Source: Byssochlamys sp. IMV 00236 (taxonomy: Eukaryota > Ascomycota > Eurotiomycetes > Eurotiales > Thermoascaceae). From it: DNA of 64,000 bases. The notes under the pieces were generated by a model that was not told the origin of the DNA, did no database searches, and worked only from the letters and a program-made list of their open reading frames with translations. The stretch spans positions 1 through 64,000 of the forward strand of contig MSJH02000808.1 in NCBI GenBank assembly GCA_001931875.2, in the 5' to 3' direction. The position numbers and the translations under genes are program-made. Of this stretch, positions 1-64,000 are shown one piece after another; the stretch's first letter is position 1, and every line of letters begins with the position of its first letter.

Positions 1-626
1 GGGAGTAAAAATAATATGTATTCCCGGACACGTTCGTGGTGGACATAGCCTGTCACAAGGATTTTTGTGAACAAAGTTATCGGATCGCCTTCTGTACCTA
101 GCTAACTAACCTAGATAGACAATCTCTGCCTGTCGATCTGCAGATTGACACGGAGGCTTCCAATTGTAGTTATCGTCTTGGCAGATGCACCGTGGGGTGT
201 TCGTCTTCCAGCAAGGAGCTCCAACCGGCCCACATTTACGACTCTTCGAAGTTCGAAGTCGGCCCCTGAAGGATCATCAAGAGGGTTCTCGGACGCTAAA
301 AGAATTAAATGATCATTCACGCTTCGAAACTGATGGCAGTCTCATTATTGGGATATCAAGAAATCCACTCTGTTGCAGGGTCCCTCGGCCTCTTTAACGC
401 TCTCCTGGTATTGCAGATAAACCAAGTCGTTAGGTGCTGCAAGTCCTCTCAAGTTGTGCTCTTTTTAATACCCTTGATAATTTTCATTGCGTATTTTCCG
501 TTCCAGTTTCATTAGTATATGATACAAACGTCCAAGAGTTTATGGAACGCAAATCTTGTACGTAACGCCATAAATATCGTAACCGCTGTACATATTTGTC
601 GTATTCAACCCATGTTAGGAAGGCCT
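1..626. other. left-edge intergenic region
   Basis: No gene is supported here. A 69-codon minus-strand frame (111-320) reads protein-like, but it has no recognisable domain and no partner exon that I could join. The region probably holds the 3' flank of the membrane-protein gene whose stop codon is at 627. Confidence 0.4.
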
Positions 627-2066
627 CTACAAGGGACCTCTATCCTCAAAAGGTGAATCATGAGTAAAGAATTCAAGTGGACTTGAAGACCCAGACGACC
701 GGACTTCATCCTCTCCGACCCGTACATCGCAGCGTGACTCCATATGCTTCTGGTCATGATCCGGAAGGCCAAGGGCCTTTGAAGATGCCGGTAGCATTTC
801 ATGTTGGGAGTTCCTCGACTGGGTCCATGTTTCCATCTCAATCGTACGCAATATCTCAACTCGTTCGGGCCCGTCGCTACTCGCGTGTTGCTGTGCAGAT
901 GATAACCTGGATCGGGAGTCTTTCGAGAGCCCAGTAGACCTCCAGAGTTTTTGCGTACGACCGCTTTGGCCCAAACTTGACGAGGCGAGGTTGCGCGTCG
1001 ACTGAAACAACCGCGGAACAAAGTGTGCCACCAGTGGACGGAGAGCAGGTGCGGAAGCGCAAATCTTGACGACAGTTAGCAGACACACAATGTGGTAATG
1101 GTGTCTCAAAATAACGTACCAGGCCCAGGTTGATTTCAATAGCGGCCGCAAGGAAAATTGGCCAGCCTACCCATGTTGAATCATACGAGGCGATCAGACT
1201 CTTATAAACAAAGGCTGTCCGGATGGCACCGGCCACATTAACGACGATTCCCACGCCGAAAATGGAAATTACTGCCATGCGTTGTCGGACTGGCAGTTTC
1301 AATCTCCAGATCAGAGGCATTGGCAGAACGGTGCACAACAGATCGGTGAAGATATTGACGACACTGGCCGCAAAGACATCGTTATTCCCATTGAGACAGT
1401 GGTACGGGTAACTTGGCTCCAGATCCCAAAACGCACGAACGGGGCTATAGGCTCGAGGTCAGCGTTCGACAAGTCATGTCGACAGAAGTAAGTAGGGCAC
1501 GTACTTGCACTGAAAAATCGTCATACAGACGAACGTGATGCACATCGCTGCGACAACAAACATTGCCGCGATGAGACAGAGATTGAATGACCGAAAAGCG
1601 CCCTTAATCCCGGCTCCCAGTAGTCGCCTGCAGAACCACAGCAATGAGAGCTTGGTCAGTGTCGAGGCGAAAGAGAAGAAGACCTGAAACATCATGTTGA
1701 GTTTCTCTGAAGTGGGGATCCATTCCAATGGTACATCCCAGATATGTCGGTTCCAGCCATACCGAGCGGACGCAAGAGAGGTGACAACGGCCATAGCAAT
1801 CGCAAAGAGCTGCCCCGGCAGTTGTTAGCTTTATAGTTTATGGGCAATGTTTCTCGCGGCCTTACCATGCTGACAATGATAGTCGCATCGTCGAGACCAA
1901 CGCTGCCAGTGATCCTCAGCCTGGTGTAGATGCGCATGCAAACGACTAAGAATGATAGAGAGGTGAAGACGATATTGACAACTAGCAGTGCACCTCCACG
2001 ACTCGGAGGATCGATGTAATTCGGCGTTGGCCAGTGGGCCATCACGCTTGCAGGAGGTAACTGCAT
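627..2066 (-). CDS. fungal rhodopsin-like seven-helix integral membrane protein
   Basis: I read four exons (2066-1866, 1809-1505, 1444-1120, 1064-627) that keep phase across three short GT..AG introns and give about 422 residues. Hydrophobic segments run through the first two thirds. The order of motifs is that of the fungal 'rhodopsin domain' family related to PTH11-type receptors: a GLDDATI stretch after the second helix, the FQCNPVRAFWD loop, a YPYHCL loop, and EINLGLICASAPALRPL after the last helix. The C-terminal 110 residues are polar and cytoplasm-like. Members are plasma-membrane proteins of mostly unknown function; the ligand cannot be inferred. The start was placed at the ATG at 2066; an in-frame ATG at 2105 adds 13 residues. 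The family is large and often lineage-specific, which suits its position beside a gene-poor stretch. Confidence 0.85.
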
Positions 2067-4896
2067 GGTGACAGAAAGACCGTTTGAACGAAAACCGAAA
2101 CCCAACGAGTGAAGATGACCGCAGAGCGGTCACTTGGGAAGGATGGACTCCGATCTGTTATTGCAGCGCAACAATTCAACATTTATGTCAAAGGGATGAC
2201 GGTCTCCATATACCCATGCCGGCCGAATTGCCTTTAGCCAAAGTTTCAGTCAGAAGGGGACTACCCCAGGGACCAAGATTTAGTCGATACCAGCTCCATC
2301 GACAGAGACTTTGCTAAAACTGCTCGCAGAGCCGTTCTAACGAGAGTATAAGCCGCAGTGATGCATCCACATCTTCCATCATCGCGTGGTACTGTGCAGT
2401 GAGGGGGCATCATTGGCGCCCTTAGTGTGCATCGCCGGATAGTCATCGTTGCCTTGTGGGCCAGTTGGCTTGGAAGTCCGAAGAGCTCATCGCAAGGCCG
2501 AATAGTCTGAAGAACTACATGCAGGTCAAACTTCTCTTGACCATACGCTAGGGTTCCATCCGTGGTTGGTGCACGCACGACTTCCAAAATGGCAGTCTCT
2601 CCGATGAGCCCTGGGAGCCGCGATCTCCAGGGTATTGAAGGCCCTATGGTGATAGGTAGATCATAGGGCCCATCGGTTCGCAACCGGCTCCACGGAGGGG
2701 CGGAAAGGACTTTGATCGCACCCTGGGAGTAGATTATCGACCGAAGAGCCCTACAACAGTGTGATGGCCCAGGAACCAGGGACATGTTGGACAGCTCATG
2801 CATCTCTCGCCCTTGGTAGTTGTCGAGGACATTAGCCGCGGTATAATTCGGTTATTAGCTCTCATTATCGCTATGGGTGGCCGCATCGGTGCCGTATTGC
2901 ATCTTTGCATCGGCAAAGAAGAGCATCGTAATCGAAGTTGTTCCTCCACCCAGCCACCACTCATCACCGGCCAAACATCCCACATTATTATTGAAAGCCA
3001 TGTTCCGCTGTTACCAGGGCGTTCGGCAATCAATGCCATGAGATCCGTGGGATGAGCACGAAAGGTTCCACCGCTAGACTCCGACCACGTGCAGCCGAGT
3101 CGGCCTGCGCGGCCTGTGCCGCCCTGTGGCGCGTTGTGAAAACAAATAAAGGCGGGGGACCAGACCAGCCCAGAATATCGGCAAGAACAGCGATAGATTC
3201 CAGAGGAAAGTGTTCTAGAATAAGTAGAAGCTCAGGCAATCATTCCGTCACTAGAAATTCGCAAGATATACCAGCATTCCCGACATTCGAACCGTCTTAG
3301 GTATTATTGCACACTATCTCAGATGTAAAATGCGACGGCCGGGTTGGAGGAACGAGGTTCATCTGCTATTAGGCTTGAGCGTGGCCACCATCAATCAGGT
3401 TGCACAATAGAACTGGCCTAGAAAATCAATTGACTCGATTGATATGGTGGCAAGTGACTGTTGCAATTGGGACAGCGCTATATTGGCAGACTTTCCAGGA
3501 TAGCTGGGAGTCCTTTTCCTCTTGCCGCAGCACATCCACTGAGCAGGCGTAGCTGTCCGGGGAGTCACCGCGCTGCTCCCTAGTAAGGTTGCATTGATTG
3601 ACTCCAACCGCACCAGCGTTGTGCAATAGTTGATTAGTGGCAAGCTGTTTGAGCACAGAGAGTTGAGCACAGAGGCGTATTACCTCTTAACTGCATGATC
3701 TCGGCCTGCTCTCAGTAAGCCATTCATCGAGGGTTTTCAGTCTCAGTCGTCTGAAAGTAGTACGGTCTCCTTTCCAATAATACGACAAAAAGAGCAACAG
3801 GGGCCACGCGAGGATGATGACCAGACATTCATTGATTTCAGCAAACACATGTTTTCTTATTCGCGCAGACCGAACTCCCTGCAGAGCAAATGCAGTCAAG
3901 TGCACATTCATAAATCTGGGGACGGCCACTCGACGACGCGGCACAGAAGGACCTTGATATTATTATTACCGTCCGTGCAATCAGGATCATAAGGATGGTG
4001 ACGGATGACTGACAGAGGACGATCCTATGCAGCTCTCAGGGGTGCCCATACTTTAACTGGATGAGAATTTTCCGCGGCCTTCTAGACTCGCCCGTGCGAG
4101 TTTCAGCGCCATCGATTTCGTTTCAGATGGCTAAACGGTCGATCTCAGCCACTGAACGGTCTCCGTGGGCGCTGTACGGAGTGGAAGCGAAAATAGAATG
4201 AGGCAACAGTAGCAGCATGAGTCAATGGGCCGCTTGGATAGATGGGATGATAATAATAGACCCAGTTGTATTCTTCCCTCTGTCTGTTGACCGTTGGGAT
4301 GACCGTTTGGCTGCGGATGAGTGGGCTGCGGGTGGCGGCTGTTCCCGTGTTTTGACATTACAATAGATGTGCAGTTTAGTGCCGCCCCCGGGTTTCTCAA
4401 CAGAACAGCAGCTTTGAGCAATTCAGAATGATGCTAAACCAATGGCTAGTCTAATCTTGCCTTTTCTGGGGTTTGGCAGGGCTGGATCTTGACGCAGAAT
4501 GTGGAGTAGTGCTCAGACAGGCGCTGGTTCTTGCTCTGAGACAATGGCCTCTATCTACTAGCATCTAGCCTCTTAACTCTTATCCGGTCTTTTTTTCTTC
4601 TTCTCCATCTCATCCCACCTCTTTTCTTTTTGTTTTCACCCAATCCATTCGTTTTCCTTGGGTGTTTTCTTCTTTACGTTTCTTAGAGACGACCTTTTTG
4701 TATTTCTTTTCCTCAATGCAGTTGCTAACGTCTTTCTCTGCTTGATTTCAATTTCTCACCGCTCGTACGGCTAGACGGATCGCCATTGCAACAAGATACG
4801 TACGCTTACAGTCCATTCTCCAGCCAGCAACGGAGTAACTGCTCATAGCAGGTCTCCAGTGCCTACACAGTACACCATAGGACCCAAACTGGAAAA
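2067..4896. other. 2.8 kb without a supportable gene; broken coding-like fragments
   Basis: Minus-strand frames at 2261-2803, 2734-3039, 3030-3239, 3395-3670 and 3687-3944 are open, but none has a recognised domain and they do not join into one reading frame. Around 2845-3010 one minus-strand frame reads like a real protein piece (FNNNVGCLAGDEWWLGGGTT) before a TAA, so a decayed gene is possible. The last 400 bases (about 4560-4750) are strongly pyrimidine-rich on the plus strand, as in fungal promoters and 5' leaders, and lead into the bestrophin-like gene at 4897. Confidence 0.4.
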
Positions 4897-6620
4897 ATGG
4901 ATCATCAGACGGACCATGACACAGAGCGAGATGTCCACATCGCAGCACTGCCCGCCTTTCTGGAGAATCTCGTGCGCGAGGGACATTTTACGCACCAGCA
5001 GCACCACCGGAGCAGTGTTGCTGACCTAGACCGCTATTTCGTAAGTCTAGAACTATAATCTGCCTTGGCATAATCTAACTGTGGCACAGGTTGGTCCACG
5101 AGATCTGGATAAGCATACGAAATGGCCCGCGTTTCTGCGGTTGCATGGGAGCGTTTTCCCCAAGCTGATCCTACCCATGATATTCATGGCATGCTGGTCG
5201 ACGTTGATTACTTGTATATCTGCTTTCGTATATAACCGTAAGAGAATCCACTTCCTGCCTTAGCACGAAAACCCTTGACTAATGCATCCGCTGGCATCTA
5301 GTCGGAATCGATAATATCCTCCTGACAGTTCTCGGTTTCGTCGTCGGTCTTTCCTTGTCTCTCCGAAGTTCTACGGCATATGAGAGGTAAAGCGAGAGAC
5401 AAGCCTTTAGCCTGTCGAATACTCTACTGACATAGTCAAGATATACTGAAGGACGAAAATACTGGGCATTGCTACTGCAAACCTCTCGTACACTTGCTCG
5501 TCTGATATGGGTCTCCATAGCTGAACGGGAGGGAGAGCATGGAAAAGACGATTTGCTGGCAAAAGTGTATGGTCTCTCTAAGCTTTCTATTCGATATGGA
5601 AGAACTTGAGTCTGATTGTGTCCTAGGAGCTCGTTCAACCTGATACTCGCGTTCGCCATCGCCTTGAAACATAAGTTAAGATTTGAGCCTCATGTGGCTT
5701 ATGAAGACCTCGTCCCTATCGCAGGACATTTGGACACATTCGCCAAAAGCGCCCACGACTCAGAGTTACTCAAACATCCCAAAAAGTCGACCTGGAAAGC
5801 TGCAGGGGAATACCTTGGAGTGTCCTTTGCTGAGTCGAACCCGAGGAAATTGATCAAGCGTTCCAAAAAGCCGCTTGGTAACTTGCCACTGGAAATCCTC
5901 AACCACCTTGCCGCATATATCCAGATGAGCGTAGAGAACGGTACATTGACTAGTCCTACTGTCCAGACGCAAGTCTGTAAGTATTCAAGACGGCTGTTGA
6001 CAATTAGAACTATGTTAACGTGACCAGACACTGCCCTTTCCCAGTTCACCGAAGTCTTGACGGGTACAGAGAGAGTTTTGAGCACCCCCCTTCCAGCTGC
6101 TTACACCATTGCGATCTCTCAGATCTCCTGGATCTATGTCATGGTCCTTCCATTTCAGCTATATAACTCACTAAAATGGATTACCATCCCGGGAACTATC
6201 GGTAAGATTTCTCTGTTGCGCCTCTCATGCAGGCAACCAAGACTTAACGTCTCTGTAGTTGCCGCATACATCATCCTTGGTCTTGCTGCTATCGGCAAAG
6301 AAATCGAAAATCCGTTCGGTCACGATGTCAATGATCTGCCTCTCGACAATTACTGTACGCAGCTCAGTTCAGAATTAGATGTCATTGCCGCCTCGCCCCC
6401 ACCTAAAGGAGAGGAATTCCTCTCCAGAAGCGAGAATCTTGTCCTCTATCCTCTGAGTTTCAGCGGGTACGCTGACTGGAGGGAGCGCAGCGTCGAGGAT
6501 ATCCGAGCTGCGTTGAGAAGCAAAGTGATCGCCAACTCAGCCCGTACGCCCGGTCTATCCAAAGCGTCATCGATGGTGGATTTATCATTCCATCACAGGG
6601 CCTCAAAGCAGGGCGCCTAA
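4897..6620 (+). CDS. bestrophin-like (UPF0187/RFP-TM) anion channel family protein
   Basis: Seven exons (4897-5040, 5090-5237, 5302-5386, 5441-5566, 5627-5976, 6028-6201, 6259-6620) stay in phase. Features match the bestrophin / UPF0187 family of membrane chloride channels: an N-terminal hydrophobic pair (LILPMIFMACWSTLIT, then LTVLGFVVGLSLSLRSSTAYER), the YTEGRKYW segment that follows it, a second hydrophobic pair (TIAISQISWIYVMVLPFQLY and VAAYIILGLAAIG), and the diagnostic IENPFGHDVNDLPLDNYC block, which in bestrophins forms a calcium-clasp-like acidic region. The start ATG at 4897 has A-rich context and opens the frame. In fungi these proteins are little characterised; anion conductance is an inference from family. 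The fourth intron was placed at GTATGG (5567), because this restores the frame to the conserved helix LILAFAIALKHKLRFEP. Confidence 0.88.
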
Positions 6621-7268
6621 ATTTGATATTTCTTTTTGCTAGCGATGCGGCCAGTCTGTCACAAGATATCTTGCTCTTCTTGCTTGCTTTCAAACGGATC
6701 AAAATTGCATTAACGGAGTGGATGTGTCTGATTTCCGAGGTTATTTGTTCATTTCAAGTACATGTACTTCTTTTCTTCGCGTTCCTCTTTAACTTCTCTC
6801 ACACCTGTTTGATGCAGGTGATATGAGACGGCGAGCCCGTCATTCATTTTTGCAGTTCCTATTACTCTCCTTTATGACATCTTGACCTTTATCACGTATT
6901 TAACCCAGACCTGGGCAGAAATTGAACGAGATGCGCAAGTCTTTTCGGACTGCAGTTCTCTGAGACCGTCGCTATGTAGGTGGATCCAAAGTCCGGCAGT
7001 GATGACTTGGCTGCTCCTGGTTGAAATCGCGCGATAATTCATCTCTTTATCGCTGGATCTTGAGATCACCTGGCCGTCTCGGTCTTCGGGACGCAGAGGT
7101 CCCTGCTCCGTCATCCCAAGGAGAGATGGCACGTCTGCATCAGATGACCATTCTTGCAGGCATCTTGCAACTGCACGATCGCCTACCAGCGACTCTGCGT
7201 GCATATATCTTATCGAGGGGCGATATTCCCTCTGGCATGTAATCTGTATCGTAGCCCACCCTCACTTC
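6621..7268. other. convergent 3' flank between bestrophin-like gene and pop8
   Basis: The spacer lies between two converging genes. It contains only short overlapping frames without protein character (for example 6872-7204 minus). Nothing else was recognised. Confidence 0.5.
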
Positions 7269-7852
7269 TCATGGAGCAAACAGATCTGTTCCTGATCCAT
7301 TCACGAGCGCACCGAGGAAATTCCCTTTTGCACAGACCCTCCATGCAACATTACCCGCATTTGCACCCGAGCTCCCACTCGATTTGCTCCCACCAATCCA
7401 TGAAGACACCGCTGATACGACCGCCGACGCGTCGTCGCGCGGAACCCGGATCCACGCGTATTTATTCGCGCCGTCATTTTCGACCTTGAGGAGGTCGATG
7501 GAGATCGCTGTGCCTGTGACACCTAGGAACTGGGAAAGTGCGGAAGAGAGATATGTTCGCGTAGTGAGCTCATCGAGGAGCGTGTTCGCAGAGGAGTAAC
7601 CAGGTTGTGGGATTCTGTGTAATAAGCAAGGCAAGTTAGTTGCTTATGTCACTCGTGAGTCTTCAAAGTGATAGTCCTAGAGACATGGTAGGGATAGACA
7701 GAGAGGAAAATGGAGGAGAAACCATACAACTGCAGTTTCAGATAACTCCATGGCGGATTCCGAGCCGTGAAATGGATCACTTTGCTATCTTTCTGCTGCG
7801 CAGATGATGCCGGCGGAGCTGGAGTGTCTGATGCTTTGCGCTTCGAAGCCAT
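7269..7852 (-). CDS. pop8: RNase P / RNase MRP protein subunit Pop8
   Basis: Two exons (7852-7728 and 7614-7269) joined across a 113-nt intron give about 156 residues. After a basic Ser/Pro/Ala-rich start, the protein has the block HFTARNPPWSYLKLQL, which is typical of the fungal Pop8 domain. It is followed by a small alpha/beta region (TYLSSALSQFLGVTGTAISIDLLKVE, split here by position only) and an IRVPRDDASAVVSAVSSWIG segment. Pop8 is a protein of nuclear RNase P and RNase MRP, which mature tRNA 5' ends and process pre-rRNA. The intron interrupts the codon after LQ, and the donor GTATGG lies at 7727. Length agrees with fungal Pop8. Family assignment is from motif recall only. Confidence 0.75.
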
Positions 7853-8466
7853 TGTCGCTTATTCCAAAATAAATCTGTCTGGTTCAAGATGGGGTTGTCC
7901 TCGTCTGGCGTAGAGATTGCTACCAATAAGGGTTGTTGTCTTTGGTTTTTTTTTTTTTTTTCTTGATCTGCAAAGGAATTCTAGCGTAAATCGGAAATGG
8001 CGCCTATCAATCGCGAGCTCTAGGCTTGGCAAGGCTTAACGTTTAGCGTTTGGCTCCCCCGCATTCCAGAGTGATGTCACACAGCACGCTATATACAACG
8101 ATTGTTGTATTTTTATAGAAGTACTGTTTGTCGTAAAGACAAGACTAGAGTTTGTGCTAAGAGCATTTTGTCATCAGCTTCTGGTAGACATAGAATCAAA
8201 ACCAAATGCCTCGTTTGCTGCGACTACATCGAACGGACTTTATATATTTTGAATTTAGAGTAGGTAGTATGAGACCGCTTATTATTGGCGAAGGTGAATA
8301 AAGATCATCGATCATACCAGCGCGGAGTATATATATTCTATAACAAAAAACATTCACGATCACGTTTCTTTTCCAATCATCAATCGATCGAACAACCAAA
8401 TATCGAAGCGACCATATCCTTACCATAGAACATTCTACGGGTAGAAGACAAGGGTAGGTCTCGAGT
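7853..8466. other. intergenic, includes poly-T tract
   Basis: A run of T at about 7946-7961 lies upstream of the pop8 start, probably in its promoter or leader. The stretch 8070-8400 is AT-rich and without a credible frame; the 98-codon minus frame 8196-8492 overlaps the end of the next gene and looks random. Confidence 0.45.
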
Positions 8467-8947
8467 TTATTTCCCATCAACAATAGCTTCACTTAGTCTC
8501 TGTTTGGCCTTCTCTAGGAAATCTGCTTCAGTCTCTCCACCAATATCCAATCCGCTTATGGAGAGTGTCTTCTCGCGCGACTTGTGACCGCGGATAATCG
8601 CGACATCGGATTTGGAGACATCGAAGACCTAAAGGGTACGTCAGAAGTGCATTTATCAGGGATTGGAATTGTACAATGATTTAATGCGATGAGGAAATGC
8701 ATATACTCACATCTGCAAGGACCTTCGATACTGCCGCATTGGATTCTCCATCTCTTGGAACTGCTGCCACTGCAATGTCGACGGTTTCAGGCCCCACGGC
8801 CAATACACCCTGACGCCGCGCAGATGCGTTGGGCTTTACATGGCAGGATATCTGCAGAGTATATTTTGGCTGTGATTTGCCTTTCCTGTCGCGGATCTTC
8901 GTTGCGCTTTGTATCAAACGGAGCAGAGGTGGAGATTTGCTTGCCAT
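8467..8947 (-). CDS. DUF167 / UPF0235 (YggU-type) family protein
   Basis: Two exons (8947-8711 and 8628-8467) join in phase 0 and give 132 residues. The order of motifs is that of the small DUF167 fold: [15 protein letters not shown], then [22 protein letters not shown], then [18 protein letters not shown] and a C-terminal helix ending EAIVDGK. The family is found in all domains of life, and its biochemical role is not established. An in-frame ATG at 8968 would add seven residues; I chose 8947 because [13 protein letters not shown] is the usual kind of fungal start. The gene diverges from the tryptophanyl-tRNA synthetase gene with 371 bases between start codons. Confidence 0.85.
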
Positions 8948-9106
8948 GTTGAAAGATAGAGTCCGCACAGGTCAGGCACTGTTTGCTGGAAGACAGATCC
9001 TGATTGACCCATCCGGGGAACCTGTTAGCGGTGTCATGGACTATCTATCTACTGTACATGCTAATAAATACTGGGAACGAATGGTTATTGTCGGCGGTGC
9101 CTGACC

Positions 9107-9236
9107 TGACTCTTCACCCCGGACAGATCTCGGCCCAGCATTTCTCCGACCCTGGGCCAATATTAATTCTCCAACTCCGAATGACGGCCGCAGGCTAAAC
9201 CCGCATGGGAAATTTACCCCTCCGTTTTCCTGACTC
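9107..9236. promoter_or_regulatory. two TGACTC elements upstream of tryptophanyl-tRNA synthetase
   Basis: TGACTC occurs at 9107-9112 and 9231-9236 within the 371-bp divergent spacer. TGACTC(A) is the core recognised by the Gcn4/CpcA amino-acid-starvation activator, and aminoacyl-tRNA synthetase genes are known members of that regulon in fungi. Neither copy is the full palindrome TGACTCA, so this is suggestive only. Confidence 0.35.
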
Positions 9237-9318
9237 GAAGCGCACCCCCGCGATCGTTTTTCGATCTTGCTAATTGAACAGCATCCATTTGGATTAATAA
9301 ATCTCGCTAGTTCACACA

Positions 9319-10843
9319 ATGGCAGAAGACAGCGCTGCGCCTAGCCACGAGCAGGACATCAACCCCTGGTCCGTCGAGGGTGCCCGCACGGAGACCGGAG
9401 AGGTTGCCGCAATTGACTATGAGTCGCTCTCCAAGTATGTTCGCCTCTAATTTCCGGGAGATCGCGCACCTGGTGTCTGCAGCTGACTTACTGATGATAG
9501 GAAATGGAATACCTCGCTCATCGACAAGGAGCTTCTCGAGCGCTTTGAAAGAGTGACCGGCCACAAGCCGCATCGCTGGCTGCGGCGCGGCCTGTTCTTC
9601 AGCCACCGTGACTTCGACAAGATTCTGACCAAGTACGAACACGGCGAACCGTTCTTCCTATATACTGGACGAGGTCCGAGTACCGGTAGCCTGCACTTGG
9701 GACACACGATCCCGCTGCAGTTCACAAAGTGGTTGCAAGATGTGTTCGATGTCCCGTTGGTTTTCATGCTTACGGACGACGAGAAGGCGCTGTTCAATGA
9801 TCAGGCGACCTTTGAAGATACCCTGCATTTCGCGATGGAAAACGCCCGGGATATTATTGCGCTTGGATTTGATGTCAAGAAGACCTTCCTTTACAGCGAC
9901 TTGAAGTACCTGGGCAACCACTTCCTGATGAACGCCTGGGAGTTCTCCCGTCTCATCACCTTCAACCAGGTTCGCGGTGCATTTGGCTTTAACGAAAGGT
10001 AAGCTGCGCCACTATAGTGCCATTCAATATCTAGATCAGCGTACTAATAACATAACACAGCTCCAACATCGGAAAGATCTTCTTCCCGTCCGTCCAGTGT
10101 GTCGCCGCATTTGCAACTTCGTACCCCGAAATCTGGACAGATGAGCCGCTCCCTGTTCGCTCGCAGAAGATAGCAGATATTGCCTGTTTGATTCCCATGG
10201 GCATTGACCAGGACCCATACTTCCGTCTTCTCCGTGATAACGCCCACCGGATGCGTTACCCCTCCCCCAAACCCGCCCTGATCCACTCGAAGTTCCTCAC
10301 TGCCCTGCAGGGAGCTGGTGGCAAGATGTCATCTTCCAATCCAAACTCGGCCATTTTCATGACTGATACGCCGAAGCAGATTAAGGTGAGCTCTCTATAT
10401 TCTCTTCGCCCGTAAGGAATAGTCGCTGACCTGTCATGTAGACGAAAATCAACAAGTATGCGTTCAGCGGTGGCCAAGTTAGCATCGAAGACCACCGCCG
10501 TCTTGGAGGTAACCCGGATGTCGATGTTTCGTACATCTATCTGACATATTTCGAAGAAGATGATGAAAAACTAGAAAAGATCTACAATGATTACAAGAAG
10601 GGTGACCTTCTCACCGGAGAACTGAAGAAGCTGGCTATCGATGTTCTCACGGAGACTGTGCAGCAGTTCCAGGAAAGGAGAAAACAGGTCACGGACGAGG
10701 TTTTAGAACAATACATGAAGCCGCGAAAACTGGAGTGGCGAGGAAACCCCAACCCTGTCCCGAAGCCCCCTTCCGAGGAGAAACCTGAGGAAAAGGGGAA
10801 GGGCAAGGGAAAGGGCAAGGACAAGAAGTTGGTGGTTTTGTAG
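9319..10843 (+). CDS. wrs1: cytoplasmic tryptophanyl-tRNA synthetase
   Basis: Four exons (9319-9434, 9501-9998, 10061-10385, 10442-10843) keep frame and give about 446 residues. This is a class Ic aminoacyl-tRNA synthetase that charges tRNA-Trp in the cytosol. The HIGH-equivalent [10 protein letters not shown] lies in the first half, and the KMSKS-equivalent GGKMSSS lies near residue 310. [11 protein letters not shown] and the eukaryote-type block KYAFSGGQ are also seen. The C-terminal extension is Lys/Gly-rich with four GKGK-like repeats, a low-complexity tail common in fungal copies. There is no mitochondrial leader, and the protein is of the long eukaryotic type, so it is the cytosolic enzyme. 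Confidence 0.97.
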
Positions 10844-12567
10844 ACATAAAAAGCATTTCCAGCGGCAGGTAACGAGAGTATGAGGAAATGAGGTCTTCAT
10901 TTTGAAATGTATTGTCCTGGTTGGAGATATATACCCTACCACTGATTGCTAGACTTTAGCCGGTGGTATCACACCACGTGCTCTACTGTGCCCTTACCAG
11001 GATCTCCCGTTAGTGCAGCCATGTCTTATTGTAATAAAGGGCATTACACACAAAGCACAGAATGTGTCTTGAGTTTGAGACTTAGTTGCCAGTTCTACAC
11101 CCCACTTTGATGGACTGTATGATGCCTCAAGGAAAATCGCGCATGACGTCGCTCGCCCAGCCTCCCTTATATCTATCCTTTCATCCTAGAAAATGTCTTT
11201 GTTCTATATACTCATTATGACATGTAGATTCATTAAAAGTTCTAGCAACAAGTTAAGATCCCCTATAACAGAAAATTTATAGTAGTTAATTCTAAGCTCA
11301 AAGATTCCTAAGCGCAGGCAGGTAATCACTACAGAGTTATCAGTTGTAAGCACAGAGCAGAGACTCCTGCGATATTTGCAAGATGTCTTATCTTTTGTTT
11401 TGTTAGATTTGTCTCTTATCACCTTTTGCAGATCAGTGTCCTATCTGGTTAATAGACATTCAATAATCTATGGCAGTGAGTATAAGACAAATAAAGCCAC
11501 AATATATCTACAAAAAGGGGCAAGGAGATATACTCGGAGAAATCACGACATCAATCCTTGATTCTAGCCACAACTGCTGTCGGTTAGCCTTCCACGTTGA
11601 GGCAATAGAATTAGGAAATTCTCTAGTAGGCTATACCATGTCTGGGTGAGACTAGAATAGGAAAGATATTACGAGATAGGGAAAGATACCTATGGTAGTA
11701 CATATGCAGAAGCATGGCGGCTAGATGGATACGTTTTGTAGCTATCTCCACATATCCCAGGTGTATTACTGAAGACCAGTTTCGTTTCTGGACTTTGCTT
11801 TCTATACGAGGGAGCCGATTCTACTATTTTCTCGTGGAGACCGGAGTATTCCACCGTTGCTGTCGTTGCTGTCTAAACACTGGAAACTCCGTGTTCCATG
11901 TTAGCCATCCCAACATACCATTTGCTCCTGACAAGAGATATACTCTAATAGTAGTAAATATAGTAAACCCCGAATCGAGAGATATGACAGGATTGTTTCC
12001 TGGATACTATTAGCAGCTCATAGGATACCAGGAGAAAGGAAATTGACACCTTCCCCTGAAGATTACAACATATAAGAAACATGAAGGACTTCACCGCCGC
12101 GACGGCGCCCGCCGGTACCTATTTGGGCAGTTGTATCAACATCGCTTCTCTTACCTAAAGGGGAACGCGTCGTCCTGGACCCTCCCTCACTTCTCACCTT
12201 TGTTTACCTTTTGTCCAATCCTTTCTCGCATGATGTCCTGAACCTATCTTGGAGAAGAGCAGACACTCCTGGAAATCTTGTTTTGTTTCGTCTGGGAAGA
12301 TCCATACCATCTTTGAAGCCTTTGAATAGGAGCTCCTTAGGGAGGTCCTGGCCATCTTTCTGGCTTTCTGGAATTTCCAAAGACTGCTGCTGCAAGAACA
12401 CTTTCGTGAGAGGTTGAGAAGGGCCAAAGAGTGTTTCCAAACTCTCCTTTTCCTTTGACTTTGTTAGCTGAATTCTTGGGACCCCCCTATCCCTACATCA
12501 TTATTTGTCTTTGGAGGCTCCTTTTGTTTGTTGATCGTCAAATCGTGCTCAGGGGCAATCATTCAGG
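10844..12567. other. AT-rich gene-poor spacer at the left edge of the accessory island
   Basis: Nothing here is a supportable gene. Frames at 11204-11422, 11376-11561 and 11714-12013 are short and lack protein character. Sequence from about 11200 to 12050 is AT-rich, with no terminal repeat or transposase signature that I can see. From about 12150 on, pyrimidine-rich sequence marks the likely promoter and leader of the gene at 12568; overlapping frames at 12194-12440 fall inside that leader. Confidence 0.4.
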
Positions 12568-13940
12568 ATGGTTCAGACACGCAGAAGCTCTAGAAAGGCC
12601 ACAAAGGATAAGGGTGAACAAGAGAATACAACCCATGACAAAGAAGCTCATGAGCAGGATAGGAATGGGTCATCTGCAGCGTCTGCGCATCCCAGTGTTC
12701 CTGACGCTGGGGTTTCTGCCACTGCCAATGACTCTACCGCAGCTATGTCGAAGCAAGGAGCTCCTAAGAGCCCTCAGAAGAAGATCAAGTGGAGAGGTGC
12801 GCCGAACGATGATGACTTGACTGCATACCATCCGGAGCAAGTTGACTGGAGCATCGACAATCTGCCAGAGATCATTTATGTCTTGAGGCCCACGGCTAAG
12901 CACGCCAAGTCAAGGGCCGAAGTCCCCAAGACGACATATGAGATTTTCGGCCAGGTTGTGAATGACTTCCCAGTGCTGCCCCGTCAGATCTCTTCACGAG
13001 TGGAAGGATGGAGATGCGAGGCCTGGTCTCGCATGGATCGTCGCATCACGCCGGAGGATATCGTAGCGCGCGTCAATCCTAAATATCAAGTGACTGCCTC
13101 TGATATCGAGATGCGCCGATACCGTTTCAGACAGGGATTCAATCTGGGTGCTTGGGGTTCTGGATCATCCATCGCTGCCGCCGCACGTATTCTCCAGAAA
13201 CACGGAATTGATCCTAAGCTGAATAGCACGAGGGGATCAACTCCCGGCCTCATCAGGCCTGAGCTCGGAGAAGCGGGTGGACGTATCCCGTTAACCAATC
13301 CTTGCCCCAACTATGATACAGTGAACCCTCGTCGTTCCAGACAGCGTTTCCCTCTGGGCTATCTTCCCACCCCTAGCCCGGCACCAAATGAACCAAGTGC
13401 ACCGCCTAGCAAGCCGAAAGAAGAGGACGAAACTGCCCATAGTACGAAGGCAGAGGGCGAAAAGGATGTGGTCTTCGATTCGAAGAGGTAAATCTCTGAG
13501 ATGATCGCCTGTTGTAATATTGAGACTAAACATCTTTCAGCAGCGAATCTACTCCGCCCTCCTTGACCAAGGAAAGCCTGGCCCCTGTCCAGGAGATCTA
13601 TAACAACTTCCCATCGTATCCGGATCCTGAGGAGTACGAGCTTGCCCATCATCGTGGGCCTCCTGCACGTGCCTTCCAGAAAGAGACAGAGGAAAAGCAC
13701 ATGACCATGACCTTGGAGGAATACTTGCAGCACAACAATCTCACCTACGAACAATACCTGGAACGGGAGAATGAGCCTCGTGCTCGGAAGAGGCGTAGTC
13801 CGATGCTGTCAAATGGTGACGTTTGCATGTCCCTTAGTAAACGTCTCCGCCACTCTATTGAGGGGCCCCTGAAGAGCTCTGACTCCGAAATGGACGAGAC
13901 TGCGAGTGAGATCCTTGGTAAATTCAAAGGCGATCCTTGA
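12568..13940 (+). CDS. uncharacterised protein, paralog family member A
   Basis: Two exons (12568-13487 and 13541-13940) joined in phase 2 give 439 residues. I do not recognise a named domain. Residues about 1-70 are polar and low-complexity. A core of about 170 residues follows, beginning VDWSIDNLPEIIYVLRP and continuing with FPVLPRQISSRVEGW, EAWSRMDRRITPEDI, MRRYRFRQGFNLGAWGSG, and NSTRGSTPGLIRPELGEA directly followed by GGRI. The core is rich in Arg and aromatic residues and predicted helical, so nucleic-acid or protein binding is possible but unproved. The C-terminal part is acidic/proline-rich, then has a basic ARKRRS stretch that could act as a nuclear signal. The same core occurs in the next gene and, more diverged, in the third. 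It is the left member of a three-gene same-strand array. Confidence 0.8.
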
Positions 13941-14676
13941 ATAGGAAATGAATAATGGACGGTGGCTGGGTGAGCAAAGATGTTGAACAAAGAAACAGGG
14001 TGTGGGTCGAGATCTGAATGGAGAGTGGCAATGGCAGGTCAATAACAATAGGATTTTAATGTAGCATGTTGCGAGTTTCTAGGTAGTCAAAATTAACGCC
14101 GCTCACCACTTGAACGCAGGCCATCTTTTCATCCGTAGAGCAGGGTATATAGAAGATAAAGTCTGTATATGCTCCAGAATATCATCGAAAGTACTTCTAG
14201 ATTGTTCTTCGTATAGTATATACCTATAACCAATTGTTATGTACTTACCTGAGTCGTCGAGTCGAGGTTTTTGTATCGTTTCTGTTCTAGCGCAGTGGCA
14301 GCCAGAGCAAAATAACAAGTCTAGGAGCGCACTCTCCGTTAATCTATGTTCAACGTTATCATAGCCAGCCTTCCTATAAAAAAGCCTCAAAGAGAAGTGA
14401 ATAGACTGCCCTACCAGCCACAGGTTTTATAGATCTTTCCTTAGGAGAAGGTAAAATGGATCTTTCTCCTAGACTTCTTCTCCTAGACTTCTTCTCCTGC
14501 AATTGCAGAGCGTACCTTCTCCTGAACATCAAGATCACCATCCTACATCGTTTTGAAGAAGAAATAGCTGTTCACTGCGTTGTTGAGCTTCGACTTCAGA
14601 TCCCGTTCCATATCCGAATCAAACTTGTACAATTCTCTTTGGAAAGCGTTCCTATCGACATCAGAAAGGAGTCAAT
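13941..14676. other. spacer between paralogs A and B
   Basis: No gene is supported. The 95-codon minus frame at 14103-14390 has no recognisable feature. A 14-bp-period direct repeat (unit TCTCCTAGACTTCT, about 2.4 copies) lies at about 14465-14498, upstream of paralog B. Confidence 0.4.
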
Positions 14677-16268
14677 ATGCTTCTGAACGAACCCTTTGAC
14701 TTCAACATGGAACTTGCCATGGGAAATGCCGGCAACGGAGCGATGTCTTCTATCTCTTCTCTCCGTAAGCTGATATATCCTGACGGTGCAGAGGTATAGG
14801 GCTAATTGTATGACAGAGTCTTTTGACGCTCATACTGGCATTGCTATGAACAATGGGGGCAGCGACCTTTTCTCTTCTGACCCTACTCTCCGTAAGTTGA
14901 TATACCTCCAGTAACGCACGTATACAGGGCTAATAATATTGGCAGACCCTTTCAACACCAACTTTGACTTTGCGTTGAGCAATGTCGGCAACGGACCTTC
15001 TTCTGCTGGTCCTGTTATGCGTAAGTCGATATATCCCAACGATGTAGACACATCGAGCTAATTGAAGAACAGAATCCTTCAAAACCAACTTTGACATTGT
15101 CATGAGCGATGTTGGAAAAGGGCCTCTCTCCGCTCCTCCTGCTTTGCGTAAGTTAACGTATTCCGTTACACATCTCCAGATATTGGGCTAACTTACTGCC
15201 TTTGACAGAGTCCTTCCATTGCAACCTGAACATTGCTGCGAGAAATGTCGGCAACAGAATGCTTTCTCCTAACCCTGCTCTGCGTGAGTTAATACATCTC
15301 AACGATGCAGTTATCAGTTATATAGGGCTAACCGTACTTCTCCTGACAGAGTCTTCCATCAACACCAACACAGATATTGCTATTAGCAATGGCGGAAACG
15401 GAACAAGCTCATCTATTCCTCCTCGGCGTAAGTTTGCATATCTCAAGGATATATATACAGCGCTAACTGTACGGCAACAGAGGCGAAAGCCCCTCGACAG
15501 CACAGCGTCAGGGCAGTCCACGATCCTCGCAACGTCACTGAGTTCCGTCAGGACCAGGCAGATTGGTCTTGGGAGAATCTCCCAGACATTCTCTATACTT
15601 TCAAACCCCCAAGAGCTCCAAGACAGCCAGAACCGGCGACAATGTTATACCAGATCCATGGCCAGTTCCTTCGTCACCTCCCCATCCTTCCGGACTGTAT
15701 CTCATCCGACGTCGAAGAATTCCGCGTTGAAGCCTGGATGCGTCTCGATAGGCGTGTCCGTCTCGTCGATATCACTCAGCGTATGCATCCCGAGTTTCGA
15801 ATCAAACCAAACGCTCTTCAGCAGCGTGGTGTCCGGTTCCGAAAGGCATTCAACATGCTGGCATGGGGATCCGGAAATAAGAAGACGCTGGAAACCGAGG
15901 CCGAATTGGTCAATAAGATGCGCGGCTGTGGAATCGACCCCGGCGTCAATTCCACTCGTGGAATGACGCCGGGGTTGATCCGTCCTGAACTGGGCGAGGC
16001 CGGGGGTAGGATTGCTCTCCCCGAGCAGTACAGCAGACGGTCTTTGGCTCCGGCCAGACCTGTGCCCGTTGTTGGTACAGATGCCGGGGACGGTAATGGG
16101 GGGGTCGTTAGCCTCTTCGAAGAGGCCATCGCGGCCTGCCTTTGGAAGGCCGTCGATAGGGAGGCGGCGACCCCTCCAACCGCCTTCGACCTCGGCATCG
16201 AGGCATATCTTGCCCACGACAAGATAATGAGGGCGATGGGGGCGGGGATGGCAGATGAAGTTGTTTAA
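14677..16268 (+). CDS. uncharacterised protein, paralog B: six tandem phase-1 mini-exons fused to the family core
   Basis: Seven exons: 14677-14764, 14817-14891, 14946-15020, 15073-15147, 15209-15283, 15350-15427 and 15481-16268. All six introns (52-66 nt) are phase 1. Exons 2-5 are each exactly 75 nt, exon 6 is 78 nt, and the last 75 nt of exon 1 form a sixth repeat unit. The product is about 417 residues. Residues 5-155 are six degenerate copies of a 25-residue repeat with consensus like SFNTNFDIAMSNVGNGPLSS then xPAL and Q. The large last exon carries the same core as gene A: DQADWSWENLPDILYTFKP, LPILPDCISSDVEEF, EAWMRLDRRVRLVDI, AFNMLAWGSG, NSTRGMTPGLIRPELGEA and GGRI. The start ATG at 14677 has A at -3 and runs into the first repeat. 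Function is unknown. A poly-pyrimidine tract follows the stop codon immediately. Confidence 0.75.
14690..15480 (+). repeat. tandem exon-plus-intron repeat array, six units of 127-141 bp
   Basis: Units are 14690-14816, 14817-14945, 14946-15072, 15073-15208, 15209-15349 and 15350-15480. Each is one 75-78 nt exon segment followed by one intron. Exon parts share a FD.. to NVGNG pattern and end in CTCC, ATGC, TTGC, CTGC or CGGC before the donor. Intron parts share GTAAGTTGATATATC near the 5' end, a CAACGATG-like middle in several, a GGGCTAAY branch-site region and a GACAG or AACAG acceptor. Homology in both parts indicates duplication of whole exon-intron units rather than separate intron gains. 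Confidence 0.88.
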
Positions 16269-18213
16269 TTTTTTTTTCTTTTTCTTTTGTCTTTTCTTTT
16301 CTTTTTTTTTTTTAATTTGGGAACTGGTTTCGGGGGCCCGGGGGGGCTGCCCATGTCACAGCAATAGTTTTTAGTTTGGGGACGGGAACGGGAACGGGAA
16401 TGTCATTCTTATTCTTATTTTAACCACATCATTATTGAATTCACTACTGCGTAAGCAAAGCATCGATTCATCCATATTACAAGCTGGCGACATTCGATTT
16501 GGCCCAGAAAGAATTGGACCAGACCCCTCAATACGTGGTGAATCTAAGTACAAGGTCCGGGTAATAAACCCTATGCGAGTATCAGATACATCCTTTTCTT
16601 TTCTCTATCTCTACAGAAACAGTGAGTGCCAGATACTGATGTGAGCCCAGGTTCTGTCGTGTCCCTCGACGAATGCATTCGGAAAGCTTTTCTGCATTTT
16701 GACATCTTCTTGCAAGTAGAACGGCAAGCCGTGACGGCCGCATGCAGTTGCATAATAATGTCAACAAAGAGTCGGATACCTATCCAACATTTGTGATTGA
16801 AGTTGGTGTTCCTGTATCAATATAATGATGCTGTTAAGGAACTTAGGATCTAGGAAATCGTACAGAAAAGACCTTAGAACAGAAGCTGATATACTGGGAG
16901 CGATGTGGATGTATTGTTCAATTAGACGGAGCATGGTAAAGGAAGCCTGCCGATGACCGCTCACTGGTGGCCGTCAGAGTCAGGTGGTGATGTGAAGATA
17001 GTTTTCACAATTACTATTCACCAAAAGTAGAGGGTAATCTCCATTGAAAATTGGGAGTTACTTCCACGAGGGAGCATAATCGCCACCATTCGCTACGACT
17101 ATAAGCATTGATAAGGGCACTAAGTATTGCAAGCAACGCAGCGGACAACGAGAACCACGCCATATCAGACACGGATAAACAACAAAAGACACCAGCACCA
17201 CAAGGGCTAAATGAAAGCCACGAGCAGACGCCGATCAGGTACGCGAGGCGAAACGTCAATGTGGCTAAGGGCCATCGCGCCAGCAAGTCTATCTCACTTC
17301 ACTTGTGGTAAGAAGCAGCTGAGGTCAAAGTCAGGGTGCTCCTATATCGGTCTCGTTACTTGATTCGTGAGTCTATTAAATGTTGCGCGCATGTTGATAT
17401 CCACTAGACATTTCAGTATATAGTCGATGGTTACGTATGGTAGCTGTTAGGAAAGGTTCATAACTGATGTCACCGCATCTCATAAAGCTCCTGTGTAGCA
17501 ATACTTACACTATGAAAGATTACGCATATGAGTAACAGCTCTTGGCAGTTTTAAGTGGCAAGCGGTCTATATTTATATACTTTCTACAAGAATACATTAT
17601 CATAAGAACCGCACTTCAGGGAAGTAGAAGACCCTTGGCTGCGTACATCAACAAATATCTTTATGATCTCTTACTATCCAATAAGGGCGCTCAAAATACA
17701 CAAGATACTGCATCGAGTGTGTCGAATCTGGCACTCGTTGACTGCTATGGACGGAGACTTCCAGCGCGGATTTAGCCGCTGGACTCGTGAATATAGATTG
17801 GTGTCTTTATTACACTGTATTCAGAGAGATCTATGAATAAGGGTTCAAGGATTCGGCTATTATTGTCTCTTTGATATTGACAATGGATTTCATGGCATAT
17901 TGACAGCGCTAGGGGACATTACGCGGAATATCTATCGAGCGTAGGCGGCGTGCGTTCACTGAGTCGAGGGCCACAACCTCGAGAGCCCAACACTTCTGAT
18001 TTTAACATGGTTCCTCTCCTGAGCGAAATGCAACCCCAGTCCCTCTGATAACCAGAGATTGAATTAAGCTACATTTCTCCTTACTCAACAGACCTGTGGA
18101 GCTCTTGCAAGAGCCATCCAGCCAGCCTCCCCAGATCAAAGGGCCAGCCTCCTGGAAGGCTGGATATCCTTGGGCAGTGAATGGACCCAGCCACTGATTT
18201 GCGCTCTAACACA
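16269..18213. other. 1.9 kb AT-rich spacer between paralogs B and C
   Basis: Directly after the stop codon is a pyrimidine tract (about 16270-16315). It is followed by a G-rich stretch and a GGGAAC short tandem repeat near 16380-16400 beside an ATTCTT repeat. Remaining frames (16435-16644, 17014-17286, 17542-17775) are short, with no domain. In the leader of the next gene an inverted repeat CCAGCCT/AGGCTGG with a 6-nt loop lies at 18144-18163. I see no transposon ends. Confidence 0.4.
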
Positions 18214-19962
18214 ATGGTATTGAGCGCAAAAGACACTCCCAACCTCCCGAAGATGGAGGCTGGTAAAGAAGAGTCTGGAGATAAGAGGTCCCACAACTCG
18301 AAGGTGGCTTCTGCCTCTCAGTCAGGTTCTGGTATGATGGACCGCACATGAAACTCGACGAAAGAAAGTGGCTGATGTGTTATAGCGAACCACGCGGACA
18401 CCCCTGTCTTCTGTCCTCGTAAGTTGCTGCTTATATGTGTAGAATTATGACTGACATCTGTAGATACCAAGATCCCGGACTGTCTTCACACATGCACCCA
18501 TCCCTACCATTCGTCCTATTCGGAAGGATTTCTACCTTCGTTGATTTTCAGGTTGGATACTTTGGTTACTGTGAAGCAGTCGTTCTTGGGTCTTCTGATT
18601 GAAAACGGAAAGACTGTGGAGGATGCAGATGGAGTCCCGATACGGGACTTCCCTTTCCTTCCGCGCTACATATCGGTCAAAGTATCAGGATGGCTGCTGG
18701 AATACTGGATGCGCACCGATACTCGATTGACGTATCGAGATATCAAAGCTCGCATGACTGCTCCAGCGAGCGAACTTCCCTTGGATAACACCCTCAATAT
18801 GCGTCGAGAGCGCGAGGCTCGCACTCCATTGAAGCTTTCATGTCTCACCACTCGTCGTGGACAGATATCGAGGAAGGAGGTTGAACGTGTTGAATCTTGG
18901 ACCCCTGACCAGGTATCCTATAATACCACAATGGACATCGAATACGAATTGGTCGGAGGAAAGAAGGTTCCGTCTCGTCTGCGCTCGAAAACTTTGACCT
19001 CTTCAGAGCCCCGCTGTTACCCCTTGGATACGTTCCTTGACGGTAGGCAGATTCACACGCCAGGCCCACGTATCATGGAGACTATAGAGCTCTTCTATCA
19101 GCTCTCAGATACTGCGACTGCCTTGAATCTGCCATCATGGGTCGACCTCCCTCTGGAGTATCTTCCGACTTCTTGGAAGCCACGCTCTTTCCCCTCCAGG
19201 ACTAAATCTGGACCACGGCGCAAGTACATGACAAAGCACATCACCCTGGAAGATGATGATACTGTGGAGCTCAACAGTGATACTGAGCAAGATGAGAATG
19301 GAACACCGTCAACCGGTGAGGTAGACGATAAACGGAACACCGCAGAGAGTGCGCGGTCGATATATGACACGGAATATGAGAGAGAATTGCTGAAGTTCTC
19401 AGGGCTTCCTGTTGCGACGTGGTATAACGACTCTCTACGTCGTCCTGTATATGGCCAACATGATACTACCCAGCCCAGCGTATCTCAGTCCATCCTACCG
19501 TGGACCCCAATCAACGGTCACAAGAAGCAAGAGTCGCCAGTGGCGGATATGGAGCGTCCCATTAACGCGGTCACAGAACTGGTCAAGATGGAACGCTCGA
19601 GGTCGCAATTTGGACGAGCAGTCCGGAACGAAACATCGCGTAGAACATTCTCCCCTTTCGAGTCATCCGAACATGGACAATTCTACGAAGACGCTCTGAA
19701 AATGAACCCAGACGCAGAACTTCCATTCTCCTTGTACGAAGAACCAATCTGGTTCAATCGCTACCGCTTCAACAGCACGGGGCCTCACTCCATCAGGAAT
19801 GACAGGAACCACCCATTGAATACTCACACTTTCGAAATCATGCGTCGCAACAATCCGTTCTTGCCCGAGAACTTGTACAACGACTCGCTGCCTGATTCTT
19901 TCGAGCAGTACCTCAATGACTCCATCAGACGCTTTCAGGGTAGTGTCTATCCTTCTCCTTGA
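18214..19962 (+). CDS. uncharacterised protein, paralog family member C (diverged)
   Basis: Three exons (18214-18331, 18386-18418, 18464-19962), both introns phase 1, give 549 residues. Exon 2 is only 33 nt. The start ATG at 18214 has good context (ACAATGG). The protein opens with a polar Ser/Lys-rich stretch, then the family core in diverged form: DTLVTVKQSFLGLL, FPFLPRYISVKVSGW, EYWMRTDTRLTYRDIKARM and MRREREARTPLKLS, which align position by position with genes A and B. The STRG..TPGLIRPELGEAGGRI block of A and B is missing. The C-terminal 300 residues are unrelated to A and B by eye: acidic/Ser-rich, then a region rich in Asn/Pro/Phe ending DSIRRFQGSVYPSP. No named domain was recognised. 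The two 5' introns are needed because the large open frame has no ATG at its 5' end. Confidence 0.7.
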
Positions 19963-20659
19963 GCAGTTCCTTGGATCTGGTTCTGTTTCACTCTGGAGCC
20001 ATTGGATAGAGCCTGTCTGCTCTTGTCGATTCTTGAATGTTGATACCATCTACTTTGGACAGAGTTACCAGCTCAGGTCCAGGTTACGATATGATCGCAC
20101 TCTCGTTCAGGATATGCCAGAATGAGCTCCTCGAAAGAGACGATGTAAATCAGTATCAGCATGTTTGCATTTTCTTGGCTCTTTAGCTTTTCCCTTCCAA
20201 GACAATTCACACGTCCTTGGGCCACTCACAAGTCGTTCTGTCGATCGATAACTCTCAAAAAAAGTTTCTTTGCTTTCATCATGATTGGTGATTACTTTTC
20301 TCTATGCCATTTCCATTTCATCCCTTTCACCATCCACATTTGAGTCCGACATTGTCATATTTGATCGGTTTTCTCAATTGAGGTAAATAACACGGTCTCT
20401 AATATGGACGAAGGGTCTAATCTGGCCCAAAGTCTTTCAGATTGATTGTGAATATCCTTCTATCCCCTCTCAGGTTCCCTTCGTGTTTACTTTCATGTGG
20501 ACCTTATGATGTATTATGGTTCAAATTGGCTATTTTCTCTCTGTCGATTAGAATGAATAGAATCTCTACGTGTCACGGTTGTATAAGTTTAACATCTATG
20601 GATGACGTAGCACCACTACATGCATACAATCTCGGCCCTTCGATAACATGCCTTCCATC
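19963..20659. other. convergent 3' flank of paralog C and glutathione synthetase
   Basis: The region is T-rich, with only short frames lacking protein character. It marks the right edge of the gene-poor island. Confidence 0.5.
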
Positions 20660-22310
20660 CTAGATAAGTATCACGCTGTCAAGTGAGGAAAACCCAGCAG
20701 CAACGCCGCCCTCGTTGCTTTCTTTGCCCTTTGTCCTCATTAGCCACCCTCCCTGTTCATTGTGGATGATGTCTCCATTATCCTTCCACAATATAGTTCC
20801 AAAGACGCCTAGCTCTCCAATGACGTGTCCGCTTAGGACTTGGCCGTCACTTCGGAGAACTATGTTCTTCGCTGTGGGAGGAGGCTGAATCATTTCCATC
20901 AGAACCCACCGCTTCCAATCAGTCTCCGGGATGGAACGGAGAAATTCAGGAATATCAGCCTTGTATATGTTATTGCCGCCACCCTCTCGTTGTGGTTTGA
21001 GAACGTGTTTCACAGCCGTCTCCGGGTTCAGTGCCAGTTCCCTTCCGCGGCCATTGGCAGAAAGATCGTACTGGGGAGCGAAGGTTCCCCGCAGATTTGA
21101 GATCATGCTAGGCTCTGTGCGTGGAAGAAAGCGGGAGAGATTGTCTGGCCCTGAGGGTTCAGCAAGGACCTGTTGGATCTTCTTACAGCCTGCCAACTGG
21201 TTGAGGATGGTAGGGCACTTGATCGCTGCGGATCGCTCCAACTGAAGTCTGGCATCCCAGTCACGTTCTGATTTATAGTCGGATGGGGTATAGAAGCTGC
21301 GGAGGTAAACCGTTGTAACTTCGAAGGGTGTAGACGGAGAGAACGGGGGTGTGTAAAGAAGGGGCCTGGACGGATTTGAGCTTGGTATGGACGTCTGGTT
21401 TAATATTTCCGAAGTCACTAGACGGAAAACAGGAATCTTATGGAATCTTGTGAGCTGTGACGAGAGGGCCAGTTGATCGAAGAGATTTCGTTCGCCATCC
21501 TGAACGACGAAGAGCACACACAGTGGAAGTGATGGTGTGGACTTGGATGGCCCGTAGGCTTCATGTGCTGCGGCTAGACCGGCGGCGAGCGTGGGTACCG
21601 CCGTATTCTCAGGAGGCAATCGTCCATCCAGCAAAGGATGCTGAGGATAGCTTATTGGCTGACCTGGTGGAAACGAAAGGAGTTCTGTATGCATGGCTGT
21701 CACAAGGGATGACAGACCACCGAACGAGGAGGAGATGGTGTTGAACTCCACTTGTTTTATCGAAGGTGCTGTCGCGTTAGGAGGGACATGTACCATGTAG
21801 TCCGACCGGTAAAGCCCCAGAGAAAGAGGCTGGACATAACCCTCCTTCTGTACAGCAAGGTGGACTTTCCACAGGCTCGAGATGAAGTCATCTACGTCGA
21901 TAAGTCTACAACCGGGAGGATTTAGCAAGACGATATTTCCTCCAGCAAGGTAAGTGAGACACAGTGGAACAAGTTCCCCGTAATGGAGAGACCAGATAGG
22001 CGACTCACTCTTCCATAACCTTCTCGAGCCATGCTGTATCGCAGGTGATGTTCGCATACAGTTCGTTGTAGGCTTTCTGAAGGGCAGTCGCTTCTTCGAA
22101 ACATGACTTGGGGAAAAGACTGGGGAACAATGTCACCGGTGCATTGGTCGCCAAGACACCTTTCTCATCTGCACCTGCCGGTAGAGAAGCAGGTGAAGGC
22201 CTGACAGTGAGGCCATTGTGAATCGTCCAGTCCTTCACCGTCGTCACCAGGAACTGTTCCTGCGCGGGGTCCAGAGGGGGAGGGTAACTGGAGTAAATTG
22301 ACTGGTCCAT
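20660..22310 (-). CDS. gsh2: glutathione synthetase (GSH2)
   Basis: Two exons (22310-22009 and 21905-20660) joined at a GTGAGT donor give 515 residues. The enzyme joins gamma-glutamylcysteine and glycine using ATP in the cytosol, the second step of glutathione synthesis. Eukaryotic GSS features: LIDVDDFISSLWKVHLA, QPLSLGLYRSDYMVH, QVEFNTISSSFGGL, the ATP-grasp stretch LKPQREGGGNNIY, and the end VAAGFSSLDSVILI. The intron falls between KVMEE and LIDVDD. Length matches the fungal enzyme (about 500 residues). It diverges from the ATRX-like gene with a 635-bp spacer. Confidence 0.96.
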
Positions 22311-22945
22311 TGATACGATATAAATGCTAGATCTGTGCCGGGTTTTAGTACAGGACTACTCCCACGTCCTGACAGCAACTAGAATGAGCGAACAACCTCG
22401 TCAGATGTAGCAGAAGAAAAAAAGGATCATTGAGACGCCATCGAGCCCCTCCACGGCGCGATTCCTAAGCACACGAGGCGGGGATTTCTCTCCGGGCTCC
22501 CCGCGATAACCTCACCGCCCGGCAGAAAAACCGCGTGGGCTTTCTTTATCTCCTGGCGATCTTGGCCTGCTTTGACGTTCCCGGCTACAAACAGCGTCTA
22601 AACGTTGTCTAGGTAGCGTTGTTTTTTATCCTTTCAGTTACTCTCTATCTGTTTATTTGTGTTTCTTGCGTCATCTTCAGCTGGCTGGGCAGACTGCATA
22701 TTCAGATATCGTCATATTCGAAAGTCCTCCAGTTGTCGCGCCGCAACGCAAGCTCTACGGGTCGCGTGCCGCTCCACAATATCGACATAGACAGCGACAC
22801 TAGAATGGTCTGCGTTAAAAAGGCAATCGCCTCAGCTACGGTTTCTTGTTTTTCTGGTGTCTAGGAAGCCGCAGTACGTTCTGTTTAGTCTTGTTCTTGA
22901 CAATCTCTGGTCCCTCACCTAGCCGCTCCCGCAAGACCAAGAGAT
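22311..22945. other. divergent spacer, gsh2 and ATRX-like gene promoters
   Basis: The spacer holds both 5' regions. It includes a GC-rich segment at about 22440-22540 and T-rich leader sequence from about 22610. No gene is supported; open frames at 22619-22864 and 22846-23103 lie in the leader or overlap the next gene. Confidence 0.45.
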
Positions 22946-25900
22946 ATGTCCTCGGACGACGGGGACCCTCTCGACTGGACGGTAGATCAGGTAGTCAATT
23001 GCCTATGTTACAGCTCCTCTACACCATGGTGCCAATCATTATCGAGTGCACCCCGTCCAGATCCGGCTACGTTCGAGGCCGCTCTCAGGGAGAACTTAAT
23101 TAATGGCGAGACTTTGTTGAATGATGTGGACAAGGATGCTCTACGCCAGGATCTGGGCCTTAGGGCTCTTGGGCACCGCAGTTTTGTTCTTGCTGCAATA
23201 CGTTATCTGAGACAAGCCTCTCTCAAATATCGACGTGCCAATGCTCTGCCGAATTCTCTGCTTGATGACCGCTCGCAGGCAGCTTCTCCAAGCTACTTCC
23301 CTTCGACCGCTTCGTTTTCCGCTGCAGGTTCTCCTGGCACCCTTGCCTACTCACCGCGTTCTCTAGCGGATCTAGCACCACCTCAGCAGCTGGCGCAGTC
23401 TGCATTCTCGAACAGTCTCGGATTCTATACGCGGCCTACCGACGTGGCAGCTAGGGCTGGCTGCCATATCGCCAGAAAGCCCCCAATCCCGAGCACAAAT
23501 ATTGCTACTATAGAAACACCAACGAGGCTTCAAAGGGAAGTGAGTGGTAGTGACGGTCCTGGTGAAGCGAGTCAACAACAGGAACGTGCTATTTCACAAC
23601 AAGCTGATACTCGCGATGGTATCTTCAAGACGTCTAGCCTGCGCCCTCAAGAGCAATATGTCGTTGGCAGTGATGGAAAGAAACGCAGGCGACTTGATCT
23701 TCGGTTGAAGCCTGAGACAGCGGCGAGTGGCATGGCGATCGGGACCTCCAGCTCGCTATACCGGAAGAAGCCCGCCAGCTGGTATATGGGTCCGAACAGA
23801 ATCACCGCCGATGAACTTTTCTATCCAATACTTTCAAAAGAAGACAATGGCGACGGTTCTTTTACCATTTTGAGCCCCGGGTTTCCACGCGGTCATCAAC
23901 TCTTTGTAAAGCACTGTCTTCATCATTATTATCGACAACGACCAGTACGTCTAAGTGGCGAAAAGGGATACAAAAGATGGGCCGTTGTCCCATATGAGAA
24001 GCCCAGAACGCAGGGCGAACCGTACCATTTCACTCTATATTCCTTCCGAAACGGAAGGGTAACTATGACCCAAGAGGAAGTGGCACGGTGGCCCGAGCTC
24101 AATATCAAAAACGAGACGGGACTTGACGACTCAGCACCAGCCTTCAAGTCTCGGGATCCGTTTGAATATCTCCTCCAAAAGTACCCCGCCAAGGAGGACG
24201 ACGAAGATGCTCATCCTCTCTATGGTGAATCGGGTTCGGAAGGCGAATACGACGACGATACATGGCGTGAGATGCAGGAAGATGAGCGAACGCCATCTAC
24301 TGCCAAAGAGAAGTTCCTAAGCGCCCAGGAAATCGACTTGGTTATGGAGCAATGTGTGAAGGAGTATGAGGATAAATGGAGGAATGACCACCTGCCAAGA
24401 GAGGAAGCGAAGGCACGCAGGATCTGGATCTTGGCGAGGAAATATAGGAACAGAAATCAACAGACGAAGGCGCTGTTTCTTGATATTGGTCTACTGGAAC
24501 ATCGTTTGACGAAGATACAGAAAAATATCCGTCTCAATGAATACACCAAAGTCGAGGATCTCAAATCACAGTGTCAAAGCATGGAGCAAACAGTCTTCAG
24601 CATCCAGGCACAAAAGTGGCGTATCTCCGTCCTTGGACAAGAGGCCTGTCCTCCGCGGGTTTCTATTATACCACCAAAACCAAAGCGAGTGGCACGGCAT
24701 CAGTCTGACCTTGATGAAGAATCGCTGGGCTCTGAGTCTGACGAAATATACGACGATGACCTGGATGAATTTATCGATAATGATCTTGCCAGTGTCGACC
24801 AGTACAAAGCAGATGAGTCAATGCCGATAGGTGGCTTTTCAAAGCCGAATAGGACTCCGTTCTCTTCTCATGCGCAGTTCGACTCTTCTTCTTCTGACAG
24901 TGAATTCGACGCAATCAGCCCCTCGGGGGAGAAAATAAAGGTCTTTTCTGAACGACGTCGCGGTGTGGCAATGAAAATGCAAACAGAAAACAAGGCCACT
25001 CTTCCATCACGGCCTCCTCCACCGAGAGATCAAGAAATCCAATGTATCGATCTCACACAAGATTCTCCACCTCCAAGTGTCGATAATTTCGACATCACTA
25101 CACCTCCTCTGAACCCTCTGCGCTCTTCTCCTAACGAGATGACTGGGATTCTTCTAAAGAATGAACACCATTCTCGGTCCCCCACGCCCTTGCATCTGGA
25201 GGAAGCCGACAACCCCGGAACATCGCCACGGTCCTCGAGGAAGGACAAATACGGCAGCGATATTACACTTCCCGGCGTCCTTGATTTCAAGGGTCTCCAG
25301 CGGGTTGATTATAGTGTGCTTGAGGACCTGCATGACCGTGAAAGGTTACTTTCTAAGCTCTTGGCAAGTTTGCCAGATGAAGAACGAAACCAGGTGGTAG
25401 AGTATGTGCTATCTTGTCGTACATCGAGCCTTCGTAAGAGGGTAGTCGAAGCTCTTAGGCTGTGGCTTCGACATGGCCGGATGATCCGAGACTTAGACGA
25501 AGTTGAGAATGGGGTTATAATGCGAACAACGTCTTTGTATGTCTCGTGGACCCGCTGCGTGGCGGCTACCCAGGAGGGAATACCGAGGAGACATATCAAG
25601 AATGCTATCAAGAAAGCAAGTAAATTCCCAGAGTTTGCCAGAGAACTGACTACGCGCCTCGAAGTGCTGGCAAAATACTATGGTCAGACAGGTGGGACTG
25701 AATCCCGCCAGAGAAGTACCTCAGCAATTGCCGGTTCTGAACAAGCTGTTCGAGGTCCCGAGGTCGATATACAGCAAGCTTCGTTTCTTACTCCTCATAA
25801 AAAACGCAAGAGGGAAGTTAAAGAGAGGCAGGAGGTGAAGCAGAATCATGCAAGTGCACAGCTCCGAGCAGCAATTCAGGAAGAACAACGTAAACGCCTC

Positions 25901-28505
25901 GAACAAAAGATGGAAAGCGTTGGTGTCGGTAACGATGATCCTTCTCGTCAGGCTGTGACGTTCGAGACACCAATCATATACCTCGACCCTCATATCGGTC
26001 GTCGAGTCAAGCCACATCAACTGAGAGGTGTGCAGTTCATGTGGCGTGAGTTAATCCAGGATGAGAAACGCCAAGGATGTCTCCTTGCCCATACTATGGG
26101 CCTGGGGAAGACGATGCAAGTGTAGGTGCCTGCCTTCGTTATCTCCGAAGAAAGTGCAAGACTGACGTTTGATCAGGATATCCTTTCTAGTCACGATATC
26201 TGCTGCTGCTTCTTCGAACAACCCTGGCATTAGAGCACAGGTACCGGCCTGTTTCCATAGGTCGCAGACATTGATTCTATGTCCGTCTTCCTTGATAGAC
26301 AATTGGTATGAGGAGTTTCTCATGTGGACGCCACGAACAAACTACCTGGGACCTCTTCGAAAGATCACCAGTGCGAGCGCATTCGGCGAGCGAATACGGG
26401 AACTCTCTGCCTGGGACGAGGAAGGTGGCGTGTTGATCATGAGTTACGACATATTTCGCACCTGGGTTCACAATAAGGAAACCAAAACTCGCGGCCGACC
26501 TTTGGAGTTTGAGGATCACGTGCGGATCAGGGAGCAACTCCTTGACGGCCCGAACATCATTGTGGCGGACGAAGCCCATAAAATGAAAAATAGGACTGCT
26601 GGCATTTCCGCTGCCGCAAGTGAATTCCGATCTAAAAGTCGTATTGCCCTGACAGGTTCTCCGCTCGCTAATAATCTTGTTGACTACTACGCTATGGTTG
26701 ACTGGATCGCGCCGGGGTACTTGGGAAATTTCGTGGAGTTCAAGGCCAATTATGTGGAACCTATTGAGGAAGGCCTCTACGCGGACAGCACCTATTCTGA
26801 AAGACGAAAGTCTCTCAAGAAGTTACAAGTGCTGAAGGAAAACTTAGGTCCTAAGATAGACCGTGCTGATATATCAGTGTTGGAAGGCAGCCTTCCTCCA
26901 AAGGTGGAATTCGTCATTACAGTGCCATTGACTGACCTGCAGAAAGAAGCGTACGACATGTACGTCAATTCAATTCAGGCGGGTAGATCCGAAGTTGGGA
27001 CTGCCAAATTATGGTCTTGGCTGGCAATATTATCACTGTGCTGCAATCACCCAGCCTGCTTCAATGACAAACTTCTCACTCAGTCGGATCGTCCACGAAA
27101 GCAAGGTAGAAAATCAGACGACTTCGATTCAGAAGAGCTACCGGGTGACGAATCGCCAATCCAGGCGGGGTTGTCAGAGACGATGATTGCTTCTCAGAGA
27201 GAGCTGTTTGCTAAAGTCGATAATCTCAGAGCTCCTGGGCTCTCTTACCGTGCCGAGATACTAGATCAAATTATTCGCGAATCCGTCAGAGCCGGTGATA
27301 AAGTTCTAGTGTTCTCTCATAGTCTGCCAACTCTCGATTACATCGAGCACATGTTAAGGCAATCCGAGAGAAGATATCTCCGCCTTGATGGCCATACCCC
27401 AATCTTCAGCAGGCAGGCCGCCACTAAGAACTTCAATCAAAGTGGTTCCGATCAGCAAGTCTATTTGATTTCCACCAGAGCTGGTGGCCTGGGTCTCAAC
27501 ATCCCCGGTGCGAATCGGGTTGTCATATTCGATTTCTCATTCAGTCCTACCTGGGAGGAGCAGGCTGTCGGCCGAGCATATCGGCTTGGACAACAGAAGC
27601 CTGTCTACGTCTATCGCTTTATCGCCGGAGGCACTTTCGAAGAAGTCATGTATAATAAAGCTGTCTTTAAGACACAGCTCTCGTTCCGCGTTGTCGACAA
27701 GAGAAATCCAATTCGTTGGGCTTCCAAGTCGGCTAAAGAGTACCTCTTCGCTTCCAAGCCAGTCAAAACTGAGGACGTCTCTGGATATATTGGGAAGGAT
27801 CCTGAAGTGTTGGACAGGATAATCCAACGAGATAACCACAAAATGATAAGGAAGATCGAGCTCACAGAGACTTTCCAGCGAGAGGATAACGATAAGCTGA
27901 CCGAAGAAGAGAAGAGAGATGTCAGAGAGGAGTTGGACGATGAGATTCTCAAGAGGAATAACCCGGAGGCGTATTATCAGAAGCTGAGGGAAAGACAGGC
28001 AGCTGAAGCAGCGTTGAGACCTCCAGCCTCAACATGGGGAGGGCCTTCTTCTTACACAGCTCCTGCATTTGGCCAAACGCAGAGCTTTGCCGCTCATGCA
28101 CCTCTCACCCAAAATGATACCGCTCACTGCCCTCCTCCCCTAGAACCAGATACGAGCCTTCTTCGCAGCCAGCCAGCTCCAGTGACTGGCACTTCTACAG
28201 CGAAGCTTTTGAATCCTCTAGCGCATACCAACTCGCCTCAAGGACACAGTCCCGCCACTCTCGAGCAGGGCGCTTCTGGGGCAGCCCCTATGTCACACGA
28301 TGATACAGTTCGGCGATCTACTCAGGCACACCATGTAGCAACAGCTGCGCAAAATGAACCTGAAAGCAATGGGATTTTCCAAAACCATGTCCCTTCTACT
28401 GCCACAGTAGAGTCAGATCGGACCGCAAACAACGCGGAGTCTTCGAAGGCTTCTAGTACTGCATCCTCTGGCTATGCAAGTCGGATAAACTGTAAGCAAC
28501 AATGA
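22946..28505 (+). CDS. ATRX/ARIP4-like SNF2 chromatin-remodelling ATPase with N-terminal SAM domain
   Basis: Two exons (22946-26121 and 26177-28505) joined in phase 2 give 1834 residues. Residues about 8-92 look like a SAM domain (WTVDQVVNCL, LLNDVDKDALRQDLGL, GHRSFVLAAIRYL). A long acidic, Ser-rich region with coiled-coil-like stretches follows. The SNF2 ATPase begins near residue 1020: HTMGLGKTMQV is Walker A, and NIIVADEAHKMKN is the DEAH box. The helicase C lobe has HTPIFSRQAATKNF, GGLGLNIPGANRVVIFD and AVGRAYRLGQQKPVYVYRF, followed by NKAVFKTQLSFRVVDKRNP, the arrangement of the ATRX/ARIP4 branch. The intron lies just after Walker A. The tail is Pro/Ser/Thr-rich. A GTAAGC seven codons before the stop could be a cryptic donor. 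The protein is expected in the nucleus, where relatives remodel heterochromatin or histone variants. Confidence 0.9.
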
Positions 28506-29865
28506 ATCCTGTATTCGGGCAGATTTTCTTCTTGTTCATAGACTCTTTTTTTTTTCTTTTTCTTCATTGACCATATAGATACAGCTAGAGATCCTTTGGC
28601 GCACATGATACCCAGTGGAACTTTGTGATACCCAGGAAGTCCGATATTCTTTTTTTTTTTTTTTAACAAGAAACCTTACTAAAATTTACCTAATGCACTA
28701 TTCCATTTCGCCCAGTGGCGTCATTTCACTTGAGAAATACTATTTCATGCGGTATAAGCACGTTAGTTTGGACACATTGACTTGATGATCCAACCAAGTA
28801 CTACTTTGCCGACTCAACTAATTCAACAATTGCAGTCCCTCAATAGACTGCGAAATATCCTTTGCAACCCCTCAAGCTACGCGGTTCTTGATCTATTTTG
28901 CGGATGGGCTTTTCCTTGCATGTTCATTTTGTTCGCCTCTTTTCCAGCAGCTCTGAAAATCAAGGCATTGCACACGCTTTCCCCCCCCTTTTTCCTCAAA
29001 ATATCTCTCAGATACTTAGTCTGTCTCACCACCAGCCGGTCCACGCATCTAATATCTGTTCTTCGGGCATACTTATCTTCAAAACACCTTTGATTTTGAT
29101 CTGCATATCTAATAATGAGAAAAAATACCAGCAGCCAAAATGGAAGCGCTTGGCGCAATCGGGATGGCGGATGGCGTTCATCATTAATGAGATCATGGAA
29201 AATGATGATATGATGACTCTCCTTATGGTTCTTTATCTTGGCTCTACCCGACATAATGTGAAGGACGAAGCGGGGAGTTTATTACTTGTTTGTGCTCTCG
29301 AAAGCTTTCTGTTCTTATGCGTATTTTTCTTTCGGAAGCTTTGTCTTTGTCCTCGTGCGTGTGTGTAATAATTCAATTATGTGGTTGAAAACAACAAAAA
29401 AAAAACCACGTTTGCTAATTACAGTGAGGGTCTTAGATGCTATTTATGTAAGAGATACTTCCCTCTCCAGTTCCGAGCCCATGGTAACGATGCGTCATCG
29501 ATTATTATTACTGTTGCCTCGCTAGTAAAGTGCGCCATGGGGTAAAATATACAACTACGAAAAGGAACATTGAAAAGAAATATTCATACAGTGAACTATC
29601 GAAATATGTAGCCGAAAAGTAATAGGATATCCTCCGCGAAGCAATGAAATCGGTATCAATATACATAGTACACGGATATCAGAGTTAAATCGACTAATTT
29701 GATTTAGCCAGATAGAAATTAGAAGCCGGTAGGAGAGCAATCGAAACATATGTGACAGGTGAAAATATTGTGTTTTGTGCAGATGGGGAATCATAGACAA
29801 CGAAAAGGAATAGGTGTACAGCAGAAATGACCGTCTTGAGTGTTGCCAGGATACAATATCCCTCC
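28506..29865. other. tail-to-tail spacer between two SNF2 genes
   Basis: The two SNF2 genes converge here over 1360 bases. Poly-T tracts at about 28550 and 28650-28662, a C-run near 28980 and AT-rich sequence are present. Overlapping frames 28782-29093, 28877-29254 and 28898-29368 show no protein character on either strand. Confidence 0.45.
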
Positions 29866-32815
29866 TCAACCGATGAGCTTTTCGAGATCGGCAAGTCTTG
29901 CGGCCTTGTCCTCGGCTTTCTTCTTCTTGCCTGTCTCGCGGAACGCAGCCATCATGAGATTGCGCTTGGTGTCTTGGATCTCTAGGACGCGGTCTTCAAT
30001 ACTTCCTTCCATGACCAGCCGCCAGATGGTTGTCTCTCGCTTCTGGCCGAGTCGGTAGACACGGTCCATGGCTTGATCTTCAATAGCGGGCGCCCACCAG
30101 CTGTCCGCAAGAATGACCTGATTTGCTGCAACAAGATTAAGACCGACGCTACAGACATTCAGACTAGCGAGCAGGACTTTGCACTCAGGGTCATTGGAAA
30201 ACTGGTGGGTGGACTTGTCACGTTTGACAGATTGCATCTTTCCGTCTATCCGAGCGAAAGTTATGCCGTTACGCTCGAGGTGAGGCTCGATGATGTCAAG
30301 AAATGAAGTCCACTGGCTGAAAACGACTGTCTTGGTGTCCGGGGCTTGGCCCTTGGCTGTGAGGATCTTGATGAGGGCTTCAATCTTGCTGCTGGGACTG
30401 TCCGGATCGACCTCGCCACTGCCCTCATCCTCTCCCAACTCCACCGCAGGGGACACAAGAGTAGATGTATCCTCGATCTCCGCACGGCACAGGGGACACT
30501 TATGTTGTTTTTCAATGACCTGCTCGATGCATGCACGGCAAAACGGGTGGGCACAGGCCGTGATGACAGGCTGCTCCAATAAATCCAAGCACACTGAGCA
30601 AACTTCTTGACTCTCTATTCTGAGTTGCAGCATGTCCTGGAGTGCCTTGATATTTTCCGGAGTCAATTGGACAACTTTGTGCTCTTCCAGAATTGACATC
30701 AGCTTGTCAATGCGATTCTTGCACAGTGACCAATGGTTGCAGACTTGGCGCAGCCGAAGAATAACTTCGAGAAGATGGGAATACGTTGTGTTGCCGTGCT
30801 TATCCTTGGACTGATAGTCCAACATCTTGCCCTTCGCCTCGGACCTAATCTCGGTTAGTCACTGAAGAAACACAATAAGTATGAGGACTCACAGAAACAT
30901 GTCGTATTTTTCCTGTTCGTGCGGATGGAACTTCACACGTAGGACGTGTGATCTCAGCGGCGGGAGACGCAGATTGATGAAGTTCATATCTTTCCTTCTC
31001 CGCAAGCAGATAGTAGCCATCAGACCCTGAAGAAGAGTGCTTGCTTCCGGATCACCGTAAGTCAAGGGTCGAATGAGGACACTATTGAACAATGCAAGAT
31101 CTTCTAGGCCGCCCGAAAGTCTCAAGAAACGGATCTGGGAATAGAGATCTCTCAGGGAGTTGATAATTGGGGTTCCAGTTAACGTCCAACGGGAATCTGC
31201 CTTTAGGTTGCAAGCTGCAAGGGCTGCTTTGGACCTGGGGTTACGGATTGTATGGCCCTCATCCAAAACAACTCGGCGCCAATTAGTCGCAAATAATCCC
31301 TTGGTCGGGGTGGCTTTCGAGTCCGGCTTGTACTCTTGGCTGAGCGCGCCATAGCTCGTGACAACCACGTCGTACTGGCTCAGATTGCCGGCTTCTTTCT
31401 TCCCTGGTCCATGATACCTGAGCACGCGGAGACCCCTTTCTTCAGTTGTGTGGGTTGCGATCTGATCTATCCAATTACTCATCACTCCAACAGGCGAAAT
31501 AATCAGCGTTGTCTTTGATCCAGACGTCTTCGGTTCTGAGTTAGCCAGGATCAGAGAAATAACCTGTATCGTCTTTCCCAAACCCATGTCGTCAGCAAGA
31601 ATCCCACCGCTAGCAAGAGGCGGCTCTTGTCTGGTCGAGTAATTCGTAGCAATATTGGTAAAATAGCTTCCGTTCCTCTTCCAGAGCTGGACAATAGCCT
31701 GTGAACCAGGAGCGGGCAAGACTGGAGACTCCTTTTCAATCATCCATGCCAAACCCTGACGCTGGTAAGGGAGTAACTCCGTCGTCAAGCCTGCAGGGTT
31801 CTCAGCCATGGGCATATTTTCCAAATCCGTCTCGTCGACACCAAATTTCTCCACAACTTGCCCCATCTCTCTAGGATTGAACGTGCTACTTTGCCCGATA
31901 AGGTCTTCCAGGCTCTCCGCCTGGACCTCTCCATCCGGAGTCGAGAGATTGGCAAACATTGCTTGACTCTGGCTGTCCCATTGTACTCCCTTTCCTTTGG
32001 CAAGGGAGCGAGATCGTTTCTCAGCTTCCTTGCGCTCCTTTTCTCGCTGCTTCTGGAGCCTGAGCTCTTCCCGCTCACGTTTCTTTACTTGGCCCAGTGG
32101 GAGTCTATCCAGTTCCATCCGGGCCTTGAGTTCTGCCCGCCGTTGCGGATCATATGGACCATAGAGTTTCAAGAGCACAGGGCAGTCAAAATCTCCTTTG
32201 GGTCCGCTCAGAATTCCCTCTATGAGAAGATCTCTGGAATCCTGCAATCGGTTACCAAGTGTGCTCGTCCTCTATCGGGTGATATCGAGACTTACCATAT
32301 ATTTCGCCAGTTTGGCTGCCGTATTACGAGGAATATGGCCAATCTGATGCCCCATGACATTATCCACACGGATAGCATTGCGATCATAGGGGTTGCCCGG
32401 CTCTCTTTTGAGAATGACATGTTCTCCAACAGTAGCCTGCCCTCGATAGTAGCGCACGCCGACAATCTTCGTAGGGAGATTATCTGTGCGATGTCAGCGG
32501 ACGACACCACTAGCCTTATCAGATATAATAAGGATTATGTGCTAGTATACCGTAAAGTTGACACTCGCTGTACGTGGCATCCTCAAAACCCTGAGAACCA
32601 GGAATCAACTCGACAGCGCCCGCATCATCATCTTCGTCCTCCAGACTCGCTTGGCTCAACGGTAGAAAGGCGGCATTTACGCCAAAACGGCTACCACTGC
32701 TCCAGCTTTCGCGTTCCTCAAGCTCCGCTCTTGTCTTGCTGGGACGAGCAGAAGTTCCGCTGGTATCCGTGAGGTCGACGACATCGATCTTACGCTTGCC
32801 CGAAACTCTCGCCAT
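29866..32815 (-). CDS. HLTF/Rad5-like HIRAN-SNF2-RING ATPase / ubiquitin ligase
   Basis: Four exons (32815-32551, 32483-32296, 32241-30893, 30844-29866) keep phase and give 926 residues. Domains in order: a HIRAN domain near residues 85-150 ([42 protein letters not shown]); the SNF2 N lobe with [16 protein letters not shown] and [11 protein letters not shown]; an embedded C3HC4 RING ([34 protein letters not shown]); and helicase C ([53 protein letters not shown]). This order defines the Rad5/HLTF group, which ubiquitinates PCNA and remodels stalled replication forks. At 926 residues it is closer in size to HLTF than to yeast Rad5. Fungi can carry a separate longer Rad5, so orthology to either is not settled. 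Confidence 0.92.
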
Positions 32816-33438
32816 TTCCCCAAAACGACTGATGAGTGGCCACTTTGCTATACCCTGAGATAGAAACAGATATCGGATTCAAGGAAGAATTGGATATCAG
32901 CAGCGGAATAGCGCAACCGTGACGCGCCGCATTGATACTGTGTGCTGAGCTATCTTAGGAAATATCAAACATCAAATTAAATGATAGGATATCCACGAAT
33001 TTCCCGTGGAAGGGATGAATGACAGTCCTTATCCAAATCGCTTTGGAGAGTGTGTGGAGGAAGGTATGCTGACTAGGGGAACTCCGGGTTGTTGATAGAC
33101 GCGCACTGATTCGGACAAAGAGCAAGCGCGCTAAGTCGAGTCGCGACTCCACATGATCGATCAACATCAACTTATCTAACGTCTCGCGATCTTCGTCCAA
33201 GTTTCTTTTCGACAACTCGGACCAACGGCCCGTCCTAAAGCTACCATTTCCTTTCGCTTTGTCTTATTGGCATTTGCATGGCGTTCAGTCTGTCGTTTTT
33301 GTCTTCTTGGCTTCTAGCAACTAATGAGCCATGACCTCTCGTTAGAATTATTCCCGTGCACTTCCGGGCACAGCTCACATCTACAGTTTAGCTCCAAGAC
33401 CCCGAGAGCTTTTGGCTCCCAGTCCTGGATCTATAGAA
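32816..33438. other. divergent spacer between HLTF-like gene and acyltransferase gene
   Basis: The spacer should contain both promoters. The 86-codon minus frame 32955-33215 has no recognised feature. No other signal was identified. Confidence 0.45.
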
Positions 33439-35073
33439 ATGGAGATCACGAACGTGAACACTTACCGTGACCTTATAGCACAAAGGGGTAAATACGTCGA
33501 GGATGTCTTACGGAGCGGAGAATATGACCCTTTTCTTCTGCACCATTCCTTCCTACTTTTGGCACTGCCACTTGCTGCCTTATTCATTCCTCACAGAAAT
33601 GCTCTTCTGCGAGCATCTCGATATATATTCTTTCCATTGATTCTCAGTTTGGGATCCTACATTATCGTGTACACCAAGGCCTCCGCAGTTGGCAATGGCT
33701 ACTGCATCGGCCTTGCTACCACATGGTGGATTCTTTGGTCTGCCATCATGCTTATTATGAATGATGTCCAAAAGGACTTTAAGAGAATTGAAAAATTCTC
33801 AGTTCCTGCCAGTGATGATGCAGACATGCAACGATTCAAACCTACTCCGGAGCCTCCACGCATGGATTCAAGGGTGAACGATAATGACTCGTCGGTCAGA
33901 CATCGTCATACTTCAACTACACAGGATACTCCTCCACCGGGAACAGACAAAAATTATAAAGAAGTGCTTCGATGGCAATCATATCCTGAGTCTCTTGGAC
34001 ACCGTTTCAACTGGATCCTGGGCCTGCTGTTCAACTTTCGAGGCACGGAGTGGAACTGGAGGATATCTGCTGTTCCCGCATTTCCACAACCCATAGCTGA
34101 CCAAATGGAAGGGAAATTCTCTAGTGTGGATACGTCCGAAGTCATTGATCTTCGGGAATCTCGAGAGTGCCTCAAGCAGGCCACTTGGAGATTCTTGAGA
34201 GACTACATCGCTCTTGACATCATCAAAGTGATCATGATGCGTGATCGCTACTTTTGGGGCCTCATCTCGGACCCAACCCCGCCCCTTTTCCCTTTTGGCA
34301 TGCTAGCCTCGATCCCTCTGCTTCTCCGTCTCTATCGTCTGGTTTTATCCTGCATTGGGGTCTTCGTCGCAATCGATTTCGTGACGTGCCTGAATCCCAT
34401 CTTCTTTCTCGGCTTCTCTCTGGCCTTTCCAAATGCTTCGCGGGCTGTGACGAGCGTACCCCTTGAAGCTGCGTGGCTTTACCCTGACGAATTCGGACCT
34501 TTCAGACAATCCATATTGGACCATGGCATCGCTGGCTGCTGGGGTATATGGTGGCACCAGCTCTTCCGCTTCAGTTTCTCTGAACCCGCCAGGTGGCTAT
34601 CGTCATTCCTTCCACGCGAACTACATCACAATGGAGGCCGGCGTGTCGTCTACTTACTCGCCCCCTTCGCCATAAGCGGCCTACTTCATGCATTCGGAAG
34701 CTACTGCCAAACAGCAGCAACCGAGCCGTGGTCTGGTCCGTTTCCGTTCTTTTTCCTACAGAGCGTTGGCCTCGGTGTACAACGAGTCCTAGCTAAACAC
34801 GTTTTACCAAAGATACTGCCATTTCAACCACCTTCATGGCTGCGCAGAGCGACAAACCTCACAGTTGTTATCGCGTGGTTTGTTTTCACGGGCCCTGTTG
34901 TCACAGATGACTTTGCAGCTGGTGGAGTGTGGTTAATTGAGCCTGTTCCGATTAGCGTTGTTCGCGGATTGGGATTTGGAGCTGAAGGTGATGGTTGGTG
35001 GCGCCTTCGTGGACATTGGCTCGAGTGGTGGAATGGGAAGACATGGTGGCAGAGTGGAATTCGGTTCGTATGA
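33439..35073 (+). CDS. wax-synthase-domain membrane acyltransferase
   Basis: Single exon of 544 residues with multiple hydrophobic segments: LLHHSFLLLALPLAALFIP, IFFPLILSLGSYIIVY, LFPFGMLASIPLLLRLY and others toward the C terminus. The motif FAISGLLHAFGSY near residue 415 carries the His of the wax synthase / MBOAT-like (MBOAT_2) group. W-rich stretches (RFNWILGLLFNFRGTEWNW, WWHQLFRFSF) are typical of the fungal members, some of which acylate terpenoids. The substrate cannot be inferred, and no biosynthetic cluster surrounds the gene. The open frame extends upstream without an ATG, so the first ATG at 33439 is the start (MEITNVNTYRDL). Confidence 0.85.
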   Translation: MEITNVNTYRDLIAQRGKYVEDVLRSGEYDPFLLHHSFLLLALPLAALFIPHRNALLRASRYIFFPLILSLGSYIIVYTKASAVGNGYCIGLATTWWILWSAIMLIMNDVQKDFKRIEKFSVPASDDADMQRFKPTPEPPRMDSRVNDNDSSVRHRHTSTTQDTPPPGTDKNYKEVLRWQSYPESLGHRFNWILGLLFNFRGTEWNWRISAVPAFPQPIADQMEGKFSSVDTSEVIDLRESRECLKQATWRFLRDYIALDIIKVIMMRDRYFWGLISDPTPPLFPFGMLASIPLLLRLYRLVLSCIGVFVAIDFVTCLNPIFFLGFSLAFPNASRAVTSVPLEAAWLYPDEFGPFRQSILDHGIAGCWGIWWHQLFRFSFSEPARWLSSFLPRELHHNGGRRVVYLLAPFAISGLLHAFGSYCQTAATEPWSGPFPFFFLQSVGLGVQRVLAKHVLPKILPFQPPSWLRRATNLTVVIAWFVFTGPVVTDDFAAGGVWLIEPVPISVVRGLGFGAEGDGWWRLRGHWLEWWNGKTWWQSGIRFV

Positions 35074-35511
35074 TGCGATACCCACGTGCAGTATACCTTT
35101 TGGATTTGTGTAAGAGGACGAGACGAAGAATCTGCTCGTTCCAAGCGGGCTCTATATATTATCGTTATTATCATTGTTACTCGTATCAATCATGATCCAA
35201 CGTTCACCATCCACAAGGTTACCGTGCGTACATATATAGTTCCCTGATGAGAAAAAAGGATCAATGATACCCTAACAAGTACATCATGAGAGTACTAACT
35301 TGAGACCACCAACAAGAACACGCATCCATCTCGACTTAAGATTCGGAATATGCCGGCCGATTGATGGTGTCGCTGGCATCTCCGAACTCTAGAGTAGTTA
35401 TACAATGATGCAAGGTACTGTATATATATATATATATACTTTTCCTGTTCTATCATTCGATCTATTTCGTTGTACTTTAGCTATTTACACAGAAAATTAT
35501 GATGTGCACTT
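35074..35511. other. convergent 3' flank with (TA)9 microsatellite
   Basis: The wax-synthase-type gene and rix1 converge here. A TA dinucleotide repeat lies at 35421-35438. No gene was seen. Confidence 0.6.
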
Positions 35512-38038
35512 TTATCCCTCCATGTCGACATCCTCTTCATCTTCGTCATCAGTATCCGGTTCAATATTCAAGGCTGGCAGTTCGTCATCACTGTCTTCAT
35601 CATCTTGGGTAGCCGCAGCTCCACCTTGAGCTCCCGTGGCTTCGAACCTGGTAGCAACGGATGCAGGGACAGAGACACTAGGGTTAGACACAGATGGAGC
35701 GGAAGGTCCAGATACTGAAGGAGCAGTAGCCGGCGTTGCACTAGCCTCTGACAGGGTTACCGGAACTGTTGCAGCGGCACCTTGATCAGTGGCTACGATG
35801 CTGGATGCGGCAGGGGTTGGGAATGTCCGTTCAAGAAGTGTCGGTGCATTGGCGGATTCGAGACGCATCTTCTTTGACTCTCCGTTGGTGATGGCAGAGG
35901 GTCTGGGTGTGTCAGTTTCCATGGCGTCTCCAGGGTATGCCCTCTTGCTATGAGCGTTTATCAGGTCTTGCGCAACTTCAGCTTCGGCAGCTACTTGGTT
36001 GTGGGAAGCTGGGAGGAAGCGATCAAGGGTGTCTGTTGCGGGTCTGGCAGCTTCATATCTGGGTGCAGTGACTTCATCTTCTTCCTCATCATCTCCGTCG
36101 ATCATGGACATGTTTCTCTCGGGACCGCCGAGTAGAACGGGCATTCTGGGTCGCAGGAGCCCTTCGACTTCTAGTTCAGCACTATACTCTCTGGCCAAGA
36201 ATGGCATGATGCTTGGGTTTGCTCTCCGGCCCTTGACGACAGGAACAGGGTTGAGGACACTAGCGATCATGGCTTCCTTGTTTTGCGTTAGGATCACTGT
36301 CCGGTCAATCTCAGCCCGTAGTGGTGGAGGTACATGCTCAGCAGGGAGCCAGACGAGTAAGACTGTCAGAAGTCGAGAAGCAGCGAGTTGAAGACCTTGA
36401 ACTGATGCAATGTCTCGGAGTTGTTGGACCTTTCTGACGTCTGCGTTCAAGAAAGCATCAGCATTCAGACTACCCTGCTTAGACTTCGATTTTCCCTTCG
36501 ATTCCGACTGTTGGTTTTGCGCCGATTGCGAATCCACGCCGGATGGGAGGAGGTCTTGGCAGCAAGTCCTGATCAGCGGACTGAGAGTAGAAATATGTTG
36601 TTTCCTCATTGAGCGGCCGATCAAGGGAAGCAGGCGGCACAGAAGTGCGTACAATGCGGTGCGGACGTCTTTGTTGAATTTCTCCGAATCGAAAATCCAG
36701 AGCGCCTGCTCCAGCATGTTCTGGGCAACGGGTACCACACCCGTCTCCAACAAGTCGACCACCGTCATGAAAAGCTCCAGGCAAGCAACATGGATGCGAG
36801 GGAGTTCGCTCCACAGGCTTTCGCGTTCATCTCGGCCAATCTGTGGGTTCAGCTGCACAGTACTCTCAAGTGTGTCTTTTCCTTCTGGGGGCACTGTAAC
36901 AGAGGCCAGCCTAGATGTTAAATCCAATATTGACCCCAGAGGGATATTCACAGTAGCTGCTGTCCGCGTCGAGATAAAGCCAGAAAGAAGGCGTAGTAGA
37001 TTTGTCAGCCTGTCAGACCCAGCATGAATTCCTTGCCATCCTGGAAGACCCAGAGGATCGGATTCCCAATCCCCAGCTTGTTGGCTGTAGTCATGGGGCC
37101 TTGCGATCTGTCGCAGAGTGGAATCAGTGGACTCCCATTGCTCGACGACAGCTCTAAACGTGTAGTCGGCGGCTCTATGAGTGGAAGAAATCGTCAATCG
37201 GAGGGCTGCCTTCCATTCTTCACCGTGGGTATTTTTCGGGGCGCAGTTGTGAAGGGATATGAACAGTCGATGTGCCAATCGGTTCACAGCTTCCGGGAAA
37301 GACTGGCCAGATGTTCCAATGATAGCGATGAGAAGGCTATGAATCTGAGCAGAGAAGGGACGCAGTACTGTCGGGTGTCTTGCAATCAGGTCTGTGAGAG
37401 CATGCAGGACGGTTTCGAGCAGCGACGCATTCGGCTTGAGCACTCTAGTCGGCTCCGACGTTGGTTTCACAGAGACGGCATTCAGACACGATGTGATAAA
37501 ACCAGGCAGGGAGGGAGTAGTTATTTCTCGAACCAACGTCTGATATTGGTATGTAAGGTGAAATATCCGCGTCAACGTGATGATGCAAAGTTTCTTGGTC
37601 GATGTTGGGTCCGGTTTCTAAAGATATGGGCTTTAGCAAGAAATCCGAAGTTGCGAGAGAGAGCCTGAAATATTAAAGACGACCAAATTCAGAAATACGC
37701 ACCCCAAGCACGCTCAACAATCCGCGCACCCATGGCTCACATCCGCGCAGAATCTCCCATCGACCAGCTTCTATTGTGGCCTTGACCAAGATAACCGCCG
37801 TCCATCGTCCTTCAATACTGCGGTCCTGGAGCAAGCCCGTCAATCGAGTCTTGAGCTTGTGGACCTGGAGAGAAGCATCCGACTCCGATCGCGCATTATT
37901 CTGGGATTGAGGTGCAGAGAGGATATCAGCGCAGTCCCCCAAGGCTGTCGCAAGAAAAGCAGCAATCTGAGGCAGCTGATTCACGGGAGTCGTCGTTAAT
38001 CGATGCGTCACGGCGCGAAGAGTGGTGAGGGACGCCAT
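35512..38038 (-). CDS. rix1: pre-rRNA-processing protein Rix1 (PELP1-type)
   Basis: Two exons (38038-37703 and 37617-35512), phase 0, give 813 residues. The N-terminal half is helical and repeat-like (TRLTGLLQDRSIEGRWTAVI, ILRGCEPWVRGLLSVLG), as in the RIX1 domain of the Rix1-Ipi1-Ipi3 complex. That complex works with Rea1 on ITS2 processing and nuclear export of pre-60S ribosomes. The C-terminal third is low-complexity, with Ser/Pro/Ala/Thr-rich sequence and acidic runs (DGDDEEEDEV, ending DDEDEEDVDMEG), like PELP1. A PKKRK-like signal is not obvious, but SKRAYPGD and KKMRLES are basic patches. The intron follows SVLG. It shares a 483-bp divergent spacer with ypp1. Confidence 0.85.
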
Positions 38039-38521
38039 TGAGACTTTGGGCTTTGAGATATCGCAGGATAATAGAAGTTGCCTGTGAAGGATCTTCTTTC
38101 TCCCCGTCTGAAGGAAGAAGATTCCTCTTTCGCATGAATCTGAAGCTCGACAAAGACCGCGGGGAAGAAAAAATATTGAGCACAGACCACCACAGCTGTG
38201 GTGTAACTTACAGTGTAATTTTGGTCACCGCATTACACAGCGTTAGCGGTCACAGGCCGCCTGGGCGGTAATGATGATCATCCCGAGGCCAGTGAGCCCG
38301 TTGGGGGATCTAGCAGGTGGTCAACTCGCTGCTTATGAGATGATCTAAGGGCCCCCGACCTTTCTGTGCGAGTATGGGCGTGAACGTCCCTGTCATTCCT
38401 GTCTAGAGTGCTGCCCCCGCAGACCAAACCAGGATAATGAGTGTAAGTGTCCTCCCGGTGTGAACAATTGGCCTCCTTACGCGTCCTTAAACAGTGCATA
38501 GAGGGGAGCAACAACTGACAT
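38039..38521. other. divergent spacer between rix1 and ypp1
   Basis: Promoter region for both genes. No further element was identified with confidence. Confidence 0.5.
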
Positions 38522-41500
38522 ATGCAGCAGGGCAAAGACAACGATAAGGCGCATCGCTATATCGCCGCCTTGGACGATGCACGCTGCCAAGATAGATGGA
38601 GTGAGATTCCAGAGTTGATTAGGAAAGTTACCAAACATGCGCCGGAGAGGAAATGTAACACTATACTGTCCAATAATCCCTGTTGCTTGGACCGAACGCT
38701 AACTTGTCGTATGATTGATTATTAGGTCTTCTACAAGTAGCCAGTGCAGAAAGCCAGGTAGTGGCTTATATCAACAGTCGACCTTCCACAGCAGCAACGT
38801 CGAATTCAGGGTCCGCATCTACCCAACTATCAGAATTGATACCTACCCTTCTATCGGTCATTGAGGAAGCACAAGGGACACCGCAGGATGTCTTCCAGGC
38901 CCAAGTTTGTCTGGGATGGGTGCACTGGGTGTTGTCAGAGCCGGCTTTGGCTGCTGCTCGCCTGCCGAAAGATTTCTATGCTACCGTACAGACACTCTCA
39001 GGAGAGGGTGAGGCACTGTCACCATGGACGGAGGTCTGCCTGGTAAAGGGGTGCTACATAAAGGGTAAGATTATCGGGAAGAAACAAAATGTCTGTCCAC
39101 TATCTAACATGTAGCAGGTGCAGGTCAATCCATCGTGTCGACAGCCGATGAAGCGATGCAGACTTTCAGTTCTGTTCTACCCTGGCTCGCCGCCCTCAAC
39201 CAGGCAACGACTTTCTCTCCACAGCTTCTTTTCTGGACCGAGAAGCTTCTAGCTAAAGCAGCATTAATATCAAGCGGAGAGGCCCAGGCTCAGGGGCCTG
39301 CCGCAAGCGAAAAGACTATCGAACTGGCTCTTAAGTCGTTTAGACTGTGGTCCGCCCATCCTAATGTCAAATCTGAGTTGGCGCCTCAGAATGCATTTCC
39401 GGTAGAAGCACCGCTGCAGTCTTCCGTATGGAGGTCTTACTACGATCTTCTTTCAGCAATCCTGCAAAGAGGCCTGGTCTATGTGCCTTCCTCAGAAGGA
39501 TCAGCACGCCTCCAACTGGCCAGCGAATTCAGACGGGTAGAAGGTGTCTGTGAGAGCAATCTGCTGAAGGAAGTCAGATTCCCCGTTGCAAGCGCCAGAG
39601 CGCCGCAGGTAGAGGCATGGGTCGAACAGGTTATCGGAAATTGGGAAGTGCTCTGTGGCCCGGACTGGACGGATGAAGACCTTGGGGAAGGAGGTCAGAA
39701 TGCACTAAGCAGGAATGTCGTCGATGTAAGTGTGAAAATACAGCAGACTAATGACTGATCAGATGCACTGACTTCGTCTTCAGATCCTTTATCGTGCCGC
39801 TACCAAATCATACCATTCGCACCTGATCCTGCGACGCCTGTTCCACGTCCATTCTGCTCTGGCTGATTTTGACCTTGCTATGAAAGCTCTAGATTCATAT
39901 GTCGAGATTGTTCTGAGCGCGAAAGATAGAGCAGAGAAAGGCGCAGAGTTAGGAGAACTCGAAGATGAAGAAGTTCTGCTAAAGACTATCTCTGAAGGGG
40001 TCCTCATGCTGTGCTCACTGGGCGCTTTCAGCGAAGCTGAAAAGGCCAAGAAGCTGACTGAAATCCTCGTGGACTGCGTCGAGAAAGACCTCCAAGGAGA
40101 ATCCCCAGGCAATAAACAACAAACTGTCTCCCCTCCTGTGATTGCTATGGCCTACAGGGCTATTGGCATCGGACTTGCAAATTGGGCGAGGTGGACTCCA
40201 GTCAACGAATCTCGTGATGACATCAGGGCTGAGGCCCTGGATAACCTCGAGCGGAGCATCGCTCCGGAATGGGAGGATCAATTCAACATTTCGAGCTATT
40301 TTGCGCTGTCGTTACTCTTGGCTGAAACCAGGGATCTTGATGGTGCAATTGACTGCGTCAAATCAGCATTGGCATGGAACAGCCAGTCCCTCAGCGAGCA
40401 TGCTGTCATGGACTCAAAGAGGCTTTCCAGAGAGCGTGACCTAGTGCCTCTATGGCACCTGCTTGCGCTTCTGCTCAGTGCTAAACAAGACTTTGACATC
40501 GCGGGCCGCTCGTGCGAAGCAGCATTCGAGCAATTTCCAACCGCTGTGAACGCCTTCGGTCAGAATGGACGTTCTGTGGACCGAGACTCAGCCGGTTTTG
40601 CGAAGGTACTCATCGATCAGCTCAGCGGGCGCGAGAAAGAGCGCATAATTGAGACACGCATGACCCAGCTGGCGTTGGTTGAGGTCATGGACGGTGCTGA
40701 AGTTGCTCTTAACCGTAGTGATCAGTTATTGAGTCTTTTCGCTGCATTGTTTGGGGAGCACGATCTTGTCGAGAAGGCTACCCCAACTACCCCGACGACA
40801 CAAAATGGCACCAAGACGGAGCAGCTTGAGATACCCAAGACCTCTGCTGGTAGTGTCAGAAGCTTCCGTGGTAGCATATTTGGCCGAAAAAAGAATGCCC
40901 GACAACATGACAGTGCTGCTGACAATGACGGAGAGCGAAATCTGCCAACGCGCTCAGGAAGGTCAGGCTCTCTGCGGCACAGATTGCACAGACATGAGGA
41001 CAGCAAGACCACCCACCCCGAGGCTCAGCACCAGAATTTGAAAGAAACTAATGGTGTGGGACCGATTGAGCCCAAGCAGGGCGCCGAACAGCCACAGTCT
41101 CCGGAGACGGTAGGCATTGCAGTTTCAGATCACGCCCCCTCGCCCTCCTCTCCTCAAAATGAAAAGCAAAGCTCAACGCAACCCCTGCCGCCGGTTGCTC
41201 ATAATATCAAGCATAAAGATCTGCCGCCGCCGGCAGGTCACGAAAAGCAACCTCCTGAACAGGATGTCCGATTGCCAATTTCTGACAGGTTCGACTCGCC
41301 TACGGGTGCAGTTATACGATTCCCTGCTGTGCAAGCACAGAAGCATGCCTTGGTGATTCTCGTCAAAATCTGGCTACTGATCGCTGGTCTCTACCGACGA
41401 TCAGGGCTCTTCGAAGATGCCAGCGAAGCCTGTGAGGAAGCATCGAAGCAGGCTGCTCGGTTTGAGGCGTTGGTCGCATCCCAGGAATTCTCTGCAAAGA

Positions 41501-42126
41501 AGTTCTCTGAGCGTACCTGGGGAACCGGCAAGAGCTCTGAGGAACTCTGGGGAGACGTCGAAGCTGAACGGGGTGCGATCTCCCTCGCTCAGGGGCTTCC
41601 ACACGAAGCAATTGGCCATCTTGAGAGTGCTTTGATGCGCTTCCCGGACCATCCCAAGGCAACTATCCTGTTAGGGAATTTGCTTCTCGATATATGGGAC
41701 AACAAAATCCCAGCGGAACCACGATCTCCCAGCCTCCAACCCGACTTCGCTGACCTGTCACTTTCCGATTATGTGAAGCTTCCGGGTGCTTCTGAAAAGA
41801 GTGGCAAAAAGCCTTCATCTTCTTCTGATGGATACGCGCAATCCAAGCAGACACCTCAGCGTGACATTCAGCCAGCCGAAAAAGATACCCCTCAGATCCT
41901 TAGCCGCCTTGCTGCTCGCGACAGAGCCTATATGCTGGTCTCCACGCTAACCAAGTTGGGCACGTCGTGGGATAACTCTGAGGCGTGGTTTACCTTGGCC
42001 AGAGTCTACGAGGCCGGAGATCAGCTCGAAAAGGCAAAAGAGGTATTGTGGTGGGTTGTTGAGTTAGAAGACCGAAGACCTGTCCGGCATTGGTGGGATC
42101 TGGGCTCCGGTGGTTACGTGTTGTAG
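38522..42126 (+). CDS. ypp1: Ypp1/TTC7-type TPR protein, PI4-kinase (Stt4) complex subunit
   Basis: Four exons (38522-38654, 38726-39064, 39118-39725, 39784-42126) in phase give about 1140 residues. TPR-like helical repeats are spread along the protein; clear ones near the C terminus include GLPHEAIGHLESALMRFPDH and AWFTLARVYEAGDQLEKAKE, and near the N terminus RWSEIPELIRKVTKHAP. The middle (about residues 650-800) is a disordered Ser/Pro/Gln-rich insert. The protein ends EDRRPVRHWWDLGSGGYVL, a conserved tail of fungal Ypp1. Ypp1/TTC7 links the Stt4 PI4-kinase to Efr3 at the plasma membrane. The third exon has two in-frame acceptors three bases apart (TAGCAG, after 39114 or 39117). Confidence 0.87.
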
Positions 42127-42403
42127 GATTGTACATATTCTTGGCATTTTACCTCTTTACTGCTGGACTGCTTTATTGTCCCCGGGTTACTACTGTCGAA
42201 GGTGCAGCTTTTTGATTCCAGGTCCTCGCTGCATATAGAAGGTTATTTATGGAAAATCGAGCGAAAGCGGATACCATAGTTTGTCCGTAGCGTTTAGTGA
42301 AATTGATCTAGCAGTCGCACATATATACAAGTTCTCCAACAAACCTGAGCAGCCAGGGCACTCCGTGAGTGTAGGACGGAATGGACGTCTTCTTGAGAGA
42401 AAT
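42127..42403. other. short convergent 3' flank
   Basis: Shared 3' region of ypp1 and the NDUFA12 gene. Nothing else was seen. Confidence 0.5.
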
Positions 42404-43228
42404 TTATCGCTCAGCAGCGACAGGAGTCCAGGCCTCAATCTTCGGCCGCGTACTGGTCACACTGTCAGTCTATCCCTGCAAGCATAGCGCGATTGACACC
42501 ATAGCCGAGGGAAACTTACGTCGAGTACGTCTTGTAGGCAGCACGGCTGAGGGTGAGGTTAGGCCTGTGCTCAGGCAATTCCCAAGCACGGATACCAGTC
42601 TGCATGACTCTGTCCACGGTTGGGGGAGCGTCAACCATGTAGGACAGCCAAGCGTGCCTATGAAAGGTACCAGATCAGCATTCCGGCTCAAATTCGACAA
42701 ATCGACTTCCGATGCAGAGCGTAGGGGGAGTCCTCACCAGCCAGGCTCAATCTGGGAGGGGTCGTATTCCTTCTGCTTGTAGTCGACCCATCGTGTCCGG
42801 ACTAAGTTCACCCATATCAGCTCACGGAACTGCCAAGTCAATTCGACTCCCCTCAGTCTGCTACTTACGAGGAAGCTCCTCCTCGAAGTTCTCGTAGTAC
42901 TTGTTGCCGTAGCGGTCGGTCGCAATCAAGGTACCGGCCTTGGTATCACCTGTCGCATCCGTCAGTTTTGGGGGTTGTCCAGAGGGACCAATTCTTCAAC
43001 AGACTGACCGATGTACTATATTCATCGCAGACAGAGCTCGCAGTTAACACTCCCGTTTCAATTGACACGATATCCGTCAGGCGCTTGCGCATGAACATAC
43101 CTGCATTTGGTGGCCATATTCCTGTAGAAGACGGGCGTTAGCAAGAAATAACCGGGAATGAACGGGAACAGGCGAACCTTCAGGCCAATCCTTCTCAGAT
43201 TCCGCAGCGTACGGAGAATAGTCGACAT
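42404..43228 (-). CDS. NADH:ubiquinone oxidoreductase (complex I) accessory subunit NDUFA12 (B17.2)
   Basis: Seven exons (43228-43178, 43121-43101, 43015-43009, 42949-42869, 42801-42738, 42657-42520, 42452-42404) sum to 411 nt, giving 136 residues. Joined, they read the family signature without a gap: LRNLRRIGLKEYGHQMQY, then IGDTKAGTLIATDRYGNKYY, ENFEEELPLRTRWVDYKQ, DPSQIEPGWHAWLSYM, APPTVDRVMQTG and the end TTRPKIEAWTPVAAER. This is a small matrix-side accessory subunit of mitochondrial complex I. Exon 3 is only 7 nt (TACATCG, coding Tyr-Ile and the first base of Gly), and exon 2 is 21 nt. Without them the conserved MQ-YIGDT junction cannot be formed. The first intron has an unusual donor, GTTCGC. 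It diverges from pgs1. Confidence 0.93.
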
Positions 43229-43500
43229 CTTCGCGGTGTGTGCCCTTGAATGTGTCGTTCGACGGAGAGAGTCGTAAAGTCGTCACGGAAGCAGTCGAGC
43301 CAGAGCGGGATTGCAGGACCGCCCGATCGGGTATAGCGTGTGATCGGATTTGTTATGTTTGCAGTGATTGGCCAGAGATCCGCCGCGAGCAAGATAGAGT
43401 ATGGTAGATTGGTTAGCGCGCATATCATTTCGAAGATCGAGATCAATAATGGGTTGTATGTAGACAATCCTCTGATCGAGAAAGAAACAGGTCTGGGAAC
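43229..43500. promoter_or_regulatory. bidirectional promoter of the NDUFA12 gene and pgs1, with CCAAT box
   Basis: Only 272 bases separate the two start codons, so regulatory DNA is shared. ATTGG at 43367-43371 lies in TGATTGGC, the reverse of GCCAATCA, the form preferred by the HAP/CBC CCAAT-binding complex, a regulator of respiratory genes in fungi. Use of this site is inferred. Confidence 0.5.
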
Positions 43501-45221
43501 ATGATGCTCTGCCGGATTGGAGGACACAGCTTTCGCTGCTCAGCACGGCGGTCCGTTGCTACAAGAGGCAAGCTTGCGGGTCGCAAATTCTCGGTCTATA
43601 CCAGCTCCAACGCGGCTGCTCCTTCGACTGCGTCGCCATTAGGCGGGTTGACGGTCGAATTGGACCGTATCGCGCCTCGGTTTGAAGTGTCTGCCTCTCA
43701 GATCACAATCCTTGACTCTCCAAGCTCTTTCTACCAGACGTTGAAGGTTTGTCGCGAGATCACGATGGCAATGGCTCTGGACAGGACTAATTGGTTTCTA
43801 TTGGCAATAGGATAAGATACGACATGCGAAGCGGCGCGTCTATTTATCTACTTTGTACATTGGGAAGACAGAATTCGAACTCATCGAAACGCTCGACCAG
43901 GCACTTGGCGAAAACCCACGGCTGCAGGTTTCCATTCTGACCGATGCTCTGAGAGGAACTCGCGAAACACCTAACCCATCATGCGCGTCACTGCTTGTTT
44001 CATTAGTATCGAAATACGGGGCAGATCGAGTGGAAATACGAATGTTCCATACACCAAACCTTACTGGTCTGAGGAAAAAATGGGTACCACGAAGGATAAA
44101 CGAGGGTTGGGGCCTGCAGCACATGAAGCTATATGGCATTGATGACGAGATTATACTTTCTGGGTGTGAGCTCCCGTTTGCATAACATACTTGATACTAG
44201 CTAATTCTTCTGGTCCAGAGCAAATCTCTCGGATGATTACTTCACCAACCGCGTCGACAGATATCATGTCTTCAACTCCAAAGAGCTAACGAATTACTAC
44301 GCCCGCATCCACCATGCAGTCTGCAGTCTTAGCTTCCAGATCTTACCAGATCCACACAGTAACGCAGGATACCTGATGGATTGGCCGGCTGCGAACATGG
44401 GGCCTTCGCCATTGGATGATCCAGAAGATTTCATATCCTGCGCGTCGGCAGTTCTGCACCCTCTCATACAACCATCCGACTCGAAGTCACTCGTCTCCTC
44501 GAATTCTTCCAAACCGACATATGTATACCCTGTAGCGCAGTTTACGCCGCTACTAAAACCCGATTCATCTACCGAATTTCCAGCAGTGACGACGATTCTC
44601 AGCCTTCTTACAAAATCCCCTGCTCTGGCCAATTCTCGCTGGCTTTTTACGGCCGGCTATTTCAACATCCATCCTGTGCTATCCTCCCTTTTGATAGCAA
44701 GCACGTCCTCGACCCCTCAAGCACCCTTTCAAACGCAGGGAACTGTCCTCACGGCATCACCCTGGGCTAACGGCTTCTACGGCTCTCCCGGAATTTCCGG
44801 CATGCTGCCAGCAGCTTACACTCATCTCTCTGCACGCTTCCTCGATAGGGTTGCAGAAGCTCAGAGGACTAACTCAATCCAGCTCAAGGAGTGGCGTCGC
44901 GGAACAGTAGGTGAACCCGGTGGCTGGACCTACCATGCCAAGGGTCTCTGGATCACACTTCCCAAGGAAGAACACCCCAGCTTAACCTTCGTTGGAAGCA
45001 GCAACTACACGAAACGCTCTTACAGCCTCGACCTGGAAGTTGGAGCGCTAGTGGTTACAGAGGATGAGGCCTTGAAGAAGCGACTAGGTGAAGAAACACA
45101 ATGGCTGCAGCAAGATGCGCAGCCCGTATCGAGAGAAGATCTCAGGAGAACAGAAAGGAGAGTTGGATGGAACGTCCGACTCGCCATGTGGATTGTGGAG
45201 AAAGTGGGAGGTGCATTGTGA
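43501..45221 (+). CDS. pgs1: phosphatidylglycerophosphate synthase Pgs1 (mitochondrial)
   Basis: Three exons (43501-43746, 43811-44163, 44219-45221) in phase give 533 residues. The enzyme makes phosphatidylglycerophosphate from CDP-diacylglycerol and glycerol-3-phosphate, the committed step to cardiolipin, in the inner mitochondrial membrane. It belongs to the phospholipase D superfamily, and both HKD-type motifs are visible: HMKLYGIDDEIILSGANLS, and HAKGLWITL followed by TFVGSSNYTKRSYSLDLE. The N terminus is Arg/Ser-rich without acidic residues (RCSARRSVATRGKLAGRKF), as in a mitochondrial presequence. The length agrees with fungal Pgs1. Confidence 0.95.
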
Positions 45222-45552
45222 TAAAAGAAACAAGGCATAGACAAACCATTGGTTACATATTTGTACAGTATATACGTCGATAGCAACGTCTAGATGCTAA
45301 CTTAGTTGTATGATACACATTCGTATAGTTACTCGGACTGGAATAGAGATGATATACAATCTTTCTTTCGTTTCTTCAAGAACCATACCATGGTATATAA
45401 TCAAAGCTAATGAGGGTAATACTGCATCATGATCTAAAAACCATAAACAAAAAGAAAAACCGAACAGATGCATTCCGGAAAATAGAAAAAGAAAAACGCC
45501 TCGGACCCATTTTTGGTTCGCGTTGATGATCGTCCAATTCATTCAATTTACT
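45222..45552. other. convergent 3' flank of pgs1 and ltv1
   Basis: Shared 3' region; AT-rich, with A-rich tracts near 45440-45500. No gene was seen. Confidence 0.5.
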
Positions 45553-47076
45553 TCAAGCATTTCCGGATACTTTCCCAGGGATTCTGGCTGGACCCAAGCC
45601 CTGCCTGACCTCATCCAGCATCTTGATACCGATGGCTTCGTTTCCGTTCTTGCCTCTCTTTGCCTTTGCGCCCTTCCTCCGGGTTTCCTTGGAGCGATCA
45701 GTCCATCCGGACAGGAAACTGTCCATGACTTCGTCAAAGTCGCTGCGTAGAGGGACGTTTCCGCTCTGGGAGACGAAGCTGGGAGCCTGGGAGACACCCG
45801 TCGCGCCAGTCATGCCGGTCATGCCGCTGACGACAGACATGCCATCTTCGTATTCTTCGCCTTCCTCATCTAGAGCGTAGAGAGCCTCGATCTTCTCGAA
45901 TCGGTCGTCCAGGAGCCGCAGTCCTTCGGTACGAACAAGGGAAGAGGAGGTCATAGAGTATGCGGAGGGGTTTGTCAGGGCACCCTTGCGCTTCTTCCTC
46001 CGGATGGGGGTGCCACCAACGGTGAACATGGTAGATGCAGCCGTTCGACGCTCAGACTCTGTTGGCGCTGCGGGGGCAGCCTTGGACTTTGAGTCCTTCT
46101 TGAACTTGGCAAACTCGCGCATCCAATCCCCGTCTTCGGGCTTCATGTCGGGAACGGGGGCATCTTCGCTGGGTAGCTCCCCTGAGACCTCTTCATCGTG
46201 GGACGAGCTTGTCTGCGACTCTTGCTGTGGCCCTGACTCAGAGGTACTTTTCTGAACAGGAGCTTTCTCTGTAGCATCTGACTCCCAGCCATCGTCCTCA
46301 TCTCCATTATCAAACAGGGAGTCTTCCCACTCTTCAGGGTCAACCTCCTCTCCTTCCTTTGTAAGAGCACCGAAAACATCTTCGTCATCCTCATCGACGT
46401 ATGCTTCGTCCTCAAGAGCCTCCAACACCTCACGCAGTCGAGGGTCCATATCTGGCTTGAAACCCGCAATTGCATCGGGCACATCCTGTTGGTCCTGGTA
46501 CGTAGGCTTTTTCACGTACGAGGAGGCAGTCGATCTGCCATCGTAGACAGAGCCATATTCCGAACCATAGACACTAGCACCTCCAAACTCACTCCTGGAG
46601 TCATCAAGCGACAGACCGTCCCGGAGCGCGTCTTCGAGCTTCTTTCCCTTGCCCTTTGTTTTCGCCTGCGCAGCTTCGATGAAGTAAGAGTTTCCACCGC
46701 CACCGCCTAGTTCGCGCAGATGCTGCATGTAATCGTACTTGCTATCATCGTAGAAAATTCCATAGTTCGCCGCTTCACCCTCATTCTTGCGGACACCTGA
46801 AGTGTCGATTTCTTGTTCGAGATCCGCGAGGTGCTTGATCGGCCTAGAGGAAGAGGACTCGCCTGATTCTGAGCCACCAGTGCGTGGCTTGGAAACGGGA
46901 AAGAGAATACGGTCTTGCGCCTCCGGATCGTGGATTAGCGGGTCATTTTGCGATCGGTGGAAGAGCTGATAAGTCGTAGCAGACTTTTTATCGCTGGAAC
47001 ACGAAGAGACAGATTAGCATCGGGAGAGAATGGTGGGCCAACGATGAACATACATCCACTGCTTCTTCGGAGCCAT
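45553..47076 (-). CDS. ltv1: Ltv1, 40S ribosomal subunit assembly/export factor
   Basis: Two exons (47076-47054 and 46993-45553) give 487 residues. The first exon is only 23 nt and encodes MAPKKQW plus part of Ile. Joined, the N terminus reads MAPKKQWIDKKSATTYQL, then FHRSQNDPLIHDPEA, the characteristic Ltv1 opening. Other family parts are DDSKYDYMQHLRELG and the acidic block EVDPEEWEDSLFDNGDEDD, with a basic C terminus (RRKGAKAKRGKNG). Ltv1 binds pre-40S particles and is removed before late cytoplasmic maturation. The spacer to lsg1, another ribosome assembly gene, is 490 bp and divergent. Confidence 0.93.
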
Positions 47077-47566
47077 CTTTGCGTATTGAACGACCCTTCA
47101 ATTCTCTAGCTGGACGGTTGGTGTCTCTGGCCCATCAGGAAATAATTTCATTTTTCGGAGTGGGATGTTCAATATGCAGTCACGTGAGGTGTTATCTTAT
47201 CGGCACTTTTTCTACAAGAAAAACAACGCACATTCGGTAAATCGAAGATCAGGACGACAAGTAATACAATGGGTAGATTGATCAGGTATCATATATATAT
47301 TATATCGATTATGGATCATCATATGCAGTTTATCTATCCACAAGTCCCCAAGCAAGTGAATTGAATCGAATTCCGGATGGGGACTGGCATGGCTGACTAA
47401 TTTCGTTATCTTATCCAGTGGGGAGGGGAAGTTCAGATTTCAAATTCACCACTTATTTTGCCTCCGCGCCCTGTCCACATTTGCCGGAGAGCACAACCAT
47501 CGATTCTTTCCAAAAGGACCCTGAGAACCAGACAATTGCAGGTGATAGAATCATCCATCAGTCACC
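47077..47566. promoter_or_regulatory. divergent promoter region of ltv1 and lsg1
   Basis: A 490-bp spacer between start codons of two ribosome-biogenesis genes. AT-rich sequence lies at about 47285-47330. No specific factor site is assigned. Confidence 0.4.
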
Positions 47567-49609
47567 ATGGTTCTTGCGAAGTCCAAAAACTCCGTGGGGC
47601 TGGGTAACAGCCTCATGAACGATCGGTTTGGCAAAGGAAAGGCATCTTCGCAAAAGAAAGTCTCCCACAACCAAGCCATCGCTCGTAAGGGCGTCAACGG
47701 CGAAACCTACCTTACCAATGCGCCAAAGGAAGCGTCATGGGTTAAAATGCGCAGTATCACCGAACAGGCGGCGCTCGACGAATTTTTGAGTACCGCTGAG
47801 CTTGCGGGCACCGATTTTACCGCTGAAAAAATCAACAACGTCAAGATCATCCACGCAGACCAAAAGAACCCCTACCTTCTCTCAGCTGCCGAGGAGAGGT
47901 CGGCTGTCAAGAAGCAGCAGAAGAACAAGGGACGGCTTACCGTTCCCAGAAGACCAAAGTGGAATGAGAGTACAACTCGGGAGCAGCTCGATGTGATGGA
48001 GAGGGAAAGTCTGCTTCAGTGGCGGCGAGGACTTGCAGAGTTGCAGGAGAATCAGGATCTGTTGATGACACCTTTCGAGCGAAACCTTGAAGTTTGGAGA
48101 CAGCTGTGGCGTGTCATCGAACGTTCCGATCTTGTCGTGCAAATTGTCGATGCTCGAAACCCTCTTCTCTACCGTTCGGAGGATCTAGAGCATTACGTGA
48201 AGGAGATTGACCCTAAGAAGCGGAACCTCTTGCTTGTCAACAAAGCAGATATGCTGACGCCCAAACAACGAGAGATGTGGGCCGACTATTTCGAGGAAAA
48301 TGACATCAGCTATCGATTCTTCTCCGCCCATCTTGCCAAGGAACGCAACGAGGCTAGACTCCTTGAGGAGGACCGGTCCGAGAGCGAAAGTGAAGACGAG
48401 GACGAGAAGTTGGCTGAAGCGACAGAGAAAATGCGCGTCCAAGAGAAGCAAGAGGAGGACGAGGAATGGTCGAGCGAGGAGGACCTGGAGGAGGAGCATG
48501 GCGGAGCGAAGATCCCCAAGGGTTCCAACGATTATAGGACACGCATTCTCGACGTTGAGGAACTGGAAGAGCTCTTCCTTTCAAATGCCCCCGATCGTCT
48601 CCCGCAGAGCGACGACCCAGAGCAGCAGCAGCAGCGAAAGGACAAGACAACGATCGGACTCGTCGGTTACCCTAATGTCGGTAAATCTAGCACTATCAAC
48701 GCTCTTCTAGGAGCTAAGAAGGTCTCTGTCTCTGCCACCCCCGGAAAAACGAAGCACTTCCAGACGCTTTACCTCTCTCCGAATCTCCTTCTTTGTGACT
48801 GCCCCGGTCTGGTCTTCCCTAATTTCGCTACCACCAAGGCGGAGTTGGTCGTCAACGGCGTCCTGCCTATTGATCAACAGCGTGAATTCACCGGTCCAGC
48901 TGGTCTGGTTGCTCACCGTATTCCGAAGCACTATCTCGAGGCCGTCTATGGTATGAAGATCCACACCAGACCGCTCGAAGAAGGCGGCACAGGCATACCA
49001 ACTGCCAGTGAACTTCTTCGCGCTTACGCTAAGGCTCGAGGCTTCTCTACCCAAGGTCTGGGACAGCCTGATGAGTCTCGTGCTGCGAGGTACATTCTGA
49101 AGGACTATGTGAATGGAAAACTGTTGTTCTGCCACCCACCGCCTGCTTCGTCGAAGGAGGATGCCGAGGAAGGTCAGGAGCGGATGGATCCTCTCGAGTT
49201 CAACGAGGGCCACTACGATATTACGAATCTCCCAGCCAGACGACAAGCCATGATAGCGAAGGCTGCGGCGTCTGAGCTAGACAATGCTGACGATGCATCG
49301 TCCGACATTATGTCTCTTCCCGCAGCTAATACGATTCCTGAGGGCCCACGCTCGCGTAAGATTGACACTCGCTTTTTCGGACCCCCGTCACTGAGGTCCG
49401 CCGGCCACTTGACGATGCCGTTCAATCACCAGTATACCGAGCAAGGACAGCAGCAGCGGAAACAGCTGACTGGCCGAAAGGAACGGCAGATGATCGCTTT
49501 GGAAAGGGGTGTTGATGTGTCGGAGGTCAGAAACACGTCGAAAAAGCACTTTAAAGGCGGAAAGAGAAAGGCTAAGAAGGGAAGAGCTGCTGCTGATGAT
49601 GACTTTTGA
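47567..49609 (+). CDS. lsg1: Lsg1, large-subunit GTPase (60S maturation)
   Basis: Single exon of 680 residues. It is a circularly permuted GTPase of the YlqF/YawG family: the order of G motifs is G4 first (LLLVNKADML, near residue 225), then G5-like SAH, then after an acidic insert (residues about 265-320) G1 GYPNVGKSSTINALLG near 368, and G3 DCPGLV near 415. The basic N terminus (KSKNSVGLGNSLMNDRF) and the Lys-rich C terminus (KKHFKGGKRKAKKGR) fit ribosome binding. Lsg1 acts in the cytoplasm, where it releases the export adaptor Nmd3 from 60S subunits. The start has good context (CACCATGG). Confidence 0.96.
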   Translation: MVLAKSKNSVGLGNSLMNDRFGKGKASSQKKVSHNQAIARKGVNGETYLTNAPKEASWVKMRSITEQAALDEFLSTAELAGTDFTAEKINNVKIIHADQKNPYLLSAAEERSAVKKQQKNKGRLTVPRRPKWNESTTREQLDVMERESLLQWRRGLAELQENQDLLMTPFERNLEVWRQLWRVIERSDLVVQIVDARNPLLYRSEDLEHYVKEIDPKKRNLLLVNKADMLTPKQREMWADYFEENDISYRFFSAHLAKERNEARLLEEDRSESESEDEDEKLAEATEKMRVQEKQEEDEEWSSEEDLEEEHGGAKIPKGSNDYRTRILDVEELEELFLSNAPDRLPQSDDPEQQQQRKDKTTIGLVGYPNVGKSSTINALLGAKKVSVSATPGKTKHFQTLYLSPNLLLCDCPGLVFPNFATTKAELVVNGVLPIDQQREFTGPAGLVAHRIPKHYLEAVYGMKIHTRPLEEGGTGIPTASELLRAYAKARGFSTQGLGQPDESRAARYILKDYVNGKLLFCHPPPASSKEDAEEGQERMDPLEFNEGHYDITNLPARRQAMIAKAAASELDNADDASSDIMSLPAANTIPEGPRSRKIDTRFFGPPSLRSAGHLTMPFNHQYTEQGQQQRKQLTGRKERQMIALERGVDVSEVRNTSKKHFKGGKRKAKKGRAAADDDF

Positions 49610-50078
49610 TGCCAGTCACTCGCTGGCGAGTGCTCTCGTTTGTTGCGGAGGTTGTAATCCTGTGTCTATTCAGATATATGATTTCTGCAAACTAGGTCCT
49701 GAGGTTCATGATTTAGATTTTCTCATTATGGTTACGCGTTATGGTCTGCATCTAGGCCGCTTCTCGGTGATATTCTTGGGAATATATACATATTGCATTT
49801 CCCGTGCGGAAGTACGATATGCCTAGCATTTATCTTTGATCCTCGCATTCCGAATTTAGAAGGTGCACCGTAGAGGTTCATTACTAGGAAACAGCGTAGA
49901 AAGCAGGTTTCCTACTTCCGTCAGGGAGGGACGTACGTAGGAGAAGCCTGCAACACATATCAGACTACACCTAAGACTCCTACGACATCGTACGATATAT
50001 CTGGATATCAAACAGCATCAATACCCAAGGAGGTCCTTCCATTGACCCTCTCTCTCTGCTGATACTGCGCTTAATGGA
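49610..50078. other. intergenic between lsg1 and SRPK-like kinase gene
   Basis: 3' flank of lsg1 and leader of the kinase gene. An out-of-frame ATG at 50074 opens a 17-codon frame (to 50127) that overlaps the kinase start. Confidence 0.5.
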
Positions 50079-51706
50079 ATGGAGTCCGCCATATTCAACA
50101 TCCGAAGCGTCTTCTCCACATGGCTGAGGCCTTCTAGAGCAGAAACCACACAGGGTCCGACGCTTCTGCGCAATGATGAGCTTATCGACGAAGAGACAGT
50201 ACCGGGCTATGATTCGACAGAATACTGCCCTGTCGGTCCCGGAGATGTGTTCAACGATCGTTACAAGATGGTGGTTAAAATGGGCTGGGGAGGTTCATCG
50301 ACAGTGTGGTTAGCTCGTGATACAAAGCGGTATGATATACAACAAACTCGTGGATTTTGAAACAAGCTCGATTTTACTAATATGCGCGCCAATTCATACA
50401 GAAATATCTTCCAACGCTCTCGTTTCGTTGCAGTCAAAGTCCATAACAGCAGTCAAGGCAGCAGTGACGAAGCTGTCGGGGAACGGGACCTCGAGCAATA
50501 TATTGCTAGGAAGAACCCATTGCATCGAGGTCACGCGTTCATTCGGACCCATGTAGATGCATTCGAAGTGCCTGGTTTGAGCAGACGGCATCTTTGTCTG
50601 GTGTATGAACCTATGAGGGAGCCGATTTGGCAGCTTCGACAACGATTTCCTGGTGGGAGGTTTCCTCCCTCACTTGTGAAGGCGTATATCTTTATTCTGC
50701 TTCATGGACTGGACTATCTGCATTCAGAGTGTGGAGTGGTGCATACCGGTGAGATCCCTGTTTGTCTTGTGTGGAATAAATGGATGGTCGATTGATGATG
50801 ATGATGAATAGACCTGAAGCTCGAAAATATTCTTGTGAGCTGCGAGAATCCTGCCGCTATCAAGCAGTTTGCTGAGAAGCAAATGAAATGTGGTCTGCAA
50901 AGAAAGATTGACTCAACCGGCCGCGCTGTATATCTCTCTGTAGGAGACTTTGGACCACTCAACATTAGCGCCTTACGTCTCCTTGTTCCTACCATCACAG
51001 ATTTTGGACATGCACAGCGGGTGACGTCCGGTGTTTCTGGCTTTGCTGCTATACAACCGGACCAATACCGCGCTCCTGAGGTGATCTTAGGCTGTGGCTG
51101 GACGTACAGCGCAGACATATGGAATGTCGGTCTTCTGGTAAGCTAAACCGAGCAGTATGGCTATACTGCAGGGTTGATTCCATTCTGTCACTTATGAAAT
51201 CGTGGTACCATAGATGTGGAATCTCCTAGAAGGCAAAGACCTGTTCAGCCAAGTACACGATGATCAAGGGCGTTATAGCAGCTGGATACATCTTGCCGAA
51301 ATGGTTGCCGTATTAGGTCCGCCGCCACGACGAGTGCTGGACCTCTCAACTGAACGGCTGAACTATAGGTGGCAGCAACCTGTTGAGAATCCAGAAGGAG
51401 AGCTCTGCTATAGGCCACGAGAGTACTTTGGAGGGCCCTTCTTTAATAGAAAAGGTATGTCGGCATGTGTATTGGCTCACACATATTTAATCCTGAAGAG
51501 TCTCAGCTGACCAGCCAGGTGCTTTTTTGAACAAAAAGCTCATCCCAAACCGCAAACTGGAGGACACGCTCCCGTCGCTGTCAGCGGAAGAGAGGGCCAT
51601 GTTCTTGAAGTTTGCGCGGTGTATGCTGCGATGGGCGCTCGACGAGAGGAAAACCGCAAGACAGCTGTTGACTGATCCGTTCTTCGATGGACTATGCGAG
51701 GAGTAA
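50079..51706 (+). CDS. SRPK-like serine/threonine protein kinase (fungal type)
   Basis: Five exons (50079-50329, 50402-50748, 50812-51137, 51214-51454, 51519-51706) in phase give 450 residues. Kinase features in order: YCPVGPGDVFNDRYKMVVKM, the Gly-rich loop GWGGSSTVWLA, the Lys of FVAVKVH, the catalytic loop VVHTDLKLENIL (HTD in place of HRD, as usual in SRPK relatives), the DFG motif ITDFGHA, and YRAPEVILGCGWTYSADIWNVG. The large spacer of true SRPKs is absent. The family is greatly expanded in Aspergillus relatives, and the SR-protein substrate role is not certain for such members. The ATG at 50079 has G at -3 and G at +4, and is preferred over the out-of-frame ATG five bases upstream. Confidence 0.87.
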
Positions 51707-52117
51707 TAATATTATTAAATAGTGGTGTTTTTTCTGGTTTTAAGGCGCGATGTTCCATAACCAGACTTACCACAGGCTAGAGTCGGTAGAATATATATAG
51801 ACTCATTTTGTATCATCGGGTTTCGTCCGACTCCGTGACTGGAAAGAGGGTAAAAGACAAACTCGAGCTTTACAAATTACTTCGAAATGTAGACCTAATG
51901 TGTTATGTGCCTGCGAGAAGTATTCATATTCAACCTGATTCAGGACTGTGGTGATAGTGGTCCGGTTTTTGGAATGTCCCAGCCAATAATAACGGCCTCA
52001 TACAAATTTTCATACCATAGATCCTGCTAAAATCCTCGAACAAAACATTGTAAATACGTAAGAAAGGAAACAATAAAATAATAATAATAAAGAGAGGATA
52101 TTTATATATATCACCCA
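51707..52117. other. convergent 3' flank of kinase and acyl-CoA dehydrogenase genes
   Basis: AT-rich shared 3' region. Nothing else was recognised. Confidence 0.5.
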
Positions 52118-53745
52118 TCACAGATGGCTAATTCTCGGCTTGAATCCCTTTTCCGCCAATAACAGCTCCGACTGCTCCTTCTGCCACTTCAACTTAGCAG
52201 TGACGAACTGTTTGCGGGAATTATTCTCCCTGCGACCCAGCTGCTGCAGATGCACCTCATCTGGACCATCGGCGATACGCAGCGTTCGGATCAAAGCCCA
52301 GAGATACGCCAGAGGCGTATCCTGCGAAACACCGGCAGCACCGAAGGCCTGGACGGCGCGATCGATGACGGTCAATGCGGTCTGAGGAACGAGCACTTTC
52401 GCCTGGGCGATTTCCTTCAGGGCGGATTTGGCGTCGCCGTTATCGATCTTGATTGCGGCGTTGAGGACGATGAGACGCGCGGCGTCGATTTCGAGACGGG
52501 ATTTAGCGATCCATTCGAGAATGACGCCGTGGGAAGATAGGGGCTGTCCGAAGGTCTTTTTGCGCTCGTCGTTGACGCGAGCGATGAGCCATTCGATGGC
52601 GCGCTCTGCGGCGCCGATGGTGCGCATGGCGTGGTGAATGCGGCCGGGACCGAGACGGCCCTGGATGATTTCGAACCCGCAGCCTTCGCCGAGGACGATG
52701 TTCGAGACGGGCACGCGGACGTTTTTGAATGAGATGTGGCCGTGGCCGTGAGGGGCGTCGTCGTAGCCGTAGACATTGAGCATGCGGTGGATGGTGATGC
52801 CGGGGGTGTTGGACGGGACGAGGATGACGGATTGTTGCTTGTATTTGTCTGGGTTTGAAGCGTCTGTCTTGCCCATGACGATGTAGAGTTTGCATCGAGG
52901 GTCGCCGGCTCCGGAGGACCACCATTTCTGTCATTCATATCAAGTTTTAGTTACTGTACTTATTATGATTCTTGGAGGGTTTTCCATTCTTATGAGGGAT
53001 GAGAAGGAAGGGGGGATCTGACATACCGAGCCATTGAGAAGGTATTCGTTTCCTTCACGACGGATATTGAACTGGATATTGGTAGCGTCACTCGAGGCGA
53101 TATCCGGCTCTGTCATGAGGAACGCAGAGCGAATCTTGCCATCCAGCAGAGGAGCCAGCCACTGCTGCTTCTGAGCGTCGTTTCCGTACTTGGCCAGAAC
53201 TTCCATATTACCAGTATCAGGGGCGGCGTTATTCGTAGCCTGGATGAAGCACATATCCAACATCAGTATATGACAAACCTCCCATCAAACAAACAAAAGC
53301 AAAGATAGAAATTCCCACCTCCGGCGCAACAGTACTCTTCCCCAAATACTCTGCCATCAAACCATACTCGAGATTCGAGAATCCCGCTCCCTGGCTGAAA
53401 TGGTTCTTGGGCAGGAACATATTCCACAAGCCCAGCTTGCGCGCTTTTTGCTTCAACTCCTCCATGATGGCTGGGTTGGTTGTCCAGCGCTGCTGGCCTT
53501 CACCCAGTTGTTCCCGAAACACGGCTTCGGCGGGGATGCATTCTTTCTCGACGAATTCTTCGACCTGTTATGTAGGAGGAGGGGTTGTTAGTTTTTGTTT
53601 TAATTGAATAGAATACTATCTATATATATGGAATGGATGGATGGATAGTAAGGGAGGGAAAGGGACATACCAAATCCAACGTCTTCTTCGCCTTCTCACT
53701 GACGAACGGCAGGGCGATAGGCGGGATCTTCGAGGAGGCCGACAT
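52118..53745 (-). CDS. acyl-CoA dehydrogenase (ACAD10/11-like), peroxisomal by C-terminal signal
   Basis: Four exons (53745-53671, 53564-53319, 53239-53027, 52927-52118), all phase 0, give 447 residues. The flavoprotein features of acyl-CoA dehydrogenases are in order: LGLWNMFLPKNHF, SAFLMTEPDIASSDATNI (FAD and substrate loop), NGSKWWSSGAGDPRCKL, GPGRIHHAMRTIGAAERAI, QAFGAAGVSQDTPLAYL and LRIADGPDEVHLQQLGR. The block order matches ACAD10/11-type enzymes, which oxidise long or modified acyl-CoAs. The last three residues are SHL, an accepted variant of the SKL peroxisome signal, and there is no mitochondrial presequence. FAD-dependent beta-oxidation in peroxisomes is therefore the inferred role. 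Confidence 0.92.
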
Positions 53746-55042
53746 GGTTTAAAACGAAGCCGAAGCCAATAAACCCGATATACAGATAGAGATAGCGATA
53801 AACTGATTCCCTCTTCCCCGAGAAAGAAGAAGTCGCCACGTATGCGAATGAATGTTCTTAAATCAAGAAGAATCTCTTTACCCCCGGTTGTTGACCCCGA
53901 CGCGCGGGGAGGAGTCAAGGCAAGTGATACTTAAGTTAACCAGAGCTGGTGTGGAGTAGCCGAGCTGGGCCTGGATCGAACCTCGGCTTTTATCGATCGG
54001 CCTCTGTTTTCCGGAGATGATCGATCTTGCGGTGATAATTATGTCGGATTTTTTTTATTACAAAGATTGATCATGGGAATTTTAAATAGATGTTGGGTAT
54101 TATGATCGGGTATAATTAAATTCTGGTTCCTGTGTTTCGTTCGACTGGAGTTGTTGAGGTCATACGAAGTCGCGATGGGCGTAACTCCGCATTATGTATT
54201 ACTATCGGCGAGTTCTCCGAAGGTCTATTTGGTCACTCATTCACTCACTCATTTACAATCCAACAAATAAAAAAATAGATAAATAAATCCGACAAAACAG
54301 TCTGTTCGAGTAACTCGCACAGGGCATACAGACTGACCGAACCGTATCCTATAATCTACACGATCATCTAATCGAAGAACACAAAGCGTAGCCAGTTCCA
54401 GTTTTCGTTTCATTCGAATATGATACAAGTCCTGCTAAACAAGAAAGACAAAAAAGAAAAGAAGAAAAGACAAAAGTCATCGTCGCAGGTATTAAAATAA
54501 AAAAAAAAAGAAAAAAAAAAAAAAAAAAAACTCAACCTGGGAACAAACCAGTTCAACCAGAACTCTTTCGAAGTCGAAATCCTTGCCGATAATCCCCACA
54601 TTTCACTCCAAGTATTTAGCCAACCCAGGGGTGTGGAACTGACAAAAACAAACTAAACTGACAGTCCACACAAATCCTAGTAGCACGGAACTTGTTGTTG
54701 AAATGGCAGTTTGAGCATCAGAAGGGGGAATAATAGAGTCCAGAAACCTGCACAGAGTGTGACAACCTAACCTAACCCCACGTCAAAGTTCCGTTCCTTT
54801 CCCGATGTTTTTTTTATGAAAAACTGCCCATCCTATCCGTTCCCTGTGTAAAAACGACCCAAAAGAGATAAGAAAAAAAGAAAAAGAGAAAAGAAAAGCA
54901 TTCCCCATTCTTCAGTCTAAGAAGAAGGAAATGCATAAGAAGCCAAGAACCCAGAAACCCGAAGAAAGACGCATGGTTTGCTACCAGAGCATAACCCAAT
55001 CCATGACGCAAAACAAAGTGTGTGAAATTTCATTTCGTTGCT
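53746..55042. other. 1.3 kb spacer with long poly-A tract
   Basis: A-rich low-complexity sequence, including a near-pure A tract at 54494-54530 (one G interruption), lies about midway. No gene is supported on either strand. Confidence 0.5.
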
Positions 55043-55478
55043 TCATGCTAGGGTTTGCTCTCGAGGTGCAGAGGCCTCTTCGGCGGCCGAGGATTGTTCA
55101 TAGCTCTTCTTGCCCAGCTTGGCGAAGAGGGACTGTGGCTTGCCGGCACTGTGAGAGGAAAGATAAATGTCAGTTTCATCAATTCCCTTGTTATGTATGT
55201 ATGTGTGGAAGGTATCAACCACAGGCAGACTAGACTGACTTCTTGAACCGCTTTCCCTTCAGATCACTCAGCTTCTTTGTGCAAGGGCTCTGGATACCGT
55301 CTGACGGTGACACGTAGGTTCCCTGGGGCCTATGTTTTCGAAGACGTTAGTTAGAGATGATGTCCATAATCTTCCAGGAGGGACATTGAGCGACATACTT
55401 CTCCTCCAAGGACTGGAGGTGAGTGTTGGTCGGGCGGTCAGCCAGGGGCTGAGCCTGCGCAGCTGTCGTAGCGTCCAT
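55043..55478 (-). CDS. small conserved protein, possibly Spo12-like
   Basis: Three exons (55478-55399, 55329-55240, 55148-55043) in phase give 91 residues, too short and split to be seen as one open frame. The protein starts MDATTAAQAQPLADRP. Its central block is YVSPSDGIQSPCTKKLSDLK, followed by GKRFKN and AGKPQSLFAKLGKKS. The SPSDxIxSPCTxKL to KPQSLF pattern is, as I recall, shared by small fungal proteins annotated as Spo12-like (mitotic-exit regulators), but I am not certain of the family name. Two Ser-Pro sites (SPS, SPC) could be kinase targets. Alternative: an unnamed conserved small protein. Confidence 0.6.
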
Positions 55479-56778
55479 TATGATGTGATGATTGTGTTTC
55501 GAAGAAGAAAGATGAAGCGAAAAGTTCAAGTTGGCTGGAAATGCCACTCCTCGTTTTCGCAATTAAACCCCAAGATGGAAGAAATGGCTTAAGCCTTAGT
55601 TCTAGTCCGGGTTAAGAACTGTGATTCGTTTCGAACGGCAGAAGATCTCAATCAGTTGTAGCGGGAAAAGGTCTCGTCGATCGCAACACAGAAAGAGCAG
55701 ATGAATCCTGAGTGACGGTCAAGAGAGATAGACAGGAGTCCTTGAGATGGAATTTGTATTCGCCGTTTTGTTTGGCAGCAGACAACAAAAAATGCGACGG
55801 GTGGAGAGAGTCCTGAGTTTATCGGGATAATCTAAGTAAAAAAAATAACAAGGGCCGATTGTCGTCGGGGCAACGCACCGCCACGCCTTTTCCAGCAATG
55901 TGGATAGCGCGGGTCGAACAAGACATTTTTATTTTAGTCTCCTCGACTCCGTAAACGAGGGTCACAAGGCGCGATCGCCCGGAACGACGTGAAGTCATTC
56001 CCCTGGTGGCTGATTTCTAGAATCTACCTGTCTGTTTACAATACGTGGGGGGAAGCAACATGGGTGACGTCGAGTGATCGGCCTGATGATCCTCGTTGTT
56101 TCGTGTGTTTAGTTTATACTGGTAATGGTATAGGTAGTCTCATTATGCATTAGCCGCTAGAGTTTAATATACACAAACGCCTCGTGAAGAAGACAAGGGT
56201 CAGAAAATAAACACTTATCCAGTATATACAGTACTGTGACAGTGGCTGGTCTGTGATAATTAATGATACAGGGGTATATGTTGTGTATGTGTGCTATGAC
56301 CACAATAGACGGCAGCATATCCCTACCACCGACAGGGGCTGTCGAATATGTCGTCCAGGGCAATTCCCTTCTGCCCTGTAGTAAGAGTCTCTTGGACACG
56401 TTTTGTGAGTCATAAATTCGCGTCAGGGGCAGGATTTGCGGTTTACCAGCCTGTCTGTTGCTTGCAGACGGCTGGTGTCTGGCGCAACATCGCCAGCGTG
56501 AGATTGTACCCAGAGAGAGCGTAGTCAAATGAGTAGCAACAGTCCATCAAACTTATGCCAGGCTGTGCATACGACTACCAACTCATCCCTTTTCGCGACG
56601 GGTGAGACGGCAAGTCATCACGGCAATACCGGTTGAGTCAACGAAATGGGAGTTCATGCATGGAACCCGATCATTTCTGGAAACGACACGGCGTAACCTC
56701 AGAAGCGCGGATGTCTTGTTGATGCGTGGCTTAGCCTCCCCGACTCCTAGACGTAGACCACGGAAAACAATCCATCGG
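55479..56778. other. 1.3 kb spacer upstream of the Spo12-like gene
   Basis: Promoter side of the Spo12-like gene and 3' side of slp1. A TGACGTC (CRE-like half palindrome) lies at 56065-56071. The 123-codon minus frame 56157-56528 has no protein character. No gene is supported. Confidence 0.45.
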
Positions 56779-59421
56779 CTAGGTAGGCGGCTGCCGTATA
56801 TGCGACGGCGAGAGTAGCTGTGGTGATTCCAGCTCCTCTTCCGGCTCTATATCATGCGGGCGTCCACTCAGTGTAGGCGGACTGCTACCCGGCCGGAAAG
56901 TAGGCGGATCCGGAGTAGGGACCCGAGAGGACTCAGGCGTCAGCCGCATCTTGTCATCTCCGTCAGATGGGCTTCCTGTGTCCGAGGATGGTGTAGGAGG
57001 AGAATAGGCAATAGTTGGGCTGATGGGACCACTCTGAGAGTCCTGAGAATCCTCAGAGATGTTCCTCCTGTGACGGGCTTTCCGATCATAAGAAGACGGA
57101 GACCTGGTAGATGTCGGGCTCGCAGAAGGCGACGCGAAGGAAGGGGAAGAGGACCGCAGACTGTACGATCGCGATCGCACCATATTCTGCACGCTGGGGA
57201 ATTCCATGTAGCTTCCCACTGCATTCCGCGAGAAAAGCACCAGGCCGAAACATATCAAAACGAAGATGCTCTGTATGACAGATATCCGCTTCTGGAACAC
57301 AATCTCATCTGCCAAGACTCCCAGCTGCGAAGCCATCGACTGAATCTCCTGATGATACTGAATGCGCTGGTGTTCGAACTGGACAGCAACCGACCTCCAT
57401 ACGTGATCGTACTGGTCACGAAACTCCTTCAATTCGTTGAGGACAGTCGTGTTAAGATTCTCGAGAAACGTCGTCGTCTTGGCCAACTGGCGTTTCTCGA
57501 CCTTGTTGAATGCATCCCGCAGTATACGAGATTGCTCTTCGATGTAGAGGAGAGAAAGAGAGGAATTCGACTCCAGCATTTGCAGCCGTTTGTTGACAGA
57601 CTTGAAAAAGGACTCTTGGGTGGTCGGGTTTGCAGCTGGTGGCTGTGGAACAGTAGCTTTCACCGGCTCTGGAGGCACACTCTGCTCTTCTTTTGTCGCT
57701 GTCACTGTCGGTCTGCTATCGGTTTCCGTTTGGACATCCTGCTCACTTCTGTCTGTTTGAGTCGACCAACTCGAAAAGCTAGCAGGACTGGGCCCCGGCT
57801 TATCAGTCCTTTTCTGGATTTCGCTAGCTTCCCCTGAGGCGTCATCCACGAATACCGTGCTGTTGGTTGTGTCTGTTGAGGTCGAAGTGCCATTGGTAAT
57901 GCTGGTAGAAGCCTGAGTCACATCCTCAGCTCTTCCAGAAGGCAGAGGAGCCTCGTCTATGGTACAGACGTCAGTGGCTTCCACAAGGAAACTCAACACG
58001 GCTTCTTCGGATTCTGTCTTTTCCAACGGGCAAATCCCAGAATTAGTGCCATTGTGCGAGGTCGCTGCATCAGTTATATTCCCCACAGATGGCGTAGGCT
58101 CATTGACTGCTGCGCCATCATCTGGCTCCGTCGGTTGGACAACTTCAGGCTCCTCAGCTTGCTCTATGGCCAGATCAACCACCTCTTCCTCTCCACGGCC
58201 TATGTCGCCTTCATGCTTATACTCTTCCAACATGGTGGTGCCATGAACCCTGACCAAACTAACCGGGCAGTAGAACTCGTTTCCGTAGTGCGTCAAGAAC
58301 TCGATCTTGACATACCGCGCCCAGATGAGCGGGTTCTCCACTGCAAACGCCTGGATCTCGCGGGTATTCCGAGCCTCGTAGACACCTAGTTCCTTCCACT
58401 CTTTGGCCGGATAGCGATCAGAGACACTGACCCTGAAGGTGCGGAATATCGAACTGAAGAACTCATAGTTTGCAAGGACAATAGTATCAACGAGGATATC
58501 GTCGCACAATTCCAGTATGAGAAACTTATCCTTCGCTCGGCACTCGTTCAGCATATAGCTATCCTTGTTCTCAATAAGCACGGAGGACGACCCCGTACAT
58601 TGCGGGTTCGTCTTCAAGACAGTAGCAGCGCAGTCGAAAGAAGCGTAGTTGAACCTCTCTTTACAGGTCGTGCCAGCATCTTTCCTTCGTGCAGTTCCCC
58701 GGCGCGACACTCCTTCGGCCTCAGCATCGCCAACTGTACCTTGATAGACATGGCCTGTCGTCGCTTCTCCGTCGGTAGACGGCTTGGTTCCCCATGCGGC
58801 ACTTTCCGGCGCCTCGGCGCCAAATCCAGCGAAATCCAATTCAATCTCCGCATCCTCCCCCAGAGAATCGAGAGCATTATTGATCCCGGTCGGTCTCCGT
58901 CGATTCTCTTGTTCTCCTGCAACTCCTTGTCTATGTCGGCCAACATTCTCGGCCGACTGGCCTACCCTGGCCAGATTCTGCTTCTTCCAATCCTCAAAGG
59001 AAAGGAAATTTGAATTATCAAGAGGTGACTCTGTATCCAGCTCATGATCCGTAGCACCCGTTCCAGTTGGGCTGTTATCAGAGCCAGAGGAAGTCGTCGA
59101 CGCAGTGACTATTGTCGTCGAAGCTGTAACTCGATCCCCATCCCCATCCAGCAGAGCCTTCCCCTTTCCCCATCTCATCTCCAGACATACAGGAGGTTCG
59201 AATAACCCCGCTTGAGCTGTCTTCCAACTCTTCACCGGACATATCGGAGACGATAAAGTCTGCGTCGTCTCAACGACCCCCTGTCCACTATGGTGGCTCG
59301 TCCCATCAGCGGTAGGCGTCGTATCCGCCCAAACCAACCCAGCCAGTATCAAAACCAACAGTCCGAGCCGCCCCAGGTATGACTCCATCCTTGTATCGGG
59401 TAACATTTTGCGCCTGCGCAT
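56779..59421 (-). CDS. slp1: SUN-domain ER membrane protein Slp1 (SLP1/OSTP1-type)
   Basis: Single exon of 880 residues. It has an N-terminal signal-like hydrophobic segment (LGRLGLLVLILAGLVWA), then a low-complexity region with EDWKKQNL. A Sad1/UNC-like domain lies at about residues 255-400: FNYASFDCAATVLKTN, ENKDSYMLNECRAKDKFLIL, LVDTIVLANYEFFSSIFR, FRVSVSDRYP and YGNEFYCPVSLVRVHG. A coiled-coil-rich part and one transmembrane segment (VIQSIFVLICFGLVLFSR, about residue 750) come next, then a Ser/Pro-rich tail. This arrangement fits the mid-SUN group (yeast Slp1, human SUCO), which works in ER membrane-protein folding and quality control, not the nuclear-envelope SUN group. Confidence 0.9.
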   Translation of the reverse strand: MRRRKMLPDTRMESYLGRLGLLVLILAGLVWADTTPTADGTSHHSGQGVVETTQTLSSPICPVKSWKTAQAGLFEPPVCLEMRWGKGKALLDGDGDRVTASTTIVTASTTSSGSDNSPTGTGATDHELDTESPLDNSNFLSFEDWKKQNLARVGQSAENVGRHRQGVAGEQENRRRPTGINNALDSLGEDAEIELDFAGFGAEAPESAAWGTKPSTDGEATTGHVYQGTVGDAEAEGVSRRGTARRKDAGTTCKERFNYASFDCAATVLKTNPQCTGSSSVLIENKDSYMLNECRAKDKFLILELCDDILVDTIVLANYEFFSSIFRTFRVSVSDRYPAKEWKELGVYEARNTREIQAFAVENPLIWARYVKIEFLTHYGNEFYCPVSLVRVHGTTMLEEYKHEGDIGRGEEEVVDLAIEQAEEPEVVQPTEPDDGAAVNEPTPSVGNITDAATSHNGTNSGICPLEKTESEEAVLSFLVEATDVCTIDEAPLPSGRAEDVTQASTSITNGTSTSTDTTNSTVFVDDASGEASEIQKRTDKPGPSPASFSSWSTQTDRSEQDVQTETDSRPTVTATKEEQSVPPEPVKATVPQPPAANPTTQESFFKSVNKRLQMLESNSSLSLLYIEEQSRILRDAFNKVEKRQLAKTTTFLENLNTTVLNELKEFRDQYDHVWRSVAVQFEHQRIQYHQEIQSMASQLGVLADEIVFQKRISVIQSIFVLICFGLVLFSRNAVGSYMEFPSVQNMVRSRSYSLRSSSPSFASPSASPTSTRSPSSYDRKARHRRNISEDSQDSQSGPISPTIAYSPPTPSSDTGSPSDGDDKMRLTPESSRVPTPDPPTFRPGSSPPTLSGRPHDIEPEEELESPQLLSPSHIRQPPT

Positions 59422-61010
59422 TGTCCCTGCGATCAGATATCGCTCTGCGTTATCTGTGATCTATGCCGTCTCAAAAGAAAGTCCCTGGAAAACACGTCCT
59501 CGCGTGGTCAGCTGTGTGCCCTTGGAGAAAGCTTTCCGCGCATAGGGGAATGATTAAAGACAGATGATGGCATGGCATCGTCAACTCATGCACTGACAAC
59601 AGGATATATCGCTGCCCGGTGCCGGGAGAGACAGTGTGGGAGACGGGGTTGGTGGCGCTAAATGACCCTTATCTCTCACGGGATCTTTCAGCGCGAAAAA
59701 AAAGAAGCGAAATTGAGGCAACTCACCATCCTCTTGTTTTTATCAAATATCCCAAAATCACGCTTATAAATATGAACACATGGGAATGGGGAATGCCATC
59801 GCCTTTTTCCAGGACGAACAGGCAGTTGTCTCTTCCCAGGAGGCTAGAGCTTGCCGCCCAACAGCTTGCAACGCAGCAGCGGAATGAAAATCTGCTCTTG
59901 CGGTCTAGCTGGTCGCATAGTTAGCACTCAAGATGTGCAGGTAAAGATGCAAATGGCGAGAAGCTAGTCAGCGACCATTCACCTCTCGCTGGGGGATGTT
60001 AGGATCATAGTGGTTAGAGTGCCTACACCGTTTGCCGCGACTGGCGAATCTGGCCTTTGCCTTTTCTCCACACGCGGAGTCACCCCCATTGATTTCACTC
60101 AGTCTACCGCTTTCACCGCCTCAGGGAAAGGATATGATCAAGGGATACTGTTAGTTAACTACTACTCAAGACAGATCCTACTCATTATTATTCTACTTGA
60201 TTACCATGGAAACAAGTGTTTGAGAAGAGAAAGCATTGACACGATCGCTTTTCCGTTCTCTCTATCTCCTTTGAAGCGTAGATCTACCTAACTAGCTACA
60301 ATACAGGCCCTTTCCATCCCAGTCCTGTCCAGTAAGCAGATTCGATCTCAACAAGGTAGATCTAATGAACGAAGCATTCAGAAAGGAGAGTAGCGCGATA
60401 AACTCTTCGTAGCTGTCCCCTGGCATCTCCTTCCACTTTTCCACGTTGCAAACTTCAAGAAAAGTGGCTGACGGCTGATTCGCCGTCACTGGCCTTTTTT
60501 TGGTTTTTTCCTTTCCCTTTTTTCCCTCCAAATCAAAAACCAATCCTCTTCTAACATACTGCTGCTGTGCTTGCGTCGTCAAACAAAAACAAAGTCCCCC
60601 ATAAGAAAGTGAAATCAGCTTTGCAAACGCCGCTCGATGATGATATGTTGATGTTGTCATCCCGCTTTCGTGGTACCATTTTCCGCCTCGCTGCATGGTG
60701 ACGATTGCAGAAAAGAAATTGTAATATACAGAGACAGTGCAGCATCCCAGTATCAATGCCCGCACGGCACGATACAAGGTCTTGACAATTATAATTGGGA
60801 AAGAGTATGTGTGGTTGTAAAGATGTCAACGAAGATCATGAAAGCGAAGCAAAGGCGAGAAGTAGAATGTCAAGAAAGGGTGCGTCAATCGGATCATGGA
60901 AGGCAAATAGCAAGCAGGATCAGCAGCAGCAGTAGGTTTGAGGAAAGGTAGAAGCGGGAAAGTCATTAATATAAAAAAAAAGGAATAAGAAGAAGTGGGG
61001 AAAACTAGAA
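59422..61010. other. 1.6 kb spacer between slp1 and Ksp1-like kinase gene
   Basis: No gene is supported. Overlapping frames at 60292-60777 and 60551-60829 (minus), and 60670-60951 (plus), lack domains. The promoter of slp1 and the 3' region of the kinase gene should lie here. Confidence 0.45.
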
Positions 61011-62984
61011 CTACAGCGGCATATCATGCCAGCCACCGACCAGGTCAAGGTCCTCGTCAACGCTGCCATCGTAGCCATGGTAGGGAAGCTTGGACTTCTT
61101 TGGCTTGATGGTTTCGAAAGCATCACGACGCCAGTCCTTGTCGAGGTAAGCACGACGATGGCGATCATTGGTTGGCGAAACATCTTTCCTAACCGTCGGA
61201 GCAGAGTCGAGGCTTGACGATGCAGGACACCAGTCCCGTCTCCAGCTCGCCATGATCGACTGCTGCTTCTGAGGCCTGGAGGGCTCCTTCGGCTGGAAAT
61301 TCCTCCTCTTGTTCCCGAGCGCAGCCCACTTGTCGAAATTCGACCTCTTCGGAGGGGAATAACGCAATGCACGGAAGCGGCTGCTCGGGGTAGGCGACTC
61401 ATTCTCCCCATCGGAGGTGTTTCCCGGGACTCGGATGCCCTTGGGACCAGATTCTTCCGGTGAGCTGGGGATATCCTTCGGGCCCTGCGAGCGAGAATTG
61501 ACAAATGCAGTGGACTTGTGCTCGCAGAGTCCTGTTGGACGAGATGAAGACTCTCCATGTTTGCTCTCCTGACTCCAGCTACGCGAGTTCTGCTCACGTC
61601 GCTGCTGTAACATAACATCCTCGTTCTCAGACTCCTCTTCTTCCTCATCCCAAAGATCACTCCAACTCTTTGAGATCTGGTCACACTTCTTGCGCCCAAA
61701 GACCATGGACATAGAAGGCAAAGGCTTCATGGTGCGGTTCGGCAGCGATCCGCTAACAGGAACCGGATCCGACTGGGGAGGATAGCGCTGTTCCTGGGGG
61801 CGGATCGCCAATGACTTGAACGATTCACCCAGAGCTGAATCCAAGACAGAGGCCATCGATGGGGTAGCCGGAGCTGGAATGGAGAACCACGATGTACCAG
61901 CAGTCTCAGACGGCGGGAACAGATCCTCGGTGTAACTTTCGTTGTCCGGGATAACGGATAGCTGACGAACAGGTTGCGGAGGGCTTGCCTGAAGCGCCTT
62001 GGCCCAGGGGAAGGAATCGCCTTGGTTGATCTGCGGGCTCTGGATCGACGGAGTCCTGAGCGGTTCGCGGTTGGCACTGGCAGCCACAACATCGCGATCT
62101 TCCGTGCAGAAGTCATCCAGAACATCGTCATCGGTGGTGAAGGACACCGCTCGCAGGATGGCCTCACGGACGCCAGACAGGGAGCGCTTCTCCGGATCCA
62201 GAGCCAGAGCATTGCTCAGGATCTCAAAGGTGTCCTGCGACATGTTGGGGAAGACATCAAACAGTGACTGTCGGTCACGAACATAGTCCGCAAAGAGAAC
62301 ATCGGATTCTGTAGGGGTGACGAAGGGGTTGCGAGAGAACAGGATGTTGAGCAGGCAAATACCAACAGCCCAGACGTCAGCCTTGGCAGGGGAGTAGCCG
62401 GTAGTGGACGGTTCATATTGCTCCGGAGCCATATATCGGTCACTCCCGACGCAGGCCTCGTAGCACCAAGGGCTACGGGTAGCAAGGCCAAAGTCGCCCA
62501 GCTTCATGGCTCCATCCTGGGCCAGAAAGATGTTCTCGGGCTTAATATCACGATGATAGAGCCCATGGGCATGCATAAAATCGACAGCACTGATCAGCTG
62601 CAACATGAAGTCTCGCACATGTTCCGTCTCCAGAGGGCCCCGGTTGAGCCTGATGGCCTCGTACAGATCGCCATTGGCGCAGTATTCCAAGACAAGATAG
62701 ATGTGCGCAGCAGTCTCGAACGAGTGGATCAGGTTGACTATATTGGGATGATGGCCAAGACGTCTGTGGCATTCAAGTTCCTCGGACCGGTCATCAACGG
62801 CCACCGGAGAATTGGGATCGGTGGATGATGCCTTGGTGAGGCACTTAATAGCAACGTCCCGGCCAGTCTTGGTGTCTTTAGCAAGGAAGACCATCCCAAA
62901 CGAGCCATGGTTCAAGGGAGCCACCGTCTGGAACCGCCCATCCAGGAGCTGGCCCTCGACGAAGTTGTTCTTCAAGCACTCCAT
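61011..62984 (-). CDS. Ksp1/Ran1(Pat1)-like serine/threonine protein kinase
   Basis: Single exon of 657 residues. The kinase domain occupies about residues 15-290: Gly-rich loop LNHGSFGMVFLA, VAIKCLTK, catalytic loop LYHRDIKPENIF, LGDFGLATRSPWC, then GSDRYMAPEQYE and ADVWAVGICLLNILF. The block order and the Cys in the activation segment resemble fungal Ksp1 and fission-yeast Ran1/Pat1 kinases, which act in nutrient and TOR/PKA-linked control of growth and development. The C-terminal 350 residues are Ser/Pro-rich and probably disordered, with an acidic patch (WDEEEEESENEDV), and end GGWHDMPL. Exact orthology is not proved. Confidence 0.87.
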   Translation of the reverse strand: MECLKNNFVEGQLLDGRFQTVAPLNHGSFGMVFLAKDTKTGRDVAIKCLTKASSTDPNSPVAVDDRSEELECHRRLGHHPNIVNLIHSFETAAHIYLVLEYCANGDLYEAIRLNRGPLETEHVRDFMLQLISAVDFMHAHGLYHRDIKPENIFLAQDGAMKLGDFGLATRSPWCYEACVGSDRYMAPEQYEPSTTGYSPAKADVWAVGICLLNILFSRNPFVTPTESDVLFADYVRDRQSLFDVFPNMSQDTFEILSNALALDPEKRSLSGVREAILRAVSFTTDDDVLDDFCTEDRDVVAASANREPLRTPSIQSPQINQGDSFPWAKALQASPPQPVRQLSVIPDNESYTEDLFPPSETAGTSWFSIPAPATPSMASVLDSALGESFKSLAIRPQEQRYPPQSDPVPVSGSLPNRTMKPLPSMSMVFGRKKCDQISKSWSDLWDEEEEESENEDVMLQQRREQNSRSWSQESKHGESSSRPTGLCEHKSTAFVNSRSQGPKDIPSSPEESGPKGIRVPGNTSDGENESPTPSSRFRALRYSPPKRSNFDKWAALGNKRRNFQPKEPSRPQKQQSIMASWRRDWCPASSSLDSAPTVRKDVSPTNDRHRRAYLDKDWRRDAFETIKPKKSKLPYHGYDGSVDEDLDLVGGWHDMPL

Positions 62985-64000
62985 GTCTGTGAAATGCCCG
63001 AGTTGAAGGTGATGTCCAAGGATTAAAAGAGAAGAGTGTATATGGAAACCCCCGGGTGGTTTGCTGGGAGGTGGTCGTCAAAAAGTATAAGGCGAATCGA
63101 CCAGACAAGCTGAACCAGAGCAGCCGTCAAATGTGGTTTGCGCAAGAGTAAGAATAAACCAGGTCTGCAATCACGCCGGATTGAGGCAGCCGCCAAAGAC
63201 CAAAGAGAAGCGAATAAAAACTCAACAAACACCGGATCGTTGGCTCATATAAATACGGCAAAAATGATATGTCGACAAAGGGAAAGGAAAACCAATCGGC
63301 CGGATGGTACAGCGCGGTACAGGTACCCGCGAGGGTAATGACGATAAGGAAATTGAAAGAGAGCGTTATAGTTGCATTGGTATATGTTCGACGATAGACA
63401 GAGCGGGAGCCCGGTGAAAAGATAATGACAATGAAAGGTCGCGCGTCGAAGAAATCAATGGATACCCGACGGCAGTCGAAGAAACGTAAAATCGGTCAAA
63501 AAGTTGAAATGCAATCGCTTCGTAAGATCGTGACAATAATTCGAAATAAAAAACAGCTGGGTGAGGTTTGTTTCGAGACCTTCAAACACCTGGTCGGAAG
63601 GGATGGTTGCCTCAGCGTAGGTTGACGAATTTCCGGAAAACGCTAAGACATATATAAATGGAGCAGCAACCGGATGCAGGTTATTTATCTGGACTGCAGA
63701 CGTTGAAAGTAGATTCCGTTTGACAAGGGTAATGTCGTATACTGTTGATCGATGATGCGATGTATCAAGGCTCAACCAACAGTGACCCGGGTCTGGTTAT
63801 CTGCTTCGAAGGTCCAGATATGACAGAACTGTCAACCGCAACACGGTATGCTTGCAATTGAGATCCGATCACGACTGAGATGTCTACCAGACAGACGCTA
63901 TTGACCGGTGGTTGTTGACTTCAGGTGCCGGAACGTCAATCAGGATGGAAGCCTCGTTGTCACCACAGCTTTAGGTAGCACGAATTATGAACTGATGGGA
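62985..64000. other. upstream region of the Ksp1-like kinase gene
   Basis: About 1 kb of promoter and probably long leader. Frames at 63023-63232, 63138-63338, 63425-63625 and 63455-63775 have no domain; any within the transcript would be upstream ORFs. No other gene is seen before the window ends. Confidence 0.4.

Follow-up and report, generated by a model that had tools for sequence, protein, structure and literature searches.

A tandem array of six exon–intron units ahead of a conserved domain in a predicted Byssochlamys gene

The closest described counterpart of the locus reported here is the leucine-rich repeat (LRR) gene system of Tetrahymena, in which arrays of 90-bp exons are described with phase-2 introns, and the authors regard the duplication of intron/exon units as one kind of exon shuffling (PMC6564038). 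Introner families, as reported in PMC9860276, are sets of similar introns spread over many genes. Intron gain through tandem duplication of exonic sequence is the subject of a review (PMC3443670), and in the SP7-like effectors of arbuscular mycorrhizal fungi a conserved intron is described as preceding the first repeat (PMC11333574).

The window analysed here is a 64,000 nt stretch of DNA from Byssochlamys sp. IMV 00236 (contig MSJH02000808.1), and it contains an array that resembles the Tetrahymena LRR genes, as these are described, in being made of tandem exon–intron units with a constant coding length, a single intron phase, one peptide repeat per unit and a split codon at each junction. 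Three criteria of the Tetrahymena kind can be read from the array: consecutive exons of near-equal length that are similar to one another, one phase throughout under the gene model, and introns that are alike beyond their splice signals. The Tetrahymena authors propose unequal crossing-over of exon–intron units, one of the two routes that we propose here. Their system, as set out in that account, is that of a ciliate, with thousands of genes, an LRR fold, phase-2 introns and an association with a retrotransposon, whereas the fungal case is one six-unit array in one gene, in phase 1 and predicted to encode a disordered region, and the genome search turned up no further copy of it. A Pfam scan of the 417-aa protein returned no family up to E = 1, leucine-rich repeat included, and we rejected classification as a Tetrahymena-type LRR gene on this basis and on that of the Ser/Asn/Gly-rich composition of the array.

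As in the introner families, which are reported in ascomycetes too (PMC9860276), there is a set of similar introns; unlike introners, the alike introns found here sit inside one array, beside equally similar exons. The SP7-like effectors are likewise fungal proteins with imperfect repeats, 6–11 units by the published description (PMC11333574), but in the present gene a putative intron accompanies each repeat, a comparison made by description only. The original prediction for this locus held that no fungal family built in this way had been described. Keyword searches of the literature found no fungal gene with an exon–intron-array build, which leaves that statement uncontradicted although it is weak evidence of absence; the principle itself had already been published for the Tetrahymena LRR genes (PMC6564038). 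We regard the design principle as known from ciliates, and the fungal six-block array as a variant for which our limited search found no earlier fungal case.

Gene model and likeness of the units

The tandem exon–intron array is real, and spans positions 14690–15480 of the plus strand. It consists of six units of 127–141 bp, each a coding piece (75 or 78 nt) followed by a phase-1 intron (52–66 nt), as had been predicted from the letters of the sequence (Table 1). Exon 1 opens with the start codon at 14677 and is longer than its repeat unit, and the last intron is followed by a large seventh exon. The seven-exon model gives a predicted protein of 417 residues. From the sequence, we infer splicing of six introns, all six in phase 1 under the model and every one with a GCTAA branch-like motif. 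The encoded modules follow a degenerate consensus of 25–26 residues, roughly [SP]F..N.[DN]IA.[SN]NVGNG..S..P.L, and the array is rich in Ser, Asn and Gly. Upstream of the start codon, at 14464–14498, lies a perfect tandem repeat with a 14-bp unit in 2.5 copies.

Table 1. Features of the array gene and its neighbouring paralogue; the first and last positions of each putative intron are its donor site and acceptor end
Feature	Position	Strand	Length	Remarks
Paralogue, gene 1 of tandem pair, without array	12568–13940	+		One putative intron, ~13488–13540
Repeat unit 1	14690–14816	+	127 bp	Unit 1 coding part (75 nt) and intron 1
Repeat unit 2	14817–14945	+	129 bp	Exon 2 and intron 2
Repeat unit 3	14946–15072	+	127 bp	Exon 3 and intron 3
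Repeat unit 4	15073–15208	+	136 bp	Exon 4 and intron 4
Repeat unit 5	15209–15349	+	141 bp	Exon 5 and intron 5
Repeat unit 6	15350–15480	+	131 bp	Exon 6 and intron 6
Exon 1	14677–14764	+	88 nt	Start codon and unit 1 coding part; P0002 aligns from residue 1
Putative intron 1, phase 1	14765–14816	+	52 nt	
Exon 2, unit 2	14817–14891	+	75 nt	
Putative intron 2, phase 1	14892–14945	+	54 nt	
Exon 3, unit 3	14946–15020	+	75 nt	
Putative intron 3, phase 1	15021–15072	+	52 nt	
Exon 4, unit 4	15073–15147	+	75 nt	
Putative intron 4, phase 1	15148–15208	+	61 nt	
Exon 5, unit 5	15209–15283	+	75 nt	
Putative intron 5, phase 1	15284–15349	+	66 nt	Multiple of three, no in-frame stop
Exon 6, unit 6	15350–15427	+	78 nt	
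Putative intron 6, phase 1	15428–15480	+	53 nt	
Exon 7	15481–16268	+		Conserved domain (~190 aa) and C-terminal tail; stop codon 16266–16268

All the exon parts are open and are multiples of three in length; four of the six introns are not. Conceptual retention of any of introns 1–4 brings in an early stop, and retention of intron 6 a frame-shifted end, while conceptual skipping of any single exon from 2 to 6 keeps the downstream frame. The frame survives the gain, loss or skipping of a block because the blocks share a phase-1 split codon at both ends. Retention of intron 5 would insert 22 residues and keep the frame.

Repeat finding without the gene model recovered a 95-nt repeat in six copies that spans the exon/donor junction. 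Identity to the reference copy is 62–73% for the remaining five, and copies 2–5 also take in the last three bases of the preceding intron. Tandem Repeats Finder, which is described as missing copies less than about 70% alike, did not report the array. The original prediction had proposed self-comparison of the region as a check, and this bore it out: the units are significantly alike, and an offset scan (60–599 bp, in 90-nt stretches) confined similarity of this kind in the window to the array, with no matches in a shuffled window. A unit profile gave 94–110 bits for the six units, which are high by construction as the profile was built from them, and at most 5 bits for everything else in the window.

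In global alignments between units, pairwise identity was 0.58–0.74 for exons and 0.56–0.73 for introns. The mean score of the intron pairs stood at z = 19 against 500 shuffles, and at z = 13 with donor and acceptor trimmed. With the splice signals removed, 281 of 512 positions in the intron interiors were identical (0.549), against 0.355±0.039 for shuffled sequences with the signals kept, none of 100 being as high; it should be noted that alignment inflates identity, the shuffle null of 0.355 comparing with 0.267 expected from composition. The predicted resemblance among the introns is thus upheld outside their splice signals. None of 20,000 random sextets drawn from 25 intron-like sequences of the window reached the mean score of the array introns although, taken singly, 6 of the 15 array intron pairs scored inside the range of 300 control pairs. 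Shuffles, random sextets and the offset scan together rule out chance or composition as the source of the likeness.

The unit profile gave no match before 14690 that would represent a seventh, decayed unit, and a profile spanning intron tail and exon extended upstream to 14681 and no further. The 25 nt before unit 1 were no closer to the intron ends than shuffles were (p = 0.116; none of six local tests significant), and derivation of the start codon from an intron end is offered purely as a thought. Comparison of the introns with the 677 nt upstream gave a score reached by 16 of 200 shuffles. The introns showed no resemblance to the intron of the neighbouring gene, compared as a stretch without its first two bases (85 of 200 shuffles reached the score).

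Relatives of the protein and their modules

A search of 5.8 billion proteins returned 105 relatives, and a second search with another member enlarged the set to 143. The closest deposited proteins are from Paecilomyces variotii: P0001, which is 96% identical across 94% of the query, and P0002 (P. variotii DTO271G3), which is 91% identical across the whole query. From these matches we infer that the source organism belongs to P. variotii or stands close to it. The six modules of P0002 align without gaps. P0001 represents a cluster of 12 member sequences, of which the representative alone was compared; five modules and part of the first are aligned gap-free, the deposited start falling inside exon 1. 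Intron-encoded residues are absent from both proteins, and we therefore take both models to splice like the present gene. Identity with P0002 is 0.90 in the array and 0.94 in the core, and with P0001 0.91 and 0.99, respectively.

For P0003, from P. lecythidis, the corresponding values are 0.33 and 0.81. We read this protein as carrying a diverged array of five putative modules, recognized by junctions of the L[QH]-[SP] type or similar. The best matches of its first and last modules are modules one and five of the present gene (z 6.4 and 6.0), the matches of the others are weak, and periodicity in P0003 is modest (z 4.2). A protein search with the array alone (E up to 10, 214 candidates) returned P0001 and P0002 only, and was too insensitive to recover even P. 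lecythidis.

The exon 7 domain is common to the present gene and its wider family, and the array was found in Paecilomyces members only: the Thermoascus, Aspergillus and other deposited relatives inspected have the conserved domain, and such an array was not found in them. Some deposited relatives begin right at the domain, and it is possible that their N-terminal exons were missed by gene prediction. Some other family members have unrelated internal repeats in their flanks. N-terminal flanks of at least 45 residues were available for 48 of the 143 relatives, and internal periodicity exceeded z 10 in five of these (P0001, P0002, P0094, P0109 and P0116); among C-terminal flanks, six of 143 were above the same value. 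In P0094, from Polytolypa hystricis, a 22-residue repeat of unrelated sequence occupies about residues 1–70, the same N-terminal place. Repeats appear to expand readily in the flanks of this family. No orthologous DNA was found when viral contigs were scanned with a profile of the family.

In the AlphaFold2 model of the orthologue P0002, residues 10–146 have pLDDT values below 50, and residues from about 171 to 340 are mostly above 90. The array is accordingly predicted to form a disordered tail ahead of a folded domain. That the tail serves as a flexible multivalent linker or interaction region is a guess. The best local alignments of the core domain to Aspergillus members are 44–64% identical, and we take the family that holds this domain to be spread over Eurotiales and Onygenales. 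Some members are named Clr5 domain-containing by their source. The Clr5 domain (PF14420) was absent from the eight Pfam families matched by any of 57 members up to E = 0.1, and we rejected this identity; the name comes solely from the sources of some members.

The array gene is the second of a tandem pair. Its neighbour lacks the array, and is 43% identical to the array gene over query residues 138–337. We picked five pairs of relatives whose locus tags are neighbours, and in all five gene 1 was the nearer for one member and gene 2 for its partner. To judge from these comparisons the tandem pair seems old, and appears to be conserved in Aspergillus species. An open frame of 473 aa at 18541–19962 is a distant third family member nearby. 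It matches the array gene at 38% over 47 residues (E 0.24), and its best match among the 143 proteins is P0096, at 230 bits, the runner-up scoring 37 bits.

Origin of the array and its significance

We consider it highly probable that the six-block array was gained ahead of the conserved domain by tandem duplication, with phase-1 blocks that would be spliced into a disordered modular tail. One exon–intron block would have been duplicated repeatedly in tandem, by unequal crossing-over or replication slippage between blocks, to give six blocks 5' of the domain. The phase-1 split codon shared by the block edges would have kept the reading frame at each gain or loss, and splicing would join six modules into the Ser/Asn/Gly-rich tail. 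In all six units, the copies stay in register across the exon–intron boundaries. Exon identity between units is 0.587, 0.739 and 0.547 at codon positions 1, 2 and 3, respectively, from which we conclude that the exons carry some coding constraint; at the level of amino acids this constraint appears mild. Divergence in the intron interiors is close to that at third codon positions. Between units, the distance matrices of exons and introns were uncorrelated (Mantel r = −0.24, p = 0.81) and therefore give no order of duplication; we argue for co-duplication from overall likeness.

Alternatively, a peptide repeat may have come first, and one mobile intron, an introner-like element, may then have spread by copying to the equivalent site in every repeat. 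The likeness of the introns among themselves is consistent with this, as is the reported occurrence of introners in Pezizomycotina (PMC9860276). In the genome, the start pattern of introns 1–3 also has 61 one-mismatch matches against 42 for the reversed control, although several have the same position on different contigs and assembly redundancy may add to the 61. However, the genome scan found exact copies of the pattern in those three introns only (it does not fit introns 4–6), and a DNA query with the whole array against the genome (47.4-Mb assembly, 840 contigs) matched itself alone. Block duplication gives the simpler account of six introns that share a position and a phase and show third-position-like divergence; we regard introner copying as improbable.

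Less probable still is a pseudo-array, decaying or untranslated, for which the deposited models would be artefacts. The array gene is known from sequence alone, and dN between units is 0.28–0.60 and exceeds dS in two of 15 pairs, consistent with such decay; in the other 13 dN is below dS, which is near saturation. Against it, the exons are open, the frame is kept, codon position 2 is the most conserved, and the modules are kept in the deposited P. variotii proteins and diverged in that of P. lecythidis. Derivation of the introns from former coding sequence, through tandem genomic duplication of exonic AGGT-bearing sequence, is a route listed for several eukaryotes including Cryptococcus (PMC3443670), but is hardly credible here as the introns resemble neither the array exons nor the C-terminal exon (scores reached by 51 and 167 of 200 shuffles, respectively).

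We prefer duplication of whole blocks both to the copying of introns and to their AGGT-type creation. The original proposal that entire exon–intron blocks were duplicated in tandem to form a modular repeat region is most likely correct, given the likeness of both exons and introns, the third-position-like divergence of the introns, their dissimilarity from the exons and the lack of another exact genome copy of the intron 1–3 motif.

Repeat-induced point mutation (RIP) is reported to be active in P. variotii (PMC6300479), and may favour diverged, short blocks. The indices TA/AT and (CA+TG)/(AC+GT) were 0.90 and 1.21 for the array, 1.29 and 0.85 for the introns alone, and 0.37 and 1.74 for the exons; these values establish no RIP mark that would identify it as the cause of unit divergence.

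We speculate that the repeat could be tuned by splicing, its donors, acceptors and phases being interchangeable on this view. Exon skipping would yield fewer modules in frame, gain or loss of blocks would alter their number between species, and splicing and recombination would together vary how long the disordered tail before the conserved domain is. We consider this unlikely.

The array overturns no principle. If the gene model holds, it represents a small, clean ascomycete case of introns and exons multiplying together, in which introns of common origin lie side by side in a single gene. The array would be useful for timing exon–intron duplication and intron divergence in a genus in which RIP is reported to be active (PMC6300479), and for asking whether interchangeable phase-1 exons are skipped, varying the length of the protein.
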